Virus record (IMG/VR): IMGVR_UViG_3300050821_014117
Location: 1 to 51,750 of that record
Direction: 5' to 3' (one strand)
Origin: a virus
Length of the DNA stretch: 51,750 bases
Position 1 is the first letter of the stretch. Every line of letters starts with the position of its first letter. A model generated the notes under the pieces. It was given only the letters and a program-made list of their open reading frames with translations. It was not told where the DNA came from and made no database searches. Shown here piece after piece: positions 1-51,750 of this stretch. A program made the translations under genes and the position numbers.

Positions 1-97
1 AACAACCCCGCGGCCGTCGAGATGTACCAGGCCCGGAGTTCAAAGTCGCTATCGACCTGGATCTGGACCGTCTGGGCCGTCAGCTCCTGGTTGGCGA
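1..97. repeat. Terminal direct repeat (circular joint), left copy
   Basis: Bases 1-97 are identical to 51654-51750. A gene runs open across the joined ends, so this is the overlap of a circularised assembly and not a biological repeat. The exact 97-base length suggests an assembler k-mer overlap. Confidence 0.95.
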
Positions 98-230
98 GTA
101 ACTGGCCATTGGGGGGGCTGTAGAGGTAGCTGTAGGGCCGGTCCTCGTAGCCCAGCCGCTGGGCCGTCGGCTGCGCGATCCCCTGTTGGAAATTCGGGGC
201 GAAGCGATTCAAAGGATAGGATGGCGTCAT
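1..230 (-). CDS. Beta-rich virion surface protein, N-terminal part (gene spans circular joint)
   Basis: This is the 5' part of a 149-aa protein that starts at ATG 230 (MTPSYPLNRFAPNF), crosses the circular joint and ends at 51434. The joined product contains WYISTAAGLFQIRLGD and ends in a FPAGSRIIIDIQDL...VQIVFMGVKRF segment. That segment is shared in pattern with the products of 51099-51434, 49428-50024 and 48937-49431. I infer a family of small jelly-roll-like or other beta-rich virion proteins; no named family is recognised. It is the last gene of its block before the 164-base gap leading to the coat-like gene at 395-1078. Confidence 0.8.
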   Translation of the reverse strand, partial: MTPSYPLNRFAPNFQQGIAQPTAQRLGYEDRPYSYLYSPPNGQLLANQELTAQTVQIQVDSDFELRAWYISTAAGL

Positions 231-394
231 AGGGATGCTCCGCAGCCGGGTGGGATGCCCCTTCGAACCGGGCACCCCCGCCGGGTGGTTTTTGCCGCCG
301 CCCTACGTGCGGGAGCGACGGCATCTTTTAGCGTCGGGGAGTTACCGCACGCCTCCCCTTTCGTGTTAGATCCGGTCCGTTATACGAACAGGTT
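231..394. other. Intergenic gap with hairpin
   Basis: No gene seen in these 164 bases. On the plus strand a GC-rich hairpin (GCCGCCGCCC, loop, GGGAGCGACGGC) is followed by ATCTTTT and resembles a terminator for plus-strand transcription, although no plus-strand gene lies nearby. Its role is unclear. Confidence 0.3.
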
Positions 395-1078
395 TTACTG
401 CACGCCTCTCGCGTACAATCCCACCAGCTCGCACAGCAGAATCAGGCCCGCGCCGCTCGCGCTCAACACCTGCGAGGAAGCGCCGGTCAATTGAGCGAAG
501 AACGACATCTGGTTCGCGATCACCAACTTGACCGCCACGACGTTCATGGCGTCACGGGAAGGCCAGCCGTTGGTGTAGAAGGATTCCGACGTCTTGGTGG
601 TGGCGCCGGCAATGCCCCAGCCGCTCGAGAAGTGGCGGATGTTGGCGCGCTGGTACTCCTTTTTGCCGAGCCAGAATTCAAAGGCCCAGGAGTTCAGCAG
701 GGTCTGGAGATCCGAGCGGAGGATGTCCTCGGAGATGCCGACACGAACCCCGAACACGCTGAACGCTTCGGGGGCGTCCAGTTTGGAGTTCTGGGTCATG
801 TTGGTTTGGGCGAAGGTCTTGCCCGAGCTGGACTCGACGTTGGTGAACAGCGAGGAGTTCGGGGTGTTGATGGTGCCCGCGGCCGCATAGGTGATGGTGT
901 CGTAGATCGGGGTGTCCTGGACGTCGAGCGTGTTGGATACGTAGATCTGGCCCTTGAAGCTGTTGATGATGAATTGCTGCTGGGCCGTGATGGCGGCGGC
1001 GGCGGTCTGGACCGCCACCGCGTTGTTCATGGCGGCCTGGGTGGCGGCCGCTTGCGCTACGGTTTGGCTTTGTGTCAT
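395..1078 (-). CDS. Putative coat (capsid-like) protein, 227 aa
   Basis: Starts at ATG 1078 with an AAGGAG site eight bases upstream. The N-terminus is Ala/Gln-rich and helical; the rest looks beta-rich. It is clearly paralogous to the product of 18143-18814. Both have NM-x-Q followed by LDAPEAFSV near the middle, a WLG-x-K-x-Y-x-R-x-N-I stretch, and the same type of C-terminus (LCELVGLYARGVQ here, LWCHLEGLHATGVQ there). The position inside the structural-type operon, the good ribosome site and the length suggest an abundant virion protein. The capsid role is inference; no hallmark capsid family is recognisable by eye. Confidence 0.6.
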   Translation of the reverse strand: MTQSQTVAQAAATQAAMNNAVAVQTAAAAITAQQQFIINSFKGQIYVSNTLDVQDTPIYDTITYAAAGTINTPNSSLFTNVESSSGKTFAQTNMTQNSKLDAPEAFSVFGVRVGISEDILRSDLQTLLNSWAFEFWLGKKEYQRANIRHFSSGWGIAGATTKTSESFYTNGWPSRDAMNVVAVKLVIANQMSFFAQLTGASSQVLSASGAGLILLCELVGLYARGVQ

Positions 1079-1113
1079 GTGTGGTCTCCTTGGTGGAATG
1101 GTTCAGAACTCGA

Positions 1114-1704
1114 TTAGGCTCCGTAGGCGTTGGGGTAGGCGCTGTGGCCCCCCATGTAGGCCTGGGCGCCCCCGGGTCCCATCTGGGCCGCGGATGGCCA
1201 GAACGGTAGCCCGGGCTGGCTGGGCACGAGGTCGCCGGTGCCGCGTCCCGATAGCGAGATGGTGGAGCCAACGGTCGGGACGAAGTTGTTGAGCAGGGTG
1301 GAGCCCGCGTTCATCAGGCCCCCGAACCCCACGGCCGAGCCGAAATCGGGGCTCACGAAGCTGAAGGCCCACCACTCCGCCACCGCCAGGACAAACGCCG
1401 CGATGGTGGCGAAGATATTGTTGCTGGTGATGTTGGAAGGCAGGAGCGGCAGGACCGCCCGGTTGATCGTGACGCCGATAAGGCCGCCCGCGATGTACTG
1501 CCCCATTTTCATGGGGGTGATGTGCTGGCCGAAAAACGCCGGGTTCCTGCGGTTGCGCCGCTTGGGCCGGTGGCTATGACCCTTGTTGGACCGCGGCCCC
1601 ACCACGATGACCCGGGTGCCGGGGTTGCGTTTTCTGTTTCGACTCCGGGCCAGATTGCTTGCCCGGTGAGCCCCTTTTTTCTTGGGGCGCGCTTTAGCTG
1701 GCAT
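1114..1704 (-). CDS. Basic membrane protein with QPGLPFWP motif
   Basis: The preferred start is ATG 1704, preceded by AAAAAAAGGAG at good spacing; an in-frame ATG at 1863 would add 53 basic residues directly after the upstream stop. The first 60 residues are packed with Arg/Lys (NRKRNP, RRNRRNP), suggesting nucleic-acid contact. Two hydrophobic segments follow (IAGGLIGVTI..., FATIAAFVLAVAEWWAF). Near the C-terminus is GDLVPSQPGLPFWP, the same motif that is repeated three times in the product of 6828-7322. I infer a virion protein linking membrane and genome. Unknown family. Confidence 0.7.
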   Translation of the reverse strand: MPAKARPKKKGAHRASNLARSRNRKRNPGTRVIVVGPRSNKGHSHRPKRRNRRNPAFFGQHITPMKMGQYIAGGLIGVTINRAVLPLLPSNITSNNIFATIAAFVLAVAEWWAFSFVSPDFGSAVGFGGLMNAGSTLLNNFVPTVGSTISLSGRGTGDLVPSQPGLPFWPSAAQMGPGGAQAYMGGHSAYPNAYGA

Positions 1705-1870
1705 TGTGTGTCTCCTTTTTTTGGCTGGATTCAAAGACCCGAGCATTAGCGTGTACGCCGGGTTGCTTCTTGGCCGGTGCGCGGCCTTCGGGCGCTTGGC
1801 GCGTGGACGGACACGGATGCCGCGCCGCCCATTCACCACTCGCCGAACTGGTTCCACCTGCATGGTTCGG

Positions 1871-2251
1871 TTACCTCACGATCGAGTGGGGGCGCTGGAT
1901 ATAGACCTTGGCCAGGCCGCCCGCCGCCGTCGTGCCTTTCTGCAGGACCGTGTAGTTCCCGCTTTCGCTGGATTCCCACCACGGGCTGGTGATTTCGTTG
2001 CCGTCTTGCGCGATGATCGAGACCTGCGGGAACCCCTGGGTGATTTCGGAGTTGGCGAGCCCGAACATGTGGGTGATGACGGCGGAGGTGTCGGCCGCGG
2101 CCGAGGCCGAGACCGTGGCGATGACGGTGTTCTGCGGCAGCGGCGCGGGGACCGGGGGCGGCACTACCGTCCCGGGATAGAGGTACGTGATGGTGACGGC
2201 GCCCCGTTCAAGCTGCAAGCGGCGCGCGGATAGCGGAATGCGTGTGTTCAT
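1871..2251 (-). CDS. Hypothetical protein, 126 aa
   Basis: Starts at ATG 2251 with GAGGAG five bases upstream. The protein is rich in Val, Thr, Ala and Pro, with a PPPVPAPLP linker and probable beta structure after it (IAQDGNEITSPWWE). The stop is followed at once by the basic membrane gene, or by its alternative start at 1863. Likely a small virion or accessory protein; family not recognised. Confidence 0.65.
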   Translation of the reverse strand: MNTRIPLSARRLQLERGAVTITYLYPGTVVPPPVPAPLPQNTVIATVSASAAADTSAVITHMFGLANSEITQGFPQVSIIAQDGNEITSPWWESSESGNYTVLQKGTTAAGGLAKVYIQRPHSIVR

Positions 2252-2964
2252 AAGCTCCTCTCAAATTCTCGCGCCTGTGGCGCTTCTGGCCTTACAAATT
2301 CGTGGTCCACTCGATCGGGCGCAACGTAATCGCGGGATGGCCGGACATCGTAGTAGGCCAAATGGCCCGCTTCGCACCGGGGGGCCCAATAGGGCTGGAT
2401 CCCGAGCTTTCGGCACCGGATGAAAAACGAGTGGTCCTCACCCTTGCCGGCATAACGGTCGAAGGGGTTTTCATGGAGTTCCCGGGTGATGCGCTCAAAC
2501 ACACGGCGCCGGATCAACAGGGTGCCGCCGCCGGCGGAATCCACCGGCACCAGATCCAGCGTTTGGTCCCACTGGGCTATGAGTTCGTGGCGATCGCTTT
2601 TTGGCTCGTGCAGGTAAGCGACCGGGAAATGGGGCTCGCCCTTGAAGCCGTAGCAGCCGGTCACGACATCCAGGTCCCGGAGCTCCAGGAACCGGACCAG
2701 CCGCGCCGCTAGATCGGGCTCGAAGGTCAGGTCGGTGTCGAGCATCAGGAGCCAATCGCCCCGCATCCTCGAGACAAGGTCGTTGCGGGCGTAGTCGTGC
2801 AGGCTCAGACGGGTCCGTTCAATGTGGATCGATTGCCCGGGTTGGCAAAGGGCCTCATGGGTAAAGCACACCAGTTGGCTCAGGGCGAAACAGAATGGTT
2901 CCGGCACCGACATGACGCCACCGAGGTACCCGATGGTTCCGATCTGGCTGTGGCGGGTTAACAT
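2248..2964 (-). CDS. Family 2-like (GT-A) glycosyltransferase
   Basis: 238 aa from ATG 2964, with AGGAG upstream. The stretch DWLLMLDTDLTFEPDLAARL contains a DxD-type metal and nucleotide-sugar site (LDTDLTF), and GGGTLLIRRRVFE followed by GEDHSFFIRCRKLG is the usual acceptor-side region of GT-A enzymes. The start overlaps the stop of the methyltransferase gene (ATGTTAA). It forms a trio with the methyltransferase and a second glycosyltransferase. Such trios may build or modify a glycan, for example on virion proteins, host surface or DNA; the substrate cannot be told from sequence. Confidence 0.85.
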   Translation of the reverse strand: MLTRHSQIGTIGYLGGVMSVPEPFCFALSQLVCFTHEALCQPGQSIHIERTRLSLHDYARNDLVSRMRGDWLLMLDTDLTFEPDLAARLVRFLELRDLDVVTGCYGFKGEPHFPVAYLHEPKSDRHELIAQWDQTLDLVPVDSAGGGTLLIRRRVFERITRELHENPFDRYAGKGEDHSFFIRCRKLGIQPYWAPRCEAGHLAYYDVRPSRDYVAPDRVDHEFVRPEAPQAREFERSL

Positions 2965-3524
2965 TCGGCTTGCTCCTGACACGCGACGACTCCCGAACCA
3001 ACTTCGCCCCACACATAATGGATGCGCGAGCGCTCCACCACCCTGAGGCCGGCTTCCGCGATCCAGCCGTAAAGTTCCGCCCAGGAGATGGAGCGATAGT
3101 GATAGGCGTAGATGCCGGGGGCATAGAACTTGGCGTCACCCTCTGGGGTTTCGAGGGTTCCGGCGTCACGGCGCCCATCGTGCGGCATCGTGATTACGAT
3201 TCGCCCGCCGGGTTTCAGGGCCGCGGCCGCTTCCCGGAGCGCCAGTACTGCGTCCGCGCGCTCCATGTGTTCCAGGATTTCCCCCAGCACAACAGTGTCG
3301 AATTCACCACGGTAGGGGAGCGCCCGGCAGTCTCCGATTCGATGGGTCGGCATCGCGAGGCCCGTGACGTGATCCACTTCCCGCAGATCGAAGTTGACGG
3401 CCCCCATGTTGCCCGGCCCGCTCCCCAGGTTGGCCCCGTCGGTGTTCGAGCCCACGTTCAGGATTGCGCCCTGCGCGTGTTCCCGCTGGTAGGTGAACTG
3501 ATCCTGATAGACTCGGGTACTCAC
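2958..3524 (-). CDS. SAM-dependent class I methyltransferase
   Basis: 188 aa. The likely start is GTG 3524 (MSTRVYQDQF), overlapping the stop of the upstream glycosyltransferase as GTGA with a GGAGG site before it. Motif I is ILNVGSNTDGANLG, with an acidic residue in NFDLREVDHV. A DTVVLGEILEHMERAD segment and LKPGGRIVITMPHDG are the usual motifs IV-VI of small-molecule and glycan methyltransferases. Probably methylates the sugar product of the neighbouring glycosyltransferases (inference from context). Confidence 0.85.
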   Translation of the reverse strand: MSTRVYQDQFTYQREHAQGAILNVGSNTDGANLGSGPGNMGAVNFDLREVDHVTGLAMPTHRIGDCRALPYRGEFDTVVLGEILEHMERADAVLALREAAAALKPGGRIVITMPHDGRRDAGTLETPEGDAKFYAPGIYAYHYRSISWAELYGWIAEAGLRVVERSRIHYVWGEVGSGVVACQEQAEC

Positions 3525-5032
3525 AGGAGCGCGACCTCCATGTCTGGCTGGGGAATCTCCACAGGACGAACCAGCGAGGCCGAGCACATCCCGGTATGGC
3601 CCGCTTCCCGCTCGCAAGTAAGCCCGGTAAGCCCGAACTTAGAACCGCACGACACAGGTGCCGTTTCCACCTCCATCACTTCGTCCACAACACAGCGAGG
3701 GGCAGGGATGCTTTGAACGGGTTTCACGTCGTTCCGCGCTTCTTCGGCTTCGTTAGCCGCGCGTCTATCGTCCGCCACATCCCCAGTCGTGTTGTGTGTT
3801 ATGTCGTTTCGCGCCCAGCCTTCCCACTGCCGGGCGAAAATATCCCAATCGAATGTTTCTCGCGCCCACGCCATCATGTCGGGGCGGATGGCTTCTTGGA
3901 ACCCGGGGGTCACCAGGGCCTTGAAGGTTTCGAGGATGTAGCGGGCCACCACCAGTTGGTTCCGGACATCCCCGTCAATGAAGATGCCGTGCTGGACGTT
4001 TTCCGCAATGGCCCAAACGGGGCCGGTGATGGGGATGGCGCCGCACGCTTGGGCGTCCATGCAGGTGATGCACGACGTTTCGGTAAAGTTGCTAGGGTGA
4101 ACCCATAGCCCGGCTTTGAACCACTCGCGCAGCAGCTCCGGCTGGCCGGTTCGCCCGTGGTAATGGACCCCCGGTTGTTCCAAGAGGTCGCGCAATCGCT
4201 GGGTCCGGTGCCCCACCCGTGAATTCTGCCCCAGGTGCTGCACGACCTTTTCGATATTGTCGAACCCGTAGTAGATGTGGAGTTCCGCGTCCGGCACCAT
4301 CTCGCGGATCCGGGGGAACATTTCAAGCAAGTACTCCATGCCGCGGTCCGGGGAACTGGCGTACATGAGGCGGTGGGGGTTGCGGACAATTTGCCGGGTG
4401 CCCTTGCATTCAGGGCATACCTCCGCGTTGCAGTTCCCGCCAACGACTCCCGAGCACTCCGCCGCACATTCGTGTGTTGGTTTCTCGTCACAGGTCTTAC
4501 CTGTGCCTTCGCATGCCGGGCAGCGCGCCGCGATTTCTTCGATCAGGGCCCGCTTGATCCCGTTGGACGAAACCGACACCCTGGCGCCGGGGTAAACGGT
4601 CCGGAAGTACTGGCCCTGGGTCTGGCAGAGAGCGACCAACCGGGTGAGCCGCCGGGCTCGCTCGAGCGTCAGGCGGGAACCTTCGCGCTTGTAGTCGACG
4701 TCCTGGCAAATGAGCCAGGCGGTTGAACCTTCCGGCACTCGATCGATCCATTCGGGGGCCCGATAGATGACCCAGACGTCGACGGGCCCGTCCGACTGGA
4801 TCGTGGTGGCGAAATCGTCGCCCGCCAGCTCCACGTTGAACCAGCGGACGCCCGCGGGGTCGACCGCATCGGTAAAGGGCGTGGGGGCCAACGAGACAAC
4901 ATCGTGGCCTAGGCGGGCGAGCCGCTGGGCCATTTCGATGTGGCTGGTCTCCGAGCCCCCGATGCCCTGGCGGTCGGGGTTGGTCCAATCCCAAGGTTCG
5001 AACGTCCCGGTCGAGATGAAGCAGAATTTCAA
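3521..5032 (-). CDS. GT-B (family 4-like) glycosyltransferase with Cys-rich insert
   Basis: 503 aa from TTG 5032 (MKFCFISTGTFEPW), chosen because GGAGG lies seven bases upstream and the product then starts with the beta-strand of a GT-B Rossmann fold. GIGGSETSHIEMAQRLARLGHDV is the N-terminal nucleotide loop; SPDRGMEYLLEMFPRIREMVPDAELHIYYG and ETSCITCMDAQACGAIPITG are the donor-binding C-terminal lobe. Residues around 205-245 hold several Cys pairs (CPACEGTGKTC, CPECKGT), a zinc-finger-like insert unusual for the family. First gene of the sugar trio. Confidence 0.85.
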   Translation of the reverse strand: MKFCFISTGTFEPWDWTNPDRQGIGGSETSHIEMAQRLARLGHDVVSLAPTPFTDAVDPAGVRWFNVELAGDDFATTIQSDGPVDVWVIYRAPEWIDRVPEGSTAWLICQDVDYKREGSRLTLERARRLTRLVALCQTQGQYFRTVYPGARVSVSSNGIKRALIEEIAARCPACEGTGKTCDEKPTHECAAECSGVVGGNCNAEVCPECKGTRQIVRNPHRLMYASSPDRGMEYLLEMFPRIREMVPDAELHIYYGFDNIEKVVQHLGQNSRVGHRTQRLRDLLEQPGVHYHGRTGQPELLREWFKAGLWVHPSNFTETSCITCMDAQACGAIPITGPVWAIAENVQHGIFIDGDVRNQLVVARYILETFKALVTPGFQEAIRPDMMAWARETFDWDIFARQWEGWARNDITHNTTGDVADDRRAANEAEEARNDVKPVQSIPAPRCVVDEVMEVETAPVSCGSKFGLTGLTCEREAGHTGMCSASLVRPVEIPQPDMEVALL

Positions 5033-5059
5033 GCCGTCGCCTCCGTGGTAAACTGTTCC

Positions 5060-5136
5060 TGAGGGGTGGAGCAGCACGGTAGCTCGCCAGCCTCATAAGC
5101 TGGAGGTCGAGGGTTCCAATCCCTCCCCCTCAACCA
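5060..5136 (+). tRNA. tRNA-Met (CAT), initiator-like
   Basis: A complete cloverleaf can be folded by eye. The acceptor is TGAGGGG/CCCCTCA, discriminator A, with CCA encoded. The D stem is GAGC/GCTC, the anticodon stem CCAGC/GCTGG with loop CTCATAA, and the T stem GAGGG/CCCTC. The D arm and extra loop resemble bacterial initiator tRNA, including the A11-T24 pair. Position 1-72 is a weak T-A pair, and the three G-C pairs typical of initiator anticodon stems are missing. The T loop is TTCCAAT, with an unusual C57. It lies on the plus strand, just upstream of and opposite to the glycosyltransferase start. Confidence 0.9.
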
Positions 5137-5228
5137 CTGGGCCCGCGCGATCAAACTGTTGACCCGCTCGAGCCGCTCCAGCGCCTTGAGCCGGTGCCCT
5201 ACTGCCAAATGTCTGCACTGGTGCCGCA

Positions 5229-6821
5229 TTAGCCCACCAGCCCCGGCGATACTCCGCCTAACGATGCCTCGGGCGCCCCAATGAAGTAACGGCCGCCCGC
5301 GATCTCAAGCGACGGGTCCCGGGGCTTATAGATCAGGACCGGGCACCGGCCCTTTGAATGTTCTTTCCCCAGGTCGTGGTAGAAGTCGAGCAGCACTTTG
5401 CCGTTTTCTTCAAACGATTTCTTGGTCCGGTACTCCACTTGGCGGATTTCCCCCAGGACCATGTGGTCGCGCTGGTCCTCTTTTTCGATCCCGTAGCGCC
5501 CCAGTTGGTCAATCGGGACCTTCTGGTCTCCCCCAACGGGGATGAGTTGCCGGCCGTCCTCGGTCGAGGTCAAGTAAATGATGTCCTCGATCTTGGAGTC
5601 CGATGGGTCGGGCGCTCGTAAGCGGAACGGCTCGTTTTTCCCCACCTTCACAATCATGGATACCAACGGACCCAGCGAAGTGGTGACGCTGTGGTAGTGG
5701 CGGGACTCGACAAACTCCAGCACTTCGGTCGAGGGGAACCCGTGAAACTCCTCGAACAGCTTGGCCGCTTGGTCCAGGGGATTTTTCCGTTTCGTCAGGC
5801 TCCGCTGAAACACCTTGACCCGGATGCCCCTGGGGTTCGATACCTCGTGGAGCCGCAGCCTTGCCCACCCTTGGGCGGCCTTGAAAGTTTTGAACCGTTC
5901 GGTTTCGGCCCCGAGCCTCACGCTAAATTCGTGGGGGGCCGTCTGGAAGATGTCGGCCTGGGCCTTGCCTTCCCGCAGGCTCACGAAGGGGTTCTTGCTC
6001 GACATCGCCGCAAACTTGCCGGCGCGCGCCGCCCTCAGGAGTTCCGCCTTACCGCGTGGGGTCCGCATCTTTGAAGCCGCGCATACTGCCGCCGGGGACG
6101 TGGTGCCCTTGCGCTTCGATACGGATTTTACGCAGCGTTCGAAAGAACCCTTCCCAGGGTTTTTCTTTCCACCGGTTGCTGCCCAATCTGCTTTACGCGC
6201 CGCGGTGGCCTGTTCATAGCTGTCGAACGTTCCCAGGATCTTGGTGCCTACACCTAACTTGCGCCTCAGTTCGTAGCGATCACCCTCGACGCGGGCGATG
6301 ATGTAATCGATAACTGGCTTTGGTGATTTCGGATTGCGGAATGGCCTACCTGTTTCGGTTTCCAGAATTACGGCATCTCCGCGCTGCTGATAAACCTGAA
6401 CGGTGCCGATCCCGCGCGAGCGACCGTATGCCAGAGCAGCCTTGATGGCCTCTGCTTTCGTATCGTAATAGCCGCCACCACTTGCCGACCAGAACCGTTT
6501 GCCTTTCCTGAAAGTCGGTTGGCCAGTACCCAGATGTGGATTGCTCGCGACCGCTTTCCGGACCAGCGCCTGCTGCGATGGGCTCAACCGCTCATAAGGG
6601 GTACCGAACAACGCGGGCATCTTCTGGGTGGGTTTTGCCGTGGCCTTTTTGGCTTTTGAAACCCGGGGCACCTGAACCCGCGGCCGCACCGCCGCCGAAT
6701 GCACGCGGGTCGATACCATCGCGGGGCCAGATCCTTTCTGGCGGGTCCACGTTTTCGACTTGGCGCTGTAGGTCCGTTTGGACCAGGGCCAGTTCTTCCG
6801 TTTTTTAGCCGTTGCCGTCAT
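5229..6821 (-). CDS. Large basic multi-segment protein, 530 aa
   Basis: Starts at ATG 6821 after AAGGCGGC. The N-terminal 60 residues are rich in Lys/Arg (KKRKNWPWSKRTYSAKSK). Several segments end in a basic-Asn-Pro signature (GGKKNPGKGSF, KNPFVSL, SNPRGI, KRKNPLD). Around residue 230 is FERCVKSVSKRKGTTSPAAVCAASK, a Cys-containing motif I have seen in other phage-like proteins of unknown function. The C-terminal 150 residues look like a globular alpha/beta domain. Probably a virion-core or DNA-associated protein made of repeated short basic modules (inference). Confidence 0.7.
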   Translation of the reverse strand: MTATAKKRKNWPWSKRTYSAKSKTWTRQKGSGPAMVSTRVHSAAVRPRVQVPRVSKAKKATAKPTQKMPALFGTPYERLSPSQQALVRKAVASNPHLGTGQPTFRKGKRFWSASGGGYYDTKAEAIKAALAYGRSRGIGTVQVYQQRGDAVILETETGRPFRNPKSPKPVIDYIIARVEGDRYELRRKLGVGTKILGTFDSYEQATAARKADWAATGGKKNPGKGSFERCVKSVSKRKGTTSPAAVCAASKMRTPRGKAELLRAARAGKFAAMSSKNPFVSLREGKAQADIFQTAPHEFSVRLGAETERFKTFKAAQGWARLRLHEVSNPRGIRVKVFQRSLTKRKNPLDQAAKLFEEFHGFPSTEVLEFVESRHYHSVTTSLGPLVSMIVKVGKNEPFRLRAPDPSDSKIEDIIYLTSTEDGRQLIPVGGDQKVPIDQLGRYGIEKEDQRDHMVLGEIRQVEYRTKKSFEENGKVLLDFYHDLGKEHSKGRCPVLIYKPRDPSLEIAGGRYFIGAPEASLGGVSPGLVG

Positions 6822-6827
6822 GCCGCC

Positions 6828-7322
6828 TTATGCGTAAGCGCTCCGGGCCGCGGCGGCGGCCCGTCGGCCCCTCTGATACCGGGAATGCGCTTTGCCGCCC
6901 GAGAAGAAAAACACGTACACGAGGGCCGCGCCACCCGCCAGCATCCAGAACGGGACGGTCCCGATGATGGGCTCCTGCATCGCGGTCATGAAGCTCTGCC
7001 ACGCGGCTGAAAATTGCCCCGACGTCAGATTGGTCATCATGGCGCTCAAGTCGTCCGTCAGGGCCCCCATGCCGCCATGGCCGCAAGTGCCTCCGCAGCC
7101 ACACCCGCAGTCCCCGGAGCCCATGCCGGACCCGCTGGGCCAGAACGGCAGCCCGGGTTGACTGGGAGTCAAATCCCCCATCCCCATGGCGCCGGGCCAG
7201 AACGGCAGCCCGGGTTGACTAGGGGCCAGATCCCCCATCCCCATGGCGCCGGGCCAGAACGGCAGGCCGGGTTGCGCTGGAACCAAATCCCCCACCCCTA
7301 GGTATTGACGCGACATCCTCAT
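6828..7322 (-). CDS. Membrane protein with three 19-residue QPGLPFWP repeats
   Basis: 164 aa from ATG 7322 (MRMSRQYLGVGDLVP), with AAGGAGG upstream. Residues 12-65 are three near-identical units of GDLxPxQPGLPFWPGAMGM, followed by a Gly/Cys-rich patch (DCGCGCGGTCGHGG), an amphipathic region, one membrane helix (VPFWMLAGGAALVYVFFF) and a basic tail. The N-terminus fits the MRI...LGD signature of its neighbours. Its motif recurs once in the product of 1114-1704, suggesting both bind the same partner. Confidence 0.75.
   Translation of the reverse strand: MRMSRQYLGVGDLVPAQPGLPFWPGAMGMGDLAPSQPGLPFWPGAMGMGDLTPSQPGLPFWPSGSGMGSGDCGCGCGGTCGHGGMGALTDDLSAMMTNLTSGQFSAAWQSFMTAMQEPIIGTVPFWMLAGGAALVYVFFFSGGKAHSRYQRGRRAAAAARSAYA
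7141..7311 (-). repeat. Three tandem 57-bp repeats inside a gene
   Basis: Units start at about 7141, 7198 and 7255, each opening with CAGAACGGCAG on the plus strand. The period of 57 bases equals 19 codons, so the repeat keeps frame. The third unit is the most diverged. Confidence 0.9.
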
Positions 7323-7333
7323 AAAAAGCCTCC

Positions 7334-7780
7334 TTACCGCCTCCCCAGCACAATGGGCAACACCAGGATGGTGACGACCCCCGCAATAATCAACGGCATC
7401 CACGACCCGACCGCTTGACCCGCCGCCTGGATCGCCGTAATGGTCGGGCTTTGCTGGACCACAGGAACCGTTGGGCTCACGGTGGTGGGGGCTTGGCTAC
7501 ACCCCAGGGCCGTGGTGTCCCACACGGTCCCCGCGGGACACACGTTGTAACAGGGCCAGCAGGCTTGCCGGCCGAACAGATCACCCGTGACCCCGCCGGT
7601 CCACCAGCAACTCCCCGGGCAGTTCACGTCCGAGAAGGTCCCGGCGTTGGGTTGCGGCTGCGCCACGTCTCCCAGGCCCGCCGCCTGCAGGACCGAATTG
7701 GGCGCGAACTGATACATCATGCTGGTGGGGACAGTATCGCCGATCCCACGGACTCCAATGCGCTGTGCCGCGATCCTCAT
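7334..7780 (-). CDS. Tail-anchored membrane protein of the MRI-LGD group
   Basis: 148 aa from ATG 7780 (MRIAAQRIGVRGIGD), overlapping the stop of the next upstream gene as ATGA. The middle is Cys-rich (CPGSCWW, QACWPCYNVCPAG), then a Thr/Pro linker, and at the end one membrane helix (MPLIIAGVVTILVLPIVL) capped by GRR. No signal peptide is visible. This architecture is shared with the products of 8399-8842, 10621-11445 and 12948-13457. Likely a virion or assembly membrane protein. Confidence 0.7.
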   Translation of the reverse strand: MRIAAQRIGVRGIGDTVPTSMMYQFAPNSVLQAAGLGDVAQPQPNAGTFSDVNCPGSCWWTGGVTGDLFGRQACWPCYNVCPAGTVWDTTALGCSQAPTTVSPTVPVVQQSPTITAIQAAGQAVGSWMPLIIAGVVTILVLPIVLGRR

Positions 7781-7980
7781 TGGGCACCCCCCAGCAGACC
7801 AAGGGGCGATTTCCCCGTGATGGCCTGGTACCCCATCCAGGTCGCGAGTGCCGCGCCGATGACCTGGTGGCCGTTGAAAAACAAATACACCCCTGCGGCG
7901 GTCCCGATCCATTCGGGGAGATTGGGGACTTGCCCCAAGGCCGATAGGGCCTGCGCGGGACTGGTGACCTGGGGGTTCAT
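7777..7980 (-). CDS. Small membrane protein, 67 aa
   Basis: Starts at ATG 7980, overlapping the stop of the J-domain gene. It has two weakly hydrophobic stretches (WIGTAAGVYLFFN, VIGAALATWMGYQAI) and no recognised family. Stop-start overlap on both sides ties it to the structural-type operon. Confidence 0.65.
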   Translation of the reverse strand: MNPQVTSPAQALSALGQVPNLPEWIGTAAGVYLFFNGHQVIGAALATWMGYQAITGKSPLGLLGGAQ

Positions 7981-8402
7981 GCGGCCCTACCCCGGCGGGT
8001 TTGTGCCGCCATCCGGATCAACACCGAAAGCTCCGGGTTCTGGTCCATGAGGTTTCGCAGCACCGACGACCCCATCCGCATCGCCATGGTCTCCAGGATG
8101 TTGGGGGGATAAGGAGCCGGATAGCCTGCAGCTTGCTGGTTCATCCACCCATAGGGATCAACCGGAATACTTTGCTGCGGCGGTTCCTGGGCCGCGCGCT
8201 CTTGCCGGAGCTGAAGGTCGTAGCGGCGTCGGCGTTCCCGGTCCTCCAGGCAATCGTGGGCATTGTTGAGCTGGACGCACTTTTCCGCATCGCCCGCCGG
8301 TCCATCGGGATGATAACGGCGCAGCAGTGTTTTCCACGCCGCCTCAATGACCTCGGGGCTCGCGTGCTCCGCCACTTCCAGGACGTCGTAGTGGGTGGTC
8401 AT
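7977..8402 (-). CDS. J-domain (DnaJ-like) protein
   Basis: 141 aa from ATG 8402, coupled to its upstream neighbour by ATGA. Residues 4-66 are a J domain: YDVLEVAEHASPEVIEAAWKTLLRRYHPDG with the HPD tripeptide at residues 31-33, then a helix III/IV region (CVQLNNAHDCLEDRERRRRYD). There is no Gly/Phe region, zinc finger or substrate-binding domain. The C-terminal half is Pro-rich, then amphipathic helices. J domains recruit and stimulate host Hsp70; here it most likely directs DnaK to virion assembly, given the structural-type neighbours (inference). Confidence 0.88.
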   Translation of the reverse strand: MTTHYDVLEVAEHASPEVIEAAWKTLLRRYHPDGPAGDAEKCVQLNNAHDCLEDRERRRRYDLQLRQERAAQEPPQQSIPVDPYGWMNQQAAGYPAPYPPNILETMAMRMGSSVLRNLMDQNPELSVLIRMAAQTRRGRAA

Positions 8403-8842
8403 CGTCTGCGCCCCCCCATGCTTGAAACCAGCATCACCAGCCCGATGGCGACGACCCCGTAGATCAGGTAAGTCGTGACCGCGGGCGTCACGGCCGATGG
8501 GGCACCCGCGGAACCAGGGGCTCCATAGACGGTACCGGGCACCACCGGGGTCAATGGCAACTGCGGGGTCCCGGTGGTGGGCAGGCTCGAGATAGGCAAT
8601 GGTGCTGGCGCTGCTCCGGGGCCTGAAACAGGCGGGCACACATACGCGCCGGTCGCGTCCGCCATCACGACCAACCCTGAGGGGCAGGTAAAGGGAGTGC
8701 CTGGCACCGGAGCTGGGGCCGGTTGGTTGGGGTTCGCGATGATGGGGTTGCCGGGGGCGCACGGGTCGCTCCAGACCCCGGTGTCGGGATCTTCCATGGG
8801 GCAAGAATCCCCTAGACCTATTGCGCTTAGGTTGATCCTCAT
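8399..8842 (-). CDS. Tail-anchored membrane protein of the MRI-LGD group
   Basis: 147 aa from ATG 8842 (MRINLSAIGLGD). The start codon lies directly after a boundary element (GTCGCCAACCC then ATG). The body is Pro/Gly/Thr-rich and probably extended. A single membrane helix (YLIYGVVAIGLVMLVSSM) ends in GGRRR. Same layout as its neighbours; probable virion or assembly membrane protein. Confidence 0.7.
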   Translation of the reverse strand: MRINLSAIGLGDSCPMEDPDTGVWSDPCAPGNPIIANPNQPAPAPVPGTPFTCPSGLVVMADATGAYVCPPVSGPGAAPAPLPISSLPTTGTPQLPLTPVVPGTVYGAPGSAGAPSAVTPAVTTYLIYGVVAIGLVMLVSSMGGRRR

Positions 8843-8934
8843 GGGTTGGCGACCACGCCTTTGTCGCGCTCGCGACCTTGCTCTGGTCGTTCCCCGCGAA
8901 TCGAACACGCCCCGAATTGTTGAGTCTTTTCCAT
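8839..8934 (-). CDS. Mini-ORF mostly made of boundary-element sequence
   Basis: 31 codons from ATG 8934, one base after the upstream stop region (TAGTGATG), to a TGA that overlaps the next ATG. The C-terminal two thirds (RGERPEQ...GVVANP) is the translated boundary element. It is probably not a functional protein; it may carry ribosomes from one gene to the next. Confidence 0.35.
   Translation of the reverse strand: MEKTQQFGACSIRGERPEQGRERDKGVVANP
8845..8906 (-). repeat. Boundary element 1 (GGGGAACGACC to GTCGCCAAC on minus)
   Basis: The only copy within the 0-14.4 kb block. It has the GTTC...GAAC hairpin at its 5' side and an internal GTCGC/GCGAC hairpin, and ends just before the ATG at 8842. 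Confidence 0.85.
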
Positions 8935-8936
8935 CA

Positions 8937-9092
8937 CTACCGGAGCCTCACGATCAGGACGCCCGCCGCAGCCGCGGCCGCCAGCCACCAGAACCATTGA
9001 ACAGTTGCGCCGCACGGTTGGGGCTGCGGGAGAAAATCCGGGCACCCGCTGGCAAACATTTGCTGCTCAAATCCATAGCTGCCGGGCGGCAT
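8937..9092 (-). CDS. Small membrane protein, 51 aa
   Basis: Reads MPPGSYGFEQQMFASG from ATG 9092, two bases after the upstream stop, with GGAGG twelve bases before it. The C-terminus is a membrane helix (WFWWLAAAAAAGVLIV) and the basic end RLR. The Cys/Pro-rich middle followed by an anchor matches, in miniature, the neighbouring tail-anchored proteins. Confidence 0.65.
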   Translation of the reverse strand: MPPGSYGFEQQMFASGCPDFLPQPQPCGATVQWFWWLAAAAAAGVLIVRLR

Positions 9093-9093
9093 C

Positions 9094-9819
9094 TTACCGG
9101 GTACCTCCATGGATCAGGTAGGCCGGGAGCCCGATGTCGTCCCCCAGGCCCGCGAGTTGCCCCCCGGGTAACCGTCCCCAAATGATCGGGGGGTTCCATC
9201 CGGTCGGCACTGCCTGCGGTACCGGGCCAAACCCATTGAGCCCTGCGGTCGCGATCGCGGCGACAAATTGCGCGGCGGTCATCTGGGGGTTTTGCGTCGG
9301 GTCTGATGGGCGCCCGTTGGGGAAAAACAAACTTTCGAACGTGCCGGACGCAATGGCGGTGTGGCCCGTTTGGGTGTAGTAGTAGCTCCACTGGTCCGCG
9401 TTCAAGGTGGAGCTGGAGCCGAGGCCCGCGGCGCTCAAGAGCTGCTGGGTCAGGGCGCTGGGGTTGCTCGTGGATGGCGGGACCGCTGGGGGCGGCGATG
9501 ACGCCGGCGGCGGATTGAATGTTGGGGGTAACGTAACAATCGGCGATGATGGCGGGGTTGGATTAACTACCGGAACGCCCCCGACGATCAGGCCGCTTGG
9601 ACCACCTTGAACAATTGCTGGATTGTTCGTTGTGGGCGTCGTTGCGACTGCCGGGAGCCCCAGCATCGGGCACAGCGTAGCGTTCCCATAGAGGGCCGAC
9701 CCCACGGTGGAGCATTGGCCCTTGAGCCATTCGTAGAGGAAATACCCTCCCCCCACCACCACCACCAGCGTCACGATCTTGCCGGTCGCGTCCCCAGGAT
9801 TCTTCCGTCGTTTCGCCAT
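9094..9819 (-). CDS. Membrane-anchored protein with Pro-rich stalk (paralogue A)
   Basis: 241 aa from ATG 9819 (MAKRRKNPGDATGK). An N-terminal basic patch precedes one membrane helix (IVTLVVVVGGGYFLYEWLK). A Pro/Ser/Thr stalk of about 80 residues and a C-terminal domain with DQWSYYYTQTGH...MTAAQFVAAI follow. The adjacent product of 9822-10334 has the same order (helix ending in YWWLK, Pro/Ala stalk, DDWSYWWQNN... domain), so they are probably diverged duplicates. The C-terminus carries another GLGDDIGLP motif. Likely projects from a membrane; function unknown. Confidence 0.7.
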   Translation of the reverse strand: MAKRRKNPGDATGKIVTLVVVVGGGYFLYEWLKGQCSTVGSALYGNATLCPMLGLPAVATTPTTNNPAIVQGGPSGLIVGGVPVVNPTPPSSPIVTLPPTFNPPPASSPPPAVPPSTSNPSALTQQLLSAAGLGSSSTLNADQWSYYYTQTGHTAIASGTFESLFFPNGRPSDPTQNPQMTAAQFVAAIATAGLNGFGPVPQAVPTGWNPPIIWGRLPGGQLAGLGDDIGLPAYLIHGGTR

Positions 9820-9821
9820 TG

Positions 9822-10334
9822 TCAGTTCACCCACGCGTACTGCTGGGCCAGCGGAGCCGCCAGCCCGCTTAACCCGGTTTGTTGCTGCTGCCACAAAAGC
9901 GTGACCCATTGCAGGGCCGTGATGTTGACCGATCGATCTCCCCCGCCCTGCTGGATCATCGCGTCGATCATGTTGGGGGAGATGCTGCCGGCTTGCCCGT
10001 AGCCCGCTGGTGCCCCCTGGAACGTGGGGTTGTTCTGCCACCAGTAGCTCCAGTCGTCAAAATTCTGCAGGGCCGCCGCGGCACTAGATTGCATCGCGAT
10101 CGCGGCCTGGGCATAAGGACCGGGGAGCCCCGGGGCAGCCGCGGGCGGCGGCGCCGTGGCAGCCGGAGCCGTGACCGTTGCGGGCGGCTGCACCGTGGGC
10201 TGGGTCCCGGGCGCGATCGCGCCTCCGAACCACTGGGCCCAATAGCCCGATTGCTTGAGCCACCAGTAGATCCCGAGGGCCGCGCCCGCCAACACCAGGA
10301 CCTTGATGATCGTTTTGGTGGTGTCGTCTTTCAT
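9822..10334 (-). CDS. Membrane-anchored protein with Pro-rich stalk (paralogue B)
   Basis: 170 aa from ATG 10334 (MKDDTTKTIIKVLVLAG), overlapping the upstream stop. It has a membrane helix at residues 8-26, a Pro/Ala/Thr stalk, then an aromatic C-terminal domain (DDWSYWWQNNPTFQG, ITALQWVTLLWQQQ). Compare paralogue A directly downstream. No signal cleavage site is evident, so it probably stays anchored. Confidence 0.7.
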   Translation of the reverse strand: MKDDTTKTIIKVLVLAGAALGIYWWLKQSGYWAQWFGGAIAPGTQPTVQPPATVTAPAATAPPPAAAPGLPGPYAQAAIAMQSSAAAALQNFDDWSYWWQNNPTFQGAPAGYGQAGSISPNMIDAMIQQGGGDRSVNITALQWVTLLWQQQQTGLSGLAAPLAQQYAWVN

Positions 10335-10624
10335 CGCTTGCCTCTCAGGAGTTGGACCAGACCGTCGAGCGCCAGGACTGCGCCCGCGAGAAACACCACC
10401 GCCATCACCGGGTTCTGCTGGATCCATTGATTCAGGTTCTGCCAGGTCCCGCAGGTGACGGGTCCCAACCCGAGGGTCGCGGAGGTGACGTCGGGGATCG
10501 GGGGCACGATGTTGTCGGGCGTCAGGATCGGGCCCCCCGGATCGGGTAACGGCGAAGCGATCGGTGGCGTCAAGTCATCGGGAGCCAAGAGCGCCGGAGG
10601 CCCGCCACCTATAAATTGGTTCAT
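10331..10624 (-). CDS. Tail-anchored membrane protein, 97 aa
   Basis: Starts at ATG 10624 with GAGG before it, coupled to the upstream gene by ATGA. A Pro/Asp/Leu-rich N-terminus is followed by CGTWQNLNQWIQQNP and a membrane helix (MAVVFLAGAVLALDGLVQLL) ending in RGKR. Belongs to the series of small tail-anchored proteins in this operon. Confidence 0.65.
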   Translation of the reverse strand: MNQFIGGGPPALLAPDDLTPPIASPLPDPGGPILTPDNIVPPIPDVTSATLGLGPVTCGTWQNLNQWIQQNPVMAVVFLAGAVLALDGLVQLLRGKR

Positions 10625-11445
10625 TTGCCACCTCGCCAGACCAGGAGCCCCACGATCGCGATGGCGGCGATCCAGCCCCAGGTGGGGATCGAGGATAAAG
10701 AGAAACCGGTGGGGGTGGCGGCTGAACCGGCGGGCCCGATGGTCGGGGCCCCCGGGGTCACCAAATTGGACGCGATGGGGTTGCCACCGCTGGCCAACAC
10801 GGCCGCTTGGGTTTGGCCCTGCTGTTGGGCTCCGCTTCCTTGGACGGCCGCGGCGGTTGCGGGGGTGTTGCCCGAGGCGGCCAATTGCGCCTGCCCTTGG
10901 GGCGTCATGTAGAACGGGGCACCGCCCGGCTGGTTCGTCAGGGCGCTGCTCAACCAATTGGGGTCCATGTTGGTGACGCCGGCTGGGCCGACACAGTTGG
11001 TGGTCCCCACTTTCCCCGCCCCAATCTGGACGTCGTGCATGTTCTGCCAGTTGGTCCCCTGGGGCCCGCCGCCGAATTGCCAGAGCTGCCCGCAGGTATC
11101 CCAGACGATGTCGCCCTGCGCGTAATTGGTGTTGGGGTCGTAGGGGCCCGGAGCGTGATGGGTTGGGCTGGTGCCGGCCCCTTGAGATCCGGTGCCGCAG
11201 CATGGGTCTGAGGTCGCGGGATCATTCGTGCAGATCATGTTGGCGATCTCGCATGGATTGCACGGCGGTAGATTGGGGCAGTCCGCCGCGGTGGTTCTGG
11301 TTCCGCTGTCCGGGTTTATCATCCCCACCATGCAGCACGGCCCTACCGTCATGTCGCCCAAGCCCCGAAGGCCTCCGACGGGATAGGCGATGTGGCCCCG
11401 CCCGATCATGGGGGACCGGTGAATCAGGTTGCTCGCGATCCTCAT
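10621..11445 (-). CDS. Tail-anchored membrane protein of the MRI-LGD group, 274 aa
   Basis: Starts at ATG 11445 (MRIASNLIHRSPMIG), overlapping the upstream stop. It carries GGLRGLGD at residues 24-31, then a Cys-rich part (CPNLPPCNPCEIANMIC, DPCCG), a Gly/Gln/Ala-rich part, and a C-terminal membrane helix (WGWIAAIAIVGLLVW) with tail RGGK. It is the longest of the group. Function unknown; structural or assembly role inferred from context. Confidence 0.7.
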   Translation of the reverse strand: MRIASNLIHRSPMIGRGHIAYPVGGLRGLGDMTVGPCCMVGMINPDSGTRTTAADCPNLPPCNPCEIANMICTNDPATSDPCCGTGSQGAGTSPTHHAPGPYDPNTNYAQGDIVWDTCGQLWQFGGGPQGTNWQNMHDVQIGAGKVGTTNCVGPAGVTNMDPNWLSSALTNQPGGAPFYMTPQGQAQLAASGNTPATAAAVQGSGAQQQGQTQAAVLASGGNPIASNLVTPGAPTIGPAGSAATPTGFSLSSIPTWGWIAAIAIVGLLVWRGGK

Positions 11446-12161
11446 AAGAGCAGCACCCCCGCGGCGATGGCGGCAATGATCAGGAGGGGCACCAAGCTGG
11501 TGGAGCCCGTCGGGCTTGCGATCGAGAGGGCCCCGCCCCCCGGCAGAGAAACCGGATCCGGCACAACATACGGGTCGTTCGCGATGGGGTCGCGGTATCC
11601 CACGAACCAGTTCCAACAAGTGCCCCCGGAAGAAACTTGCGGCCCCGGTGGAATCCATTGCCCGGCTTGCCATTGCCCCGGCGTTGACGTGCGCCAGGTG
11701 CAGGCCCCGCGTTGCCGATCCGTGATGCACCGCTGACCAGCCGCTTGATAGCTGGGGTTGCTGCACGCGGCAGTGAGGGCGGCCCACGCGGTATCGAAGT
11801 TATTGAGGTGGGCGGCCTGGAAGCTCGCGTACCGGGGTGACACCGATAAATAGTTCTGCAGATTCTGGAGCAGAATCGGTTCCGTCTGGTTCGCCAAGTT
11901 GCTGGTGATGGTGCAGGTCTGGCCGCACCCCTTGAACACGTTGTAGAGGGCGATCGCAACCGCTGAAGCCGCCGCAACTGCCGCGCCGATGGGACCAGCG
12001 AGACTACCGCCCGACGCCAACGCCGTCAGGATCGAAAGGCTCGCGGTGGTGGCGGCGATGCCGGCCGAAACGATCTGGGCGGCCGTCTGGCTCGTGAGGT
12101 TTGCCCCCATGCCGCGGAATCCCCGCAGCATGCCCAGCTCCCGGATCGCTACCGTACCCAT
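11442..12161 (-). CDS. Conserved membrane-active protein with FKGCGQTC motif
   Basis: 239 aa from ATG 12161. Residues 20-75 are a long small-residue helix region rich in Ala/Gly/Ser (glycine-zipper-like), followed by NVFKGCGQTCTITSNLANQ, then NLQNYLSVSPRYASFQAAHLNNFDTAWAAL and CITDRQRGACTW, and a C-terminal hydrophobic end (LVPLLIIAAIAAGVLLL). I recall similar Cys motifs from uncharacterised phage-like sequences of soil bacteria, without known function. A membrane-remodelling or DNA-entry role is a guess. Confidence 0.6.
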   Translation of the reverse strand: MGTVAIRELGMLRGFRGMGANLTSQTAAQIVSAGIAATTASLSILTALASGGSLAGPIGAAVAAASAVAIALYNVFKGCGQTCTITSNLANQTEPILLQNLQNYLSVSPRYASFQAAHLNNFDTAWAALTAACSNPSYQAAGQRCITDRQRGACTWRTSTPGQWQAGQWIPPGPQVSSGGTCWNWFVGYRDPIANDPYVVPDPVSLPGGGALSIASPTGSTSLVPLLIIAAIAAGVLLL

Positions 12162-12421
12162 GAGCCCCTCTTTCCGATGTCGATCCGGCCTTTGCCGACC
12201 TGAATCCGCGAACTGCCTGCGTTGGCCTGGGCCATCATGGTCCGGCGGAACGATTCCGCGTCGGCCCGGGTTTCAAACCAGGAGCTAATGGTCTGGCGGA
12301 CACCGCCCAGCAGAAACTTTCCTGGCTTGGCCTGGATCACTGCGCGGTACCGTTTCCCCGACGGGTTCCGGCGGCTCGATACCTTGACGATCAGGCGCGG
12401 GAGTTTGCGCTGCTGTTTCAT
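12149..12421 (-). CDS. Basic protein, 90 aa (MKQxRKxPRL family)
   Basis: Starts at ATG 12421, coupled to the upstream gene by ATGA. It begins MKQQRKLPRLIVKVSS, nearly the same as MKQARKIPRLVVKVSN of the next protein, so the two starts are duplicates. The rest contains a KRYRAVIQAKPGKFLLGG strand-like segment and RADAESFRRTMMAQ. Strongly basic; possible nucleic-acid binding. Confidence 0.65.
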   Translation of the reverse strand: MKQQRKLPRLIVKVSSRRNPSGKRYRAVIQAKPGKFLLGGVRQTISSWFETRADAESFRRTMMAQANAGSSRIQVGKGRIDIGKRGSWVR

Positions 12422-12633
12422 CCGCGCCCTCCGGTGCCGCGTGCTGGACCCAGCAGCCGATCCATTCGGGCGTAATAGTGCTCGTTGGTTTCACCAGGCA
12501 GTTTACGTTTCGAGATTTTGCCGGGCCTTTGCTTGAGCCGATCCATGCGCGCGTAGTACTGCTGGTTGGTCTCGCGCGGTTTTGCGTTCGAGACCTTCAC
12601 AACAAGGCGCGGGATTTTGCGGGCCTGTTTCAC
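12418..12633 (-). CDS. Basic protein with duplicated YYARMDRL motif, 71 aa
   Basis: Starts at ATG 12633. It shares its N-terminus with the downstream protein and has an internal duplication: ETNQQYYARMDRL and ETNEHYYARMDRL about 26 residues apart, each after a KxRxxxGK basic stretch. Unknown function; probably a DNA- or RNA-contacting protein of the structural-type operon. Confidence 0.65.
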   Translation of the reverse strand: MKQARKIPRLVVKVSNAKPRETNQQYYARMDRLKQRPGKISKRKLPGETNEHYYARMDRLLGPARGTGGRG

Positions 12634-12637
12634 TTTC

Positions 12638-12940
12638 TTACCGGCGGCTCCGATTCTTTTTCTTCATGTACTTCTTGCGCCAGGCCGCCGACCCAAATTT
12701 CAACTTGCGCGGCTTGTTCTTGGCCCGCGATACTCGCTTACCAGAAGCCTCTAGCCGTCTTCGCTTGTGCGTGGCCCGTTGGCGTGCGCTGTTTTTCTTG
12801 CGCTTTGGCTTGTTGCTGCGCTTCCGCTTTGGAGTCCCGGGCACCAGGGCCGTGAGGGCGACGTGTAGGCCGCGCTCTCCGGCTCGATAGATTTTTCTCA
12901 ACTCGCTCAGGGTTGTGGAGACGCGCCGATTCACCGCCAT
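12638..12940 (-). CDS. Very basic protein (histone/protamine-like), 100 aa
   Basis: Starts at ATG 12940. About a third of the residues are Lys or Arg, mostly from residue 36 on (KRKRSNKPKRKKNSARQR, HKRRRLEASGKRVSRAK, KKYMKKKNRSRR). The N-terminus is amphipathic (STTLSELRKIYRAGERG). The charge and place next to virion-type genes suggest neutralising the packaged genome. No homologue is named. Confidence 0.65.
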   Translation of the reverse strand: MAVNRRVSTTLSELRKIYRAGERGLHVALTALVPGTPKRKRSNKPKRKKNSARQRATHKRRRLEASGKRVSRAKNKPRKLKFGSAAWRKKYMKKKNRSRR

Positions 12941-12947
12941 GGTGTCC

Positions 12948-13457
12948 TCATTTCTTTATCACCATCACGACCAGCACCAACGCGACAAACCCAAACATCA
13001 GCGGCAGCATCGAGCCGGTCAACGATGCGGTCGCGGTAGTGGAGCCGAGGGATGCCGACATGTAGGTGCCGGTCGCGGGGTTATACCGCAGGTAAGGGGA
13101 TTGGCCGTTGGCGGCCAGCAACGCCTGGGAGGCCGCGGTGCCGCCAGCTTGAATGATGGCGGTCAATTGCGCGGGGGTCAGGCCAGTTGATGGGACCGTG
13201 ATGCTGCCGCCGGAGCCCGGACCAGTTCCACCGAATGTATCGGGGACCGCGCCACCCGTTGCCGGGGTTGCGGCCAACGGCTCGCATCCCGAGCAGTCCA
13301 GGTTCGTGATGGCGCCGGTGTCGTCGTAGGTGGGGACACAACAGTCGCCCAATCCACTGAGGCCCGATAGGTCCAATTCGACGTCGACCATCTGGTTGGG
13401 GTTCCCACCGTAACCAGGCGGGTAGAGCTGGAGGGATTGCGGGACCGTCAGGATCAT
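12948..13457 (-). CDS. Tail-anchored membrane protein with GLGDCC motif
   Basis: 169 aa from ATG 13457, coupled upstream by ATGA. The N-terminal beta-like part carries LSGLSGLGDCCVPTY and CSGCEP, then a Gly/Thr-rich linker and an AQLTAIIQAGGTAASQALL helix. A final membrane helix (LPLMFGFVALVLVVMVI) ends in KK. Same design as the MRI-LGD proteins but with the LGD motif further inside. Confidence 0.7.
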   Translation of the reverse strand: MILTVPQSLQLYPPGYGGNPNQMVDVELDLSGLSGLGDCCVPTYDDTGAITNLDCSGCEPLAATPATGGAVPDTFGGTGPGSGGSITVPSTGLTPAQLTAIIQAGGTAASQALLAANGQSPYLRYNPATGTYMSASLGSTTATASLTGSMLPLMFGFVALVLVVMVIKK

Positions 13458-13747
13458 GCCGCTGCCTTTACTTTTTTGGGCGGCCGTTTCAACACACTGA
13501 CGCGGCGACGGCGCCGTCCCCAAAATGGCTCGTAGGCTTTTTCGGCCGCATCCATTCTGTTCACAGCGCGGATTAGATCGGTATTTACGATTGTGATAAT
13601 CTCCACGACTGAGTCAGAACTGAATCTCTCGCGAGCCTCATCACAGAACGCGTGACCTACCCCCTGCAGCACTACATTCAATCGAACCCGGGCCTTCTCT
13701 CGTTCCTGCTGGGCCTTCAGACGTTTGGGATCGTCGCGCCGCGTCAT
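13454..13747 (-). CDS. Basic helical protein, 97 aa
   Basis: Starts at ATG 13747 (MTRRDDPKRLKAQQEREKAR), coupled to the transglutaminase-like gene. It looks mainly helical with a hydrophobic middle (VVEIITIVNTDLIRAVNRM) and ends in a basic tail (RRRRRVSVLKRPPKKVKA). No family recognised. Confidence 0.6.
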   Translation of the reverse strand: MTRRDDPKRLKAQQEREKARVRLNVVLQGVGHAFCDEARERFSSDSVVEIITIVNTDLIRAVNRMDAAEKAYEPFWGRRRRRVSVLKRPPKKVKAAA

Positions 13748-14415
13748 GCCGCCCTCCGGAGCCAATAAGCCGCGGCCCCCAGGCCCAACAAGAGCCACGC
13801 GACCGTCCAATCTTCCGAGTCCTCGAGGGGCCACTCGCGCCGGCGCCCCAGGTTCTTACATTCCCAGCCGGGATACGGCCCGTGTGAGAAGTCGAGCGGG
13901 ATGCGCCGACCTTCTTGATAGGCCGCCAGGTAAACGTGGCTGTAGCGGTGGGGTTCCCGTGGGTCCGCCGATACCGTCACCAGCTTGGTCTGGACCCCCA
14001 GGGCCGTCAAGAGTGCGGCGGCGTAGAGTTCGAACCCGTCGCAGTCCTCGAACCCTTGGCCCATCTGCCGGATCAACAGTTCCTGGTCTACCGGCCGGAT
14101 AAACACCTCAACGACATCCTGGAGCCGTGGATCATCGACCTGCAGGTCCCGCGCGATGTCGGCGTCTTGCCGGAACCGCAGCAACGGCTTCACGGTGCGC
14201 CACACCCCTGTGATCGGGTCGCCCTGCCCCAACTGCAACGCCATGCCCGCCCGCTGCAAGATCAAGGGGGAGCAGGCGTCCTCGAGGATCAAGCGGTTCA
14301 TCCTCCGGATCGACACCGCCACTTGGCCGTCGGGGTCCTCGGGCAACCAGTCGAACTGGTACCGGATCGTTTGGCCGAACCCTGGATGGTACGCGGAGGT
14401 CTGCACGGATTCCAA
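13744..14415 (-). CDS. Transglutaminase-like cysteine protease-fold membrane protein
   Basis: 223 aa from TTG 14415. The core EDCDGFELYAAALLTALGVQTKLVTV...YSHVYLAAYQ...RIPLDFSHG is a transglutaminase-like domain with the triad Cys125, His160 and Asp175. A C-terminal membrane helix (WTVAWLLLGLGAAAYWL) ends in RRAA. First gene of the leftward block. The -10 box of the inferred leftward promoter ends about six bases before the TTG, so the mRNA may be leaderless. Possible roles are protein crosslinking or proteolysis in virion maturation (inference). Confidence 0.8.
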   Translation of the reverse strand: MESVQTSAYHPGFGQTIRYQFDWLPEDPDGQVAVSIRRMNRLILEDACSPLILQRAGMALQLGQGDPITGVWRTVKPLLRFRQDADIARDLQVDDPRLQDVVEVFIRPVDQELLIRQMGQGFEDCDGFELYAAALLTALGVQTKLVTVSADPREPHRYSHVYLAAYQEGRRIPLDFSHGPYPGWECKNLGRRREWPLEDSEDWTVAWLLLGLGAAAYWLRRAA

Positions 14416-14420
14416 GCGGC

Positions 14421-14450
14421 ATAGTAACTTGCATTCCCGCGCGAGATCAA
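14421..14450 (-). promoter_or_regulatory. Leftward promoter of the structural-type block
   Basis: On the minus strand: TTGATC, 18-base spacer, TACTAT. It overlaps the rightward promoter, so the two cannot easily be used at once, a layout suited to a developmental switch. Confidence 0.5.
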
Positions 14451-14457
14451 TTACATT
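14429..14457 (+). promoter_or_regulatory. Rightward promoter for the 558-aa protein
   Basis: TTGCAT, 17-base spacer, TACATT. The gene it serves starts 58 bases further on with its own AAGGAG, so this transcript would have a leader. Confidence 0.55.
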
Positions 14458-14514
14458 TGGAAGCTATATGGAGAAACCTCCACAACCTCGTTATTTCAGT
14501 AAGGAGTTAGCGCT

Positions 14515-16191
14515 TTGAGTGGTCAACCAGGCCCTGCAACGCCCCCAGAGGAGCGCGCGAGGATCAAAAAAAAGATTGCGGAAGGTCCGTTTGGGCGAAA
14601 ACGAAAGCCCGATACGAGACTCCCGCTGCCCCGTTGGGAAGTTGTCAGCAAGGCGCGCGGAAAATACTTCTTTGAATACTGGAAATCGATTCCCCAGGAG
14701 TTTGTAGACCTGGTGGAGGTGCGGAGCTATCGCACTTGGCCCCAGATTCGCATGGAACTCGCGGAACCGGAGCGCAAAGACCACGCGTGGGAAATCATTG
14801 AGGGCGCGTGTCCGTTTGATCCTGAAGATTTTGAAACTCAGATCATGCAGCGCCCAACCTATGGTTCCGGGGATTACCGGTTCGACCTGAAGGAGCGTGG
14901 CGTACCGGATATTATTTGCCGCGGCTACGTCCACGCTCAAGACCTCCAGATGTATCCGCCGGTCCTTGACTACTCGACCCTGGTGAACTGCCCGGCAAAC
15001 CAGGAATACATCCGGACCCTGATGAAGCGCAACATCAAGCTGCCCTGGGAATACACCCCCGAGGAGGAAAACGAAATGGCCGGTACGGGAGCGGGAGTCG
15101 CGGAGTCCCTGAAGTTGATGACGGAGGCGGTGACCACCACCGCCAAGATGGCGGTCGAGAGCGCCCACGAGGCCGCCAACGCGAAGGTGGAGGCCGCGGA
15201 GGCCCGGCTCGATGAAGCCAACAATCAAGAGGAGGATGACAGCCCGCCCGATGAGGTCGCGGAATCTGCCGCGATCCGGGGGTTCGATCTCCTGGCCCAT
15301 GCGGCCGAAAAGTCGATGGACATGATGACGAAGTACGCGGGCAAGCAATACGATCCGGTCGAGATGATGAAGGCGACCAAGGAACTGATGAAGGGGGACG
15401 GGGCCGGGATCGAACTGCTGGTCGGCGCGATTGAAAAACAGGGCACCCTCATCCTCCAGATGGCGGAGAAAAACCAGGAGTTGATGCGCGAGACCCTGAA
15501 GGCTCCGGCCGCTTCCACGAAATCGATGCTGGAGCAGGTCAAGGAAATAAAAGAATTTGCGGACCTGTTCGGCTGGGGCCCGCGGGACCACGACGACGAA
15601 CCCGCGCCAGTTGTCCAGAGTCGCGCGCCTGAAAAATCGGCCGGCCAGATCATTGCCGAAAACATCAGCACCATCATCCCGGGGCTGTCGATGATTATGG
15701 CGATGGGGGCCAATATCTTTTACAACATGAAGGCCACGACCCCTCGGAACCCCGCGGAGGACATGGCGGCCGCGATGGCGCAGAACCCCCTGGCCCAAAT
15801 GCCGCCCGGGACACCACCCCAACAGTTCGCGCAGCCTGCGCCACCGGCTCCCGTCGATCCCGCGGAACGGTACCGCGGATTCATCCGCGCCATCACGGAC
15901 CCGCTGCTCCACCACTTCTTTGGCGGTCAAGCTGGGTTCAACGGCTACACGTTCGCGGAGTACATCCTGTCGAACAAGACCGGGGCGGGCGAAACGCTCG
16001 AGGGGCGTCAGGCCTACGTCACCATCAAGACCAAGCTGGGGCGCGATCAATTCGACCAATTGGTCCGGGAGCACTTCGATCTGTGGAGCAAGCTCCAGGG
16101 GATGCCGCAGCAGTGGAAAGGATTCCTGGACGAGTTCTTCGGGTACGACGAATGGGCCGCGAAGCAATCGGAAACCGCGGCGGCGGCATGA
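14515..16191 (+). CDS. Unknown 558-aa protein, first gene of rightward block
   Basis: Starts at TTG 14515 with AAGGAG eight bases upstream. Residues 1-175 look globular and mixed. Residues about 180-350 are a long charged helical region (EAANAKVEAAEARLDEANNQEEDD; MMKATKELMKG). One hydrophobic stretch follows near residue 390 (IISTIIPGLSM-type helix with MAMGANIFYNM). A Pro-rich linker leads to a helical C-terminal domain (YRGFIRAITDPLLHHFFGG...FLDEFFGYDEWAA). No Walker A, polymerase or nuclease motif is seen. The gene position next to the divergent promoters suggests a key early role or a structural scaffold; I cannot decide between them. Confidence 0.75.
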   Translation: MSGQPGPATPPEERARIKKKIAEGPFGRKRKPDTRLPLPRWEVVSKARGKYFFEYWKSIPQEFVDLVEVRSYRTWPQIRMELAEPERKDHAWEIIEGACPFDPEDFETQIMQRPTYGSGDYRFDLKERGVPDIICRGYVHAQDLQMYPPVLDYSTLVNCPANQEYIRTLMKRNIKLPWEYTPEEENEMAGTGAGVAESLKLMTEAVTTTAKMAVESAHEAANAKVEAAEARLDEANNQEEDDSPPDEVAESAAIRGFDLLAHAAEKSMDMMTKYAGKQYDPVEMMKATKELMKGDGAGIELLVGAIEKQGTLILQMAEKNQELMRETLKAPAASTKSMLEQVKEIKEFADLFGWGPRDHDDEPAPVVQSRAPEKSAGQIIAENISTIIPGLSMIMAMGANIFYNMKATTPRNPAEDMAAAMAQNPLAQMPPGTPPQQFAQPAPPAPVDPAERYRGFIRAITDPLLHHFFGGQAGFNGYTFAEYILSNKTGAGETLEGRQAYVTIKTKLGRDQFDQLVREHFDLWSKLQGMPQQWKGFLDEFFGYDEWAAKQSETAAAA

Positions 16192-16196
16192 TGGTT

Positions 16197-16634
16197 TTAT
16201 TTCGATCCCCAATGACGGCGATGATGGCAGCTTTTACACAGAGCTACGACATCGAGGCGATGGTGTGGCGCATAGCCCAAATGATGATGATATTCACGCG
16301 CTGGTTTGCCGCAGTCGAAACAAGGGAGTTCCGTTGGTCTGGCCAATGTTCCTCGCTTGATCGCAAACCTCACGGCATCGGCGGCCATCCATTGTTCCTG
16401 GGCATTGTTCGGGCCTCCAGAACGAGAGCGCCGTACAGCGACACGGCGACAAGAAATACATCTGGAAGCCAACCCATCGCTGCGGGTCCTGTCTGGATCG
16501 AATTCGCTATGCGGCTTCCAGAGTCGGCACTGACCACAGTGCTTCAGTCCTTGAGCGAGTTTGGCCTTGTACTCTTCGGTCGTCAAGCCGGTTCGCTTTG
16601 CGGCGACCTTGACAACGCCTTCATAAGATCCCAT
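16197..16634 (-). CDS. HNH endonuclease-like zinc protein
   Basis: 145 aa from ATG 16634, opposite to its neighbours. An N-terminal CGQCRLWKPHSEF...CISCRRV is a treble-clef-like zinc site; the C-terminal CFDCGKPAREYHHHLGYAPHHRLDVVALCKSCHHRRH is an HNH-type metal-binding motif (HHH...CKSCHHRRH). The reversed orientation and solitary position fit a mobile (homing-type) nuclease inserted between plus-strand genes. Cutting activity is inferred from the family. Confidence 0.75.
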   Translation of the reverse strand: MGSYEGVVKVAAKRTGLTTEEYKAKLAQGLKHCGQCRLWKPHSEFDPDRTRSDGLASRCISCRRVAVRRSRSGGPNNAQEQWMAADAVRFAIKRGTLARPTELPCFDCGKPAREYHHHLGYAPHHRLDVVALCKSCHHRRHWGSK

Positions 16635-16648
16635 AATTGAAGTGTATC

Positions 16649-17746
16649 ATGGGAAACACTACAATTCAATGGACGGACAAAAGTTGGAACCCCGTGCGCG
16701 GCTGCTCGAGGGTTTCCGAGGGGTGCCGCAACTGCTACGCGGAACGGCAGGCCGCGCGGTTCGCTGGGCTGCGTTTTGGATACCTGAAGATGGAGCCACA
16801 GCCCTTTAACGGCTTCGTCCAGATCGCGAACGGCCACCCGCAATGGACCGGCAAGGTTGAGTTAGTCGAAAAGCATCTCGAAGACCCGCTGCACTGGCGT
16901 CAACCGTCGCGCGTGTTCGTCAACAGCATGAGCGACCTGTTCCACGAAGGGCTGGACGATGAGGCGATTTCGGCGGTGTTTGCCGTGATGTCCCAAGCGC
17001 CTCAGCATACGTTTCAAATCTTGACAAAGCGGCCCCAGCGGATGCTCGAATGGTTCTCTCGATCAATGTGTACCGATGGGGTGGAAGAGTCCGGCATCAC
17101 TCGTTTCCGGTGGTGCCACGCCAACACAGAGGGGCGCTGGCCGCTCCCTAATGTCTGGTTAGGGGTTTCGGTCGAGGACCAGGCGACCGCTGACGAGCGC
17201 ATCCCGCTGCTGCTCCATACGCCTGCAGCTCTGCGGTTTGTTTCGTATGAGCCCGCGCTGGGGCCGGTGGACTTTTGGAACATCCCATATAAAAACGGTT
17301 TTACTAATTCGATGGCGCGCGGCAACAGTTTTAGGATCCCAGCATTGGACTGGCTGATTGTCGGTGGTGAATCTGGACCTGGGGCGCGGCCTTTCAACAT
17401 CGAGTGGGCACTCGAGACCATCGCACAATGCGGGCTCGCAAAGGTCCCGTGTTTCGTGAAACAATTTGGCTCCCACGTCGTGAGCCGCAACGACACCGGG
17501 TTCGATGGCGACACTCCGCGATCATGGCCGATGGACACCAAGACCTCGGACTTAACCCCGGAACACTTCCAGGGAGACCTCGTGCGAGTCCACCTGCGTG
17601 ACCGCAAGGGCGGGGACCCAGAAGAATGGCCCGAAGGATGCCGCGTCCGCCAATTCCCACGCCACGGAACCTTCACCCCCTTGATGGCGACCGCCATGCG
17701 GGACGCGGATGCCGACGCCGAACGTGTCCTGAGGGGTGACGCATGA
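16649..17746 (+). CDS. DUF5131 (phage Gp37/Gp68-like) radical-SAM-like protein
   Basis: 365 aa from ATG 16649. It has the family hallmarks in order: TTIQWTDKSWNPVRGCSRVSEGCRNCYAE with the Cys cluster C-x6-C-x2-CYA, RVFVNSMSDLFHEG, FQILTKRPQRML, NVWLGVSVEDQATADERIPLL and DWLIVGGESGPGARPF. Many phages and plasmids carry these genes; the Cys arrangement suggests an iron-sulfur cluster, and the chemistry is not established. It has been predicted to modify DNA or nucleotides. The stop is followed by a boundary element. Confidence 0.92.
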   Translation: MGNTTIQWTDKSWNPVRGCSRVSEGCRNCYAERQAARFAGLRFGYLKMEPQPFNGFVQIANGHPQWTGKVELVEKHLEDPLHWRQPSRVFVNSMSDLFHEGLDDEAISAVFAVMSQAPQHTFQILTKRPQRMLEWFSRSMCTDGVEESGITRFRWCHANTEGRWPLPNVWLGVSVEDQATADERIPLLLHTPAALRFVSYEPALGPVDFWNIPYKNGFTNSMARGNSFRIPALDWLIVGGESGPGARPFNIEWALETIAQCGLAKVPCFVKQFGSHVVSRNDTGFDGDTPRSWPMDTKTSDLTPEHFQGDLVRVHLRDRKGGDPEEWPEGCRVRQFPRHGTFTPLMATAMRDADADAERVLRGDA

Positions 17747-17757
17747 GGCCGCGGATA

Positions 17758-17818
17758 GTTCTGCCGCGGGGAACGACCCGAGCAAGCCAAAGGGCACAAA
17801 AGAGTGGTGGTCGCCAAC
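17758..17818 (+). repeat. Boundary element 2
   Basis: GTTC, CGGGGAACGACC, AGCAAGCC, core, GTCGCCAAC, followed by AAAAAGGAG that serves the TTG start at 17835. A GTG at 17736 would instead read through the element in frame into the next protein. Confidence 0.9.
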
Positions 17819-17834
17819 CAAAAAGGAGAATCCT

Positions 17835-18146
17835 TTGCCTCTAACGGATCAACAGATTGACGAGATCCTAGACCAGCAGCGCCCCCACATGCGGGAATGC
17901 TACCGCCAGATGTTTGAGCGGGGGCAGCCCTGGTGCTCCATGAAGGTAGGGCACATGAAAACGGTCAATGGCTCCACCTGGGACTTCATGATGTACTGGA
18001 CCCTCGAGCCCGTCGCGGACCTGATCGCCGGAGTCCTGAATGGTTACGTGAAACTCAACGCAACCCTCCAGCGGGGCACCCAGCCCCAGGGAACCGTTCC
18101 GCCTCCACCGCCCGCGGACCAGAAGGGCAACGCGTTCGGGCTATGA
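17835..18146 (+). CDS. Hypothetical protein, 103 aa
   Basis: TTG 17835 is chosen because AAAAGGAG sits six bases before it. The protein starts MPLTDQQIDEILDQQRPHM, has a helical N-terminal half and an aromatic middle (GSTWDFMMYWTLEPVADLIAG), and ends in a Pro-rich tail. Coupled to the coat-like paralogue by ATGA. An in-frame GTG at 17736 would add 33 residues made largely of element sequence. Confidence 0.65.
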   Translation: MPLTDQQIDEILDQQRPHMRECYRQMFERGQPWCSMKVGHMKTVNGSTWDFMMYWTLEPVADLIAGVLNGYVKLNATLQRGTQPQGTVPPPPPADQKGNAFGL

Positions 18147-18814
18147 CGCTCTCCGACCCCACTGCACGGCAGCGAGAATTGCGCGATGAATTTCCTGGCG
18201 TTTACGCCGGGTACAATCTCAATATCCAGACCGGTGTCCTGTGGGATTCGGTCCAGCTCTGCGCCAATGAAGCCGCGGACCGGTTGGAATTGTTCCGCGT
18301 CCCCATCGGTGCCCCGGACCAACATGGGCGGCTCAAATCAATCCGCGACACCAACATGGCGCAACACGGCCGGCTCGATGCCCCCGAGGCGTTCAGTGTC
18401 CGGCGGCTGGTGTGGACGTTTTCGAGCTTCGCGGCCGACCAGGATGTCTACGGGTTCGCGGAGGCCGTGGTCTGGACCTTGTGGTTAGGGCACAAATATG
18501 TGGCCCGCAATAACATCATCTCGCTCCAGACCGCCCCCAATATACTGGCACCGATCCGGACCTGCGAGTGGTGCCGGTCGGTATATGCGGGCGACATTTC
18601 GTGCCCGGGGTGTGGGGCCCGCCAATTCTCGATTCAGGGCCTGCCCGATGGTCCGCCGGCTGGTAGAAGATTTTTCCTCGAGTTCCTCATGCCGGTCCGC
18701 ATCTTGAACCAGATCACCTTCTGGGTCGATCTTGCAGCCCCAGGGTTCCGGCCCGCTGCGGCCCTCGAGCTATGGTGCCATCTGGAAGGCCTGCACGCCA
18801 CCGGAGTCCAGTGA
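18143..18814 (+). CDS. Coat-like paralogue with inserted zinc ribbon
   Basis: 223 aa from ATG 18143. It shares with the 395-1078 product the block DTNMAQHGRLDAPEAFSV, a WLG-x-K-x-x-x-R-N-N-I stretch and the C-terminus HLEGLHATGVQ. In place of the variable middle of the other copy it carries CEWCRSVYAGDISCPGCGA, a four-Cys zinc ribbon. It lies far from the other copy, in the rightward block. It may be a minor virion protein or a regulator that copies the coat fold (inference). Confidence 0.7.
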   Translation: MTLSDPTARQRELRDEFPGVYAGYNLNIQTGVLWDSVQLCANEAADRLELFRVPIGAPDQHGRLKSIRDTNMAQHGRLDAPEAFSVRRLVWTFSSFAADQDVYGFAEAVVWTLWLGHKYVARNNIISLQTAPNILAPIRTCEWCRSVYAGDISCPGCGARQFSIQGLPDGPPAGRRFFLEFLMPVRILNQITFWVDLAAPGFRPAAALELWCHLEGLHATGVQ

Positions 18815-19107
18815 TGGAACGGCTCGACCTCTACTTGAGCGTCCGGGAAGCCTGTGGCGACTACTACGCCACCGAACTGAACCAGAGGCTCGCCGCGGGG
18901 GTCCGGGTCTACCGGCTCGAGGATGGCGAATGTGTGTGGGCCACCGAGGCCACGCGCCCCGGCGGCCGGCCGGTCTCCAGGTCCCGGGACCTCGAGCTGG
19001 TGGTGCGGAACCAGCGGGCCGAATTTATCCAGACCCAAGCGGTCCAGCGGGTCGCCCCCGGTCAGGATAAAATGAGGCCATGGCAATCAAGCCCGGAGAC
19101 CGCGTGA
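18814..19107 (+). CDS. Hypothetical protein, 97 aa
   Basis: ATG 18814 overlaps the stop of the coat-like gene (TGATG). The product begins MERLDLYLSVREACGDYYATEL and has a short beta-like stretch (GVRVYRLEDGECVWATEA). The last 28 bases overlap the next gene in another frame. No family recognised. Confidence 0.6.
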   Translation: MERLDLYLSVREACGDYYATELNQRLAAGVRVYRLEDGECVWATEATRPGGRPVSRSRDLELVVRNQRAEFIQTQAVQRVAPGQDKMRPWQSSPETA

Positions 19108-19271
19108 TCTATTGCGCGAATTCGTGTCCCGGCTATTGGCCCGCAGCGGAACCAGGGGTGGTCAAGGCCGTCGGGGTCGTGCGCGCCTGGGTCCAGTTCC
19201 CCTGGGGGCTCCAGTGGCTCCGGCTGGATTCGCTCAAGGTGGTCAAAGTGGACTCCGTGGCGGCTGCCTGA
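19080..19271 (+). CDS. Small SH3-like barrel candidate, 63 aa
   Basis: ATG 19080 with GAGG close upstream. MAIKPGDRVIYCANSCPGYWPAAEPGVVKAV...LRLDSLKVV has the KPGDRV start and strand spacing typical of small SH3-like or KOW-like barrels, but this is only a pattern resemblance. Followed by the repeated GCCGTACACG sites. Confidence 0.55.
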   Translation: MAIKPGDRVIYCANSCPGYWPAAEPGVVKAVGVVRAWVQFPWGLQWLRLDSLKVVKVDSVAAA

Positions 19272-19273
19272 AC

Positions 19274-19305
19274 GCCGTACACGGCGCTTGTAATCGCCGT
19301 ACACG
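19274..19305 (+). promoter_or_regulatory. Direct repeat operator pair GCCGTACACG
   Basis: Two exact copies of GCCGTACACG at 19274-19283 and 19296-19305, 22 bases apart, or about two helical turns. The second lies inside the spacer of the promoter at 19288-19316, as expected for a repressor site. Confidence 0.55.
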
Positions 19306-19316
19306 CCCGCTATACT
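19288..19316 (+). promoter_or_regulatory. Promoter, probably leaderless
   Basis: TTGTAA, 17-base spacer, TATACT. The GTG start at 19323 is seven bases after the -10 box, at the expected transcription start. Confidence 0.65.
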
Positions 19317-19322
19317 GTTCGG

Positions 19323-19661
19323 GTGTCCTCATCCACCCTTTCGGGCCGGCGCAAGCGTTTCCGGTGCCACAACTGCGACAAACTCACGATCAAAAACCCA
19401 ACCCAGCCCAAGCAACGGTTTTGCTCTGATGCTTGCCGGTATGAATACAACAAGCACGGGGCCGCGTTCGGGCCCTTGAAAGCCAAACTGGAAAAGTTGG
19501 TGCGCCAGATCATCCAGGACGAAGTGGCCCGCCTGAAACAAGACATTGGATTCTTGGCGCAGGTCGAAATAGAACGGGAAGGCCTGGGGGCGGAAAATAA
19601 TCTCGCGATGGCGACGTTTGACCGGTTGCTAAAACTCCAGCGGCCTAGTTCAGGCGCTTGA
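19323..19661 (+). CDS. Zinc-finger protein with coiled coil, 112 aa
   Basis: GTG 19323. The N-terminus is basic with a C-x2-C...C-x3-C finger (RFRCHNCDKLTIKNPTQPKQRFCSDACRYEYNK), a FCS/MYM-like pattern typical of phage-encoded fingers. A charged helix of about 50 residues follows (LKAKLEKLVRQIIQDEVARLKQD). Its own promoter with a double operator suggests a regulated, possibly regulatory, protein. Convergent with the following replication-type gene. Confidence 0.75.
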   Translation: MSSSTLSGRRKRFRCHNCDKLTIKNPTQPKQRFCSDACRYEYNKHGAAFGPLKAKLEKLVRQIIQDEVARLKQDIGFLAQVEIEREGLGAENNLAMATFDRLLKLQRPSSGA

Positions 19662-19666
19662 GCGCG

Positions 19667-20485
19667 CTAGTTCCCAAACCCGGCCAAAAATTCCATATCG
19701 GTCAGAACCCGCTGGGTAGGTTTGCGACTTGAATTGCCGCCTCGTTGGCGCCGCGCCTCTTGTTTAAATTCTTGCAAACTTTTTGAACCCCAAAGACCGG
19801 CGGATGTCTGCCCAGGCCACCGGACCAGGAGTTCCAAAACTTCCTGGACTGGAAGCTCGCCAAATGTTCTCAATACCTTGGCGGCCAGCCTTCTGGTTGG
19901 CGCTGCCATCTGTAAATCGTTGGATCGTTTGGCGATAGCCACATATTCCACGTCTGAGAGTTCACGTTTTACACCACCACCACCAGCCACCTGTTCGGTG
20001 GAGGAGGGGGTAGGGGGTGGTGGTTCCCCTAGTTCTGTCTCTGGTTCTACCTCTGGTTCTGCCATGGCAAACGGAATGGCATTTGCCATCTGGTTTGCTA
20101 TTACTATGTCCCCACTTTGTGAACACCCGTCCAGGACCTTTCCCCACCTGGATTCCGCACCTTTCTTCCCTGAAATCTGACGTTTAGCCAAAACGACCAA
20201 TCTCTGGCTGCGTTTTTCTTCGTCCGCCGGGAAGTAAAATACTGCGTCAGTAATTTCGAAAAAATTCTCCAAGACCGGCCAGATCTTGCGAAATTTGTAG
20301 CGCGAAAGCTGAAAGGATCTGGCCAGCGATAGCAGAAACTTTTCGTTAGCCGGGATCCCCCCGTTGTAGAACGAGAAGTCGCGGAACCGCTGGAGCGCCC
20401 CAGCCTCCTCACACGTCAGGGCGAGTTGCGCGCCGGCTAATTCTTCGGATGGGTAACGCTGAATCCAGGGCTGATTTTTGGCCAT
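19667..20485 (-). CDS. DUF1376-like replication-initiation/helicase-loader-type protein
   Basis: 272 aa from ATG 20485 with GAGGAG upstream. The first 90 residues (IQRYPSEELAGAQLALTCEEAGALQRFRDFSFYNGGIPANEKFLLSLA...FEITDAVFYFPADEEKRS) match the winged-helix DUF1376 (YdaU-type) pattern, in which most residues are in the order of DnaD/replication-protein folds. A linker rich in Pro/Glu and a helical C-terminal domain follow. It is the only replication-like gene I can see. It would act at an origin or load a host helicase (inference). Confidence 0.7.
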   Translation of the reverse strand: MAKNQPWIQRYPSEELAGAQLALTCEEAGALQRFRDFSFYNGGIPANEKFLLSLARSFQLSRYKFRKIWPVLENFFEITDAVFYFPADEEKRSQRLVVLAKRQISGKKGAESRWGKVLDGCSQSGDIVIANQMANAIPFAMAEPEVEPETELGEPPPPTPSSTEQVAGGGGVKRELSDVEYVAIAKRSNDLQMAAPTRRLAAKVLRTFGELPVQEVLELLVRWPGQTSAGLWGSKSLQEFKQEARRQRGGNSSRKPTQRVLTDMEFLAGFGN

Positions 20486-20523
20486 CGGGATCTCCTCGGG
20501 CCAAAAGAATCAATAGAAACCAC

Positions 20524-20552
20524 TTGCGCGGTTCCCCGAAGCATCGTATAGT
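20524..20552 (+). promoter_or_regulatory. Promoter of the putative small RNA
   Basis: TTGCGC, 17-base spacer, TATAGT. The expected transcription start is near 20559; no start codon with a ribosome site follows. Confidence 0.6.
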
Positions 20553-20558
20553 GGAGAT

Positions 20559-20640
20559 GGTTTCGGTCGTTTGGGTTTGGGAGCCCGTAAACGATTGACG
20601 ACGGCGTTCCGGGGATTCCTCGGGACGCCGTTTCTGTTTG
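20559..20640 (+). ncRNA. Putative small RNA with two hairpins
   Basis: About 80 bases between the promoter and a rho-independent-like end. Hairpin 1 is TCGTTTGGG...CCC-GT-AAACGA. Hairpin 2 is CGGCGTTCC...GGGACGCCG (one G-T pair), followed by TTTCTGTTT. It lies upstream of, and opposite to, the replication-type gene start. It could be a regulator in trans or may act on the neighbouring gene. Confidence 0.55.
20601..20639 (+). terminator. Rho-independent-like terminator
   Basis: Ten-pair GC-rich stem (ACGGCGTTCC with GGGACGCCGT) followed by a T-rich run TTTCTGTTT. Confidence 0.6.
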
Positions 20641-20715
20641 GCCTGACATTTTTTGAAGTGAGCGCGCAAAACGCGCACGGAAAAGTTTACCCCAAAAGTT
20701 CCCCCAGTACTAGGA

Positions 20716-20744
20716 TTGATTTTTTTGTCCCGCTGTTGTATGGT
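20716..20744 (+). promoter_or_regulatory. Promoter of the dockerin-like secreted protein gene
   Basis: TTGATT, 17-base spacer, TATGGT, about 90 bases before ATG 20837. Weaker -10 box than the other promoters listed. Confidence 0.4.
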
Positions 20745-20836
20745 GGAGCAACCGCAAAACGGCCCCGGCCCGTACTGATTCGCCCCCCGCATCGGGAACC
20801 GCCGGGACCACTCCCCTTGGAGCAGATGGAGCCGAA

Positions 20837-21547
20837 ATGAACCTGCGATGTTGCGCGCTGCTGTTATGGACCGCGGGGCTGGCGCTGCCCCAGAGCCAAT
20901 TGGCCGGGACCGCCACCACCACGACGGTCGCGCCGGGCTCAACCTTCGGGTTTTCGGTCCAGTGGGGTTGCGCGGCCCCACCGTGTAGTTCCGTGGCGGC
21001 GAGCCAGTGGACCGTTGCGGCCGCGCCATGGAACCCCGCGAGCCCAATCCTCACCAGCATGACGGCAGCGGCCGGCACCGCAGCCACCGCGGCGGGTAAG
21101 GCGATTTACTCCGGGGGGTTCAATGGCGCTGCTGGGACCGAGGCCTTCGTAGTGGTGGGGCAAAACCAGAATCAGTTGCAACCGGGCCAGATCGCCAGCT
21201 TGACGGCAACGGTCTCGCCCACCGCGCCCGCCGGCACCTTTACCCTTGCGATCACGGGCCCCAGCACCGCGGACCCATCGGGCGGCACCGTCATGACCAC
21301 CACCGGGCCCCCCGTCACCATCACGATCCAGGTGGCGTTTAGTTTTTGCGATGTCCTGCACAACGGGGGCGCAACCCCGCAGGCCCGGCTGCTCGACCTC
21401 CAGGCCGAGGCCAACTGGCTTGTGGGGAACCCGCCGGCACCCGCGGGCTCTACGCCGGACCGGAACGGCGATGGAGTTGGCGATGCCGACGATGGCCAGA
21501 TCGTAGCGAACTGGGCGGCGGGCCAGGCCTGCACGGCCAAACAGTGA
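20837..21547 (+). CDS. Secreted protein with dockerin-like C-terminus
   Basis: 236 aa, start ATG 20837 with GGAG upstream. A signal peptide (MNLRCCALLLWTAGLALPQS) is followed by a Thr/Ala-rich beta-sandwich-like domain (TTTTVAPGSTFGFSVQWGC...). The C-terminal 55 residues (LLDLQAEANWLVGNPP...DRNGDGVGDADDGQIV) look like a dockerin/EF-hand-type calcium site (DRNGDGVGDADD). Such modules are common in Acidobacteriota surface proteins. Perhaps a host-range or surface-decorating accessory. Coupled by GTGA to the methyltransferase. Confidence 0.75.
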   Translation: MNLRCCALLLWTAGLALPQSQLAGTATTTTVAPGSTFGFSVQWGCAAPPCSSVAASQWTVAAAPWNPASPILTSMTAAAGTAATAAGKAIYSGGFNGAAGTEAFVVVGQNQNQLQPGQIASLTATVSPTAPAGTFTLAITGPSTADPSGGTVMTTTGPPVTITIQVAFSFCDVLHNGGATPQARLLDLQAEANWLVGNPPAPAGSTPDRNGDGVGDADDGQIVANWAAGQACTAKQ

Positions 21548-22374
21548 AACCCTACTACCAGCACGCCGGCATCACCATCTACCACGGCAACGCCCTGGAG
21601 ATCCTGCTCGACCTGCCGGACCAATCCCACGACACCCTCTTGACCGACCCACCCTACAGCTCCGGGGGCCAGTTCCGCGGCGACCGCATCCAATCGGTCC
21701 ACACCAAGTACGTCCAGAGCGAAAGCGAATCAGGCCACGCGCTGGGGAGCTTTTCCGGCGACAACCGCGATCAGCGCTCGTTCGGCTACTGGGTGTCCCT
21801 ATGGGCCAACGAGTCCCGCCGGGTCCTGCGCCCGGGCTCGATCGTGGCGTGCTTTACAGATTGGCGCCAGCTCCCCACCATGACGGACGCGCTCCAGGCC
21901 GGCGGGATCGTGTGGCGCGGAATCGTCCCCTGGCACAAACCCAATGGTCGACGGACCCAGGGCCGCTGGGCCAACGATTGCGAGTACGTGGTCTGGGGCA
22001 CCAATGGCCCCCGGGAACTCGAGGGCCGGGCGCCTGCCGGGTTCTACGAGGTTTGCTCACCGGCGGGTGAGGACCGGGACCACATCACCCAAAAGCCCTT
22101 GGACCTGATTGCGGCGCTGCTGCGGGGCTTGCCGGGCCGCACGGTTCTGGACCCGTTCATGGGGTCAGGCACAACCCTGCGGGCCGCCAAAGACCTGGGG
22201 CTTGAAGCGACCGGCATCGAGATCGAGGAGCAGTATTGCGAATCGGCCGCGCTCCGGATGGCCCAAGAGTCCCTATGGGTGGGGCCCAATGAAGTTGCAC
22301 AGCAGGAACGGTTGGACCTGCCGGAAGCAATGGTCCCGGTCCCTGACGTGCCGGGCTTCGCGTGGAATCACTGA
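21544..22374 (+). CDS. DNA methyltransferase, N4/N6 (amino) class
   Basis: 276 aa from GTG 21544. Motif IV is TDPPYSSGG at residues 34-42; motif I-type FMGSGTTLRAAKDLGLEATGIEIEEQYCESA stands at the C-terminal side after TQKPLDLIAALL, the beta-class order (motif IV before motif I). It methylates an exocyclic amino group of adenine or cytosine in DNA. There is no restriction enzyme beside it, so protection of the phage genome from host restriction is most likely. Confidence 0.92.
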   Translation: MKPYYQHAGITIYHGNALEILLDLPDQSHDTLLTDPPYSSGGQFRGDRIQSVHTKYVQSESESGHALGSFSGDNRDQRSFGYWVSLWANESRRVLRPGSIVACFTDWRQLPTMTDALQAGGIVWRGIVPWHKPNGRRTQGRWANDCEYVVWGTNGPRELEGRAPAGFYEVCSPAGEDRDHITQKPLDLIAALLRGLPGRTVLDPFMGSGTTLRAAKDLGLEATGIEIEEQYCESAALRMAQESLWVGPNEVAQQERLDLPEAMVPVPDVPGFAWNH

Positions 22375-22375
22375 A

Positions 22376-23458
22376 ATGAAACACTTGTTCAAATCGCTGG
22401 CGGCGCTGTCGATAACGTGTGGAGCCGCGGTGGCCCAGTGGGTCCTGACCCCCGGGAGCCCCACCACCAACACCTTCGAAGCCCACGACCTATCGAACAC
22501 CCCGTTCTGCCCCAACGGCCCCGGCATCGGCGTCAGTAGCAAAACCATCATCGCGGGCAACACCACCGGGCTCTGGAGTCGCTGCGGCCAAGGCCCCTGG
22601 ACCGCCCTGGTGACGGGCCAGCCCGTGTCCTCCTGGTTCGTGACGGCCGCGGGGGCAATCGTGTACGCGCAGCTTGCACCGGCCGCCCAAGGGCAGCCTG
22701 GACCATCGGTCGAGCCCATCACCCTGTTGACCGGCCCGGGCGCAACCCCAAAGCCCAGCACCTATCAGGCGGATGTCCGGAGGCTGGCGCTGAACCGGAC
22801 CAGCGGCACCATGTATGCGCTGCAAGTTGACGGCAGTGTGTTCGTGTCGACCGACGGGCTCAACTGGGCCGCCTCCAATCCCCAGACTCATTTCGTCCAC
22901 GCCAACGCGATCGGGGGGCTGGCGGTGGGGCCAGATGGCGGGGTCACGGTATGCGACGAGGTGGAGCCATGCGAGAAGCTGCTGAACGGCGCGTGGACCA
23001 ACATTGGGGTGGGGAACAACAGCAACGCGGTGTTCTTTACCCCCGATGGATCGGCCTGGGATTGCGACTCGAATAACTCGCCAAGGAAATGGGACGGAGC
23101 CCAAACGTGGAACCCCGTTGCCATTGCAGGCTTTACCTTCCGGTGCCACTTCGCCCTGAACATCGGGACCTCCACCTACTTGGTCGGACGGGACATTTCG
23201 GACTCAGGGTCACCGGGGCCCCATGTGTACGTGAGCCAAAACAACGGGGCAAGTTGGAGCCCATTTGAAACCGGCTTGACCATTGCGGCGGGGGGCGAGG
23301 GGCAAAGTCTGGGGCTCGATTGCACGGGCACCCTCTACATGGGGACCGATCAACCGCCGGGCCCCGGGGCTGGGATCTTTTCGCAAGCGAGCGTTGGGCC
23401 GAATGTTTGCGGGGGCGCTCCGCCGGGCGGGAGCGTCTTGACCATCACGGTGCCGTAG
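22376..23458 (+). CDS. Secreted beta-propeller-like (BNR/sialidase-fold) protein
   Basis: 360 aa from ATG 22376. A signal peptide (MKHLFKSLAALSITCGAAVAQ) is followed by repeated blades: WSRCGQGPWTALVTG, VSTDGLNWAASN, VYVSQNNGASWSPFE, IGGLAVGPDGGVTVCDE. SxxGxxW (Asp-box-like) motifs are seen at DGLNW and NNGASW. Propellers of this kind bind sugars or proteins; a surface or virion attachment role is possible. Family by pattern only. Confidence 0.75.
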   Translation: MKHLFKSLAALSITCGAAVAQWVLTPGSPTTNTFEAHDLSNTPFCPNGPGIGVSSKTIIAGNTTGLWSRCGQGPWTALVTGQPVSSWFVTAAGAIVYAQLAPAAQGQPGPSVEPITLLTGPGATPKPSTYQADVRRLALNRTSGTMYALQVDGSVFVSTDGLNWAASNPQTHFVHANAIGGLAVGPDGGVTVCDEVEPCEKLLNGAWTNIGVGNNSNAVFFTPDGSAWDCDSNNSPRKWDGAQTWNPVAIAGFTFRCHFALNIGTSTYLVGRDISDSGSPGPHVYVSQNNGASWSPFETGLTIAAGGEGQSLGLDCTGTLYMGTDQPPGPGAGIFSQASVGPNVCGGAPPGGSVLTITVP

Positions 23459-23460
23459 CC

Positions 23461-23751
23461 ATGCGAGACGAGAGCATCGCCCACGGCGAATTCGAAGTTA
23501 ATGGCCACACCGCCACGATGGAGTTCTGGCGCCACCAGAACCGCGTGGCCGTCGACGTCAGTTGGCACGACGGCTATAGCCCGACGATAGAGGAAATCGC
23601 AGCGGCCGAAGAGGCCGTGGGCTGTGCGCTCGCCTCCATGGGGATCGCGCTGCGGGACGTAACCTCCACAAAGGCTTCGAGCACCGCGGCGGCGGAACAG
23701 ATCGGGCGGCAGTTCCTGGAGGCCGGGTTGGAGCCGGGGCAGCAGAATTAA
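23461..23751 (+). CDS. Hypothetical protein, 96 aa
   Basis: ATG 23461, two bases after the propeller gene. Reads MRDESIAHGEFEVNGHTATMEFWRHQNRVAVDVSW, a small alpha/beta protein with a helical, Ala-rich C-terminus. No family recognised. Confidence 0.6.
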   Translation: MRDESIAHGEFEVNGHTATMEFWRHQNRVAVDVSWHDGYSPTIEEIAAAEEAVGCALASMGIALRDVTSTKASSTAAAEQIGRQFLEAGLEPGQQN

Positions 23752-23753
23752 AG

Positions 23754-23861
23754 ATGCTGCCGCGAACCCAGCAAGCTCTCTCTATCGTGCTGGGGGTCCC
23801 GTTGCTGGCCTGCTGTTTCGTCCTGTGGAACGTCCGGCGGGCACTTGGGTGGTTCCGGTGA
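23754..23861 (+). CDS. Mini membrane protein, 35 aa
   Basis: ATG 23754, two bases after the upstream stop; sequence MLPRTQQALSIVLGVPLLACC and a basic end. One membrane helix. Overlaps the next gene as GTGA. Size and layout fit a lysis-accessory or small phage membrane peptide; function unknown. Confidence 0.5.
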   Translation: MLPRTQQALSIVLGVPLLACCFVLWNVRRALGWFR

Positions 23862-24004
23862 GGATCGTGCGGGCCTGTGGGTGGATTGTGCTGTTGGGGT
23901 TGCTGGCCCTGTCGTTTGGGATTGACCTGGGGCTGGTGAGGATTTCGGCTAAGGCGGGGGGATTTCGCGAACTAGTCCAAGGCCTTTATGTTGGCGACCA
24001 CTAG
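23858..24004 (+). CDS. Small membrane protein, 48 aa
   Basis: GTG 23858, coupled to the upstream peptide. One membrane helix (WIVLLGLLALSFGIDLGLV) followed by a short soluble tail. The last codons (VGDH-stop) are inside boundary element 3. Confidence 0.5.
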   Translation: MRIVRACGWIVLLGLLALSFGIDLGLVRISAKAGGFRELVQGLYVGDH

Positions 24005-24050
24005 GCTGGGGCTTGTTCCGATTGCTCTGGTCGGTCCCCGGGAGTCGAAC
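23990..24050 (-). repeat. Boundary element 3
   Basis: Reverse orientation: GTTGGCGACC...GGTCGGTCCCCGGGAGTCGAAC. It has one change in the GTTCCCC box but keeps the GTTC hairpin arm. It precedes the promoter at 24076. Confidence 0.85.
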
Positions 24051-24075
24051 GGCCCAGTACTAGGACCACGGGGTC

Positions 24076-24104
24076 TTGCAAAACCCCCGGAATAAGTCTA
24101 CACT
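24076..24104 (+). promoter_or_regulatory. Promoter, probably leaderless
   Basis: TTGCAA, 17-base spacer, TACACT; ATG 24112 lies eight bases after the -10 box. Confidence 0.65.
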
Positions 24105-24111
24105 TTTGGGC

Positions 24112-24384
24112 ATGTCGCAAGCCAAACTCCAGTACAACGAAGGCCGCACCCAATTTGAAGCCACCACCCCGGAGGGCGTGGAGTTCGGGCCAATTGATTT
24201 CCCCGAGGATTGCATCTCGTTTCTCGAGGGCGAAGGCGATCAGCCCAGCTACGTCGTGATCCACGAAGGGTTCGACGGACTCGAGCCCGACACCATGTAC
24301 CAGTTGGCCGCGATTGACACCACGGTCGAGGACGGGGTGGTGCTCGAGGTGGAGGTGGAAGCGGGAGACACCGATGCCGCCTGA
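24112..24384 (+). CDS. Hypothetical acidic protein, 90 aa
   Basis: ATG 24112, directly at the likely transcription start. The product is acidic and beta-like (FGPIDFPEDCISFLEGEGDQPSYVVIHEG...LEVEVEAGDTDAA). It overlaps the following gene by 11 bases. No family recognised. Confidence 0.65.
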   Translation: MSQAKLQYNEGRTQFEATTPEGVEFGPIDFPEDCISFLEGEGDQPSYVVIHEGFDGLEPDTMYQLAAIDTTVEDGVVLEVEVEAGDTDAA

Positions 24385-24655
24385 CCCCGTGCCCCACATC
24401 AGCGTCGGGGCGGTCGCGAGCCTGTTTGACCTGCAGCCCCCGATCCCAGGCCTGACCCTGATACAAGATTCCACCGGGGCCAATTTCCTGGCGGTCAATC
24501 AAGGGGTCAGTGACGACGGCACGGGCTTGATGATCCACTGCGTGGGCATGATCGTCCAGGATGACGGAACCCCCGCGAACAACTTGGCGATGGAGTCGCT
24601 GAAGCATAGCCCCGGATTCGGGTTCAAGTTCAGCCAAGGGGGCAGCCGCAATTGA
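24374..24655 (+). CDS. Hypothetical protein, 93 aa
   Basis: ATG 24374 inside the upstream gene's end. It contains GLTLIQDSTGANFLAVNQGVSDDG and VGMIVQDDGTPANNLAMESL, likely a small beta-rich protein. It ends in TTGA overlap with the MerR-type gene. No family recognised. Confidence 0.6.
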   Translation: MPPDPVPHISVGAVASLFDLQPPIPGLTLIQDSTGANFLAVNQGVSDDGTGLMIHCVGMIVQDDGTPANNLAMESLKHSPGFGFKFSQGGSRN

Positions 24656-25131
24656 CCGACACCCCTTGGCTCACTACCGCAGAACTGGCGCAGCTTTCGG
24701 GCGTGACCCACCGGCAACTCCAGTGGTGGCATGAACGCCGCCTGGTGGTGCCCCAGCGCTTTGGGCATGAGCGCCGGTGGCGCCGCCAGGATGTTGCCCG
24801 GGTCCTGCTGATCCAGCGGATCCGGCGGTTCGGGATGGCGCAGCACAACCTGCGGGTCCCCCTGGACCGCATTGCCCCCGCGCTCGAGAACGACCTGTGG
24901 CGCTGGGTCATGATCTTCATGACGATGCGGAAGGGCGGCAAGCCCGATACCGCGATGGTTATGGAGATCCGGATGGTGGAGCCCGAGGGAGCTGCGGAGG
25001 CCCTGCGGCTCGCCGGGGCGTTCCGGGGATTCGCCCGCATGATCGACCTGGACGAAATACGGAGGGACGCTACAATCTTCATGCGGCCCCCCACCACTAC
25101 GGCGGCCCCGATGATCCGGAGGTACGCGTGA
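24652..25131 (+). CDS. MerR-type helix-turn-helix DNA-binding protein
   Basis: 159 aa from TTG 24652. The start TTAELAQLSGVTHRQLQWWHERRLVVPQRFGHERRWRRQDVARVLLIQRIRRFGM is a MerR-like winged helix: helix-turn-helix, W-x-x-R-x-L-V-x-P wing, then the R-x-Y/W-like line. There is no metal- or drug-binding domain; the C-terminal 90 residues are helical. Likely the transcription regulator of this early/accessory block. Confidence 0.88.
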   Translation: MTDTPWLTTAELAQLSGVTHRQLQWWHERRLVVPQRFGHERRWRRQDVARVLLIQRIRRFGMAQHNLRVPLDRIAPALENDLWRWVMIFMTMRKGGKPDTAMVMEIRMVEPEGAAEALRLAGAFRGFARMIDLDEIRRDATIFMRPPTTTAAPMIRRYA

Positions 25132-25367
25132 GCGCGTTTGGGTTGCCCACGGAATCGAACGGCGCTCCGGCCGAAACACTGCCGGAATCGGTCGAGGTCG
25201 AGCTGATAAAGAGCCTGGGAGGGTTCGAACAAAAGTTTACCGGCCCCTTGGTGTTCATGGCGCGGGCCAACGGGTGGCTGGACGATTATGCCCGGGAGAT
25301 TCGAAGGCTGGCGTGGCTGGCGTATCGGGAGGGACAAAAGGGGAAGGATGGCTACACGGGGCTATGA
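25128..25367 (+). CDS. Hypothetical protein, 79 aa
   Basis: GTG 25128 overlaps the regulator's stop. Reads MSAFGLPTESNGAPAETLPE, then a helical part (WLDDYAREIRRLAWLAYREG). The stop overlaps the mini-ORF that runs through boundary element 4 (CTATGATG). Unknown. Confidence 0.6.
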   Translation: MSAFGLPTESNGAPAETLPESVEVELIKSLGGFEQKFTGPLVFMARANGWLDDYAREIRRLAWLAYREGQKGKDGYTGL

Positions 25368-25441
25368 TGCTTGTTTGGCGACTCGTGGTTGACGGCTTCG
25401 TGCTGCGGTGTGGGGTCGTTCCCCGGGAGGCTTTGGGATGA
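25364..25441 (+). CDS. Mini-ORF through boundary element 4
   Basis: 25 aa from ATG 25364, which overlaps the upstream stop, to a TGA that overlaps the next ATG. Reads MMLVWRLVVDGFVLRCGV..., almost the same peptide as that in element 7 (28332-28403). Possible ribosome bridge between genes; whether a peptide is needed is unknown. Confidence 0.4.
   Translation: MMLVWRLVVDGFVLRCGVVPREALG
25373..25424 (-). repeat. Boundary element 4 (left end of cassette 1)
   Basis: Reverse orientation GTTTGGCGACTCG...GGTCGTTCCCC, followed by GGGAGGCTTTGGGATG. Pairs with element 5 around one gene. Differs from element 7 at only two positions. Confidence 0.92.
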
Positions 25442-26067
25442 AGCCATTGTCCGCCGCCGAATTTCTTGTGGATGTCGCCAACCACAGACTTACAGTTCGG
25501 TTGGACCAGGGCCTTTATAGGCACCTAATTTTCCAGCAGCCCAGGAATTCCAACCTGTGGTTCGGGATCGTGACCTGGCCAGGATACTTGACGATCCATG
25601 GGGACATGGGGACCTGGACCTTTAGCCGCGTGCAGGATATGTTCACGTTCTTTCGCGATGAACACCTTCGAGTCAACTGTAGCTATTGGGCGGAAAAACT
25701 TCAGCACGGAATCCACGGCGGCAGCGATGGGGCACGGGTGTTTGACGCCGATCTTTTCAAGGGGCAACTCCTGGCGCAGTTGACCGAATACTACAGCCTT
25801 GAGGGCAAGCAACTGGCGGAAGTCACTGCGGCGCTGCAGGCAGACGTATTGAGCCAGGATGGAAAATACGACCTCCTGATAGCGGCGCGGGATTTTCGGC
25901 ACGGGGACTTCCAGTTCGATACATGCGATCTGCCGGACGGGAAAGAATACGCCTACCATTTCGTGTGGTGCCTCTACGCGATCGTTTGGGCGATTCAACA
26001 GTACGATGCCCGTTCAAGCTCCGGGGAACGACCCGAGGAGCGCAAAGCAGAGGTCGCCAAACCATGA
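25438..26067 (+). CDS. Cassette gene 1, unknown 209-aa protein
   Basis: ATG 25438 after GGGAGG. Contains WFGIVTWPGYLTIHGDMGTWTFSRVQDMFTFF and YHFVWCLYAIVWAIQQYDA, a pattern I have seen in phage proteins of unknown function. The last 17 residues (SSSGERPEERKAEVAKP) are translated from element 5, so the native end was probably just before. The only gene between elements 4 and 5. Confidence 0.75.
   Translation: MKPLSAAEFLVDVANHRLTVRLDQGLYRHLIFQQPRNSNLWFGIVTWPGYLTIHGDMGTWTFSRVQDMFTFFRDEHLRVNCSYWAEKLQHGIHGGSDGARVFDADLFKGQLLAQLTEYYSLEGKQLAEVTAALQADVLSQDGKYDLLIAARDFRHGDFQFDTCDLPDGKEYAYHFVWCLYAIVWAIQQYDARSSSGERPEERKAEVAKP
26012..26062 (+). repeat. Boundary element 5 (right end of cassette 1)
   Basis: Shortest copy: CGTTC hairpin with GAACG, then ACC...GGT closing pairs. 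Encodes GERPEERKAEVAKP and ends at the next ATGA. Confidence 0.92.
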
Positions 26068-26465
26068 GCACCTTAGCGGCCCCAAGGTTAAAACGTCAAC
26101 TCCCCGGACTGTGTGCCTGGATCGATGAACTAGGGAGACCCCGCTACATCAAGGGCATCGTGGTCTATCAGAGCAGCCGCATCCAATGGGTCGAAACCGA
26201 CAGCAAGATGGTGGGGCTGGTGGCGCTGCTGGCCGACACCTACCTGTATTGCTGTGCGCGGTGTCCCTCGACCGTCTACGGCCAGGAGGTTGAGGCGATG
26301 CGGCAGCATGACCTGGATTGCGGGCGGATGCCGCGGCCGCGGCGTTGCCCGTTTTGCTCCGGCCCGATTGCGCCGGTGCAGCGAGGGGACCGCCTGCGAC
26401 TCCACTACCGGTGTGCGGCCAATGGGTCGAGTGGAGCGTGGTGGGGCGAAAGGTTCGATTGGTGA
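26064..26465 (+). CDS. Zinc-finger protein, 133 aa
   Basis: ATG 26064, overlapping the cassette gene stop as ATGA. Has CCARCPSTVYGQEVEAMRQHDLDC and CPFCSGPIAPVQRGDRLRLHYRC, two metal sites of C-x2-C type. A central strand-rich part precedes them. Likely nucleic-acid or protein binding; unknown. Confidence 0.65.
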   Translation: MSTLAAPRLKRQLPGLCAWIDELGRPRYIKGIVVYQSSRIQWVETDSKMVGLVALLADTYLYCCARCPSTVYGQEVEAMRQHDLDCGRMPRPRRCPFCSGPIAPVQRGDRLRLHYRCAANGSSGAWWGERFDW

Positions 26466-26520
26466 TGGTTTTGTTGGTCGCACGTGGCCTACGTCCACGT
26501 GCTGGTGTGGGGTTTGAACG
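26466..26520 (-). repeat. Degenerate boundary element
   Basis: TTTTGTTGGTCGCACGTGG...CACGTGCTGGTGTGGGGTTTGAACG resembles elements 4 and 7 (CGTGCTG(GG)GTGTGGGGT is shared) but lacks intact GGCGAC and GTTCCCC ends. It also lies exactly between two genes. Confidence 0.45.
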
Positions 26521-26535
26521 AAAGGGCAGTTGGCA

Positions 26536-26904
26536 ATGGAAGCTCCAAAACTTGAATGGCACGAAATCAAAGGCGAATGGGTTGGGATGTTCGGCAACCA
26601 GATCATCTGCATGATCGGGAAAATGGAGGACATGCCCTGCGAGGCCTGGATGATAAATCCAATGCAGGGCGTCTACGTGACAGCCGATTCCGCCAAGCAA
26701 GGGGCTCAAGAGCTTTTTGTCGATCCTAAAACTCCCCGTAAGTCGAGCAGCGCGGTCCTGGCCGAAACCATGGTCCCGGTTTTAGAAAGTGTGCTGGCTG
26801 GCCTGAAGTGTGCGGCGACTCCACCGGTCGCGGCTGGTTCAAGCTCCGGGGAACGACCCGAGCAAGCCGAAGCAAAGGGCGATGCAGACGTCGCCAAACC
26901 ATAA
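26536..26904 (+). CDS. Hypothetical protein with element-encoded tail, 122 aa
   Basis: ATG 26536. MEAPKLEWHEIKGEWVGMFGNQI... looks like a small beta-rich protein followed by a helix (SSAVLAETMVPVLESVLAGLKC). The last 22 residues (GSSSGERPEQAEAKGDADVAKP) come from element 6. Unknown function. Confidence 0.65.
   Translation: MEAPKLEWHEIKGEWVGMFGNQIICMIGKMEDMPCEAWMINPMQGVYVTADSAKQGAQELFVDPKTPRKSSSAVLAETMVPVLESVLAGLKCAATPPVAAGSSSGERPEQAEAKGDADVAKP
26837..26899 (+). repeat. Boundary element 6
   Basis: GTTCAAGCTCCGGGGAACGACC, then GAGCAAGCC, core and GTCGCCAAAC. Encodes the C-terminus of the upstream protein; the next ATG follows three bases later. Confidence 0.92.
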
Positions 26905-27107
26905 TGCCCAGAAACCACGGAGCCCCGGTCCAACTTGCCGCCACCACCATGCTGCGGGATTGTGGCCCCGAGGTCCTCAAGTATTTGGCATCCATCGGGC
27001 ATCGCCGCAAAACCATCCGGCAGGCCCAAGTGTTTGTCCGGTACCACCAAGGAAAAGTCGTGGCGGTGGGGCCGACTCCCCAGTCCGTCGAAGGAGCAAA
27101 ACGATGA
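26904..27107 (+). CDS. Hypothetical basic protein, 67 aa
   Basis: ATG 26904 overlaps the upstream TAA. Reads MPRNHGAPVQLAATTMLRD, then VLKYLASIGHRRKTIRQAQVFVRYHQGKVV. Basic, with a short helix and strands. Coupled to the next gene by ATGA. Unknown. Confidence 0.6.
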   Translation: MPRNHGAPVQLAATTMLRDCGPEVLKYLASIGHRRKTIRQAQVFVRYHQGKVVAVGPTPQSVEGAKR

Positions 27108-27568
27108 CGCCAGAGAGCCTGACGCGCGAACAGAACAACCTGGAACTGATCGCGCCCGAAGGATTCACCGACGGAAAACTCAACGCCACGGGGCACGTCC
27201 AGGCTGCCCTCAATGCCCTGCCGGTCAATATCGCCGGGATGGATCAGCTCGAGGAATGCTGGCTAGAATGGCGTCAGGACAGACCGCCGGTTCTGCAGAA
27301 AGCAACCAAGGAATGGTTAGACATCGGGCTCCAGATTGCACGTTCCCAGGTCGAGCTGCTGGCCCGCGCGTTGACCAAAGCGCTGGTGGACCAACGGGCC
27401 CAGACCGCCCAGGCCGGGTTCTACCAGGACTATTGCCGCATGACCCAAGAGGGCCGGGCGATGCGGCAGTTCCTCCTGGAGCATTTCCCCAACGAGATCG
27501 CGCAGGCCGAAGCGGGGAACCGGCGGCTCCCGGATGTGATGCGCGAAATCATGATGCGGGCCAAATGA
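27104..27568 (+). CDS. Hypothetical helical protein, 154 aa
   Basis: ATG 27104, coupled both sides by ATGA. Mostly helical: LQIARSQVELLARALTKALVDQ and MTQEGRAMRQFLLEHFPNEIAQAEA. No motif or family recognised. Part of a four-gene run (26904-28331) bounded by elements 6 and 7. Confidence 0.65.
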   Translation: MTPESLTREQNNLELIAPEGFTDGKLNATGHVQAALNALPVNIAGMDQLEECWLEWRQDRPPVLQKATKEWLDIGLQIARSQVELLARALTKALVDQRAQTAQAGFYQDYCRMTQEGRAMRQFLLEHFPNEIAQAEAGNRRLPDVMREIMMRAK

Positions 27569-27942
27569 CCGAACAGCACTACAGGGACAAACTCGCGCAC
27601 CACCGGGCCCGTGAGATCGACCCGTATGTCCGGCGGGTGTGGAACTCGGAACCATCGCCCCCGCACTTGACCAGCATCACGGGGGTCCTGAGGTTTGAGT
27701 ACGACGACCACGTTGACCTCGAGGCGGACGTGCTGTTCACGGCCCAACCAAAGGCCCCGCGTGACCCCAGGTGGCTCCGGTGGCTGGGGAGTATTTGCCG
27801 GTGGGGGACCGCCGTGGGGATGGTGGCGCTGCTGCCCTGGGAGACAGACCCGCTGGTTCGGGGGCTCTTCGGTGTCCTGATTGGGTTGTGGTGCTGGATC
27901 AACGGAGCGGCCCACGGGTACGAACACCGGAGGAAGCCATGA
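27565..27942 (+). CDS. Membrane protein, 125 aa
   Basis: ATG 27565. The soluble N-terminal half (VRRVWNSEPSPPHLTSITGVLRFEYDDHVDLEADVLF) is followed by two hydrophobic segments (WGTAVGMVALLPW, LVRGLFGVLIGLWCWI). Coupled both sides by ATGA. Unknown function. Confidence 0.65.
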   Translation: MTEQHYRDKLAHHRAREIDPYVRRVWNSEPSPPHLTSITGVLRFEYDDHVDLEADVLFTAQPKAPRDPRWLRWLGSICRWGTAVGMVALLPWETDPLVRGLFGVLIGLWCWINGAAHGYEHRRKP

Positions 27943-28331
27943 GTCTGTCGGCCCGCGCGGCCCTGGGGGTTTGCAACCTTTTGAACGCCAGGGTCATTGT
28001 GCCGCTGGCCAGGTGGGCCACCCGGGACAAGTTGCCCAGTTTGGTGACGGAAGGAATCCCGCAATACGTGGACCCGGACCCAAGGTTGAACCCGCTGGTT
28101 CTGGCGCAGGTGTTGAATGATTTGGAAGCCGGGTGGGTCAAGACCCCCGAGGTGTTGCAGGCGGAGCTGAACGGCTGCATGGAACTGATGAAGTCGGAAA
28201 CGGCCAACCGGTTCCTGGCGCTGGTGATGGGGCTGTTGACCCAGTACCCGCCGGCCGAAAGCTACGTCAGGATGATGGCGAATGCTTTGCAGTTGGGGAT
28301 GTATCTGGAGAGAAGGCTTAAGGATTCCTAA
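27939..28331 (+). CDS. Hypothetical helical protein, 130 aa
   Basis: ATG 27939. Helical throughout (PLVLAQVLNDLEAGWVKTPEVLQAEL; FLALVMGLLTQYPPAESYVRMMANALQLG). The stop TAA touches the ATG of the mini-ORF in element 7. Unknown. Confidence 0.6.
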   Translation: MSLSARAALGVCNLLNARVIVPLARWATRDKLPSLVTEGIPQYVDPDPRLNPLVLAQVLNDLEAGWVKTPEVLQAELNGCMELMKSETANRFLALVMGLLTQYPPAESYVRMMANALQLGMYLERRLKDS

Positions 28332-28403
28332 ATGGTTTGGCGACTCGTGGTTGACGGCTTCGTGCTGGGGTGTGGGGTCGCTCCCCGGGAGGCTTTGGGA
28401 TGA
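28332..28403 (+). CDS. Mini-ORF through boundary element 7
   Basis: 23 aa from ATG 28332, directly after the upstream stop, to a TGA overlapping the next ATG. Reads MVWRLVVDGFVLGCGV..., the same peptide as in element 4 with single changes. Recent duplication alone explains the similarity, so selection on the peptide is not shown. Confidence 0.4.
   Translation: MVWRLVVDGFVLGCGVAPREALG
28335..28386 (-). repeat. Boundary element 7 (left end of cassette 2)
   Basis: Nearly identical to element 4, followed by the same GGGAGGCTTTGGGATGA start region. Confidence 0.92.
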
Positions 28404-28690
28404 GCGGCTTTGCGATCACACGTCGGAAGTTTTTGTCCGCACTTTTGTGCGCTCCATTTTGTAAGGCGAAGGCGAAGCCGCCGTTCATGATTCCCGCCGG
28501 GACAAAACTGACAGTCGATTTTATCCACACCGCGCCCCTGCCTTATTGGCCAGCCCGTCCATTGCAGTACTTCGTTCACAAAACTTTTGTTTTTTCCGGT
28601 TCGTTATCGGGCGCGCATTGTTCAATTGTCGGGGAACGACCCGAGCAAGCCCCATCGGAGCAAACAGTGGACGTCGCCAAACAATCATGA
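28400..28690 (+). CDS. Cassette gene 2, possible exported protein, 96 aa
   Basis: ATG 28400 after GGGAGG. MSGFAITRRKFLSALLCAPFC has a twin-arginine-like start (TRRKFLSALL). The remainder has PPFMIPAGTKLTVDFIHTAP. The last 17 or so residues (VGERPEQAPSEQTVDVAKQS) are from element 8. The only gene between elements 7 and 8. Function unknown. Confidence 0.65.
   Translation: MSGFAITRRKFLSALLCAPFCKAKAKPPFMIPAGTKLTVDFIHTAPLPYWPARPLQYFVHKTFVFSGSLSGAHCSIVGERPEQAPSEQTVDVAKQS
28620..28682 (+). repeat. Boundary element 8 (right end of cassette 2)
   Basis: GTTCAATTGTCGGGGAACGACC...GTCGCCAAAC. The core AGCAAGCCCCATC is shared with element 25. Confidence 0.92.
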
Positions 28691-29079
28691 GCGATCTATT
28701 GATAAAGCCCGGGCCCCAGACCGTGAACCTCGAGCAACTGGCGGCCGCGATCCAGTTGGCGAAGGCGCGCGTGGCCCTGAACGAAGCGTGGCTCGAGGCC
28801 TGGACCAAGCGCGGGGAATACGAGCGCAGTTATACGCGCCATTATTACGAAATGGTCCGGCGGGTCTGGCGGCTGACTTCAAGCGGTGCCGCAAGTTCGG
28901 ACGAAAAGCCACCATTTCTTGAGAACTATCTCCGGTGGCACAAACTCCACTACGAGGCCGAATACAACCTGCGGCGCGTGGACCTCGATCAGTTGAAAAG
29001 CCACCTCAAGATCCACGAGGCCATGTGGGAAGAGGCGAAGAATCCCCTGGGGCCCAGGGGGAACCTGGGGACGGTATGA
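28687..29079 (+). CDS. Hypothetical helical protein, 130 aa
   Basis: ATG 28687, overlapping the cassette 2 stop (TCATGA). Mostly charged helices: VNLEQLAAAIQLAKARVALNEAWLEAW and LDQLKSHLKIHEAMWEEA, with aromatic YTRHYYEMVRRVW. Coiled-coil-like; unknown. Confidence 0.6.
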   Translation: MSDLLIKPGPQTVNLEQLAAAIQLAKARVALNEAWLEAWTKRGEYERSYTRHYYEMVRRVWRLTSSGAASSDEKPPFLENYLRWHKLHYEAEYNLRRVDLDQLKSHLKIHEAMWEEAKNPLGPRGNLGTV

Positions 29080-29486
29080 AGATGGGTAGGATCAGCTATT
29101 CGGACGACGAAGATTACCCGGGGCAGTTTGAACTGTGGCAAGCCAACTGCGAACGCTCATTGCGTGGAGCCAAGGGTCAACAGGAACTCGCGCAACTCCG
29201 TGCTGCGTTGCTGGCGCTTCCAGAAAAGCGGCTGATCCACGAACTCCTTGAGGATGAAGAGGGCGGGGTTTGCGCCATCGGCGCTTACGGGAAACATAAA
29301 GGCCTGGACCTCTCAAGGTTCGAGGTTGACTCCGATACCGACCAAGTGGGGATCGCGGGCGGAATGCCAGATTTGGTGGCGTGGAAGGTAGTCGAGATGA
29401 ACGATATGGAATTCGACCACCTTACGCCCGAGCAGCGTTACGAGAAGATGCTGGCGTGGGTCGAATCGAAACTGGCGGGCGTATGA
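29076..29486 (+). CDS. Hypothetical acidic protein, 136 aa
   Basis: ATG 29076, ATGA-coupled. Acidic (ISYSDDEDYPGQFELWQANCERSLRG; LLEDEEGGVCAIGAYG). The GGVCAIGAYGKHKGLDLS region recurs in phage proteins of unknown function. Ends in ATGA with the next gene. Confidence 0.6.
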   Translation: MKMGRISYSDDEDYPGQFELWQANCERSLRGAKGQQELAQLRAALLALPEKRLIHELLEDEEGGVCAIGAYGKHKGLDLSRFEVDSDTDQVGIAGGMPDLVAWKVVEMNDMEFDHLTPEQRYEKMLAWVESKLAGV

Positions 29487-29782
29487 GCGACACCATGGTG
29501 TGGACCGCAGTGAGCGGGACGGTTACGTTTTTGCTGGGGGCCGGGGCGCTCTGGTGTGTCCAGCGAGCCACGGACTACGCCAGGAAATCGAAGCGCGAAT
29601 ACGAGACCGATCTGATCCGGGAGTTGACGCGGCGCAGGTGGTCGCTAAAGTGGTCCCCCGCCATGCAATTGTGGTACGTGATGGAGAATGAAAATAATCC
29701 GATTGGCTACCACGCCCGCTGGCAAGTCGCCATCATGGACGCGATCCAGGCGGCCCGGACGCAGAAAGAGGGCAGGCCATGA
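29483..29782 (+). CDS. Small membrane protein, 99 aa
   Basis: ATG 29483. One N-terminal membrane helix (VSGTVTFLLGAGALWCV) then a basic soluble part (RKSKREYETDLIRELTRRRW) facing the cytoplasm by the positive-inside rule. Unknown. Confidence 0.6.
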   Translation: MSDTMVWTAVSGTVTFLLGAGALWCVQRATDYARKSKREYETDLIRELTRRRWSLKWSPAMQLWYVMENENNPIGYHARWQVAIMDAIQAARTQKEGRP

Positions 29783-29853
29783 TGAGATCGGTTTTCACAG
29801 TGATTCGCCACCCGAAAGAATTTGCTTGGGGAGTTTGGCCAGCAGCTTCATGA
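29779..29853 (+). CDS. Mini-ORF, 24 aa
   Basis: ATGA-coupled on both sides: MMRSVFTVIRHPKEFAWGVW. It could be a real micro-protein or a relict; only the tight coupling supports it. Confidence 0.35.
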   Translation: MMRSVFTVIRHPKEFAWGVWPAAS

Positions 29854-29942
29854 AACGCCCCAACCCTGCCGGTGCCCCTTCTGTGGGGAAAATCCGTGTG
29901 GTCATTGGCGCGGGCAGCCGGGACATCCGAAGTCTTTTCTGA
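29850..29942 (+). CDS. Mini-ORF, 30 aa
   Basis: ATGA-coupled to the preceding mini-ORF: MKRPNPAGAPSVGKIRVVIG. Weak evidence beyond coupling and position just before the endolysin gene. Confidence 0.35.
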   Translation: MKRPNPAGAPSVGKIRVVIGAGSRDIRSLF

Positions 29943-29972
29943 ACCCAGCATTTTATCCAGTGGGAGGGGCCG

Positions 29973-30452
29973 ATGGGCGCAACATCTGAACACTTCAGCA
30001 ACGCGGAACTCCAGTGTCACTCAGGATGTGGCCGCAACGAATGTACCCAAGGGCTGGTCGACGCGCTCGAAGCATTGCGGGCCCTGGCCGGTAAACCAAT
30101 CTCGATCGATTCGGCCTACCGGTGCCCGGAGTACAACGCCAGCTTGCCCAACGCGGCCCAACACTCCCAGCATGTCCTGGGGAACGCGGCGGACATTGTG
30201 ATTGAAGGGATGACGCCTGCGGAAATGGAAGCCCTGGCCCTCAGGGTTCCGGCGATCCACGGGCTGGGGCGCGCGGACTACCAGGGGTACCTGCATGTGG
30301 ACGTGCGGCCCGAGGGAGTCGAGCACGGCTCCGGCGAGGTCCCCACGATCCAGCCGCTTGTCCAGTGGTGCTACGACAAAGCCGGAAATGAGTGCGCGTA
30401 TTATCCGCCGACTGCAACGGTCGCGGGGCGGGATGCCGGGGTAACGACCTGA
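29973..30452 (+). CDS. Endolysin: M15-family D,D/L,D-peptidase
   Basis: 159 aa from ATG 29973 with GGGAGGGG upstream. The HFSNAELQCHSGCG start, DSAYRCPEYNASLPNAAQHSQHVLGNAADI and GYLHVDVRP are the peptidase M15_3 motifs. Zinc ligands are His67, Asp74 and His108. It cuts peptide crosslinks of peptidoglycan to release or admit virus. There is no signal peptide, so a membrane-pore partner is needed; nearby small membrane proteins are candidates. The last codons touch element 9. Confidence 0.92.
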   Translation: MGATSEHFSNAELQCHSGCGRNECTQGLVDALEALRALAGKPISIDSAYRCPEYNASLPNAAQHSQHVLGNAADIVIEGMTPAEMEALALRVPAIHGLGRADYQGYLHVDVRPEGVEHGSGEVPTIQPLVQWCYDKAGNECAYYPPTATVAGRDAGVTT

Positions 30453-30491
30453 GACCCCACGGGTGAAAAGGTCAAGCACGGGTCGCCAAAC
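30437..30491 (+). repeat. Boundary element 9
   Basis: GGGGTAACGACC (one inserted T) ... GTCGCCAAACAAAAAG. Lies between the endolysin gene and the 30521 gene. Confidence 0.85.
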
Positions 30492-30504
30492 AAAAAGCAA
30501 CCTG

Positions 30505-30513
30505 TGATATACT
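30505..30513 (+). promoter_or_regulatory. Extended -10 promoter, probably leaderless
   Basis: TGATATACT with no clear -35 box, directly after element 9. ATG 30521 is at the expected transcription start. Confidence 0.5.
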
Positions 30514-30520
30514 CTGCCCT

Positions 30521-30811
30521 ATGGAAACCGTGACAGTACAGCGCGGCAAATGGGTCACCCGAAACAACCGGGTGGCCGTCATCGATGGCTACGTCATGAT
30601 GGACGATTCGCCCCAACCGGGCGTGGCCCCAACGGTCCGAAAGGTCTGGCAAGGGGACCTCTACAAGGCCGATGGCGTCACCCCGGATTCGCGCCACTCC
30701 TGGGAACAGGATGGCCGGTTCAAAACCCCCCTGGGGGTCGCGAGCAGCTATGACCTCGTGAGTTTGATCGAGGTCCATGCGGAACCGGTGCCTGCGGCGC
30801 CGGCCGCTTGA
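30521..30811 (+). CDS. Hypothetical protein, 96 aa
   Basis: ATG 30521. Beta-rich small protein (VTVQRGKWVTRNNRVAVIDGYVMM; VRKVWQGDLYKADG). Coupled to the lysozyme-like gene by TTGA. No family recognised. Confidence 0.65.
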   Translation: METVTVQRGKWVTRNNRVAVIDGYVMMDDSPQPGVAPTVRKVWQGDLYKADGVTPDSRHSWEQDGRFKTPLGVASSYDLVSLIEVHAEPVPAAPAA

Positions 30812-31386
30812 TCGCCGTGCTGGTCGCGGGCCTGGGGATGGGGGCGGCGTGTACTCCGGTCCTGACCCCGGACCAAATCTATCAGGTGGCCCGGGCGGCC
30901 GGGTTCCCCGCGCCGGTCGATGGCGGGCCCCTGGGGAACGCCCAAACGATGACCGCGATCGCGCTACGGGAATCGGGAGGCTGTGCGGGGGCCCATAACC
31001 CAGGGCCCGGTGAGGATTCCTGGGGCCTGTGGCAAATCAACGTCCAGGGGAACCCCGGGATCTTGGCGCAATTGGGCCTGACGAGCCCGAGCCAGTTGAC
31101 CGACCCCGCGACCAATGCGGCGGCCGCGTTCCTGATGTGGGGTGGGAACGACGCGAACCTCAATGTCGCGTGGTACCTGAACCAGCCCAGCTATTATCAG
31201 GCCTACCTGGCCTATTTGCCCGCGGCACAACAGGCGGCCCAGGACGTCGAGGGGGTTACGGCGCCGGATACGTCGTCGGGGCCCGTGTTGAGCGCGGGGC
31301 TGAGTTTTGCGGGGCTTTCAGCGGGGCAGCTTGCCTTGGGGGCCGGGATTGCGGTGGCGCTGGGGCTGGTGCTGTTTAAGCTCTAA
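30808..31386 (+). CDS. Transglycosylase/lysozyme-like (SLT-fold) membrane protein
   Basis: 192 aa from TTG 30808. IALRESGGCAGAHNPGPGEDSWGLWQINVQGNPG is the soluble-lytic-transglycosylase-like core with the catalytic Glu at residue 55 and the GLWQIN motif. An N-terminal hydrophobic leader (IAVLVAGLGMGAAC, possibly a lipoprotein-type Cys) and a C-terminal membrane helix (LALGAGIAVALGLVLF) suggest a membrane-linked enzyme that cuts glycan strands at infection or lysis. Confidence 0.88.
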   Translation: MIAVLVAGLGMGAACTPVLTPDQIYQVARAAGFPAPVDGGPLGNAQTMTAIALRESGGCAGAHNPGPGEDSWGLWQINVQGNPGILAQLGLTSPSQLTDPATNAAAAFLMWGGNDANLNVAWYLNQPSYYQAYLAYLPAAQQAAQDVEGVTAPDTSSGPVLSAGLSFAGLSAGQLALGAGIAVALGLVLFKL

Positions 31387-31390
31387 CTTT

Positions 31391-31438
31391 GTTTGGCGAC
31401 TCGCGATCTTCTTGAGACCGGACCTGTGGTTTGGTCCC
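31391..31438 (-). repeat. Boundary element 10 (tandem with 11)
   Basis: GTTTGGCGACTCGCGATC...GGTTTGGTCCCTTTT; the inner GTTCCCC end is damaged. The only tandem case. Confidence 0.85.
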
Positions 31439-31442
31439 TTTT

Positions 31443-31494
31443 GTTTGGCGACTCGTGACCTTCTGAGCCCCGCCCTGTGGTTTGGTCGTTCCCC
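31443..31494 (-). repeat. Boundary element 11 (left end of cassette 3)
   Basis: GTTTGGCGACTCGTGACC...GGTCGTTCCCC. Shares TGTGGTTTGGTC with element 10. Pairs with element 12. Confidence 0.9.
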
Positions 31495-31586
31495 GTGCGT
31501 CTGAGCTTCGCGCGTACTAATCCCGCCCGGCGAAACTCCTAGCCCGCCTAAGACGTTTTCCCCCTGAAATCAGTACCTCCGATCTA

Positions 31587-31615
31587 TTGGAGCGAACGCG
31601 CCACGCCTCTACGCT
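31587..31615 (+). promoter_or_regulatory. Promoter, probably leaderless
   Basis: TTGGAG, 17-base spacer, TACGCT; ATG 31622 is seven bases after the -10 box. Confidence 0.5.
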
Positions 31616-31621
31616 AAACGC

Positions 31622-31855
31622 ATGAGAGAACTTCTAGTGGTTGTACAGTACCCGGAAGGCGTCAACGCGCAGGGCCTTTGCCGGGTCGCCGTCGATGGGT
31701 ACCGGATGATTGCAAGTTATCCGCTGATCGGCAACCGGGATTTGTTCGTTCTTCAGGACGGCCCACCACCCGCGCAGCAAGAGACCACGGGGAACGACCA
31801 ACCAACCGGCCCGGTCTCAGAAGCCAGCGAGTCGCCAAACAAAGGGAAGGAGTAA
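31622..31855 (+). CDS. Cassette gene 3, hypothetical 77 aa
   Basis: ATG 31622. MRELLVVVQYPEGVNAQGLCRVAVDGYRMIASYPLIGNRDLFVLQD is a small alpha/beta body; the last 27 residues (TTGNDQPTGPVSEASESPNKGKE) come from element 12. The single gene between elements 11 and 12. Unknown. Confidence 0.6.
   Translation: MRELLVVVQYPEGVNAQGLCRVAVDGYRMIASYPLIGNRDLFVLQDGPPPAQQETTGNDQPTGPVSEASESPNKGKE
31784..31840 (+). repeat. Boundary element 12 (right end of cassette 3)
   Basis: Identical to element 23 over 58 bases (from CCACGGGG to CCAAACAA). Internal inverted pair GAGACC/GGTCTC. Confidence 0.95.
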
Positions 31856-31861
31856 GCCAAC

Positions 31862-32041
31862 ATGCAAGCCACTGGTTACAATCTCCCTCCCGGCTGTTCT
31901 GAACTGGACGTAGACGAAGCCCTTTCCGACTGGACCGACGCCGACGTTGACGAAGCCTACTCGGAACTGATGCGGGATGCTCAAATTGAAGATGGAATCC
32001 GCGAGCGGTTAAATGGAGCAAGGGAGTGGCCGCCGCTATGA
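31862..32041 (+). CDS. Acidic small protein, 59 aa
   Basis: ATG 31862 with GGAAGGAG from just after element 12. MQATGYNLPPGCSELDVDEA and then DWTDADVDEAYSELMRD: strongly acidic, helical. Coupled to the next gene by ATGA. An acidic mimic of nucleic acid is one possibility; unknown. Confidence 0.6.
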   Translation: MQATGYNLPPGCSELDVDEALSDWTDADVDEAYSELMRDAQIEDGIRERLNGAREWPPL

Positions 32042-32211
32042 AAGACACCGCGCTCTGTACATTCTGCGAGCAAGGAAATCACGATCACCCCGCGTATTCG
32101 CCGGAAGTCTGTAGGTGTGGGTGTCCCTGTCATGGATCTTTGGTTGGCGACTCGCAGTTGACGGCTTCGTGCAAGGCCGTGGGGTCGCTCCCCGTGGAGG
32201 TGTTGGGATGA
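32038..32211 (+). CDS. Cys/His-rich small protein ending in element 13, 57 aa
   Basis: ATG 32038. MKDTALCTFCEQGNHDHPAY and EVCRCGCPCHG form likely zinc sites. The last 24 residues (GDSQLTASCKAVGSLPVEVLG) are from element 13, read in reverse orientation. The stop overlaps the next ATG (ATGA). Confidence 0.6.
   Translation: MKDTALCTFCEQGNHDHPAYSPEVCRCGCPCHGSLVGDSQLTASCKAVGSLPVEVLG
32143..32193 (-). repeat. Boundary element 13 (left end of cassette 4)
   Basis: GTTGGCGACTCGCAGTTGACGGCTTCGTG...GGTCGCTCCCC, followed by GGAGGTGTTGGGATGA. Its core aligns well with the reverse complement of element 14. Confidence 0.92.
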
Positions 32212-32579
32212 GCGCAGTTGGAGCCATCAGGATGACGAAAGAAGAATGGCTAGAGCGCGGGAAAGTTTTATTCGGTGAGGACTTCTACGAATGGCGCTTT
32301 GTGTGTCCGATTTGCGGAAACGTGGCAGCGGTCAAGGACTACAAGCCTTACAAAGACAAAGGCGCGCACGCTAATTCCGCAACGTGTGAGTGCATCGGCA
32401 GGTACACCGGCGCACAGAGTTCCTTTGACGGGACGAAGCCTTGCAACTATGCCGGTTACGGGCTATTCAGACTCAGCCCGGTCATCGTACTAGACGACGG
32501 AAAAGAGATTCATTCCTTCGCCTTCGCCGAAGCCACAACCCACGGGGAACGACCTGAGACAACCGAAACGAAGACGTAA
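32208..32579 (+). CDS. Cassette gene 4, phage zinc protein (VVA0879-like pattern)
   Basis: 123 aa from ATG 32208 after GGAGGTG. MTKEEWLERGKVLFGEDFYEWRFVCPICGNVAAVKDY...CECIGRYTGA has the W-x-FVCP-x-CG and ECIGR features that I associate with the VVA0879 family of phage proteins (tentative). Two Cys pairs suggest a zinc site. The tail HGERPETTETKT is element-encoded. The single gene between elements 13 and 14. Confidence 0.7.
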   Translation: MSAVGAIRMTKEEWLERGKVLFGEDFYEWRFVCPICGNVAAVKDYKPYKDKGAHANSATCECIGRYTGAQSSFDGTKPCNYAGYGLFRLSPVIVLDDGKEIHSFAFAEATTHGERPETTETKT

Positions 32580-32597
32580 ACTACCGAGTCGCCAAAC
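32541..32597 (+). repeat. Boundary element 14 (right end of cassette 4)
   Basis: ACGGGGAACGACCTGAG...GAGTCGCCAAACAAAAAGGAGG; its end provides the ribosome site for GTG 32614. Confidence 0.92.
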
Positions 32598-32613
32598 AAA
32601 AAGGAGGAACAAA

Positions 32614-33033
32614 GTGAACCCACAACCACAATCTCATCCAAAGTTAACCCCCCAGGTAGGTAAACCAGAAACCATCGCCCTCAAGAGACCGGGCAGCATC
32701 GTAGGGAGCCGGATTGCCGGAGCCCCCAATCAGGCGTATTATCAACTTCAGGATGGCCGCTCCATGTACCTGCCCCTACAAGTTGGTGCCATGATCGACC
32801 AGTTGAAACTCCAGCCGGGGGAGCCGTTCACCCTGCTGAAGCGCGGGCCGGGCAGTTGGGACGTTCGGAGACTGAGCGCCCCGCCGCAGACCAGCCCCAG
32901 CGCCCCGCTAAACGGCGCAGGTGAGGACGCCCGGGGCGATCCTGAAGCGTTGTTACGGCCGGGCCATCCAGATCGCGCTGGAGGCCGTCGAAAACGCCAA
33001 GCGCCAAGGGTTGATGGTGACCCCGAGCTTTGA
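32614..33033 (+). CDS. Hypothetical protein, 139 aa (possible frameshift near the end)
   Basis: GTG 32614 with AAAAGGAGG. The first 100 residues look native (IVGSRIAGAPNQAYYQLQDGRSMYLPL; PGEPFTLLKRGPGSWDVRRLS). The last 38 residues are Arg/Gly/Pro-rich and lie over the start of the next reading frame, which begins at GTG 32921 within a GTGA. A lost or gained base near 32910 would end this protein at that GTGA. Confidence 0.55.
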   Translation: MNPQPQSHPKLTPQVGKPETIALKRPGSIVGSRIAGAPNQAYYQLQDGRSMYLPLQVGAMIDQLKLQPGEPFTLLKRGPGSWDVRRLSAPPQTSPSAPLNGAGEDARGDPEALLRPGHPDRAGGRRKRQAPRVDGDPEL

Positions 33034-33307
33034 GGACATCCGCTGTATTTCATCGGTGCTGATGATTTCGGAAACGGGGGGCGACGATGAGCCAGGATAC
33101 AGGATTGGTCCGCGCGGTCAAGGCCGTCCTTTTCGTGTTCAGCATCCTATGGGGATTCGCGTGCGCGGAGCTGATGGCTTCACTGTGGGCAGTCATCCCG
33201 GACAGTCAGGCTCATGTGGTGCGTTATCCGCTAACCGGCTTGATGGTTGCCATTGGATGCGTGGCGACGGCGTGGGTTCCGCTGTGGCTGCTGTGGACCT
33301 ATATTGA
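32921..33307 (+). CDS. Hypothetical protein, native about 55 aa; frame runs on
   Basis: GTG 32921. MRTPGAILKRCYGRAIQIALEAVENAKRQGLMVTPSFEDIRCISSVLMI looks native; after residue 55 the sequence is Gly/Arg-rich and overlaps the membrane gene at 33087 by 220 bases. One extra G in the run at 33077-33082 would end it at the TGA overlapping ATG 33087, matching the ATGA rule seen throughout. Probably an assembly indel or a recent frameshift. Confidence 0.5.
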   Translation: MRTPGAILKRCYGRAIQIALEAVENAKRQGLMVTPSFEDIRCISSVLMISETGGDDEPGYRIGPRGQGRPFRVQHPMGIRVRGADGFTVGSHPGQSGSCGALSANRLDGCHWMRGDGVGSAVAAVDLY

Positions 33308-33335
33308 CGGCAAAGATTCGCAGGAGCCGCGATGA
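33087..33335 (+). CDS. Two-helix membrane protein, 82 aa
   Basis: ATG 33087. Two membrane helices (AVKAVLFVFSILWGFACAELMASL; LTGLMVAIGCVATAWVPLWLLW). Ends with GKDSQEPR and couples by ATGA to the next gene. Holin-like in size but unproven. Confidence 0.65.
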   Translation: MSQDTGLVRAVKAVLFVFSILWGFACAELMASLWAVIPDSQAHVVRYPLTGLMVAIGCVATAWVPLWLLWTYIDGKDSQEPR

Positions 33336-33535
33336 GCCAGCATACAGTGCCGACAACCCGGCCCGTCTCGGCGTCGTGTATGAACACGCCTATGCCTGCG
33401 AACTTTCGCCCCGGCGAAATCATCGGAGGCCATGTGGTCGAAGTAGAGCCGGAGAATTTCGACGGGGACGAAAGCGGCCCCGGCCCAACAGATCCACGGG
33501 GAACGACCTCGGGAAGCCGAAGCGGAGAAAAGTGA
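33332..33535 (+). CDS. Hypothetical protein with element-encoded tail, 67 aa
   Basis: ATG 33332. MSQHTVPTTRPVSASCMNTPMP is followed by FRPGEIIGGHVVEVEPENFDGDES, then PRGTTSGSRSGEK from element 15 in the third frame. Unknown. Confidence 0.55.
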   Translation: MSQHTVPTTRPVSASCMNTPMPANFRPGEIIGGHVVEVEPENFDGDESGPGPTDPRGTTSGSRSGEK

Positions 33536-33550
33536 ACCGAGTCGCCAAAC
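33496..33550 (+). repeat. Boundary element 15
   Basis: ACGGGGAACGACCTCGG...CCGAGTCGCCAAAC, with a strong CTCGG/CCGAG stem closing the core. ATG 33554 follows within four bases. Confidence 0.92.
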
Positions 33551-33553
33551 AAA

Positions 33554-33817
33554 ATGCTTGAAACTCTCCTAGTAGCTCTACTTCATATTCAAACCCTAGC
33601 CCCCTACGCACTCCAAACCCAGCCCTTACTCGACATCCCGAGTTCAGCCCAAGACGCCGCCACGCGTTGCGCCGCCGGCACACTACAAGCCCAGTGGGTC
33701 AATATCGCAGTGTGGCCGGATGGGTCCCGTACCTGGATGGTGGTGTATGGAGTTTGGGGCGACTATGGGCTTGTGACGCAGGGGCCTTGTCTGGTTACGG
33801 TCGTGAATTGGAAATGA
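33554..33817 (+). CDS. Possible exported protein, 87 aa
   Basis: ATG 33554 four bases after element 15. A hydrophobic start (MLETLLVALLHIQTLAPYAL) could be a signal peptide, followed by two Cys and a beta-like part (AQWVNIAVWPDGSRTWMVVYGVWGDYGLVTQG). Coupled to the cytosine methyltransferase gene by ATGA. Confidence 0.55.
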   Translation: MLETLLVALLHIQTLAPYALQTQPLLDIPSSAQDAATRCAAGTLQAQWVNIAVWPDGSRTWMVVYGVWGDYGLVTQGPCLVTVVNWK

Positions 33818-34644
33818 GTCTGTGTATTGATCTCTTTTGCGGCCTAGGCGGTTGGGCGGAAGGCTTCCTAGCCGAAGGCTACCGCGTGATCGGGTTCGAC
33901 ATCGAGCGGCACGATTACGGCACTGGAGGCTATCCCGGTCAGCTTGTGCTCCAGGACGTGCTGACGCTAGACGGCAAGCAGTTCCGGGGCGCAAACGTGA
34001 TTGTGGCCTCCCCGCCGTGCCAGGCGTACAGCTATCGGGCAATGCCGTGGTGTAGGCTAACGGACGCCATCGGTTTCGATCTTGCGCGCATGGATGACGA
34101 CGGAGCTCCACCGGCCGGTCCTACCTGTAATCCGCTGGTGTACAACGATCTCTTTAATGCCTGCTTTCGGATTGCGCGGGAGGCCGGCAAGCCGCTGATT
34201 GTCGAGAACGTGAAGGGCGCCGAACGGTGGGTAGGTCCTGCCCGCTGGCACTACGGATCTTACTTTCTGTGGGGCGACGTACCGGCACTGATGCCCACCA
34301 CGGCGCAACTGAAGCGCCCAGGCCGAAACTTTCACCAGCAAAACGGCTTGCCTTCGCCGTCGTTTCACGGAGCCGACCACGAGCCGAGCATCCAGCGCGC
34401 CAACGCCATCAAGAACAACGGCGGATCATGGTTCGCGCAGGCGCACAACACCGAGAGCGGAACAGGGCAGAATCCAGTGAACGGCGTGAAAGGTTTCACT
34501 ACCGGGCTTGGGAAGGGTCACGACTGGCGGCAAGATCCGAGCGGGCGGTTCAACTCGAAATCCGATTCCCGCAAAGCCGCGAGCGCGCAAATAGCCAAGA
34601 TCCCGTTTCCGCTGGCGCAACACATCGCGCGTGTGTTCAAATAG
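33814..34644 (+). CDS. DNA cytosine-5 methyltransferase-like protein
   Basis: 276 aa from ATG 33814. Motif I is DLFCGLGGWAEGF, motif IV is ASPPCQAYSY with the catalytic Cys69, and VENVKG is motif VI-like (ENV). The target-recognition part is short and the C-terminal motif X region weak. Likely methylates cytosine in the virus genome against host restriction. The stop TAG lies in the GTTC arm of element 16. Confidence 0.88.
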   Translation: MSLCIDLFCGLGGWAEGFLAEGYRVIGFDIERHDYGTGGYPGQLVLQDVLTLDGKQFRGANVIVASPPCQAYSYRAMPWCRLTDAIGFDLARMDDDGAPPAGPTCNPLVYNDLFNACFRIAREAGKPLIVENVKGAERWVGPARWHYGSYFLWGDVPALMPTTAQLKRPGRNFHQQNGLPSPSFHGADHEPSIQRANAIKNNGGSWFAQAHNTESGTGQNPVNGVKGFTTGLGKGHDWRQDPSGRFNSKSDSRKAASAQIAKIPFPLAQHIARVFK

Positions 34645-34698
34645 CGGGGAACGACCAGAAAGGCCAGACGTGAAACAGTCAACTATGAGTCGCCAAAC
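34635..34698 (+). repeat. Boundary element 16
   Basis: GTTCAAATAGCGGGGAACGACC...ATGAGTCGCCAAACAAAAAG. Its last part contains an ATG that starts the next protein. Confidence 0.92.
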
Positions 34699-35047
34699 AA
34701 AAAGAATCCTGCTGCTTTTCATCATCGCCTTACCAATATGGGCCCAGCATCAAGTAACCTTATCCTGGAACTGGCAGCAAGGCTCAGGAGACCCCGCCAC
34801 TGGCTTCAACGTCAAACGAGGGAACCAGGGCGGCCCCTACCAGACCATCGCCCAAATCCCCGCGAGCCCCACCAGCTTCATAGACCAGGGGACGGCGCCC
34901 AACACATTAACGGCGGGAAACCAGTATTGCTACATCGTGACGGCAACCGGCCCCGGAGGTGAGAGCACGCCATCCAATGAGACGTGCGTAAAAATACCCG
35001 CTTCGCCGCCGGCCGCGCCCACCAATCTTACCGGGCAAGCACAGTAA
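34685..35047 (+). CDS. Secreted fibronectin type III-like protein
   Basis: 120 aa from ATG 34685, inside element 16: MSRQTK comes from the element and serves as the basic n-region of a signal peptide (RILLLFIIALPIWAQ). The mature part is one Fn3-like domain (VTLSWNWQQGSGDPATGFNVKRG...YCYIVTATGPGGESTPSN). This type of domain is very common in Acidobacteriota secreted proteins. Perhaps a surface-binding accessory. Confidence 0.75.
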   Translation: MSRQTKRILLLFIIALPIWAQHQVTLSWNWQQGSGDPATGFNVKRGNQGGPYQTIAQIPASPTSFIDQGTAPNTLTAGNQYCYIVTATGPGGESTPSNETCVKIPASPPAAPTNLTGQAQ

Positions 35048-35055
35048 AAGGCTTT

Positions 35056-35619
35056 TTGTTTGGCGACTCGGAGACTAGTTTGCACGTCCAAGGTAACAGG
35101 TCGTTCCCCGAAGTAACTGGACACGCGAAGGCCCCGGCCCCCTCTTGGGTTCAAGTAAAAGACGGACATCCAGTTGCCCGCGAATTATTCGGGCGTCACT
35201 ACACCTACCGAACGAGGCGGAACCAGTTAAGTTTCTTTCCCGAGAAGAATCGGAATTTCGCGCTGTTTGTCGGCCCCGGTCAAAAGATGGTTCTGTTAAG
35301 CGAGGATCAAACCGCCCTGTTCGTGTGGAGAAAGTTTATCTCCATGGACAATCAGCGTGGCGTGAACTGTGCCGTTTTTCGAAACGAAGGGCCAACCCAA
35401 GCCAGCGATCTTATTAAAAGCGCCATGGAACTTGCGTGGGGCCGTTGGCCGGGAGAGCGCCTGTACACATACGTTAACCCCAAGTTCGTCAAGTCGAAGA
35501 ATCCCGGTTATTGCTTCATCATGGCAAACTGGAAGCGCTGTGGTTTCAGCAAAGGTGGCCTTCTGATTCTCGACTGCGAGCCGCCCGTTCAGCCCACGGG
35601 GAACGACCCGAGCAACTAA
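35056..35619 (+). CDS. Cassette gene 5, conserved hypothetical protein (about 187 aa)
   Basis: The start is uncertain: TTG 35056 or TTG 35080, both in element 17. The body (HPVARELFGRHYTYRT...LFVGPGQKMVLLSEDQTALFVWRKFI...GVNCAVFRNEGPTQASDLIKSAMELAW..RLYTYVNPKFVKSKNPGYCFIMANWKRCG) belongs to a family I have seen in many bacteria without a named role; it is compact and may be an acetyltransferase-like fold. The tail TGNDPSN is from element 18. The single gene between elements 17 and 18. Confidence 0.75.
   Translation: MFGDSETSLHVQGNRSFPEVTGHAKAPAPSWVQVKDGHPVARELFGRHYTYRTRRNQLSFFPEKNRNFALFVGPGQKMVLLSEDQTALFVWRKFISMDNQRGVNCAVFRNEGPTQASDLIKSAMELAWGRWPGERLYTYVNPKFVKSKNPGYCFIMANWKRCGFSKGGLLILDCEPPVQPTGNDPSN
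35058..35109 (-). repeat. Boundary element 17 (left end of cassette 5)
   Basis: TTTTTGTTTGGCGACTCGGAGACT...GGTCGTTCCCCG. Outer T-run mirrors the A-run after element 18. Confidence 0.92.
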
Positions 35620-35650
35620 GACGGGCACGCCAGTCTATCGAGTCGCCAAA
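35587..35650 (+). repeat. Boundary element 18 (right end of cassette 5)
   Basis: CGTTC hairpin with GAACG; core has AGAC/GTCT; GTCGCCAAAGAAAAAAG at the end. Confidence 0.92.
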
Positions 35651-35658
35651 GAAAAAAG

Positions 35659-35667
35659 TGATACAAT
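35659..35667 (+). promoter_or_regulatory. Extended -10 promoter, probably leaderless
   Basis: TGATACAAT just after element 18; ATG 35675 is eight bases after the -10 box. Same design as after element 9. Confidence 0.5.
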
Positions 35668-35674
35668 CGCGGGC

Positions 35675-36208
35675 ATGACACTTTTTGGCGGCGGCTGGAC
35701 CGTGACTCCGGGATGGGGTGGCTACACCTACCCACTCAAAAGCCCTGTTATCGTGCAAATTGCAACCCGCGTAAACCCGGAACTCTGTACCCTCGCTGAG
35801 GCGTACCAGTTCCTCTCGACCGTCCTCAACCAGGGCGACATCATTCCACCGGGCCAAGTACCCTTGATCTATGAGGAGACCAGCGGCCAGTTGTTTGTAG
35901 ACCCGGCCTACCTAGCCGCGGGCTACTTGCCCCTGATCCTCACCTGGACCACGCAGCCGCCATCGAAAGGCGCGAAGGACGTGCCCGAGCCAGGCAATCC
36001 AGAAGCCCCCGCTCCTGGTCAGTACACCTACGCGATCAACATTGGCCTGATGTACGCGAGCGCCCCGCGGGTCCCCGGAGCCACCGGAGCTGTCGGGCCG
36101 CAGGCGTTCCGCACCGACTTCAAGCTCCAAGTCAAGGCCGACGGCTCCCTGAGTTGGGTCGGCTTGGATCAACCGACGTGGCAGGGCGCGGTAACGACCG
36201 CCGCGTGA
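35675..36208 (+). CDS. Hypothetical protein, 177 aa
   Basis: ATG 35675. A beta-rich N-terminus (GWTVTPGWGGYTYPLKSPVIVQIATRVN), a helix (LAEAYQFLSTVL) and YAINIGLMYASAPR near the end. Overlaps the next gene by GTGA. No family recognised. Confidence 0.65.
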   Translation: MTLFGGGWTVTPGWGGYTYPLKSPVIVQIATRVNPELCTLAEAYQFLSTVLNQGDIIPPGQVPLIYEETSGQLFVDPAYLAAGYLPLILTWTTQPPSKGAKDVPEPGNPEAPAPGQYTYAINIGLMYASAPRVPGATGAVGPQAFRTDFKLQVKADGSLSWVGLDQPTWQGAVTTAA

Positions 36209-36657
36209 CAAAGCTGATCGCCACCGTCGCGACCCTCGCGGGCCTAGCGGCCGCCCAGTCCCTGCCCCAGAACCTCGTGGGGGTTTGCGCCAGCTACTTG
36301 ACTGCTTCGTCCCCTAGGCTGGGGGGCTGCGTGACCGCCGCGTTCCTGGTGAACCAGGGGCAGAAAATCTACAGCTACTCGACCTACGACATCTCGCTAC
36401 ACCACGGGGCCCCGCCGACCGCGGCGCTCCGGACCGGGGCCGCCACGGTGCTGAAACAGTTTGGCAGCATCACGATCCTGGGGATGGCGGGGGCGGGGCC
36501 CGCAACAAGCCCCACGGCCACCACCCTATCGATCGGGGGGTCCGTCGGGGCTGCGGTCCCGTTGGGTAAATCCCACTGTTTCCTCATGGGGGAATTCCAG
36601 GGGGTGAACACCAGTGGGAAAGCCGCGAGGCTGGTGCTGTTGATTCCGCTGAAATAG
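36205..36657 (+). CDS. Secreted beta-barrel-like protein, 150 aa
   Basis: GTG 36205. A signal peptide (MTKLIATVATLAGLAAAQ) precedes alternating strands with aromatic ends (IYSYSTYDISLHHG; ITILGMAGAG; HCFLMGEFQGVN) ending in LVLLIPLK. Resembles small outer-membrane-protein-like barrels; a surface role such as exclusion is speculative. Confidence 0.65.
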   Translation: MTKLIATVATLAGLAAAQSLPQNLVGVCASYLTASSPRLGGCVTAAFLVNQGQKIYSYSTYDISLHHGAPPTAALRTGAATVLKQFGSITILGMAGAGPATSPTATTLSIGGSVGAAVPLGKSHCFLMGEFQGVNTSGKAARLVLLIPLK

Positions 36658-36664
36658 TCTTTTG

Positions 36665-36716
36665 GTTTGGCGACTCGGAGACCGTCGAGACTTCGGAGCT
36701 TGGCTGGTCGTTCCCC
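36665..36716 (-). repeat. Boundary element 19 (left end of cassette 6)
   Basis: GTTTGGCGACTCGGAGACC...GGTCGTTCCCCGGGG. Confidence 0.92.
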
Positions 36717-36738
36717 GGGGCCTCTTGAGACTGTGACC

Positions 36739-37017
36739 ATGGAGCCTATGAAACAAGCCATCCAGTGCAAGTACTCTTGCTTCAAATGCGGCATCCATCG
36801 GCAGATCGTCACGGTTCCGGCCCGCGAAGAAGAGGAGGTCGGTACGTGGTTGATGAAGATTTGCGCCCCGGCTCTGTCTGCGGATCACGACAGGAGATCA
36901 CCAGCTTGCAGAATTACACAACTGAGTGAAGTTATGATCCCAATTGAAGGGGCCGAGAAAATCGGAGGCCCAGCCGTTCAGCCCTCGGGGAACGACCCGA
37001 GCAAGTTGACGCGCTAG
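36739..37017 (+). CDS. Cassette gene 6, Cys-containing small protein, 92 aa
   Basis: ATG 36739 (or 36748). QCKYSCFKCGIHRQIVTVPAREEEEVGTWLMK has a C-x3-C-x2-C metal-like site. The tail VQPSGNDPSKLTR is from element 20. The single gene between elements 19 and 20. Unknown. Confidence 0.6.
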   Translation: MEPMKQAIQCKYSCFKCGIHRQIVTVPAREEEEVGTWLMKICAPALSADHDRRSPACRITQLSEVMIPIEGAEKIGGPAVQPSGNDPSKLTR

Positions 37018-37039
37018 ACTTAAAGGTGTCGTCGCCAAA
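36976..37039 (+). repeat. Boundary element 20 (right end of cassette 6)
   Basis: CGTTC hairpin with GAACG; GACCCGAGCAAG...GTCGCCAAAG. Confidence 0.9.
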
Positions 37040-37121
37040 GCATCATCACGCCCAATTCCTTCGGTTTACTTTCAGGCCTTGTTGGTGGCATCATAGGTTG
37101 TTCAGGAAAGGAATCCACACC

Positions 37122-37451
37122 ATGCAGTTCACCATGTTGGCGGACCAAAAGGTCCAGGTCCTCGGGAGCCCCGTCGACGCCCAGGGCAACCCATCGAAAG
37201 CCACGCTCTCGAGCGTGTCCTACACGTCCTCCGACCCCACCGTCTTTACCGTGGCGCCCGATCCATCGGTGCCGAACGGCGCCATCATCACGGGGGTTGC
37301 GGCCGGCACCGCGACGTTGACCGAAATCGCCACCGCCACCGAGCCCGACGGCAAAACCACCGAACAGATCCAGGGAGTCGCCACCATCGTGTTGAGTGCC
37401 GCGCCCGCGGTGGCCGCCGGGATCGTGTTTACATTCGGGACCCCCAGCTAA
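37122..37451 (+). CDS. Ig-like (BIG2-type) domain protein, 109 aa
   Basis: ATG 37122 with AAAGGA upstream. The body QVLGSPVDAQGNPSKATLSSVSYTSSDPTVFTVAP...GVAAGTATLTEIATATEPDG is a bacterial Ig-like group 2 fold pattern (SSDPxVxTV; GxAxGTATLT). No signal peptide, so it probably decorates the virion rather than being exported. Confidence 0.75.
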   Translation: MQFTMLADQKVQVLGSPVDAQGNPSKATLSSVSYTSSDPTVFTVAPDPSVPNGAIITGVAAGTATLTEIATATEPDGKTTEQIQGVATIVLSAAPAVAAGIVFTFGTPS

Positions 37452-37452
37452 C

Positions 37453-37731
37453 GTGACGCCCGCAGAGGCCCCAGCGCCGCCCCCTCAGGTCCTAGCCCCT
37501 CAGGTCCTAGATCAATCCTGGGCCGGGTGGTTCCGCCAGCACTTCGCCGTGTTTGTCCTGCTGTTCATGGTGGTGTTTATGTTCCTGTTTATCCTGCATG
37601 TCTCTCACCATGGGGCGGATTCCGCGCTGCTGCAATTCGCGGAAGGCCACAGCCAGACCTTCGTGGGGGCGTTGGTGGGGGCCCTGACGACCGGCGGGAT
37701 CCAGCAGTTGGTGAACCGGCCTAAGCCTTAA
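37453..37731 (+). CDS. Holin-like membrane protein, 92 aa
   Basis: GTG 37453. A Pro-rich N-terminus with duplicated VLAPQVL-type units, one strong membrane helix (FAVFVLLFMVVFMFLFILHV) and an amphipathic end (FVGALVGALTTGGIQQLV) that may be a second helix. Size and form fit a holin or minor membrane protein. Last gene before the terminator. Confidence 0.6.
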   Translation: MTPAEAPAPPPQVLAPQVLDQSWAGWFRQHFAVFVLLFMVVFMFLFILHVSHHGADSALLQFAEGHSQTFVGALVGALTTGGIQQLVNRPKP

Positions 37732-37800
37732 ACCCCCGGCCCAGTGCTTCGGAACTGGGGCAGCCGCCTGCGCTCGCTACGGACGGGCACGGGGGTTTTA
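37730..37800. terminator. Bidirectional terminator between convergent genes
   Basis: AAACCCCCG at 37730-37738 pairs with CGGGGGTTT at 37790-37798. Inside lies CCCAGT/ACTGGG and a second GC-rich arm, so the RNA could form a three-way junction. T-runs on both strands (TTTT right, and AAA left read in reverse) allow termination from either side. Confidence 0.7.
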
Positions 37801-38145
37801 TTGGCCCAGCAGTAAGCTCAACCGCGGCAGGGTCTTGTCGACCACGTCCACCAGGCCGGAGGCCACCAGTTGGGTCTTGTCGGCCCGCGTGATGGTGCAG
37901 GAGATCGTCACGCCCGCCTGAAACTCCCCGCCCTCAATGAACCCGCTCGCAACGGTCCCGGGTTTGGCTGTTTCATCCGGCAGCACCAGCGCGGCCTTGG
38001 GGGAGGAACTCACCAGTTCAATGGTGTCTGACGCCTGGAGCTCCAGGCCCGTGGCCTTGGCTTCGTAGCGGACCCGCTCCTTTAGCCCGAGCTGAAACGC
38101 GCCGGCGGAATGGTCGGTGCCGTCTGATTTCGTAAAAAAGCCCAT
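37798..38145 (-). CDS. Beta-rich hypothetical protein, 115 aa
   Basis: ATG 38145 with AAAGGAG upstream. MGFFTKSDGTDHSAGAFQLGLKERVRYEAK; then SDTIELVSSSPKAALVLPDE and GVTISCTITRADKTQLVASG: a beta-sandwich-like pattern. Likely a virion decoration or accessory protein; unknown. Confidence 0.65.
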   Translation of the reverse strand: MGFFTKSDGTDHSAGAFQLGLKERVRYEAKATGLELQASDTIELVSSSPKAALVLPDETAKPGTVASGFIEGGEFQAGVTISCTITRADKTQLVASGLVDVVDKTLPRLSLLLGQ

Positions 38146-38155
38146 AAGTCTCCTT

Positions 38156-38323
38156 TTAGTGCTGGAGGGTCGCGGCCCTCAAGAGGATTTCGGCCAAGAT
38201 CCAGCACGCCAGCCCCAGGGCCGGCAGATTGCGAGGCGGAGCGGGCGGGCTATTGAACCCGGCCAACAGGAACAAAACAAACCCCAGGACCATGAGGATC
38301 AGGGTGATGACTGGAATGAGCAC
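38156..38323 (-). CDS. Two-helix membrane protein, 55 aa
   Basis: GTG 38323 with TAGGAGG at good spacing. MLIPVITLILMVLGFVLFLLAG and LPALGLACWILAEILL are two membrane helices around a PPAPPRN turn. Possible holin or antiholin; it lies next to a methyltransferase and not the lysis enzymes. Confidence 0.6.
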   Translation of the reverse strand: MLIPVITLILMVLGFVLFLLAGFNSPPAPPRNLPALGLACWILAEILLRAATLQH

Positions 38324-38373
38324 GGGGGAACCTCCTAACGGTTGGAGGCGGTGTGGCGCAAAAGTGTTTCGCT

Positions 38374-39576
38374 CTAGAGGTCCCGGAACAGAGACTCCTG
38401 GGGCCGGAGGCAATGGGGGCTAAACCAAATGCGCTCCCGGGCCGCGTTCTCGTAGCCCCGGTCGCCCCGCTGGCTCCCGTAGCCCCCGTGGGCTTTCCAG
38501 GCGAAGCATTCCCAGGAACGTGGCATCTCGTGCTCAGCCTCGTAGCCGCAGAGCGCGATCCTGAGGAGCGGGTTGTCGCCTTGCTCGATCGCCCAGGCCC
38601 GCACTGCTGCCGATAGATCGTTGTCATGGCTCGAGTAGAGGCCGTCCGATGGGGCCGCGCCGTCCCGCTGGCTCCCCGGGTTGCTAACGACCCGCATGTC
38701 GTAGGGCGGGTCAAGGAAAACCCCGCACACCCCGTGCTTGACCGTGACGGATGGCCCCAGCACCCGGGTCCAGTCTCCACAGCACACCCGGACGCGCCGC
38801 AGCCGTTCCGACAGGGCCTCCATGTACCAGCGGAGCGAACTGTAGGCGGCGTCCCCATGGATGCCGATGCCGGGGCCGTGGCCCGAAAGGATCGGGCGCT
38901 TTTGCGACACTTCAGCCTCTTCGATCCCGAGCCGGTTGATCCCCATGCCATCCGTCGCTAAATGCGGGATCTGCTGCGCGGTTCCGAACTGACTCGCGAT
39001 CCCGGGTTCTGCCGCGTGGACCCCTTTGCCGTGGTGGCCCCCGTGGATCATGGGGCGCTTGCGTTCGGTCCCGGTGATGCCCCGAAATACACCGCGGCCG
39101 CCATCCCCAACGGAGGGGAGTTTGCGATTGATCCCTCTGGATTCTCGCCCAGCATTCACCCGTCCGGTCCATTCAGGCCGCGAGCACCAGCCGGACCCAA
39201 TCCACTGGGAGATCCCCCAGACCCACCAGCCCGCAATCCTGGCGTCGAAGAACAGGGGATCCGTTTTCATGCGCTCGCGGAACTGGTCCTGGTTGACGAG
39301 CCAACGGTGGCGGGCATGGAGGTCGGCCTCGTTGACGGGCCAGTCCGCCGCCTCGGTGACGCCCTCGGGATCGTAGCGCAGGGACCGCCAGAAATTGGCC
39401 AGATAACAGTCGAGGTCGTTGACGGTTTCGGTTTGGGGTGGAGTGGGACGCCCCAGCAGCACCGCCAGCGATCCCGCGAAGGGCTCCACGTAGTTGTCGA
39501 CGTCGCCGAACCGGTCCCAGACCTCCGGGGCCACCCGGGACTTCCCGCCGAACCATGGGAACGGAGCTTTCAGCAA
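38374..39576 (-). CDS. D12-class (Dam-like) DNA adenine methyltransferase with insert
   Basis: 400 aa from TTG 39576, two bases after the upstream stop. Motif X/I: APFPWFGGKSRVAPEVWDRFGDVDNYVEPFAGSLAVLL. Motif IV: GVFLDPPYDMRV. Between them is an insert of about 100 residues rich in Gly/His/Arg (GGHHGKGVHAAEP). D12-class enzymes make N6-methyladenine; here it probably protects the genome. With the genes at 21544 and 33814, three methyltransferases without a nuclease are present. Confidence 0.9.
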   Translation of the reverse strand: MLKAPFPWFGGKSRVAPEVWDRFGDVDNYVEPFAGSLAVLLGRPTPPQTETVNDLDCYLANFWRSLRYDPEGVTEAADWPVNEADLHARHRWLVNQDQFRERMKTDPLFFDARIAGWWVWGISQWIGSGWCSRPEWTGRVNAGRESRGINRKLPSVGDGGRGVFRGITGTERKRPMIHGGHHGKGVHAAEPGIASQFGTAQQIPHLATDGMGINRLGIEEAEVSQKRPILSGHGPGIGIHGDAAYSSLRWYMEALSERLRRVRVCCGDWTRVLGPSVTVKHGVCGVFLDPPYDMRVVSNPGSQRDGAAPSDGLYSSHDNDLSAAVRAWAIEQGDNPLLRIALCGYEAEHEMPRSWECFAWKAHGGYGSQRGDRGYENAARERIWFSPHCLRPQESLFRDL

Positions 39577-39578
39577 GG

Positions 39579-39791
39579 CTACTTGCGCTCCAGCCACCCC
39601 AGCGCCACCAGGAACGCGCGGACCCGGTGGATGCGGCAAACGTAGGCAGGGGTGCCCCGTGGCGGCAACACCATGGCGTTATCCGGTACCGCAATTGCCG
39701 GTCGACATGGGTCTCCGATTTCACAGATGTCCAGGTTGATGGTTAGTTCCGGCAGTGGGCCGGTGAAGGTGGGGGAGACTGGAGGGGTCAT
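39579..39791 (-). CDS. Hypothetical protein, 70 aa
   Basis: ATG 39791, right after element 21, overlapping the stop of the cassette gene. MTPPVSPTFTGPLPELTINLDICEIGDPC... and the basic end GWLERK. Unknown. Confidence 0.55.
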   Translation of the reverse strand: MTPPVSPTFTGPLPELTINLDICEIGDPCRPAIAVPDNAMVLPPRGTPAYVCRIHRVRAFLVALGWLERK

Positions 39792-39946
39792 TTTTGTTTG
39801 GCGACCTCCGCTTTTGGGTTCCCTTGGACTTGCTCAGGTCGTTCCCCGCAGGTAGAACGGCCATGGTGGTATCCGGCCCAATAACACAGGCCAGCCGGTA
39901 CCCCGATGCACACCACGTAAATCAGCACGAGGAGCAAAACATTCAT
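39788..39946 (-). CDS. Cassette gene 7, small membrane protein, 52 aa
   Basis: ATG 39946 after GGGAGGTGTTGGG, the shared cassette start region. A membrane helix (VLLLVLIYVVCIGVPAGLCYWAGY) then a basic segment and the element-encoded tail CGERPEQVQGNPKAEVAKQK. The only gene between elements 21 and 22, on the minus strand. Confidence 0.65.
   Translation of the reverse strand: MNVLLLVLIYVVCIGVPAGLCYWAGYHHGRSTCGERPEQVQGNPKAEVAKQK
39796..39858 (-). repeat. Boundary element 21 (end of cassette 7)
   Basis: TTTTTGTTTGGCGACC...GGTCGTTCCCCGCAGGTAGAAC, with GACCT/AGGTC closing pairs and the GTTC arm. Confidence 0.92.
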
Positions 39947-39957
39947 CCCAACACCTC

Positions 39958-40011
39958 CCGGGGAACGACCACCACGGCTCCGAACGAGCGAGCATCTCCT
40001 GGTCGCCAAAC
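39958..40011 (+). repeat. Boundary element 22 (start of cassette 7)
   Basis: CCGGGGAACGACCACC...GGTCGCCAAAC; GACCA/TGGTC closing stem. Genes start on both sides of it (minus ATG 39946, plus ATG 40013). Confidence 0.92.
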
Positions 40012-40012
40012 C

Positions 40013-40117
40013 ATGATACACGGGGTGTTCATAAAAGGCTACTGTTTCGCGTGCGCCCAACCCATTGAAAGTACTAGTACGAAACGGGTCCATTTTGGGT
40101 GTTCACAAAACCACTAG
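40013..40117 (+). CDS. Mini zinc-finger protein, 34 aa
   Basis: ATG 40013, two bases after element 22. MIHGVFIKGYCFACAQP then KRVHFGCSQNH gives C-x2-C...H-x2-C-x3-H, a compact metal-site pattern. The promoter of the tRNA-like RNA overlaps its 3' end. Confidence 0.5.
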   Translation: MIHGVFIKGYCFACAQPIESTSTKRVHFGCSQNH

Positions 40118-40130
40118 TTTATTGTATAGT
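40102..40130 (+). promoter_or_regulatory. Promoter of the tRNA-like RNA
   Basis: TTCACA, 17-base sp spacer, TATAGT: a strong sigma70-type match. Expected start near 40137, nine bases before the tRNA-like acceptor stem. Confidence 0.65.
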
Positions 40131-40145
40131 GACTTTGTGTTAAGA

Positions 40146-40245
40146 GACGGGGCGAACCGGAGTTCAGCCAGAATCATAAGGTGCCGTTGCGGTATCCCGG
40201 CACCAAACGTCGTGGAGCGTGGCGGGTTCGACTCCCGCCCCCGTC
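40146..40245 (+). ncRNA. tRNA-like structured RNA
   Basis: GACGGGG at 40146 pairs with CCCCGTC at the 3' side. A canonical T arm (GCGGG, TTCGACT, CCCGC) sits just inside. The 5' part has GAAC-CGGA-GTTC as a short D-like arm. In place of a normal anticodon arm is a seven-pair stem GGTGCCG/CGGCACC with an 11-base loop, plus unpaired linkers. A competing fold (CGTGGA/TCCACG around the T arm) exists. It may be a degenerate tRNA, a tRNA mimic or a regulatory leader for the gene at 40274. Confidence 0.45.
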
Positions 40246-40273
40246 GTTCCACGTACCGGGGGTTCAATCCACG

Positions 40274-40627
40274 ATGAGCAGCCCACTCTACCGGCTGCGC
40301 CAAGCTCGCAGCGCCCTGGGGGCCGCGATCGAGACACTCGAGCGGTCCCGAAAGGAACTGGAGACAGTGATTCTGGATCTTGAGGCGCAGGACGTGCCGA
40401 AGCCATCGTGCAAGCACGAACACCTCAATATGGATGGTATCTGTCGGGCCTGCGGGCAGGATTGTCGCGGTATACCCGAGTCGCCAAAACAAGAGCGTGT
40501 TTGTTCTCAGTGTGGCCGGACTGTTCTGCATGAACTCGGAGAACTCGCCAAAGCGAAGCAAGCAGCCACGGGGAACGACCAACCAACCGGCCCGGTCTCA
40601 GAAGCCAGCGAGTCGCCAAACAAGTGA
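40274..40627 (+). CDS. Coiled-coil zinc-binding protein with element-encoded tail, 117 aa
   Basis: ATG 40274. MSSPLYRLRQARSALGAAIETLERSRKELETVILDLEAQ is a helix, then C-x2-H...C-x2-C and VCSQCGRTVLHEL zinc-type sites. The tail ATGNDQPTGPVSEASESPNK is from element 23. Unknown. Confidence 0.65.
   Translation: MSSPLYRLRQARSALGAAIETLERSRKELETVILDLEAQDVPKPSCKHEHLNMDGICRACGQDCRGIPESPKQERVCSQCGRTVLHELGELAKAKQAATGNDQPTGPVSEASESPNK
40566..40621 (+). repeat. Boundary element 23
   Basis: Identical to element 12 over 58 bases although 8.8 kb away, which points to recent copying. Confidence 0.95.
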
Positions 40628-40857
40628 ATCTTTCGGCCTCAACCCTTTCCCGCGCCCTGTACTTTACCCTGGGGGTCCCCATGAGACTTTCGACTTTCCT
40701 CGCGATCCTGTTCCTGGTGTTGGGGCTCCTGGCCTACCTGACCCGCAACCCATGGTGGGCCTACAGCTTCGTCGGCTCCGCCATCGCGATCGCCGCAGTC
40801 TCCATCGTGGTCAACTACGTGGATCACCGGCGGTCCATCCGGAGGATCGAGCGGTGA
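40624..40857 (+). CDS. Two-helix membrane protein, 77 aa
   Basis: GTG 40624 overlaps the upstream stop as GTGA; an internal ATG 40681 is the alternative start. Membrane helices TFLAILFLVLGLLAYL and YSFVGSAIAIAAVSIVV, ending in the basic HRRSIRRIER. Unknown. Confidence 0.6.
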   Translation: MNLSASTLSRALYFTLGVPMRLSTFLAILFLVLGLLAYLTRNPWWAYSFVGSAIAIAAVSIVVNYVDHRRSIRRIER

Positions 40858-41222
40858 GCCAACACACACTGGGGCCGTGGAGCTTTTGCGGCAATGGCCC
40901 GCACCAAGCCAAGCCGTGCGCTTGCGGCTGTATCTTCGGCGATGGTGGACAGGTCTACGTTGCAAAAACACTGACGCTAGACGATTCGGTCGACCCGGTG
41001 GCGTCCGAACGACAGCGAGACGCCAACACCCGTCTGATCGCCGCCGCGCCGGAGTTGCTGGACGCGTTGGAATTTGTCCTGCCTATGTTACGCGATGAAG
41101 GAGAGCACGAGCCGGAATACCAACGGGCCGTGGCCGTCATCGCCAAAGCGAAGGGCACAGTCGCGGGGAACGACCATGCAAAGGAAACGGGCTCAGAAGG
41201 CAGCGAGTCGCCAACCACATGA
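40854..41222 (+). CDS. Phage-type hypothetical protein, 122 aa
   Basis: GTG 40854, GTGA overlap. GPWSFCGNGPHQAKPCACGCIFGDGGQVYVA...ANTRLIAAAPELLDALEFVLPML has the DANTRLIAAAPELL signature common to small phage proteins of unknown role; N-terminal Cys may bind metal. The tail GNDHAKETGSEGSESPTT is from element 24. Overlaps the recombinase start (ATGA). Confidence 0.7.
   Translation: MSQHTLGPWSFCGNGPHQAKPCACGCIFGDGGQVYVAKTLTLDDSVDPVASERQRDANTRLIAAAPELLDALEFVLPMLRDEGEHEPEYQRAVAVIAKAKGTVAGNDHAKETGSEGSESPTT
41162..41215 (+). repeat. Boundary element 24 (directly before the recombinase gene)
   Basis: GCGGGGAACGACCATGCAAAGG...GAGTCGCCAAC; core similar to element 26. Confidence 0.9.
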
Positions 41223-41806
41223 AGCGCGCCGTCATTTACGCCCGCGTATCCACCCAAGACCAGGACCCCGGGATGCAACTGGCGGAGCTCCGGCGCTACG
41301 CCGATCGGCGATCCTTCAGCGTCGAGGCCGAATACGTCGACCAGGTGACGGGCGACGTCAAGCGAACCCGCCGGGCCCCCCAGTACGAAGCCCTCATGCG
41401 AGATGCTAGGGCCCGCCGGTTCGACGTGGTGCTGGTGTGGAAGTTCGACCGCTTCGCCCGCTCGCTTCAGGCGCTCCTCGAGGCGCTCCAAACCTTCGGG
41501 GCCCTGGGGATCGATTTCATCTCGTCCACCCAGGACATCGACACCACCTGCTCGATGGGGCGGCTGTTCTTTCAAGTGGTCGGGGCCTTCGGGGAATTCG
41601 AGCGCAGCCTTATTGTCGAGCGTACTCGCGCCGGTATCGCAAACGCCCGGCGCCGCGGCGTCACATTCGGGCGCCCCCGCGACCACGCCCAGGAGACCCG
41701 GATCCTCAGGCTGCGCCGCGAAGGCTTGAGCATCCGGGCGATCGCGCGGCTCGAAAAGAAATCGGCCCCCGGGGTCAAGCTGGTGTGCGATAGGGCCGCG
41801 CCATGA
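41219..41806 (+). CDS. Serine recombinase (resolvase/invertase family)
   Basis: 195 aa from ATG 41219, overlapping the upstream stop. The start RAVIYARVSTQDQDPGMQLAELRRYA contains the catalytic Ser11; DVVLVWKFDRFARSLQALLEAL and FFQVVGAFGEFERSLIVERTRAGIANARRRG are the active-site Arg region and E helix. A short C-terminal helix-turn-helix (ILRLRREGLSIRAIARLEKK) binds the site. This is the small resolvase/invertase form, not the large integrase. It may resolve multimers, invert DNA or act on the boundary elements; nothing here decides. Confidence 0.95.
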   Translation: MKRAVIYARVSTQDQDPGMQLAELRRYADRRSFSVEAEYVDQVTGDVKRTRRAPQYEALMRDARARRFDVVLVWKFDRFARSLQALLEALQTFGALGIDFISSTQDIDTTCSMGRLFFQVVGAFGEFERSLIVERTRAGIANARRRGVTFGRPRDHAQETRILRLRREGLSIRAIARLEKKSAPGVKLVCDRAAP

Positions 41807-42003
41807 AGGGCACAGAGGTCACGCCTGAACAAAAGACGGCCGCCCAGGAATTTCTTAAAAGCGTTTCCGAGGTGGACTGGCCAGACGACGAAACCCCGCG
41901 CACAGTTCGGTGTTGCGATCTGATCCGGCTGATCGCGTGGTACGGTGCGTTGCGGGCTGGAAAACAGCGGCAGAGACCCGGACCAATCAGGGAACTACCA
42001 TGA
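41803..42003 (+). CDS. Hypothetical protein, 66 aa
   Basis: ATG 41803, ATGA overlap with the recombinase. MKGTEVTPEQKTAAQEFLKSVSEVDWPDDE: acidic helical N-terminus, basic end. Unknown. Confidence 0.55.
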   Translation: MKGTEVTPEQKTAAQEFLKSVSEVDWPDDETPRTVRCCDLIRLIAWYGALRAGKQRQRPGPIRELP

Positions 42004-42320
42004 CGCCCGCCGATGCCTTGCGGGACCTGCTGGCCGCGCCCCTGCGGTTCGGAGACCCGGGCCAACTGGAGCTGCTCGAAGTGTTGCGGGCTGCTGAACA
42101 ATTGGTAGGGACCAGCAAGCCGTGCCGAAACTGCCAGGGCAGCGGAGTCCTCGAGCCACGACGCGTCTATTGCCATGAGTGCGGGATGGAATGCGACTAC
42201 TGTTCCGGCTCTCAGGACTGTCGGGAGTGCCGCGGGACTGGCTCGTTCACCTATAACCGCGAATATGTCTACATGCTCACGGAGGTCCAGATCGCTGAAT
42301 TGACCCAGGTGGCCGCATGA
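42000..42320 (+). CDS. DnaJ-type zinc-finger protein, 106 aa
   Basis: ATG 42000. CRNCQGSGVL and CRECRGTGSF are the CxxCxGxG repeats of the DnaJ Cys-rich domain; between them lies CHECGMECDYC. There is no J domain. A helical part precedes it. Separate from the J-domain protein at 7977-8402, though the pair might cooperate (speculative). Confidence 0.75.
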   Translation: MTPADALRDLLAAPLRFGDPGQLELLEVLRAAEQLVGTSKPCRNCQGSGVLEPRRVYCHECGMECDYCSGSQDCRECRGTGSFTYNREYVYMLTEVQIAELTQVAA

Positions 42321-42532
42321 ACGAGCGCCGCCCGACCTTCAAGGGCCGGGTCATGCCCCAGAACCCCCTGCCCCCTTACGTGCTGGCCCGGCTCCGGCGC
42401 TTCCCTTCGATGTGCGCGCTGGCCCGCTTCATTTCCAACCCCTACGTGGCTAAAATGTGCCCCGACCACTGGGTCCAGTGGGCCAAGCGGAGCCGCTGCT
42501 GGCGACATCGCCTGAAGGGAGCGGAGCTGTGA
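42317..42532 (+). CDS. Basic protein, 71 aa
   Basis: ATG 42317, ATGA-coupled. MNERRPTFKGRVMPQNPLPP and WVQWAKRSRCWRHRLKGAEL; basic, Trp-rich. Overlaps the next gene as GTGA. Unknown. Confidence 0.55.
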   Translation: MNERRPTFKGRVMPQNPLPPYVLARLRRFPSMCALARFISNPYVAKMCPDHWVQWAKRSRCWRHRLKGAEL

Positions 42533-42813
42533 GCGTGATCATGATCGACGACGGATTCACAACGAGTCACCCTCTGCGGCTCCGACAGAAGCGAGGACAT
42601 CATGTTTCCCGCAGACTCCAGAAAAAAGGTTTTAAGCGCGCCCTCCAGGGCGACGGCGTATCACCCGACCTCCGGAAGTGGCTCAAGTGGTGCTTGAACG
42701 AAACCACGCGGTTCAGTAGACGGGGATACGAAAAGAGGCCATCACTTTCAATCCTCGGGGAGCGACCTGAGCAAGCCCCATCAGAGAAGAGTGGCGTGGT
42801 CGCCAAACCATGA
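42529..42813 (+). CDS. Basic protein with element-encoded tail, 94 aa
   Basis: GTG 42529. RLRQKRGHHVSRRLQKKGFKRAL is strongly basic; DLRKWLKWCLNETTRF follows. The tail LGERPEQAPSEKSGVVAKP is from element 25 and ends in ATGA overlap with the next gene. Unknown. Confidence 0.55.
   Translation: MSVIMIDDGFTTSHPLRLRQKRGHHVSRRLQKKGFKRALQGDGVSPDLRKWLKWCLNETTRFSRRGYEKRPSLSILGERPEQAPSEKSGVVAKP
42746..42808 (+). repeat. Boundary element 25
   Basis: CGGGGAGCGACCTGAGCAAGCCCCATC...GGTCGCCAAAC; GACC/GGTC closing; core related to element 8. Confidence 0.92.
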
Positions 42814-43187
42814 ACCGCTCCAATCCACTCCGCTGGCACGAGCCCCCGCGAGACGACCGCACGTTCCACCAGCTAGACCGATTGATCCAGATGGGCAGGG
42901 GGGACCTCCGGAGGCCCGCAGGCCCGCAGAGCCCCCGCACCAGAAATTCCACCGAATCCACAGCGAAATCCACAGCGGTGGTCCACGTCGACCCGTCCCT
43001 CTTGCCAGCCCGCGGCTCGAGCGCGGTGGTGCTCCAGATCCAGAGGCTGCGCCAGATCCCCGTGGGGGTTTCGGTCCTGTGGCACCTGCGCTGCTGTTTC
43101 GTATGTGGGGCCCGTGGGGTTTGTGGCCACCGGGAACTCGATGTAGCGCTGGCGGAACTCGAGGGAATGGCCCAGGGGTTCCGGTGA
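42810..43187 (+). CDS. Hypothetical Arg-rich protein with Cys motif, 125 aa
   Basis: ATG 42810 overlaps the upstream stop. An Arg/Pro/Ser-rich middle (RRPAGPQSPRTRNSTEST) and near the end LWHLRCCFVCGARGVCGHRELD, a possible zinc site. Coupled to the HNH gene by GTGA. Confidence 0.55.
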   Translation: MNRSNPLRWHEPPRDDRTFHQLDRLIQMGRGDLRRPAGPQSPRTRNSTESTAKSTAVVHVDPSLLPARGSSAVVLQIQRLRQIPVGVSVLWHLRCCFVCGARGVCGHRELDVALAELEGMAQGFR

Positions 43188-43813
43188 GCACGCGGCGCGT
43201 TTCCCCGGGGGGATGGGTGAACCCGTCCAAGTTGCCACGAGGGCCAACCGGCCGTCCCCTGTGCCGCCAGTGCGCCCAGGAGATACCTAAGGGACGATGG
43301 CGCCGGACGTTTTGTTCTGACGCGTGCGTCGATGCCTGGCGGCAAAAGACCGATCCCCAGTACCTCCGCCTCAAGGTATTCGAGCGCGACCGCGGGGTTT
43401 GTGCCCAATGCGGCCTCGACACCATGGCGATCCCACACGGGAACGGGAGCAAACGGACACCACGGGCCCGTGGCACCGGCCACCTGTGGCAGGCCGACCA
43501 CATCGTCCCGGTGGCGGAGGGCGGGGGAGAATGCGGGCTCGATAACCTCCGGACCCTCTGCACCGCTTGCCACAATGGCGAAACCGCAGCGTTGCGAAAG
43601 CGGTTAGCCCAGGCCCGGACAGCAGAACTACGGGCGGTGGTGGCGGGGCCTCTGGTTTTTGGAAATGCGGGCCAGATACAAGCGAAGAAACGGTTGACGG
43701 CATCCCACGGGCGAAGCCCTCAATCTTCGGGGAACGACCGTGCAAAGGTCCGGGCTCAGAAGGAACCGAGTCGCCAAACCATCATCAGTTTTTCTTACAG
43801 GCGATCAACTTAA
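43184..43813 (+). CDS. HNH endonuclease
   Basis: 209 aa from GTG 43184. An N-terminal zinc finger (CRQCAQEIPKGRWRRTFCSDACV) and a classic HNH core: LRLKVFERDRGVCAQCG...WQADHIVPVAEGGGECGLDNLRTLCTACHNGETAALRKRL (DH, N, H residues present). Probable DNA nuclease. The C-terminal 30 residues are from element 26 and overrun the fibre gene's end on the other strand by 29 bases. Confidence 0.9.
   Translation: MSTRRVSPGGWVNPSKLPRGPTGRPLCRQCAQEIPKGRWRRTFCSDACVDAWRQKTDPQYLRLKVFERDRGVCAQCGLDTMAIPHGNGSKRTPRARGTGHLWQADHIVPVAEGGGECGLDNLRTLCTACHNGETAALRKRLAQARTAELRAVVAGPLVFGNAGQIQAKKRLTASHGRSPQSSGNDRAKVRAQKEPSRQTIISFSYRRST
43717..43779 (+). repeat. Boundary element 26
   Basis: TCGGGGAACGACCGTGCAAAGG...GAGTCGCCAAAC, inside the 3' end of the HNH gene and next to the convergent fibre gene. 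Confidence 0.9.
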
Positions 43814-44957
43814 AGAAAGTAGGCTGGATGGTGGCGGTGGTGCCCGCGAATGCCGGTGCGCTATTGGTGCCCGCCGGGGTGAACGCAACCGTCCCGTTGG
43901 TGCCCGCTGGCGTGAAAGGTGCCGTCCCGTTGGTCGGTACCCCGGCGGGCCAGGAAATCGCCCCCTCCACAAATGTACCGCCAGCATTGCTGGGGACTCC
44001 CACGGGCCAGGAAATCGCCCCCTCAACAAAAGCGCCTCCAGCGTTGCTGGGGACCCCCGCGGGCCACGCGACCGTACCGGCTGGGGTGAAACTTGCGGTC
44101 CCGTTGGTCCCGGTGGCCGTCACGGTGTGGGTATGGCCCGCCATGGCGGAACCTGTGAACACCTGGGCCGTCACCGTCAGGTTCGGGGCCGTCGCCTTGC
44201 AGGCGGTGGTGGAGCCCGTCCCGGCCGCAATGTTGGTGGCGGCGCAGTTCCCACTGGTAGCGCTGGCCCCGTTGGTACCAGCGGGGGTTCCGGCGCTGTT
44301 GGAGCTGGTGGTCGCGGAGCTCCCGGTAAAGATTTCGGCCGGCACGGTCCCGGCGGACCCGGCAAACGTCGGGACCCCCGCGGGCCAAGAGATCGTCGGC
44401 TGAGTAAAGACCCCCGCGGCGATCAGGGGGACTCCGGCGGGCCAGGAGATCGTGGGTTGGGTAAAGACGCCCGCCGCTATCGTGGGGACACCACCAGGCC
44501 AAGAGATCGTTTGGGCCGGTACGGTCCCGGGTGTGCCGGTGAACGTTTGGGCCGGTACGGTCCCCGCCGCGCCAGTGAAAGTCGGGGCCGCCACGGAGCC
44601 CGCTGGAGTATAGGCGGTGCTGCCCCCGGTGGTCCCGACGTCCCCGTTGGCGTTTTGGGTCAACAGCACATATTTCCCGGCTTGCGCTTCCTCGGTGAAC
44701 CCTGCGGGACAGGCGCCGGTATCCACAAACACAATCAAGCCGCTGGGGATGGCTGAGGTAGAATCCGGCCCCGCGACCGCCACAAACTTATTTGAAGCGC
44801 AAGTGTACAGACTCCCATTGGTGGGATTCAAGGCGACGATGGTACCCGCGCAGTTGCTTCCAGGCGTCCCGGCGGGAGCCCCCGGCATCCCGAGGCCGTA
44901 CAAATTCTGGCCCTGGACGAAACCAGATAGGAATACGAAGCCAAGCAGCAGTTTCAC
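43785..44957 (-). CDS. Tail-collar/fibre-like secreted repeat protein
   Basis: 390 aa from GTG 44957, overlapping the upstream stop. A signal peptide (MKLLLGFVFLSGFVQGQ) is followed by a collar-type segment IPSGLIVFVDTGACPAGFTEE...KYVLL, then many near-repeats of about 20 residues (TISWPAGVPTIAAGVFTQP; FTGAAGTVPAQTF), GHTHTVTATGT and more repeats. The GHTH motif and collar pattern are typical of phage fibres; the signal peptide is unusual for one. Perhaps a surface-displayed adhesin-like fibre. Confidence 0.75.
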   Translation of the reverse strand: MKLLLGFVFLSGFVQGQNLYGLGMPGAPAGTPGSNCAGTIVALNPTNGSLYTCASNKFVAVAGPDSTSAIPSGLIVFVDTGACPAGFTEEAQAGKYVLLTQNANGDVGTTGGSTAYTPAGSVAAPTFTGAAGTVPAQTFTGTPGTVPAQTISWPGGVPTIAAGVFTQPTISWPAGVPLIAAGVFTQPTISWPAGVPTFAGSAGTVPAEIFTGSSATTSSNSAGTPAGTNGASATSGNCAATNIAAGTGSTTACKATAPNLTVTAQVFTGSAMAGHTHTVTATGTNGTASFTPAGTVAWPAGVPSNAGGAFVEGAISWPVGVPSNAGGTFVEGAISWPAGVPTNGTAPFTPAGTNGTVAFTPAGTNSAPAFAGTTATIQPTFFKLIACKKN

Positions 44958-46342
44958 GGCGACGTAACGAGCCAGTCGATCATCAAGGGGTTGGCCGCGC
45001 CCCCCTGGGGGTTGGTGCCCCAGCACACTTGATCCGGTGCCGTGGTGAAAAACGTAGCCTTGGCTTCGCTGCGGAGCTGCGCGAACGTGACGCCCCCGTC
45101 GTAGCTGTAGCTGTAGAGGAGGTTGGTGCCGTCGTATTGCAACTTGACCCAGATGGGGGCCCAGAAGTACGGCCAAAGCGTTTGGCTGGTGCTCGAGTTG
45201 GGGCTAAACGGGATGTTGTCCGATGCCTGCGAGCTAAAGGTGGTGGGGTTGGTCCACTGCTGGTGGTTCCACGGCGGGTTCGAATTGTTGGCGCTGGTCA
45301 ACCCATAGGTCACCAGTTTGGCGGTGGTGGATTCCCGGAACGCCACCATGGACTCATTATTGGTATTGCTCCCCAGGGTGATGGGCTGGACATTCGAAAT
45401 AAACGCCGCCGTTAACGTGAACGACGTGGTCATCGGGGGGCTCGAGCACCGGAGCTGAACGGACCCCCCGGCGTTGGAAGTGGCGGTCATCTGAACCGCG
45501 CAGCCACTGGTCGCGATGGTGGCGGTGTTTTGGTTCACCCAGGAGAACGTGGTGTTGCTGGCGGCGGTGATGATGCGGTTGAGGGGGGGCAGGTAGAAGT
45601 TTGTCCCATCGGTCAGGCACGGCCCCGAAACCGAAAGGGTGGCGCCCGCCGCCGGCGTTACGTTGGCCTGCTTGAGCGACATGTCGACCGTGTAGGTCCC
45701 GGCCCCTCCATTGGTTGACAGCACCGTGCCGATGACCTGCCCGGTGGTGGGGTAGGTCGCGCTCCCGGTGTCGTGACAGTTCCCCGCGGTGGTGGCGCTG
45801 ATTTGAACGTAATGGCCCGCGGTGGTGGCGCCGTCGAACACGCACGCGTGCTGGCCGTTTTCCTGGATGACCGCCGAGCCCGTGGTCCCGGCCCCTGAAT
45901 CCACGATCCCGATAGCGCCGGCAGTATCGCCAGCGCCCGAGATCACGGCGGTCGACGGAGCCCCCGTTAGTTTCGTCAGGGTGTTGACAGTGGTGCCGGT
46001 GGAGCTTGCGTTCGCGATGGTGACACAGACCCCCGTGCCCGTGATGGTGCCGGTCGATGTGATGGGGCCGCCAGAAGCCCCGCACCCGGTGTTGACTTGG
46101 GTGACTGAGCCGCCGGTCCCGGTCGCCGTCATGACCGTCACCTTGTTGACGGAATCGTCCGAACAGGTCATGCCGGTGGAGCAGTTGATCGTGGTGCGGG
46201 CCGTCAGGGGTGAGCCCGCCTGTTGGATCAAGTTGTAGGCCGCCGTCACGATCCCGGAGGCATTAAGCGGCCAGAGCCCCGCCGCGATCCAGCCGGCCAG
46301 CAGGACTAGCGCGACCCAGCCCCAACGCTTAAAACTGTGCAT
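44954..46342 (-). CDS. Exported or anchored fibre-like protein, 462 aa
   Basis: ATG 46342. N-terminal membrane/signal segment (WVALVLLAGWIAAGLWPL), then Thr/Ser/Gly-rich beta repeats with IVDSGAGTTGSAVIQENG and VIGTVLSTNGGAGTYTVDMSLKQANV, phage-fibre-like. The C-terminus (WTNPTTFSS...WAPIWVKLQYDGTNLLYSYSYDGGVTFAQL...DQVCWGTN) is lectin- or sialidase-like. A receptor-binding role is likely. Confidence 0.7.
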   Translation of the reverse strand: MHSFKRWGWVALVLLAGWIAAGLWPLNASGIVTAAYNLIQQAGSPLTARTTINCSTGMTCSDDSVNKVTVMTATGTGGSVTQVNTGCGASGGPITSTGTITGTGVCVTIANASSTGTTVNTLTKLTGAPSTAVISGAGDTAGAIGIVDSGAGTTGSAVIQENGQHACVFDGATTAGHYVQISATTAGNCHDTGSATYPTTGQVIGTVLSTNGGAGTYTVDMSLKQANVTPAAGATLSVSGPCLTDGTNFYLPPLNRIITAASNTTFSWVNQNTATIATSGCAVQMTATSNAGGSVQLRCSSPPMTTSFTLTAAFISNVQPITLGSNTNNESMVAFRESTTAKLVTYGLTSANNSNPPWNHQQWTNPTTFSSQASDNIPFSPNSSTSQTLWPYFWAPIWVKLQYDGTNLLYSYSYDGGVTFAQLRSEAKATFFTTAPDQVCWGTNPQGGAANPLMIDWLVTSP

Positions 46343-47393
46343 ACCACACCTGCCCCGTGGTCCGGGTGGCGGCCGAAAGGTTCAGACACACCGCGTTGCC
46401 CGAGGCCGCGACAAGCAACGCCTGATCCGCCTGAAAATCTTCAGCGATCGCGGAAACTCCAGAGCCCGCCCCATAGAGAAAACTTAGGTTCGTGGTTCCG
46501 GTTCCGCAGTTGGCCCCCGTCCCTTGGGTCAATTGAATCCCCACCGCCGAGGATGCCGTCCAGGACATCTTACAAATACGAATCGACGTGACCCCAGAGA
46601 GCGCGATGATCTGCACGTTCCCCATGGTGGAGTCGTCCACGATGACCGACGACGGGCATTTGAGGCTCCGGTCCCAGGTCGTTCCATTGAAAAGGATGTT
46701 GTAGGAAAGGGCGTCCAGGGGCGTCCCGCCGTTAGAGGCGGCTATGGTTGCATTGTTGGTGAGGCCGTCACTGATCGAGCCGGCAAAAAACGCAGGCTCC
46801 GCCCTGCCGGTGCTATCGCTCCGGGCCCTCCGCACGTCAGTGCCGTCGAAAAGCCCCACCTGCACCGGGTTTTGAGTAGGGGCGGCACCAGGGGCATCGG
46901 GGCCGATGACCACACAGGGGACCGCGGTGGTGCCGGGGCAGGGCGTGCTGGGGGGCGGTGGTGTCGACGCCGCGGCGCTCCGGCTCCCGAACACGTACCC
47001 CAGGATGGTGGTGGTCTGGCTATCGATGATGACCCGGACCCAAGGCTGGTAACCCTGGAGACTGATGATGCCGCTGGGGGTGGCGGTCGAGGGGTTGGCC
47101 CCCGTGATGATGGTGGCGGTCGCGAACGTCACCCAGGTGCCTGGACCGGCTCCATTGTCGGGGGCGCTCTGGAGTTCGATCTGGAGCGCCCCAGGCCCGA
47201 CCTGGTTATAGGTGACGGTCCAGTTGCTGCAGCCAGATTGCCGGTTATCGATCTGGTAGAATTGGCCCGCCGAGGTAAAGGCAAAGGCCGCGCCATTCAC
47301 CGGGCAGTCCGGATCGACCCGGACAAGCTGCTGGGCCGCGGCGGGCAATGCCGCTATCCCTAAGAGCACCAGAAGGATACGAATTTTTGACAT
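46329..47393 (-). CDS. Secreted phage structural-type protein, 354 aa
   Basis: ATG 47393. Signal peptide (MSKIRILLVLLGIAALPAAAQQ). The body has GQFYQIDNRQSGCSNWTVTYNQ, a Pro/Ser hinge, and VQVGLFDGTDVRRARSDSTGRAEP, a motif I link with virion proteins of soil phages. The remaining 130 residues are beta-rich with paired Cys. Overlaps the next gene's start. Confidence 0.7.
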   Translation of the reverse strand: MSKIRILLVLLGIAALPAAAQQLVRVDPDCPVNGAAFAFTSAGQFYQIDNRQSGCSNWTVTYNQVGPGALQIELQSAPDNGAGPGTWVTFATATIITGANPSTATPSGIISLQGYQPWVRVIIDSQTTTILGYVFGSRSAAASTPPPPSTPCPGTTAVPCVVIGPDAPGAAPTQNPVQVGLFDGTDVRRARSDSTGRAEPAFFAGSISDGLTNNATIAASNGGTPLDALSYNILFNGTTWDRSLKCPSSVIVDDSTMGNVQIIALSGVTSIRICKMSWTASSAVGIQLTQGTGANCGTGTTNLSFLYGAGSGVSAIAEDFQADQALLVAASGNAVCLNLSAATRTTGQVWYAQF

Positions 47394-47399
47394 ATTTAA

Positions 47400-47693
47400 T
47401 TACTTAAATCCGTTGGCCCGGTCGATCTTGTCTTCAATCCGGTCGAGCGTATTGTTGATGGCTTTGAACTGCTCCTCATCGCGAGCCGCATGAGTCGCGA
47501 TGTCCTGCCGGTTTTCGGCGTGTTTCATATTCATGTTGAGGTTCATCTCGGTCTGGCTCTTTGTCAGTTCAGCCTTGACGGTAGCCTGGTTATCCTTCAC
47601 GTCACCGAGGGCCGCTTTGATGGCGAGGCCGACCCAAGCGGCACCCGCGATGCCAACGAGGGACAAAACATCGAATAGCCAGTGTGGGTCCAA
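47400..47693 (-). CDS. Membrane protein with coiled coil (holin/spanin-like), 97 aa
   Basis: ATG 47693. An N-terminal membrane helix (VLSLVGIAGAAWVGLAIKAAL) then a long charged helix (ATVKAELTKSQTEMNLNMNMKHAENRQDI...EDKIDRANGFK). Similar in design to XhlA- or spanin-like phage lysis proteins. Candidate partner of the endolysin far downstream. Confidence 0.65.
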   Translation of the reverse strand: MDPHWLFDVLSLVGIAGAAWVGLAIKAALGDVKDNQATVKAELTKSQTEMNLNMNMKHAENRQDIATHAARDEEQFKAINNTLDRIEDKIDRANGFK

Positions 47694-47706
47694 TCAGCCT
47701 CCATGG

Positions 47707-48600
47707 TTACCTCCGGGGCCAGTACCAGCCGAACACCGCCGCCGTAATCATGCCGGTGCCGACAGGGCTACCGACCGGGATGTTGTAGTAGATGTAGACG
47801 TTCTGGCCCGAAATCATACGGATGTTATTGATGCCGGGGACCGACACCTGGTTCAAGCTGCCAAACGTCGTGTTGACGTTCCCGAGATCCGGGGCGAAGC
47901 GGTTCCCCACTTTCAAGCGCCAGAAGATGTTGCCGCTATAGTCCTGGAACCCCAGGCCCGTGAAATTGGGGACGAACCGGGTGATGACGCCGTCCCAGCC
48001 GTCCGGCACCTGGAACTGGCCGAGCAGCACGTCGTTGCCGGTGAACGGCCCCACGGGGGTGGCGACCCCAAAGCCCTGCTCTAGTTTTTCCGCATTGGAC
48101 GGCATCACGATCCAGGGGGGCTGGTTATAGATGGGGGCTCCGAGGCTGGGGATCCGGCAGCAGCTCTTGAGGCCGCCGTGGTTTTTCACGTAGGTCCACC
48201 AGGCCGATTCCCTGACGAGCCGGTGGTCCCAGGGGCCGGGCTGCCAATAGATCGGAGGGCGCCGCATCAGCGGGTTGGTGCGCTGCAACGGCAGCGGCAG
48301 GACCGAATCGGGCAGGAACGATTGGGTCCACTGGCCCGCGGGGGTCAAGCCGATGGGGGGCGGCACCACAACCATGGGGGCCCCGGGGGGCCAGGCGGTT
48401 GGGGGTGGGGCCGCGACCGGACCGCCGCCGTAATAGACTGGGTTGCCCGCTTGGTCAAATCCAATGACGCCCGCGCCTGCGCCGGGAACCCCGGAGCCGA
48501 TCGGTGGGGCGGTGCCGGGGATCGGGCCACCACCACTCTGGACCTCGGGGGTCCATTCGGTTGGGAGCGGCATCACGACAAGGTCGCCTAGGTTTCGCAT
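47707..48600 (-). CDS. Virion protein with Pro-rich N-terminus and beta domain, 297 aa
   Basis: ATG 48600 (MRNLGDLVVMPLPTEW) after AAGGAG supplied by element 27. Residues 15-110 are Pro/Gly-rich; the C-terminal 130 residues (FQVPDGWDGVITRFVPNFTGLGFQDYSGNIFWRLKV...NNIRMISGQNVYIYYNIP) look like a jelly-roll seen in phage attachment proteins. Likely a surface or vertex protein. Confidence 0.7.
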   Translation of the reverse strand: MRNLGDLVVMPLPTEWTPEVQSGGGPIPGTAPPIGSGVPGAGAGVIGFDQAGNPVYYGGGPVAAPPPTAWPPGAPMVVVPPPIGLTPAGQWTQSFLPDSVLPLPLQRTNPLMRRPPIYWQPGPWDHRLVRESAWWTYVKNHGGLKSCCRIPSLGAPIYNQPPWIVMPSNAEKLEQGFGVATPVGPFTGNDVLLGQFQVPDGWDGVITRFVPNFTGLGFQDYSGNIFWRLKVGNRFAPDLGNVNTTFGSLNQVSVPGINNIRMISGQNVYIYYNIPVGSPVGTGMITAAVFGWYWPRR

Positions 48601-48861
48601 CTAAGCAACTCCTTTTTGTTTGGCGACGACGCCACTGCTGTGCCCGTCAGGTTGCTCTGGTCGTTCCCCGCTGGTCGAACGCCCCAGTTCAATTTTTAGT
48701 CGCCGGGTTCCTGCCGTTTCAGCCTTGGCCCTGCGGTCACGGACAAATTGAACCCATTCCGCCAAAACCTGCTTGTCTTTCTCCGTCAGGACCGCACCTT
48801 TTTTCACATTGGCAAAGATAGTGGTCCCGTCCGCCATTTTAATGGGCTCACAACGACTCAT
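48601..48861 (-). CDS. Cassette gene 8, hypothetical 86 aa
   Basis: ATG 48861 after GGTGGTGTTGGG, a variant of the shared cassette start. MSRCEPIKMADGTTIFANVKKGAVLTEKDKQVLAEWVQFVRDRRAKAE is an alpha/beta body. The tail TSGERPEQPDGHSSGVVAKQKGVA comes from element 27. The single gene between elements 27 and 28 and the only interruption of the surface-protein operon. Confidence 0.65.
   Translation of the reverse strand: MSRCEPIKMADGTTIFANVKKGAVLTEKDKQVLAEWVQFVRDRRAKAETAGTRRLKIELGRSTSGERPEQPDGHSSGVVAKQKGVA
48618..48680 (-). repeat. Boundary element 27 (end of cassette 8)
   Basis: TTTTTGTTTGGCGACG...GGTCGTTCCCCGCTGGTCGAAC; on the minus strand it ends in AAAAAGGAG used by the 48600 gene. Confidence 0.92.
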
Positions 48862-48871
48862 CCCAACACCA

Positions 48872-48926
48872 CCACGGGGAGCGACCCCACGGATTCGCAC
48901 TGGCGGCAATCTCCGAGTCGCCAAAC
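48872..48926 (+). repeat. Boundary element 28 (start of cassette 8)
   Basis: ACGGGGAGCGACCCCACGGATT...AATCTCCGAGTCGCCAAACAAAAA, with an internal CGGATT/AATC-TCCG hairpin. Confidence 0.92.
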
Positions 48927-48936
48927 AAAAATCATC

Positions 48937-49431
48937 TTACTCCACCGCCCCCGTAGGAAATTTAGGCTCCCCGCCCCACAGGATCAACTGCACCCCAGTG
49001 GTATCGACCCCCGACAAGCTGCAGATCTCAAAGTTCAGGAGCCCCGGCTCCCCCACCACCATGAGCTTGGGCAGTGGGTTCTGGTCCGCGCTCCCCGGGC
49101 TCGCCAGGATCACTTCCGAGAACAAGGTCTCGTCGCTACAATTATCCCGCACCTGGACACTAAACAACCCGGTGGACGCGATGAAGCTATAGGCCCAGAA
49201 CGCCGAACCCGGCAGGACCCGCTGGCCGTACCGGAACACGTTGCGGTTGGGGATCGCGATGTGGCCGGGATCCTCCGGTACCGTCACGATCCGCTGGGCA
49301 TAGCCGCGAGACCTGCGGAGCCCTTCGTACTCCCGGAGCGCCACCGGCAGGAACTGGAGGTCGGGCTTCAGGTTGGTGTTGTACAGGAACCCGTCGATCA
49401 CTTCGTAATAGTCGAGAATCCCTTCGCTCAT
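48937..49431 (-). CDS. Beta-rich virion surface protein (paralogue family), 164 aa
   Basis: ATG 49431, ATGA-coupled. FWAYSFIASTGLFSVQVRDNCSDETLFSEVILASPG...LLNFEICSLSG...VQLILWGGE follows the same pattern as the gene across the joint (AWYISTAAGLFQIRLGD...). The N-terminus has ILDYYEVIDGFLYNT. Likely a virion protein. Confidence 0.65.
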   Translation of the reverse strand: MSEGILDYYEVIDGFLYNTNLKPDLQFLPVALREYEGLRRSRGYAQRIVTVPEDPGHIAIPNRNVFRYGQRVLPGSAFWAYSFIASTGLFSVQVRDNCSDETLFSEVILASPGSADQNPLPKLMVVGEPGLLNFEICSLSGVDTTGVQLILWGGEPKFPTGAVE

Positions 49432-50024
49432 ACCGGTATCCTTTGGCGCCCGATCAACTGGACCGTAGCGGTCAGGGGCGCGATCAGGCTCAAGTTGTAC
49501 AGGTCGATCCGGATTCGGCTGTTTTGCGGGAACCGGAGCGGCGGCTGCAGCGCCCCATTCTCATACGCGCTCCCGGGCTTGCCGTTCAGGAACGAATCGA
49601 GCAGCGGGATGTTGGAGATCTGGTTGTGGTAGGCGTCGTACAACAGGAACGAACACACCACCGGCGGGATCAGGGCCGCGGCCTGGTATTCGAACATCAC
49701 CTGGTAGAGGTCGAAATCGTAGTCCCGGATCGTTTTCCGCAGGATCAGGGGCGAGGTTACGGGCGCGGGCGTCAGAATGGTCCCGCTGACGCTATAGGTG
49801 AAGGTGCGCTCATCGTACCGGCAGGCATCTGGTTTCCGGGGGGCGGCCCTGGGGAGCCGCCGGACCCCACAGAATGCAATCTGGGCCGCATTGGCCGGCG
49901 GGGGCCCTGGGGGCGCCGCCAGCGAAAACAACGCCGTGACCGTCACCTGGGAGACCCGGGCGTTCGATACCGCGGCCCCTGACCCCAGGACCGAAAGGGC
50001 AACTTGTGAGACCCTGTTTGCCAT
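49428..50024 (-). CDS. Beta-rich virion protein with RVSQV repeats, 198 aa
   Basis: ATG 50024. The N-terminus repeats RVSQVALSVLGSGAAVSNARVSQVTVTAL, a phage-structural hallmark pattern. The middle DYDFDLYQVMFEYQAAAL and the end LRFPQNSRIRIDLYNLSL...VQLIGRQRI match the family of the three sister proteins nearby. Confidence 0.7.
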   Translation of the reverse strand: MANRVSQVALSVLGSGAAVSNARVSQVTVTALFSLAAPPGPPPANAAQIAFCGVRRLPRAAPRKPDACRYDERTFTYSVSGTILTPAPVTSPLILRKTIRDYDFDLYQVMFEYQAAALIPPVVCSFLLYDAYHNQISNIPLLDSFLNGKPGSAYENGALQPPLRFPQNSRIRIDLYNLSLIAPLTATVQLIGRQRIPV

Positions 50025-50025
50025 A

Positions 50026-51093
50026 TCAGGAAACTTCGTTTACTCCAAATTGCGCGGCGTTCAAGCCCGCCGGTAGCCACGCCACCGTGGTGTGGGGGTC
50101 GGCGTTGTAGACCTCGAGGTAAATGTCCAGGTAGCTGGTCGTCAAGGCGGGCTGGGTAGTGCCCGCGTAATTGGTGCCTCCCGACCGGACCTCCGGTGCA
50201 ATGGTCCGGGCCGCAATGTCGTCCTTGCGGGCGTAGAACGCCACCTGCACCCCCAGGATCGCGGCGGGGCTCGACGCCAGGGGGGCGAACGTGTAGAGGT
50301 CGATCTGCCCGGGGGTCGCGCTCGACACGTAGGTGGTGTCGCCGTCGGGCGGTTCTTCGTTCACCAGCAAATAGTGCGGCCCCGCCACGCTGGGGGTCCA
50401 TTGCGAGAGCGCGCCATCACCAGTGGGGGTGGCGTCGACCGCCCGGCTGGGCCCGAGGAGCGTGTCGGCCACGTAGCCGTCGCAGAAATAATACTGCGCG
50501 CCCGCTTGCGGGCAGCACAGGTAGAATTCGTACACGTTGCCCGAGAGCCCGCCGGCCCCGCGGGTGTCAAAGGTGGCGGTGGCTTCGAGGACCCCATCCA
50601 GGTACACGTTAACGGTCGAGCTGGCGGAAATCCCCAGGATTTCGAACTCGATGTAGTAGTACGAATTGTTCTGCAGGATGTGGGTCCCGGTGGCCTGCAG
50701 GACCCCTTGGTTCAGAAGGTTGAAAGGCCATTGCAAAATGGTGAGGCGCCCCAGGAGATCGACCCCGCAGGCCGCGTACACGTTTTGATGGCCCCCGGGG
50801 AGCCCAGAACCGGAATCGCCAAACGCCATCAGCATCCCGGGGGTGGGCCAGTTGCTCGACTTGACTGCAAACCCCATGCGGATGGGGGCGGCAAACGGCC
50901 CGGCCGGGATGTTGAAATTCTGGGTATAGCCCCCGCCGTTGACCCCCAGGGCGTTGCCCGAGAAACGACCCTGCCCGGCCCCAATGGAGGTGCCGCCGCT
51001 GCTTTGTGGTTGGTTGTAGCGAGAGAGCAAGACCGAGACGCTGGTGCCGCACCAGGTGAACCCCTCGATGTTGTAAATGTTGGGTAGCGCCAT
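50026..51093 (-). CDS. LamG/concanavalin-like virion protein, 355 aa
   Basis: ATG 51093. FTWCGTSVSVLLSRYNQPQ...GRFSGNALGV then SYYYIEFEILGISASSTVNVYLDGVLEATATFDTRG is a concanavalin/LamG-like sandwich; GYVADTLLGPSRAVDATPTGDGALSQWTPSVAGPHYLLVNEEPPDGDTTYVSS is a common phage structural motif. Probable receptor-binding or decoration protein. Confidence 0.8.
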   Translation of the reverse strand: MALPNIYNIEGFTWCGTSVSVLLSRYNQPQSSGGTSIGAGQGRFSGNALGVNGGGYTQNFNIPAGPFAAPIRMGFAVKSSNWPTPGMLMAFGDSGSGLPGGHQNVYAACGVDLLGRLTILQWPFNLLNQGVLQATGTHILQNNSYYYIEFEILGISASSTVNVYLDGVLEATATFDTRGAGGLSGNVYEFYLCCPQAGAQYYFCDGYVADTLLGPSRAVDATPTGDGALSQWTPSVAGPHYLLVNEEPPDGDTTYVSSATPGQIDLYTFAPLASSPAAILGVQVAFYARKDDIAARTIAPEVRSGGTNYAGTTQPALTTSYLDIYLEVYNADPHTTVAWLPAGLNAAQFGVNEVS

Positions 51094-51098
51094 TTTGT

Positions 51099-51434
51099 TT
51101 AAGCCTTTAGGACATCATAGAGGTCGAACTGGATGATGCTGGTCTCCGGGTAATAGACCTCGTTGGGGAACGCCAGGTCGTCCCCCACGGTCCCGATCTG
51201 GATGGGTTCCGAAGACATGTTGCGCTTTTGGGAGTCCCGGAGCTGAAAGGACCCGCCCACCGGATTCACCACCGACGCGATCCCCACGACCCGCCGCATG
51301 ATGAAGTCGCCCCACCCGCCCTTGATGTAGACGAACTGGTTGAGTGCGTTCGTCCCATTGGTCAGGGCGGTGGCGTCGTAGACCCAGATGAAGGGCAGGT
51401 CTTCGTATCCGTCGGGTGGCTCGTATGCGGGCAC
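51099..51434 (-). CDS. Beta-rich virion surface protein (paralogue family), 111 aa
   Basis: ATG 51434, next to the joint-spanning gene's stop. MPAYEPPDGYEDLPFIWVYDATALTNG, GGSFQLRDSQKRNMSSEPIQIG and YYPETSIIQFDLYDVLKA follow the sister pattern (LxD...; SxIxxDLxxL). Virion role inferred. Confidence 0.65.
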   Translation of the reverse strand: MPAYEPPDGYEDLPFIWVYDATALTNGTNALNQFVYIKGGWGDFIMRRVVGIASVVNPVGGSFQLRDSQKRNMSSEPIQIGTVGDDLAFPNEVYYPETSIIQFDLYDVLKA

Positions 51435-51750
51435 TATTGATTCAAGCGGAACCGCTTGACCCCCATGAAAACGATCTGGAGCGGATTGGGCGCTCCGCTC
51501 AAGTCTTGGATGTCGATGATGATGCGGGACCCCGCGGGAAACGGGTGCTGCGGGCTGAATACCGTTGGTTTCGAGGGGTTGAGCGAGATCCCCTGGGACA
51601 ACAGGAGCCCGCTGGAAAACTGGTAGCCCGTCGCGTCCCCCAGGCGAATCTGAAACAACCCCGCGGCCGTCGAGATGTACCAGGCCCGGAGTTCAAAGTC
51701 GCTATCGACCTGGATCTGGACCGTCTGGGCCGTCAGCTCCTGGTTGGCGA
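51434..51750 (-). CDS. Beta-rich virion surface protein, C-terminal part (gene spans circular joint)
   Basis: Continuation of the gene that starts at 230 and crosses the joint. The part here reads LFQIRLGDATGYQFSSG...FPAGSRIIIDIQDLSGAPNPLQIVFMGVKRFRLNQ. Its unbroken frame through the 97-base overlap proves the joint. See the entry at 1-230. Confidence 0.8.
   Translation of the reverse strand, partial: ANQELTAQTVQIQVDSDFELRAWYISTAAGLFQIRLGDATGYQFSSGLLLSQGISLNPSKPTVFSPQHPFPAGSRIIIDIQDLSGAPNPLQIVFMGVKRFRLNQ
51654..51750. repeat. Terminal direct repeat (circular joint), right copy
   Basis: Exact copy of bases 1-97. Removing it gives a circle of 51,653 bp. Confidence 0.95.

Follow-up and report, generated by a model that had tools for sequence, protein, structure and literature searches.

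PRD1, PM2 and P23-77 are tailless, have an internal membrane and carry many small transmembrane (TM) proteins; no transglutaminase-like (TGase-like) gene was found in them, and terminal G-x-G motifs are absent or few. To our knowledge, protease-driven maturation has not been described for tailless membrane-containing phages. Among bacterial enzymes, TGase-like cysteine proteinases of the LapG type cut specific sites in bacterial surface proteins. The phage SSIP-1 has been described as membrane-containing, with two types of major capsid protein, and no processing system is described for it in the literature that we examined. In adenovirus, one viral cysteine protease (adenain, or AVP) acts on many structural substrates (pVI, pVII, pVIII) at sites near the protein ends, which follow the patterns (M/I/L)XGG|X and (M/I/L)XGX|G (PMC4246237).

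The window analysed here is a stretch of 51,750 nucleotides, positions 1 to 51,750 of the IMG/VR virus record IMGVR_UViG_3300050821_014117, and it was compared with related viral contigs. The contigs of this group encode many TM proteins, a HerA-like ATPase is present in 4/19 of them, and across 18 contigs there was no match above cut-off to Terminase_6N and no match to Phage_portal. This gene content would fit, indirectly, a group of probably tailless membrane-containing phages with an icosahedral particle. One short contig lies in a Candidatus Sulfotelmatobacter MAG, which is too weak for host assignment. An earlier note on the window had pointed to proteins beginning MRI or MRM, and to others with GLGDCC, GLGDD or MRNLGD, and all of these are present and on the minus strand, while LRGFRGMGA, GLGMGA, GTGDLVPSQPGLPFWPS and AYHPGFGQ had been missed. 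The proteins concerned are as follows (C-anchored and N-anchored denote the terminus that holds the TM helix).

395-1078, minus strand: candidate major capsid protein, the most conserved protein of the group
1114-1863, minus strand: NP-rich TM protein adjoining the capsid candidate, with GTGDLVPSQPGLPFWPS, and with GRGTGDLVPSQPGLPFWPS near the C-terminus
6828-7322, minus strand: C-anchored MRMSRQYLGVGD protein, TM 119-137, basic tail
7334-7780, minus strand: C-anchored MRIAAQRIGVRGIGD / MRIAAQRIGVRGIGDTVP protein with a second GLGD, TM 128-146, end GRR
8399-8842, minus strand: C-anchored MRINLSAIGLGD protein with a TM, end GGRRR
9094-9819, minus strand: N-anchored 'peg' protein with GLGDD and the motif AGLGDDIGLPAYLIHGGTR at the C-terminus (membrane-distal)
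9822-10334, minus strand: second N-anchored 'peg' protein, with the C-terminal variant GLSGLAAPLAQQYAWVN
10621-11445, minus strand: C-anchored MRIASN...GGLRGLGD protein, TM 251-269, end RGGK
11442-12161, minus strand: C-anchored LRGFRGMGA protein, a 17-member family across relatives
12948-13457, minus strand: C-anchored ...SGLSGLGDCC protein, with body homologues fused behind a TGase-like domain in distant relatives
13744-14415, minus strand: TGase-like protein and candidate maturation protease, with EDCDGF, SHVY, LDFSHG, the variant motif AYHPGFGQ and a C-terminal TM
30808-31386, plus strand: C-anchored lytic transglycosylase (SLT_3/SLT), start MIAVLVAGLGMGA, with GLGMGA
47707-48600, minus strand: soluble MRNLGD protein MRNLGDLVVMPLP, without a TM

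The structure model of the capsid candidate had a pLDDT of 39 and did not resolve the fold, the protein has no sequence relative in the PDB, and at the sequence level its HMM had no match at E<=10 among 18 SSIP-1 proteins.

We counted the tag as G-[LVMIF]-G-[DQA] within the first 45 residues of C-anchored proteins, and defined the cluster as the region up to 9.5 kb downstream of the TGase-like gene, taken from each of 18 related viral contigs. The tag was found in 54/103 C-anchored cluster proteins, compared with a mean of 3.4 and a maximum of 10 in composition-preserving shuffles, while the opposite end of the same proteins was not enriched (6/103 against 4.2 expected from shuffles). It is not limited to the cluster, occurring in 67/185 C-anchored proteins overall (shuffle mean 4.9, maximum 12) as against 18/811 other proteins, and chance arising from Gly-rich sequence was rejected on the basis of these shuffles. 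The consensus is L-R-G-[L/M]-G-[D/Q/A], with a G-hydrophobic-G core followed by a residue that varies with protein and lineage (D 30, Q 27 and A 14 among 71 cases); a lineage-specific choice at this fourth position, taken as a sign of co-evolution, was not significant (p 0.08). R or K directly precedes the first G in 28/61 cases against a background of 4%. All kinds of synonymous codons are in use at the motif, which indicates that the constraint acts on the protein; a DNA- or RNA-level signal was rejected on this ground. Within one genome, residues 2-5 are alike among non-homologous tagged proteins (permutation p 0.0025), and this likeness is absent in other proteins. The MRI start is confined to the present lineage. 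The motif is kept in distant relatives, and no description of it was found in the literature searched, which is not proof of absence.

The tag is more widespread than the earlier note had stated, and the bodies that carry it are often unrelated. Tagged members occur in 39 BLAST clusters of C-anchored bodies, and they include enzymes of unrelated folds, a soluble lytic transglycosylase (PF18896/PF01464) and an M23 peptidase (PF01551); full-length homology, which was looked for as an explanation by descent, was not found and is rejected as the cause. The tag had been read as an N-terminal element with LGD or IGD on proteins that mostly have a single C-terminal TM helix. That topology holds for five of the named proteins; the 9094-9819 protein has its TM at the N-terminus and the 47707-48600 protein has none. 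The tag is shared as proposed, but it sits at the end far from the membrane, the N-terminus in C-anchored proteins and the C-terminus in N-anchored ones. Among N-anchored cluster proteins the motif lies near the C-terminus in 5/20 by a strict and 15/20 by a loose pattern; N-anchored proteins of whole genomes show no C-terminal enrichment (6/43), and with the signal restricted to the cluster the N-anchored result is the weaker one. The tails behind the motif in these proteins look conserved, which counts against cleavage.

Between 1 and 37 residues precede the motif in the called genes, differing between proteins, a variability in favour of cleavage. Some leaders, as in MRGLGD and MSLVGMGQ, extend for just 1-4 residues ahead of the first G; these would be odd to cleave and count against it. 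Among homologous pairs the leader length was identical in only 5/102 and the motif-to-body spacing in 31, which likewise favours cleavage; this spacing is often not constant, with a median difference of 5.5 residues, and its inconstancy is a further point against cleavage, as is a partly conserved leader in the GLGDCC protein. In many members of the 11442-12161 family the motif directly precedes the conserved body. Relatives of the soluble 47707-48600 protein start MRGFGDLVPLN, MSRGLADIVPLN and MPRGLADITPLN. The 6828-7322 protein has three tandem copies of GxGDLxPxQPGLPFWPG, which GRGTGDLVPSQPGLPFWPS of the 1114-1863 protein resembles. The repeat proteins contain the motif 2-4 times, followed by the conserved FVPxxFPLPxNPI, an arrangement more like a multivalent binding motif, which again counts against cleavage.

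The TGase-like gene heads the cluster of tagged proteins and co-occurs with the tag. Cys, His and Asp are invariant in the aligned TGase-like members of 19/19 contigs, including all eight contigs of at least 41 kb that were first found via the capsid candidate. The Cys lies at a helix start with the His and Asp on following strands, and the secondary structure of the model agrees, although the model itself is of low confidence (pLDDT 57). Its structural neighbours by Foldseek and VIA-align were mostly transglutaminase- or papain-like, with weak scores. With the PF01841 profile, family member G003 passed the cut-off of 23 bits with a score of 23.2 and one other gave E 0.044, while the window protein had no match and most members miss the model; the family had no match to PDB sequences. 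The cluster holds no other protease candidate, and the assignment of this one as TGase-like comes from its motif and from Pfam and weak fold matches, on contigs that are incomplete.

In seven distant relatives (L043-L049) the TGase-like and C-anchored parts, which are split in the window group, form one ORF. The TGase-like parts of the two groups are homologous (E 1e-28), and the fused C-anchored body occurs unfused in the window group with the motif before it. In six of the seven the junction reads RGMGQ, SGLGQ, RGLGQ, RGLGQ, RGMGD and RGVGD, and in the seventh SGLSGC. SSIP-1 has the same arrangement: its structural protein gp34 has a homologous TGase-like domain (E 6e-14 against the TGase family HMM), RARGMG-EP and then a C-anchored domain, giving RARGMGE at the junction. 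Taken together, the motif is at the junction in 7/8 fused proteins, compared with 0.24 expected and 0/5000 shuffles. The C-anchored SSIP-1 proteins gp36, gp52 and gp53 have GMGD, GLGL and GMGS near the N-terminus. SSIP-1 differs in having another host, capsid proteins with no recognisable relation to the capsid candidate of the window, and fewer tags, with G-x-G in only 3/9 C-anchored proteins (p about 0.016), a low share that counts against the cleavage reading.

The earlier note had left sorting, processing and assembly open as roles for the tag. Because the fusions hold the motif at the junction, we favour processing over the other functions, and on balance lean towards the motif being a processing site at the membrane-distal end, cut by the TGase-fold enzyme at the head of the cluster. 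The enzyme (13744-14415), itself membrane-anchored, would cut beside the G-hydrophobic-G core while the particle assembles or matures. C-anchored proteins would lose a short leader of up to about 40 residues and N-anchored proteins a short tail, and the fused enzyme of the distant relatives would free itself from its C-anchored domain. The distal end may additionally serve to dock the uncut protein to the capsid, a role also attributed to the precursor peptides of adenovirus. The tagged proteins would then be virion components; gp34, gp37 and gp53 of SSIP-1 are the only ones annotated as structural.

The chief rival is assembly by docking alone, in which the distal motif binds one capsid component without being cut, and every carrier is thereby recruited to the inside of the shell and spans the distance to it. 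The distal position at either terminus would suit this, as would the motif and its follow-on, repeated in tandem in the 6828-7322 family and in relatives, the motif at the very start of the soluble 47707-48600 family, and the like first residues among unrelated proteins of one genome, which suggest a common partner. However, the fused proteins keep the motif mid-chain, and the invariant G-x-G core is tiny with variable flanks, more the pattern of protease subsites than of an interface, and we regard docking without cleavage as less likely than processing. The TGase fold and the Q at the fourth position might instead point to transglutaminase cross-linking or transpeptidation, with the enzyme joining tagged proteins via Q (or D/A) and staking the membrane to the shell; D and A cannot be glutamine donors and the junction position suggests cutting, which makes this highly improbable. 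A membrane-insertion or translocation signal, helping C-anchored proteins to the right topology, would account for the strong association with single-TM proteins and for the basic residues beyond the TM, but a soluble family is tagged too, and in N-anchored proteins the motif is C-terminal and thus remote from any step of insertion, so that this reading is equally hard to sustain. Diverged paralogues or chance in Gly-rich N-termini are scarcely credible, since despite Gly/Pro/Thr-rich bodies and some paralogous clusters the observed count far exceeds the shuffles, separate body clusters and both SLT and M23 enzymes are tagged, and codon forms vary freely.

Read as a processing site, the tag has a chemistry similar to that of the adenovirus sites. 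The exact adenain consensus is followed in part, with L/I/M two residues upstream of the first G in 22/57 cases (background 14%), whereas two preferences are unlike adenovirus, R ahead of the first G and D/Q/A behind the second. Adenain has a Ulp1-like fold while the window enzyme has the TGase-type Cys-His-Asp order, and the putative substrates are mostly single-TM membrane proteins, again unlike adenovirus. On present evidence the system would work like adenovirus maturation without being filed as a member of the adenain family (peptidase C5). The LapG type differs from the window enzyme in its site and in not being a virion component, and no sequence match between the two was found. We found no description of a phage counterpart of this maturation logic in the literature searched.

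We consider the chances about even that a membrane-anchored virion protease of the TGase fold cuts a whole set of membrane proteins at the same G-hydrophobic-G tag, by a logic convergent with adenovirus and previously undescribed. Such a system would occur throughout a broad group of unclassified phages, probably tailless and with a membrane, that reaches to SSIP-1. If true, this would give a testable proposal: a particular enzyme, a short consensus and, in each genome, several substrates. The genes of these phages are mostly without a match in Pfam or PHROGs, and the tag gives a way to recognise their virion membrane proteins. It also links environmental viral contigs to the cultured phage SSIP-1, where the idea is directly testable.

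The 51,750-base window record carries on its minus strand, between 14.4 and 6.8 kb, tightly packed and in many cases overlapping genes, whose products are small and mostly have one transmembrane (TM) helix. The earlier note had described a short GLGD-like motif in several proteins, and on checking the window ORFs we found it in every protein named. The C-terminal membrane helix also attributed to most of them held for five, which are anchored at the C-terminus (C-anchored) and carry the motif close to the N-terminus, but not for the first two below; the remaining carriers had been overlooked.

9094-9819, minus strand: N-anchored protein (one TM helix at the N-terminus), GLGD close to the C-terminus
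47707-48600, minus strand: MRNLGD protein without a TM helix
11442-12161, minus strand: motif carrier
30808-31386, plus strand: lytic transglycosylase, motif carrier
1114-1863, minus strand: motif copy at the C-terminus

The membrane-protein cluster also includes a DnaJ-domain protein (7977-8402, minus strand; PF00226, E 9e-14), which is present in relatives too and may serve as a viral chaperone adaptor in assembly. The structural cluster is bordered by a tRNA-Met (CAT) gene (5060-5136, plus strand), which runs antisense to the cluster genes.

Pfam and PHROGs gave no convincing match to the cluster proteins scanned first, and annotated phages gave none to the capsid candidate (395-1078, minus strand) and the transglutaminase-like (TGase-like) protein (13744-14415, minus strand). 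Scanning viral contigs with the latter two yielded about 20 related contigs, all fragments, with TGase identity as low as about 33%. The TGase-like protein was encoded in 19/19 contigs examined, including eight of at least 41 kb originally detected via the capsid candidate. A protein encoded in the other half of the window genome (18143-18814, plus strand) is distantly paralogous to the capsid candidate (own-genome search, E 2e-8), and similar second copies occur in two related genomes, G003 (L015:9838-10530) and G006.

The search of related genomes proposed in the earlier note showed the motif to be frequent in C-anchored proteins. Among 996 predicted proteins (genes called by a simple script, which may have misplaced some starts; TM helices by hydropathy window), G-[LVMIF]-G-[DQA] occurred within the first 45 residues of 67/185 C-anchored and 18/811 other proteins, against a mean of 4.9 (maximum 12) in composition-preserving shuffles of the same 185, which control for composition and not phylogeny, homologues in related genomes not being independent. 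For C-anchored proteins encoded no more than 9.5 kb downstream of the TGase gene, the N-terminal count was 54/103 versus 3.4 in shuffles (maximum 10), while their C-terminal ends gave 6 versus 4.2 expected. N-anchored cluster proteins showed no significant N-terminal motif, but near the C-terminus the strict motif was present in 5/20 (1.0 expected) and a loose form in 15/20 (7.3 expected). The motif therefore marks the end distal to the membrane; for N-anchored proteins this conclusion is based on few cases. The first G is directly preceded by R, with L one residue further upstream, and the second G is followed by D, Q or A; the motif uses all synonymous kinds of codon; it is not a product of chance.

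That a common tag sits on unrelated bodies, as first proposed from the window, was borne out: masked bodies formed 93 BLAST clusters, 39 with tagged members, and tagged C-anchored proteins included SLT-type transglycosylases (window and related genome G005; PF18896, PF01464) and an M23 peptidase (G006; PF01551). Residues 2-5 of unrelated tagged proteins were more similar within than between genomes (p 0.0025; not significant for control proteins), which indicates concerted evolution of the tag within a lineage. The window lineage starts its tagged proteins with MR[IVM], contigs L043/L044 with MY[VTI] and others with M[SL][LM]. Separately, many short ORFs at about 16,000-42,000 (plus strand) share the end strings SSGERPEQ...VAKP and GNDPSKPK, and two upstream ORFs start MWGRSPGGFGM; these shared strings are dispersed intergenic repeats overlapping gene ends.

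In the TGase-like family EDCDGF...SH...LDxSHG is conserved in 19/19 aligned members, with Cys, His and Asp invariant and T-H replacing S-H before the His in one. A single member passed the Pfam Transglut_core cut-off, barely. The AlphaFold model was poor (pLDDT 57); its PDB neighbours were mostly transglutaminases, arylamine N-acetyltransferases and other papain-like folds, the best being a putative protease (Z 5.7). The protein may act as a protease or as a cross-linking enzyme, or may have no activity.

In contigs L043-L049 the TGase-like ORF (367-423 residues) runs on into a C-anchored domain. That of L043 is a clear homologue of a separate C-anchored protein of contig L039 (40/58 residues identical, E 9e-21), itself homologous to the window GLGDCC protein, and comparable body segments are visible in further fused and unfused sequences. 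In 6/7 of these contigs the motif separates the two domains, L047 having only SGLSGC. Cultured phage SSIP-1 has the same layout in gp34, a TGase-like domain followed by RARGMGEP and a domain with a C-terminal TM helix; gp34 was the sole match to the TGase family HMM among 18 SSIP-1 proteins searched (E 6e-14), and a structure search led to the 304-residue viral protein I1ZBG7, which from its equal length we take to be gp34. Together, 7/8 junctions carry the motif versus 0.24 expected. The motif keeps its place in front of one C-anchored module, be it after a leader or after a whole enzyme, as would be expected of a processing site.

SSIP-1 is a membrane-containing phage of PRD1-adenovirus type architecture with two capsid protein types (PMC6356626). 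Because of this, a HerA-like ATPase in four contigs, and the lack of any Terminase_6N match above cut-off or Phage_portal match in 18 contigs, the window group particle is likely to be tailless and membrane-containing. The capsid candidate family had no detectable kinship to the 18 SSIP-1 proteins searched. The controls PRD1, PM2 and Thermus phage P23-77 differ from the window group in that no TGase-like gene was found; PRD1 and PM2 also had no N-terminal tags, PRD1 showing one G-x-G match, close to the C-terminus of P7, and P23-77 two terminal matches among 19 TM proteins. P23-77 ORF 18 (L055:9407-9757) is C-anchored with GLGS near its N-terminus, probably by chance. The window also encodes a protein (50026-51093, minus strand) related to PHROG 2448, to a putative tail fibre of the tailed Sphingomonas phage Lucius (~28% identity) and to Brevundimonas phage proteins, apparently a receptor-binding-like module common to different virus types.

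We somewhat favour a mechanism in which the TGase-like protein would cleave tagged membrane proteins at the tag, towards which the statistics of leader and spacing also lean weakly. The main rival, an uncleaved tag docking to the capsid, seems less likely, though it is supported by the membrane-distal position of the motif, tandem repeats of GLGDFVPxxFPLPxNPI type and very short leaders. Cleavage and docking can be combined, in that precursor ends may dock and then be cut, as a review describes for adenovirus pVI (PMC4246237).
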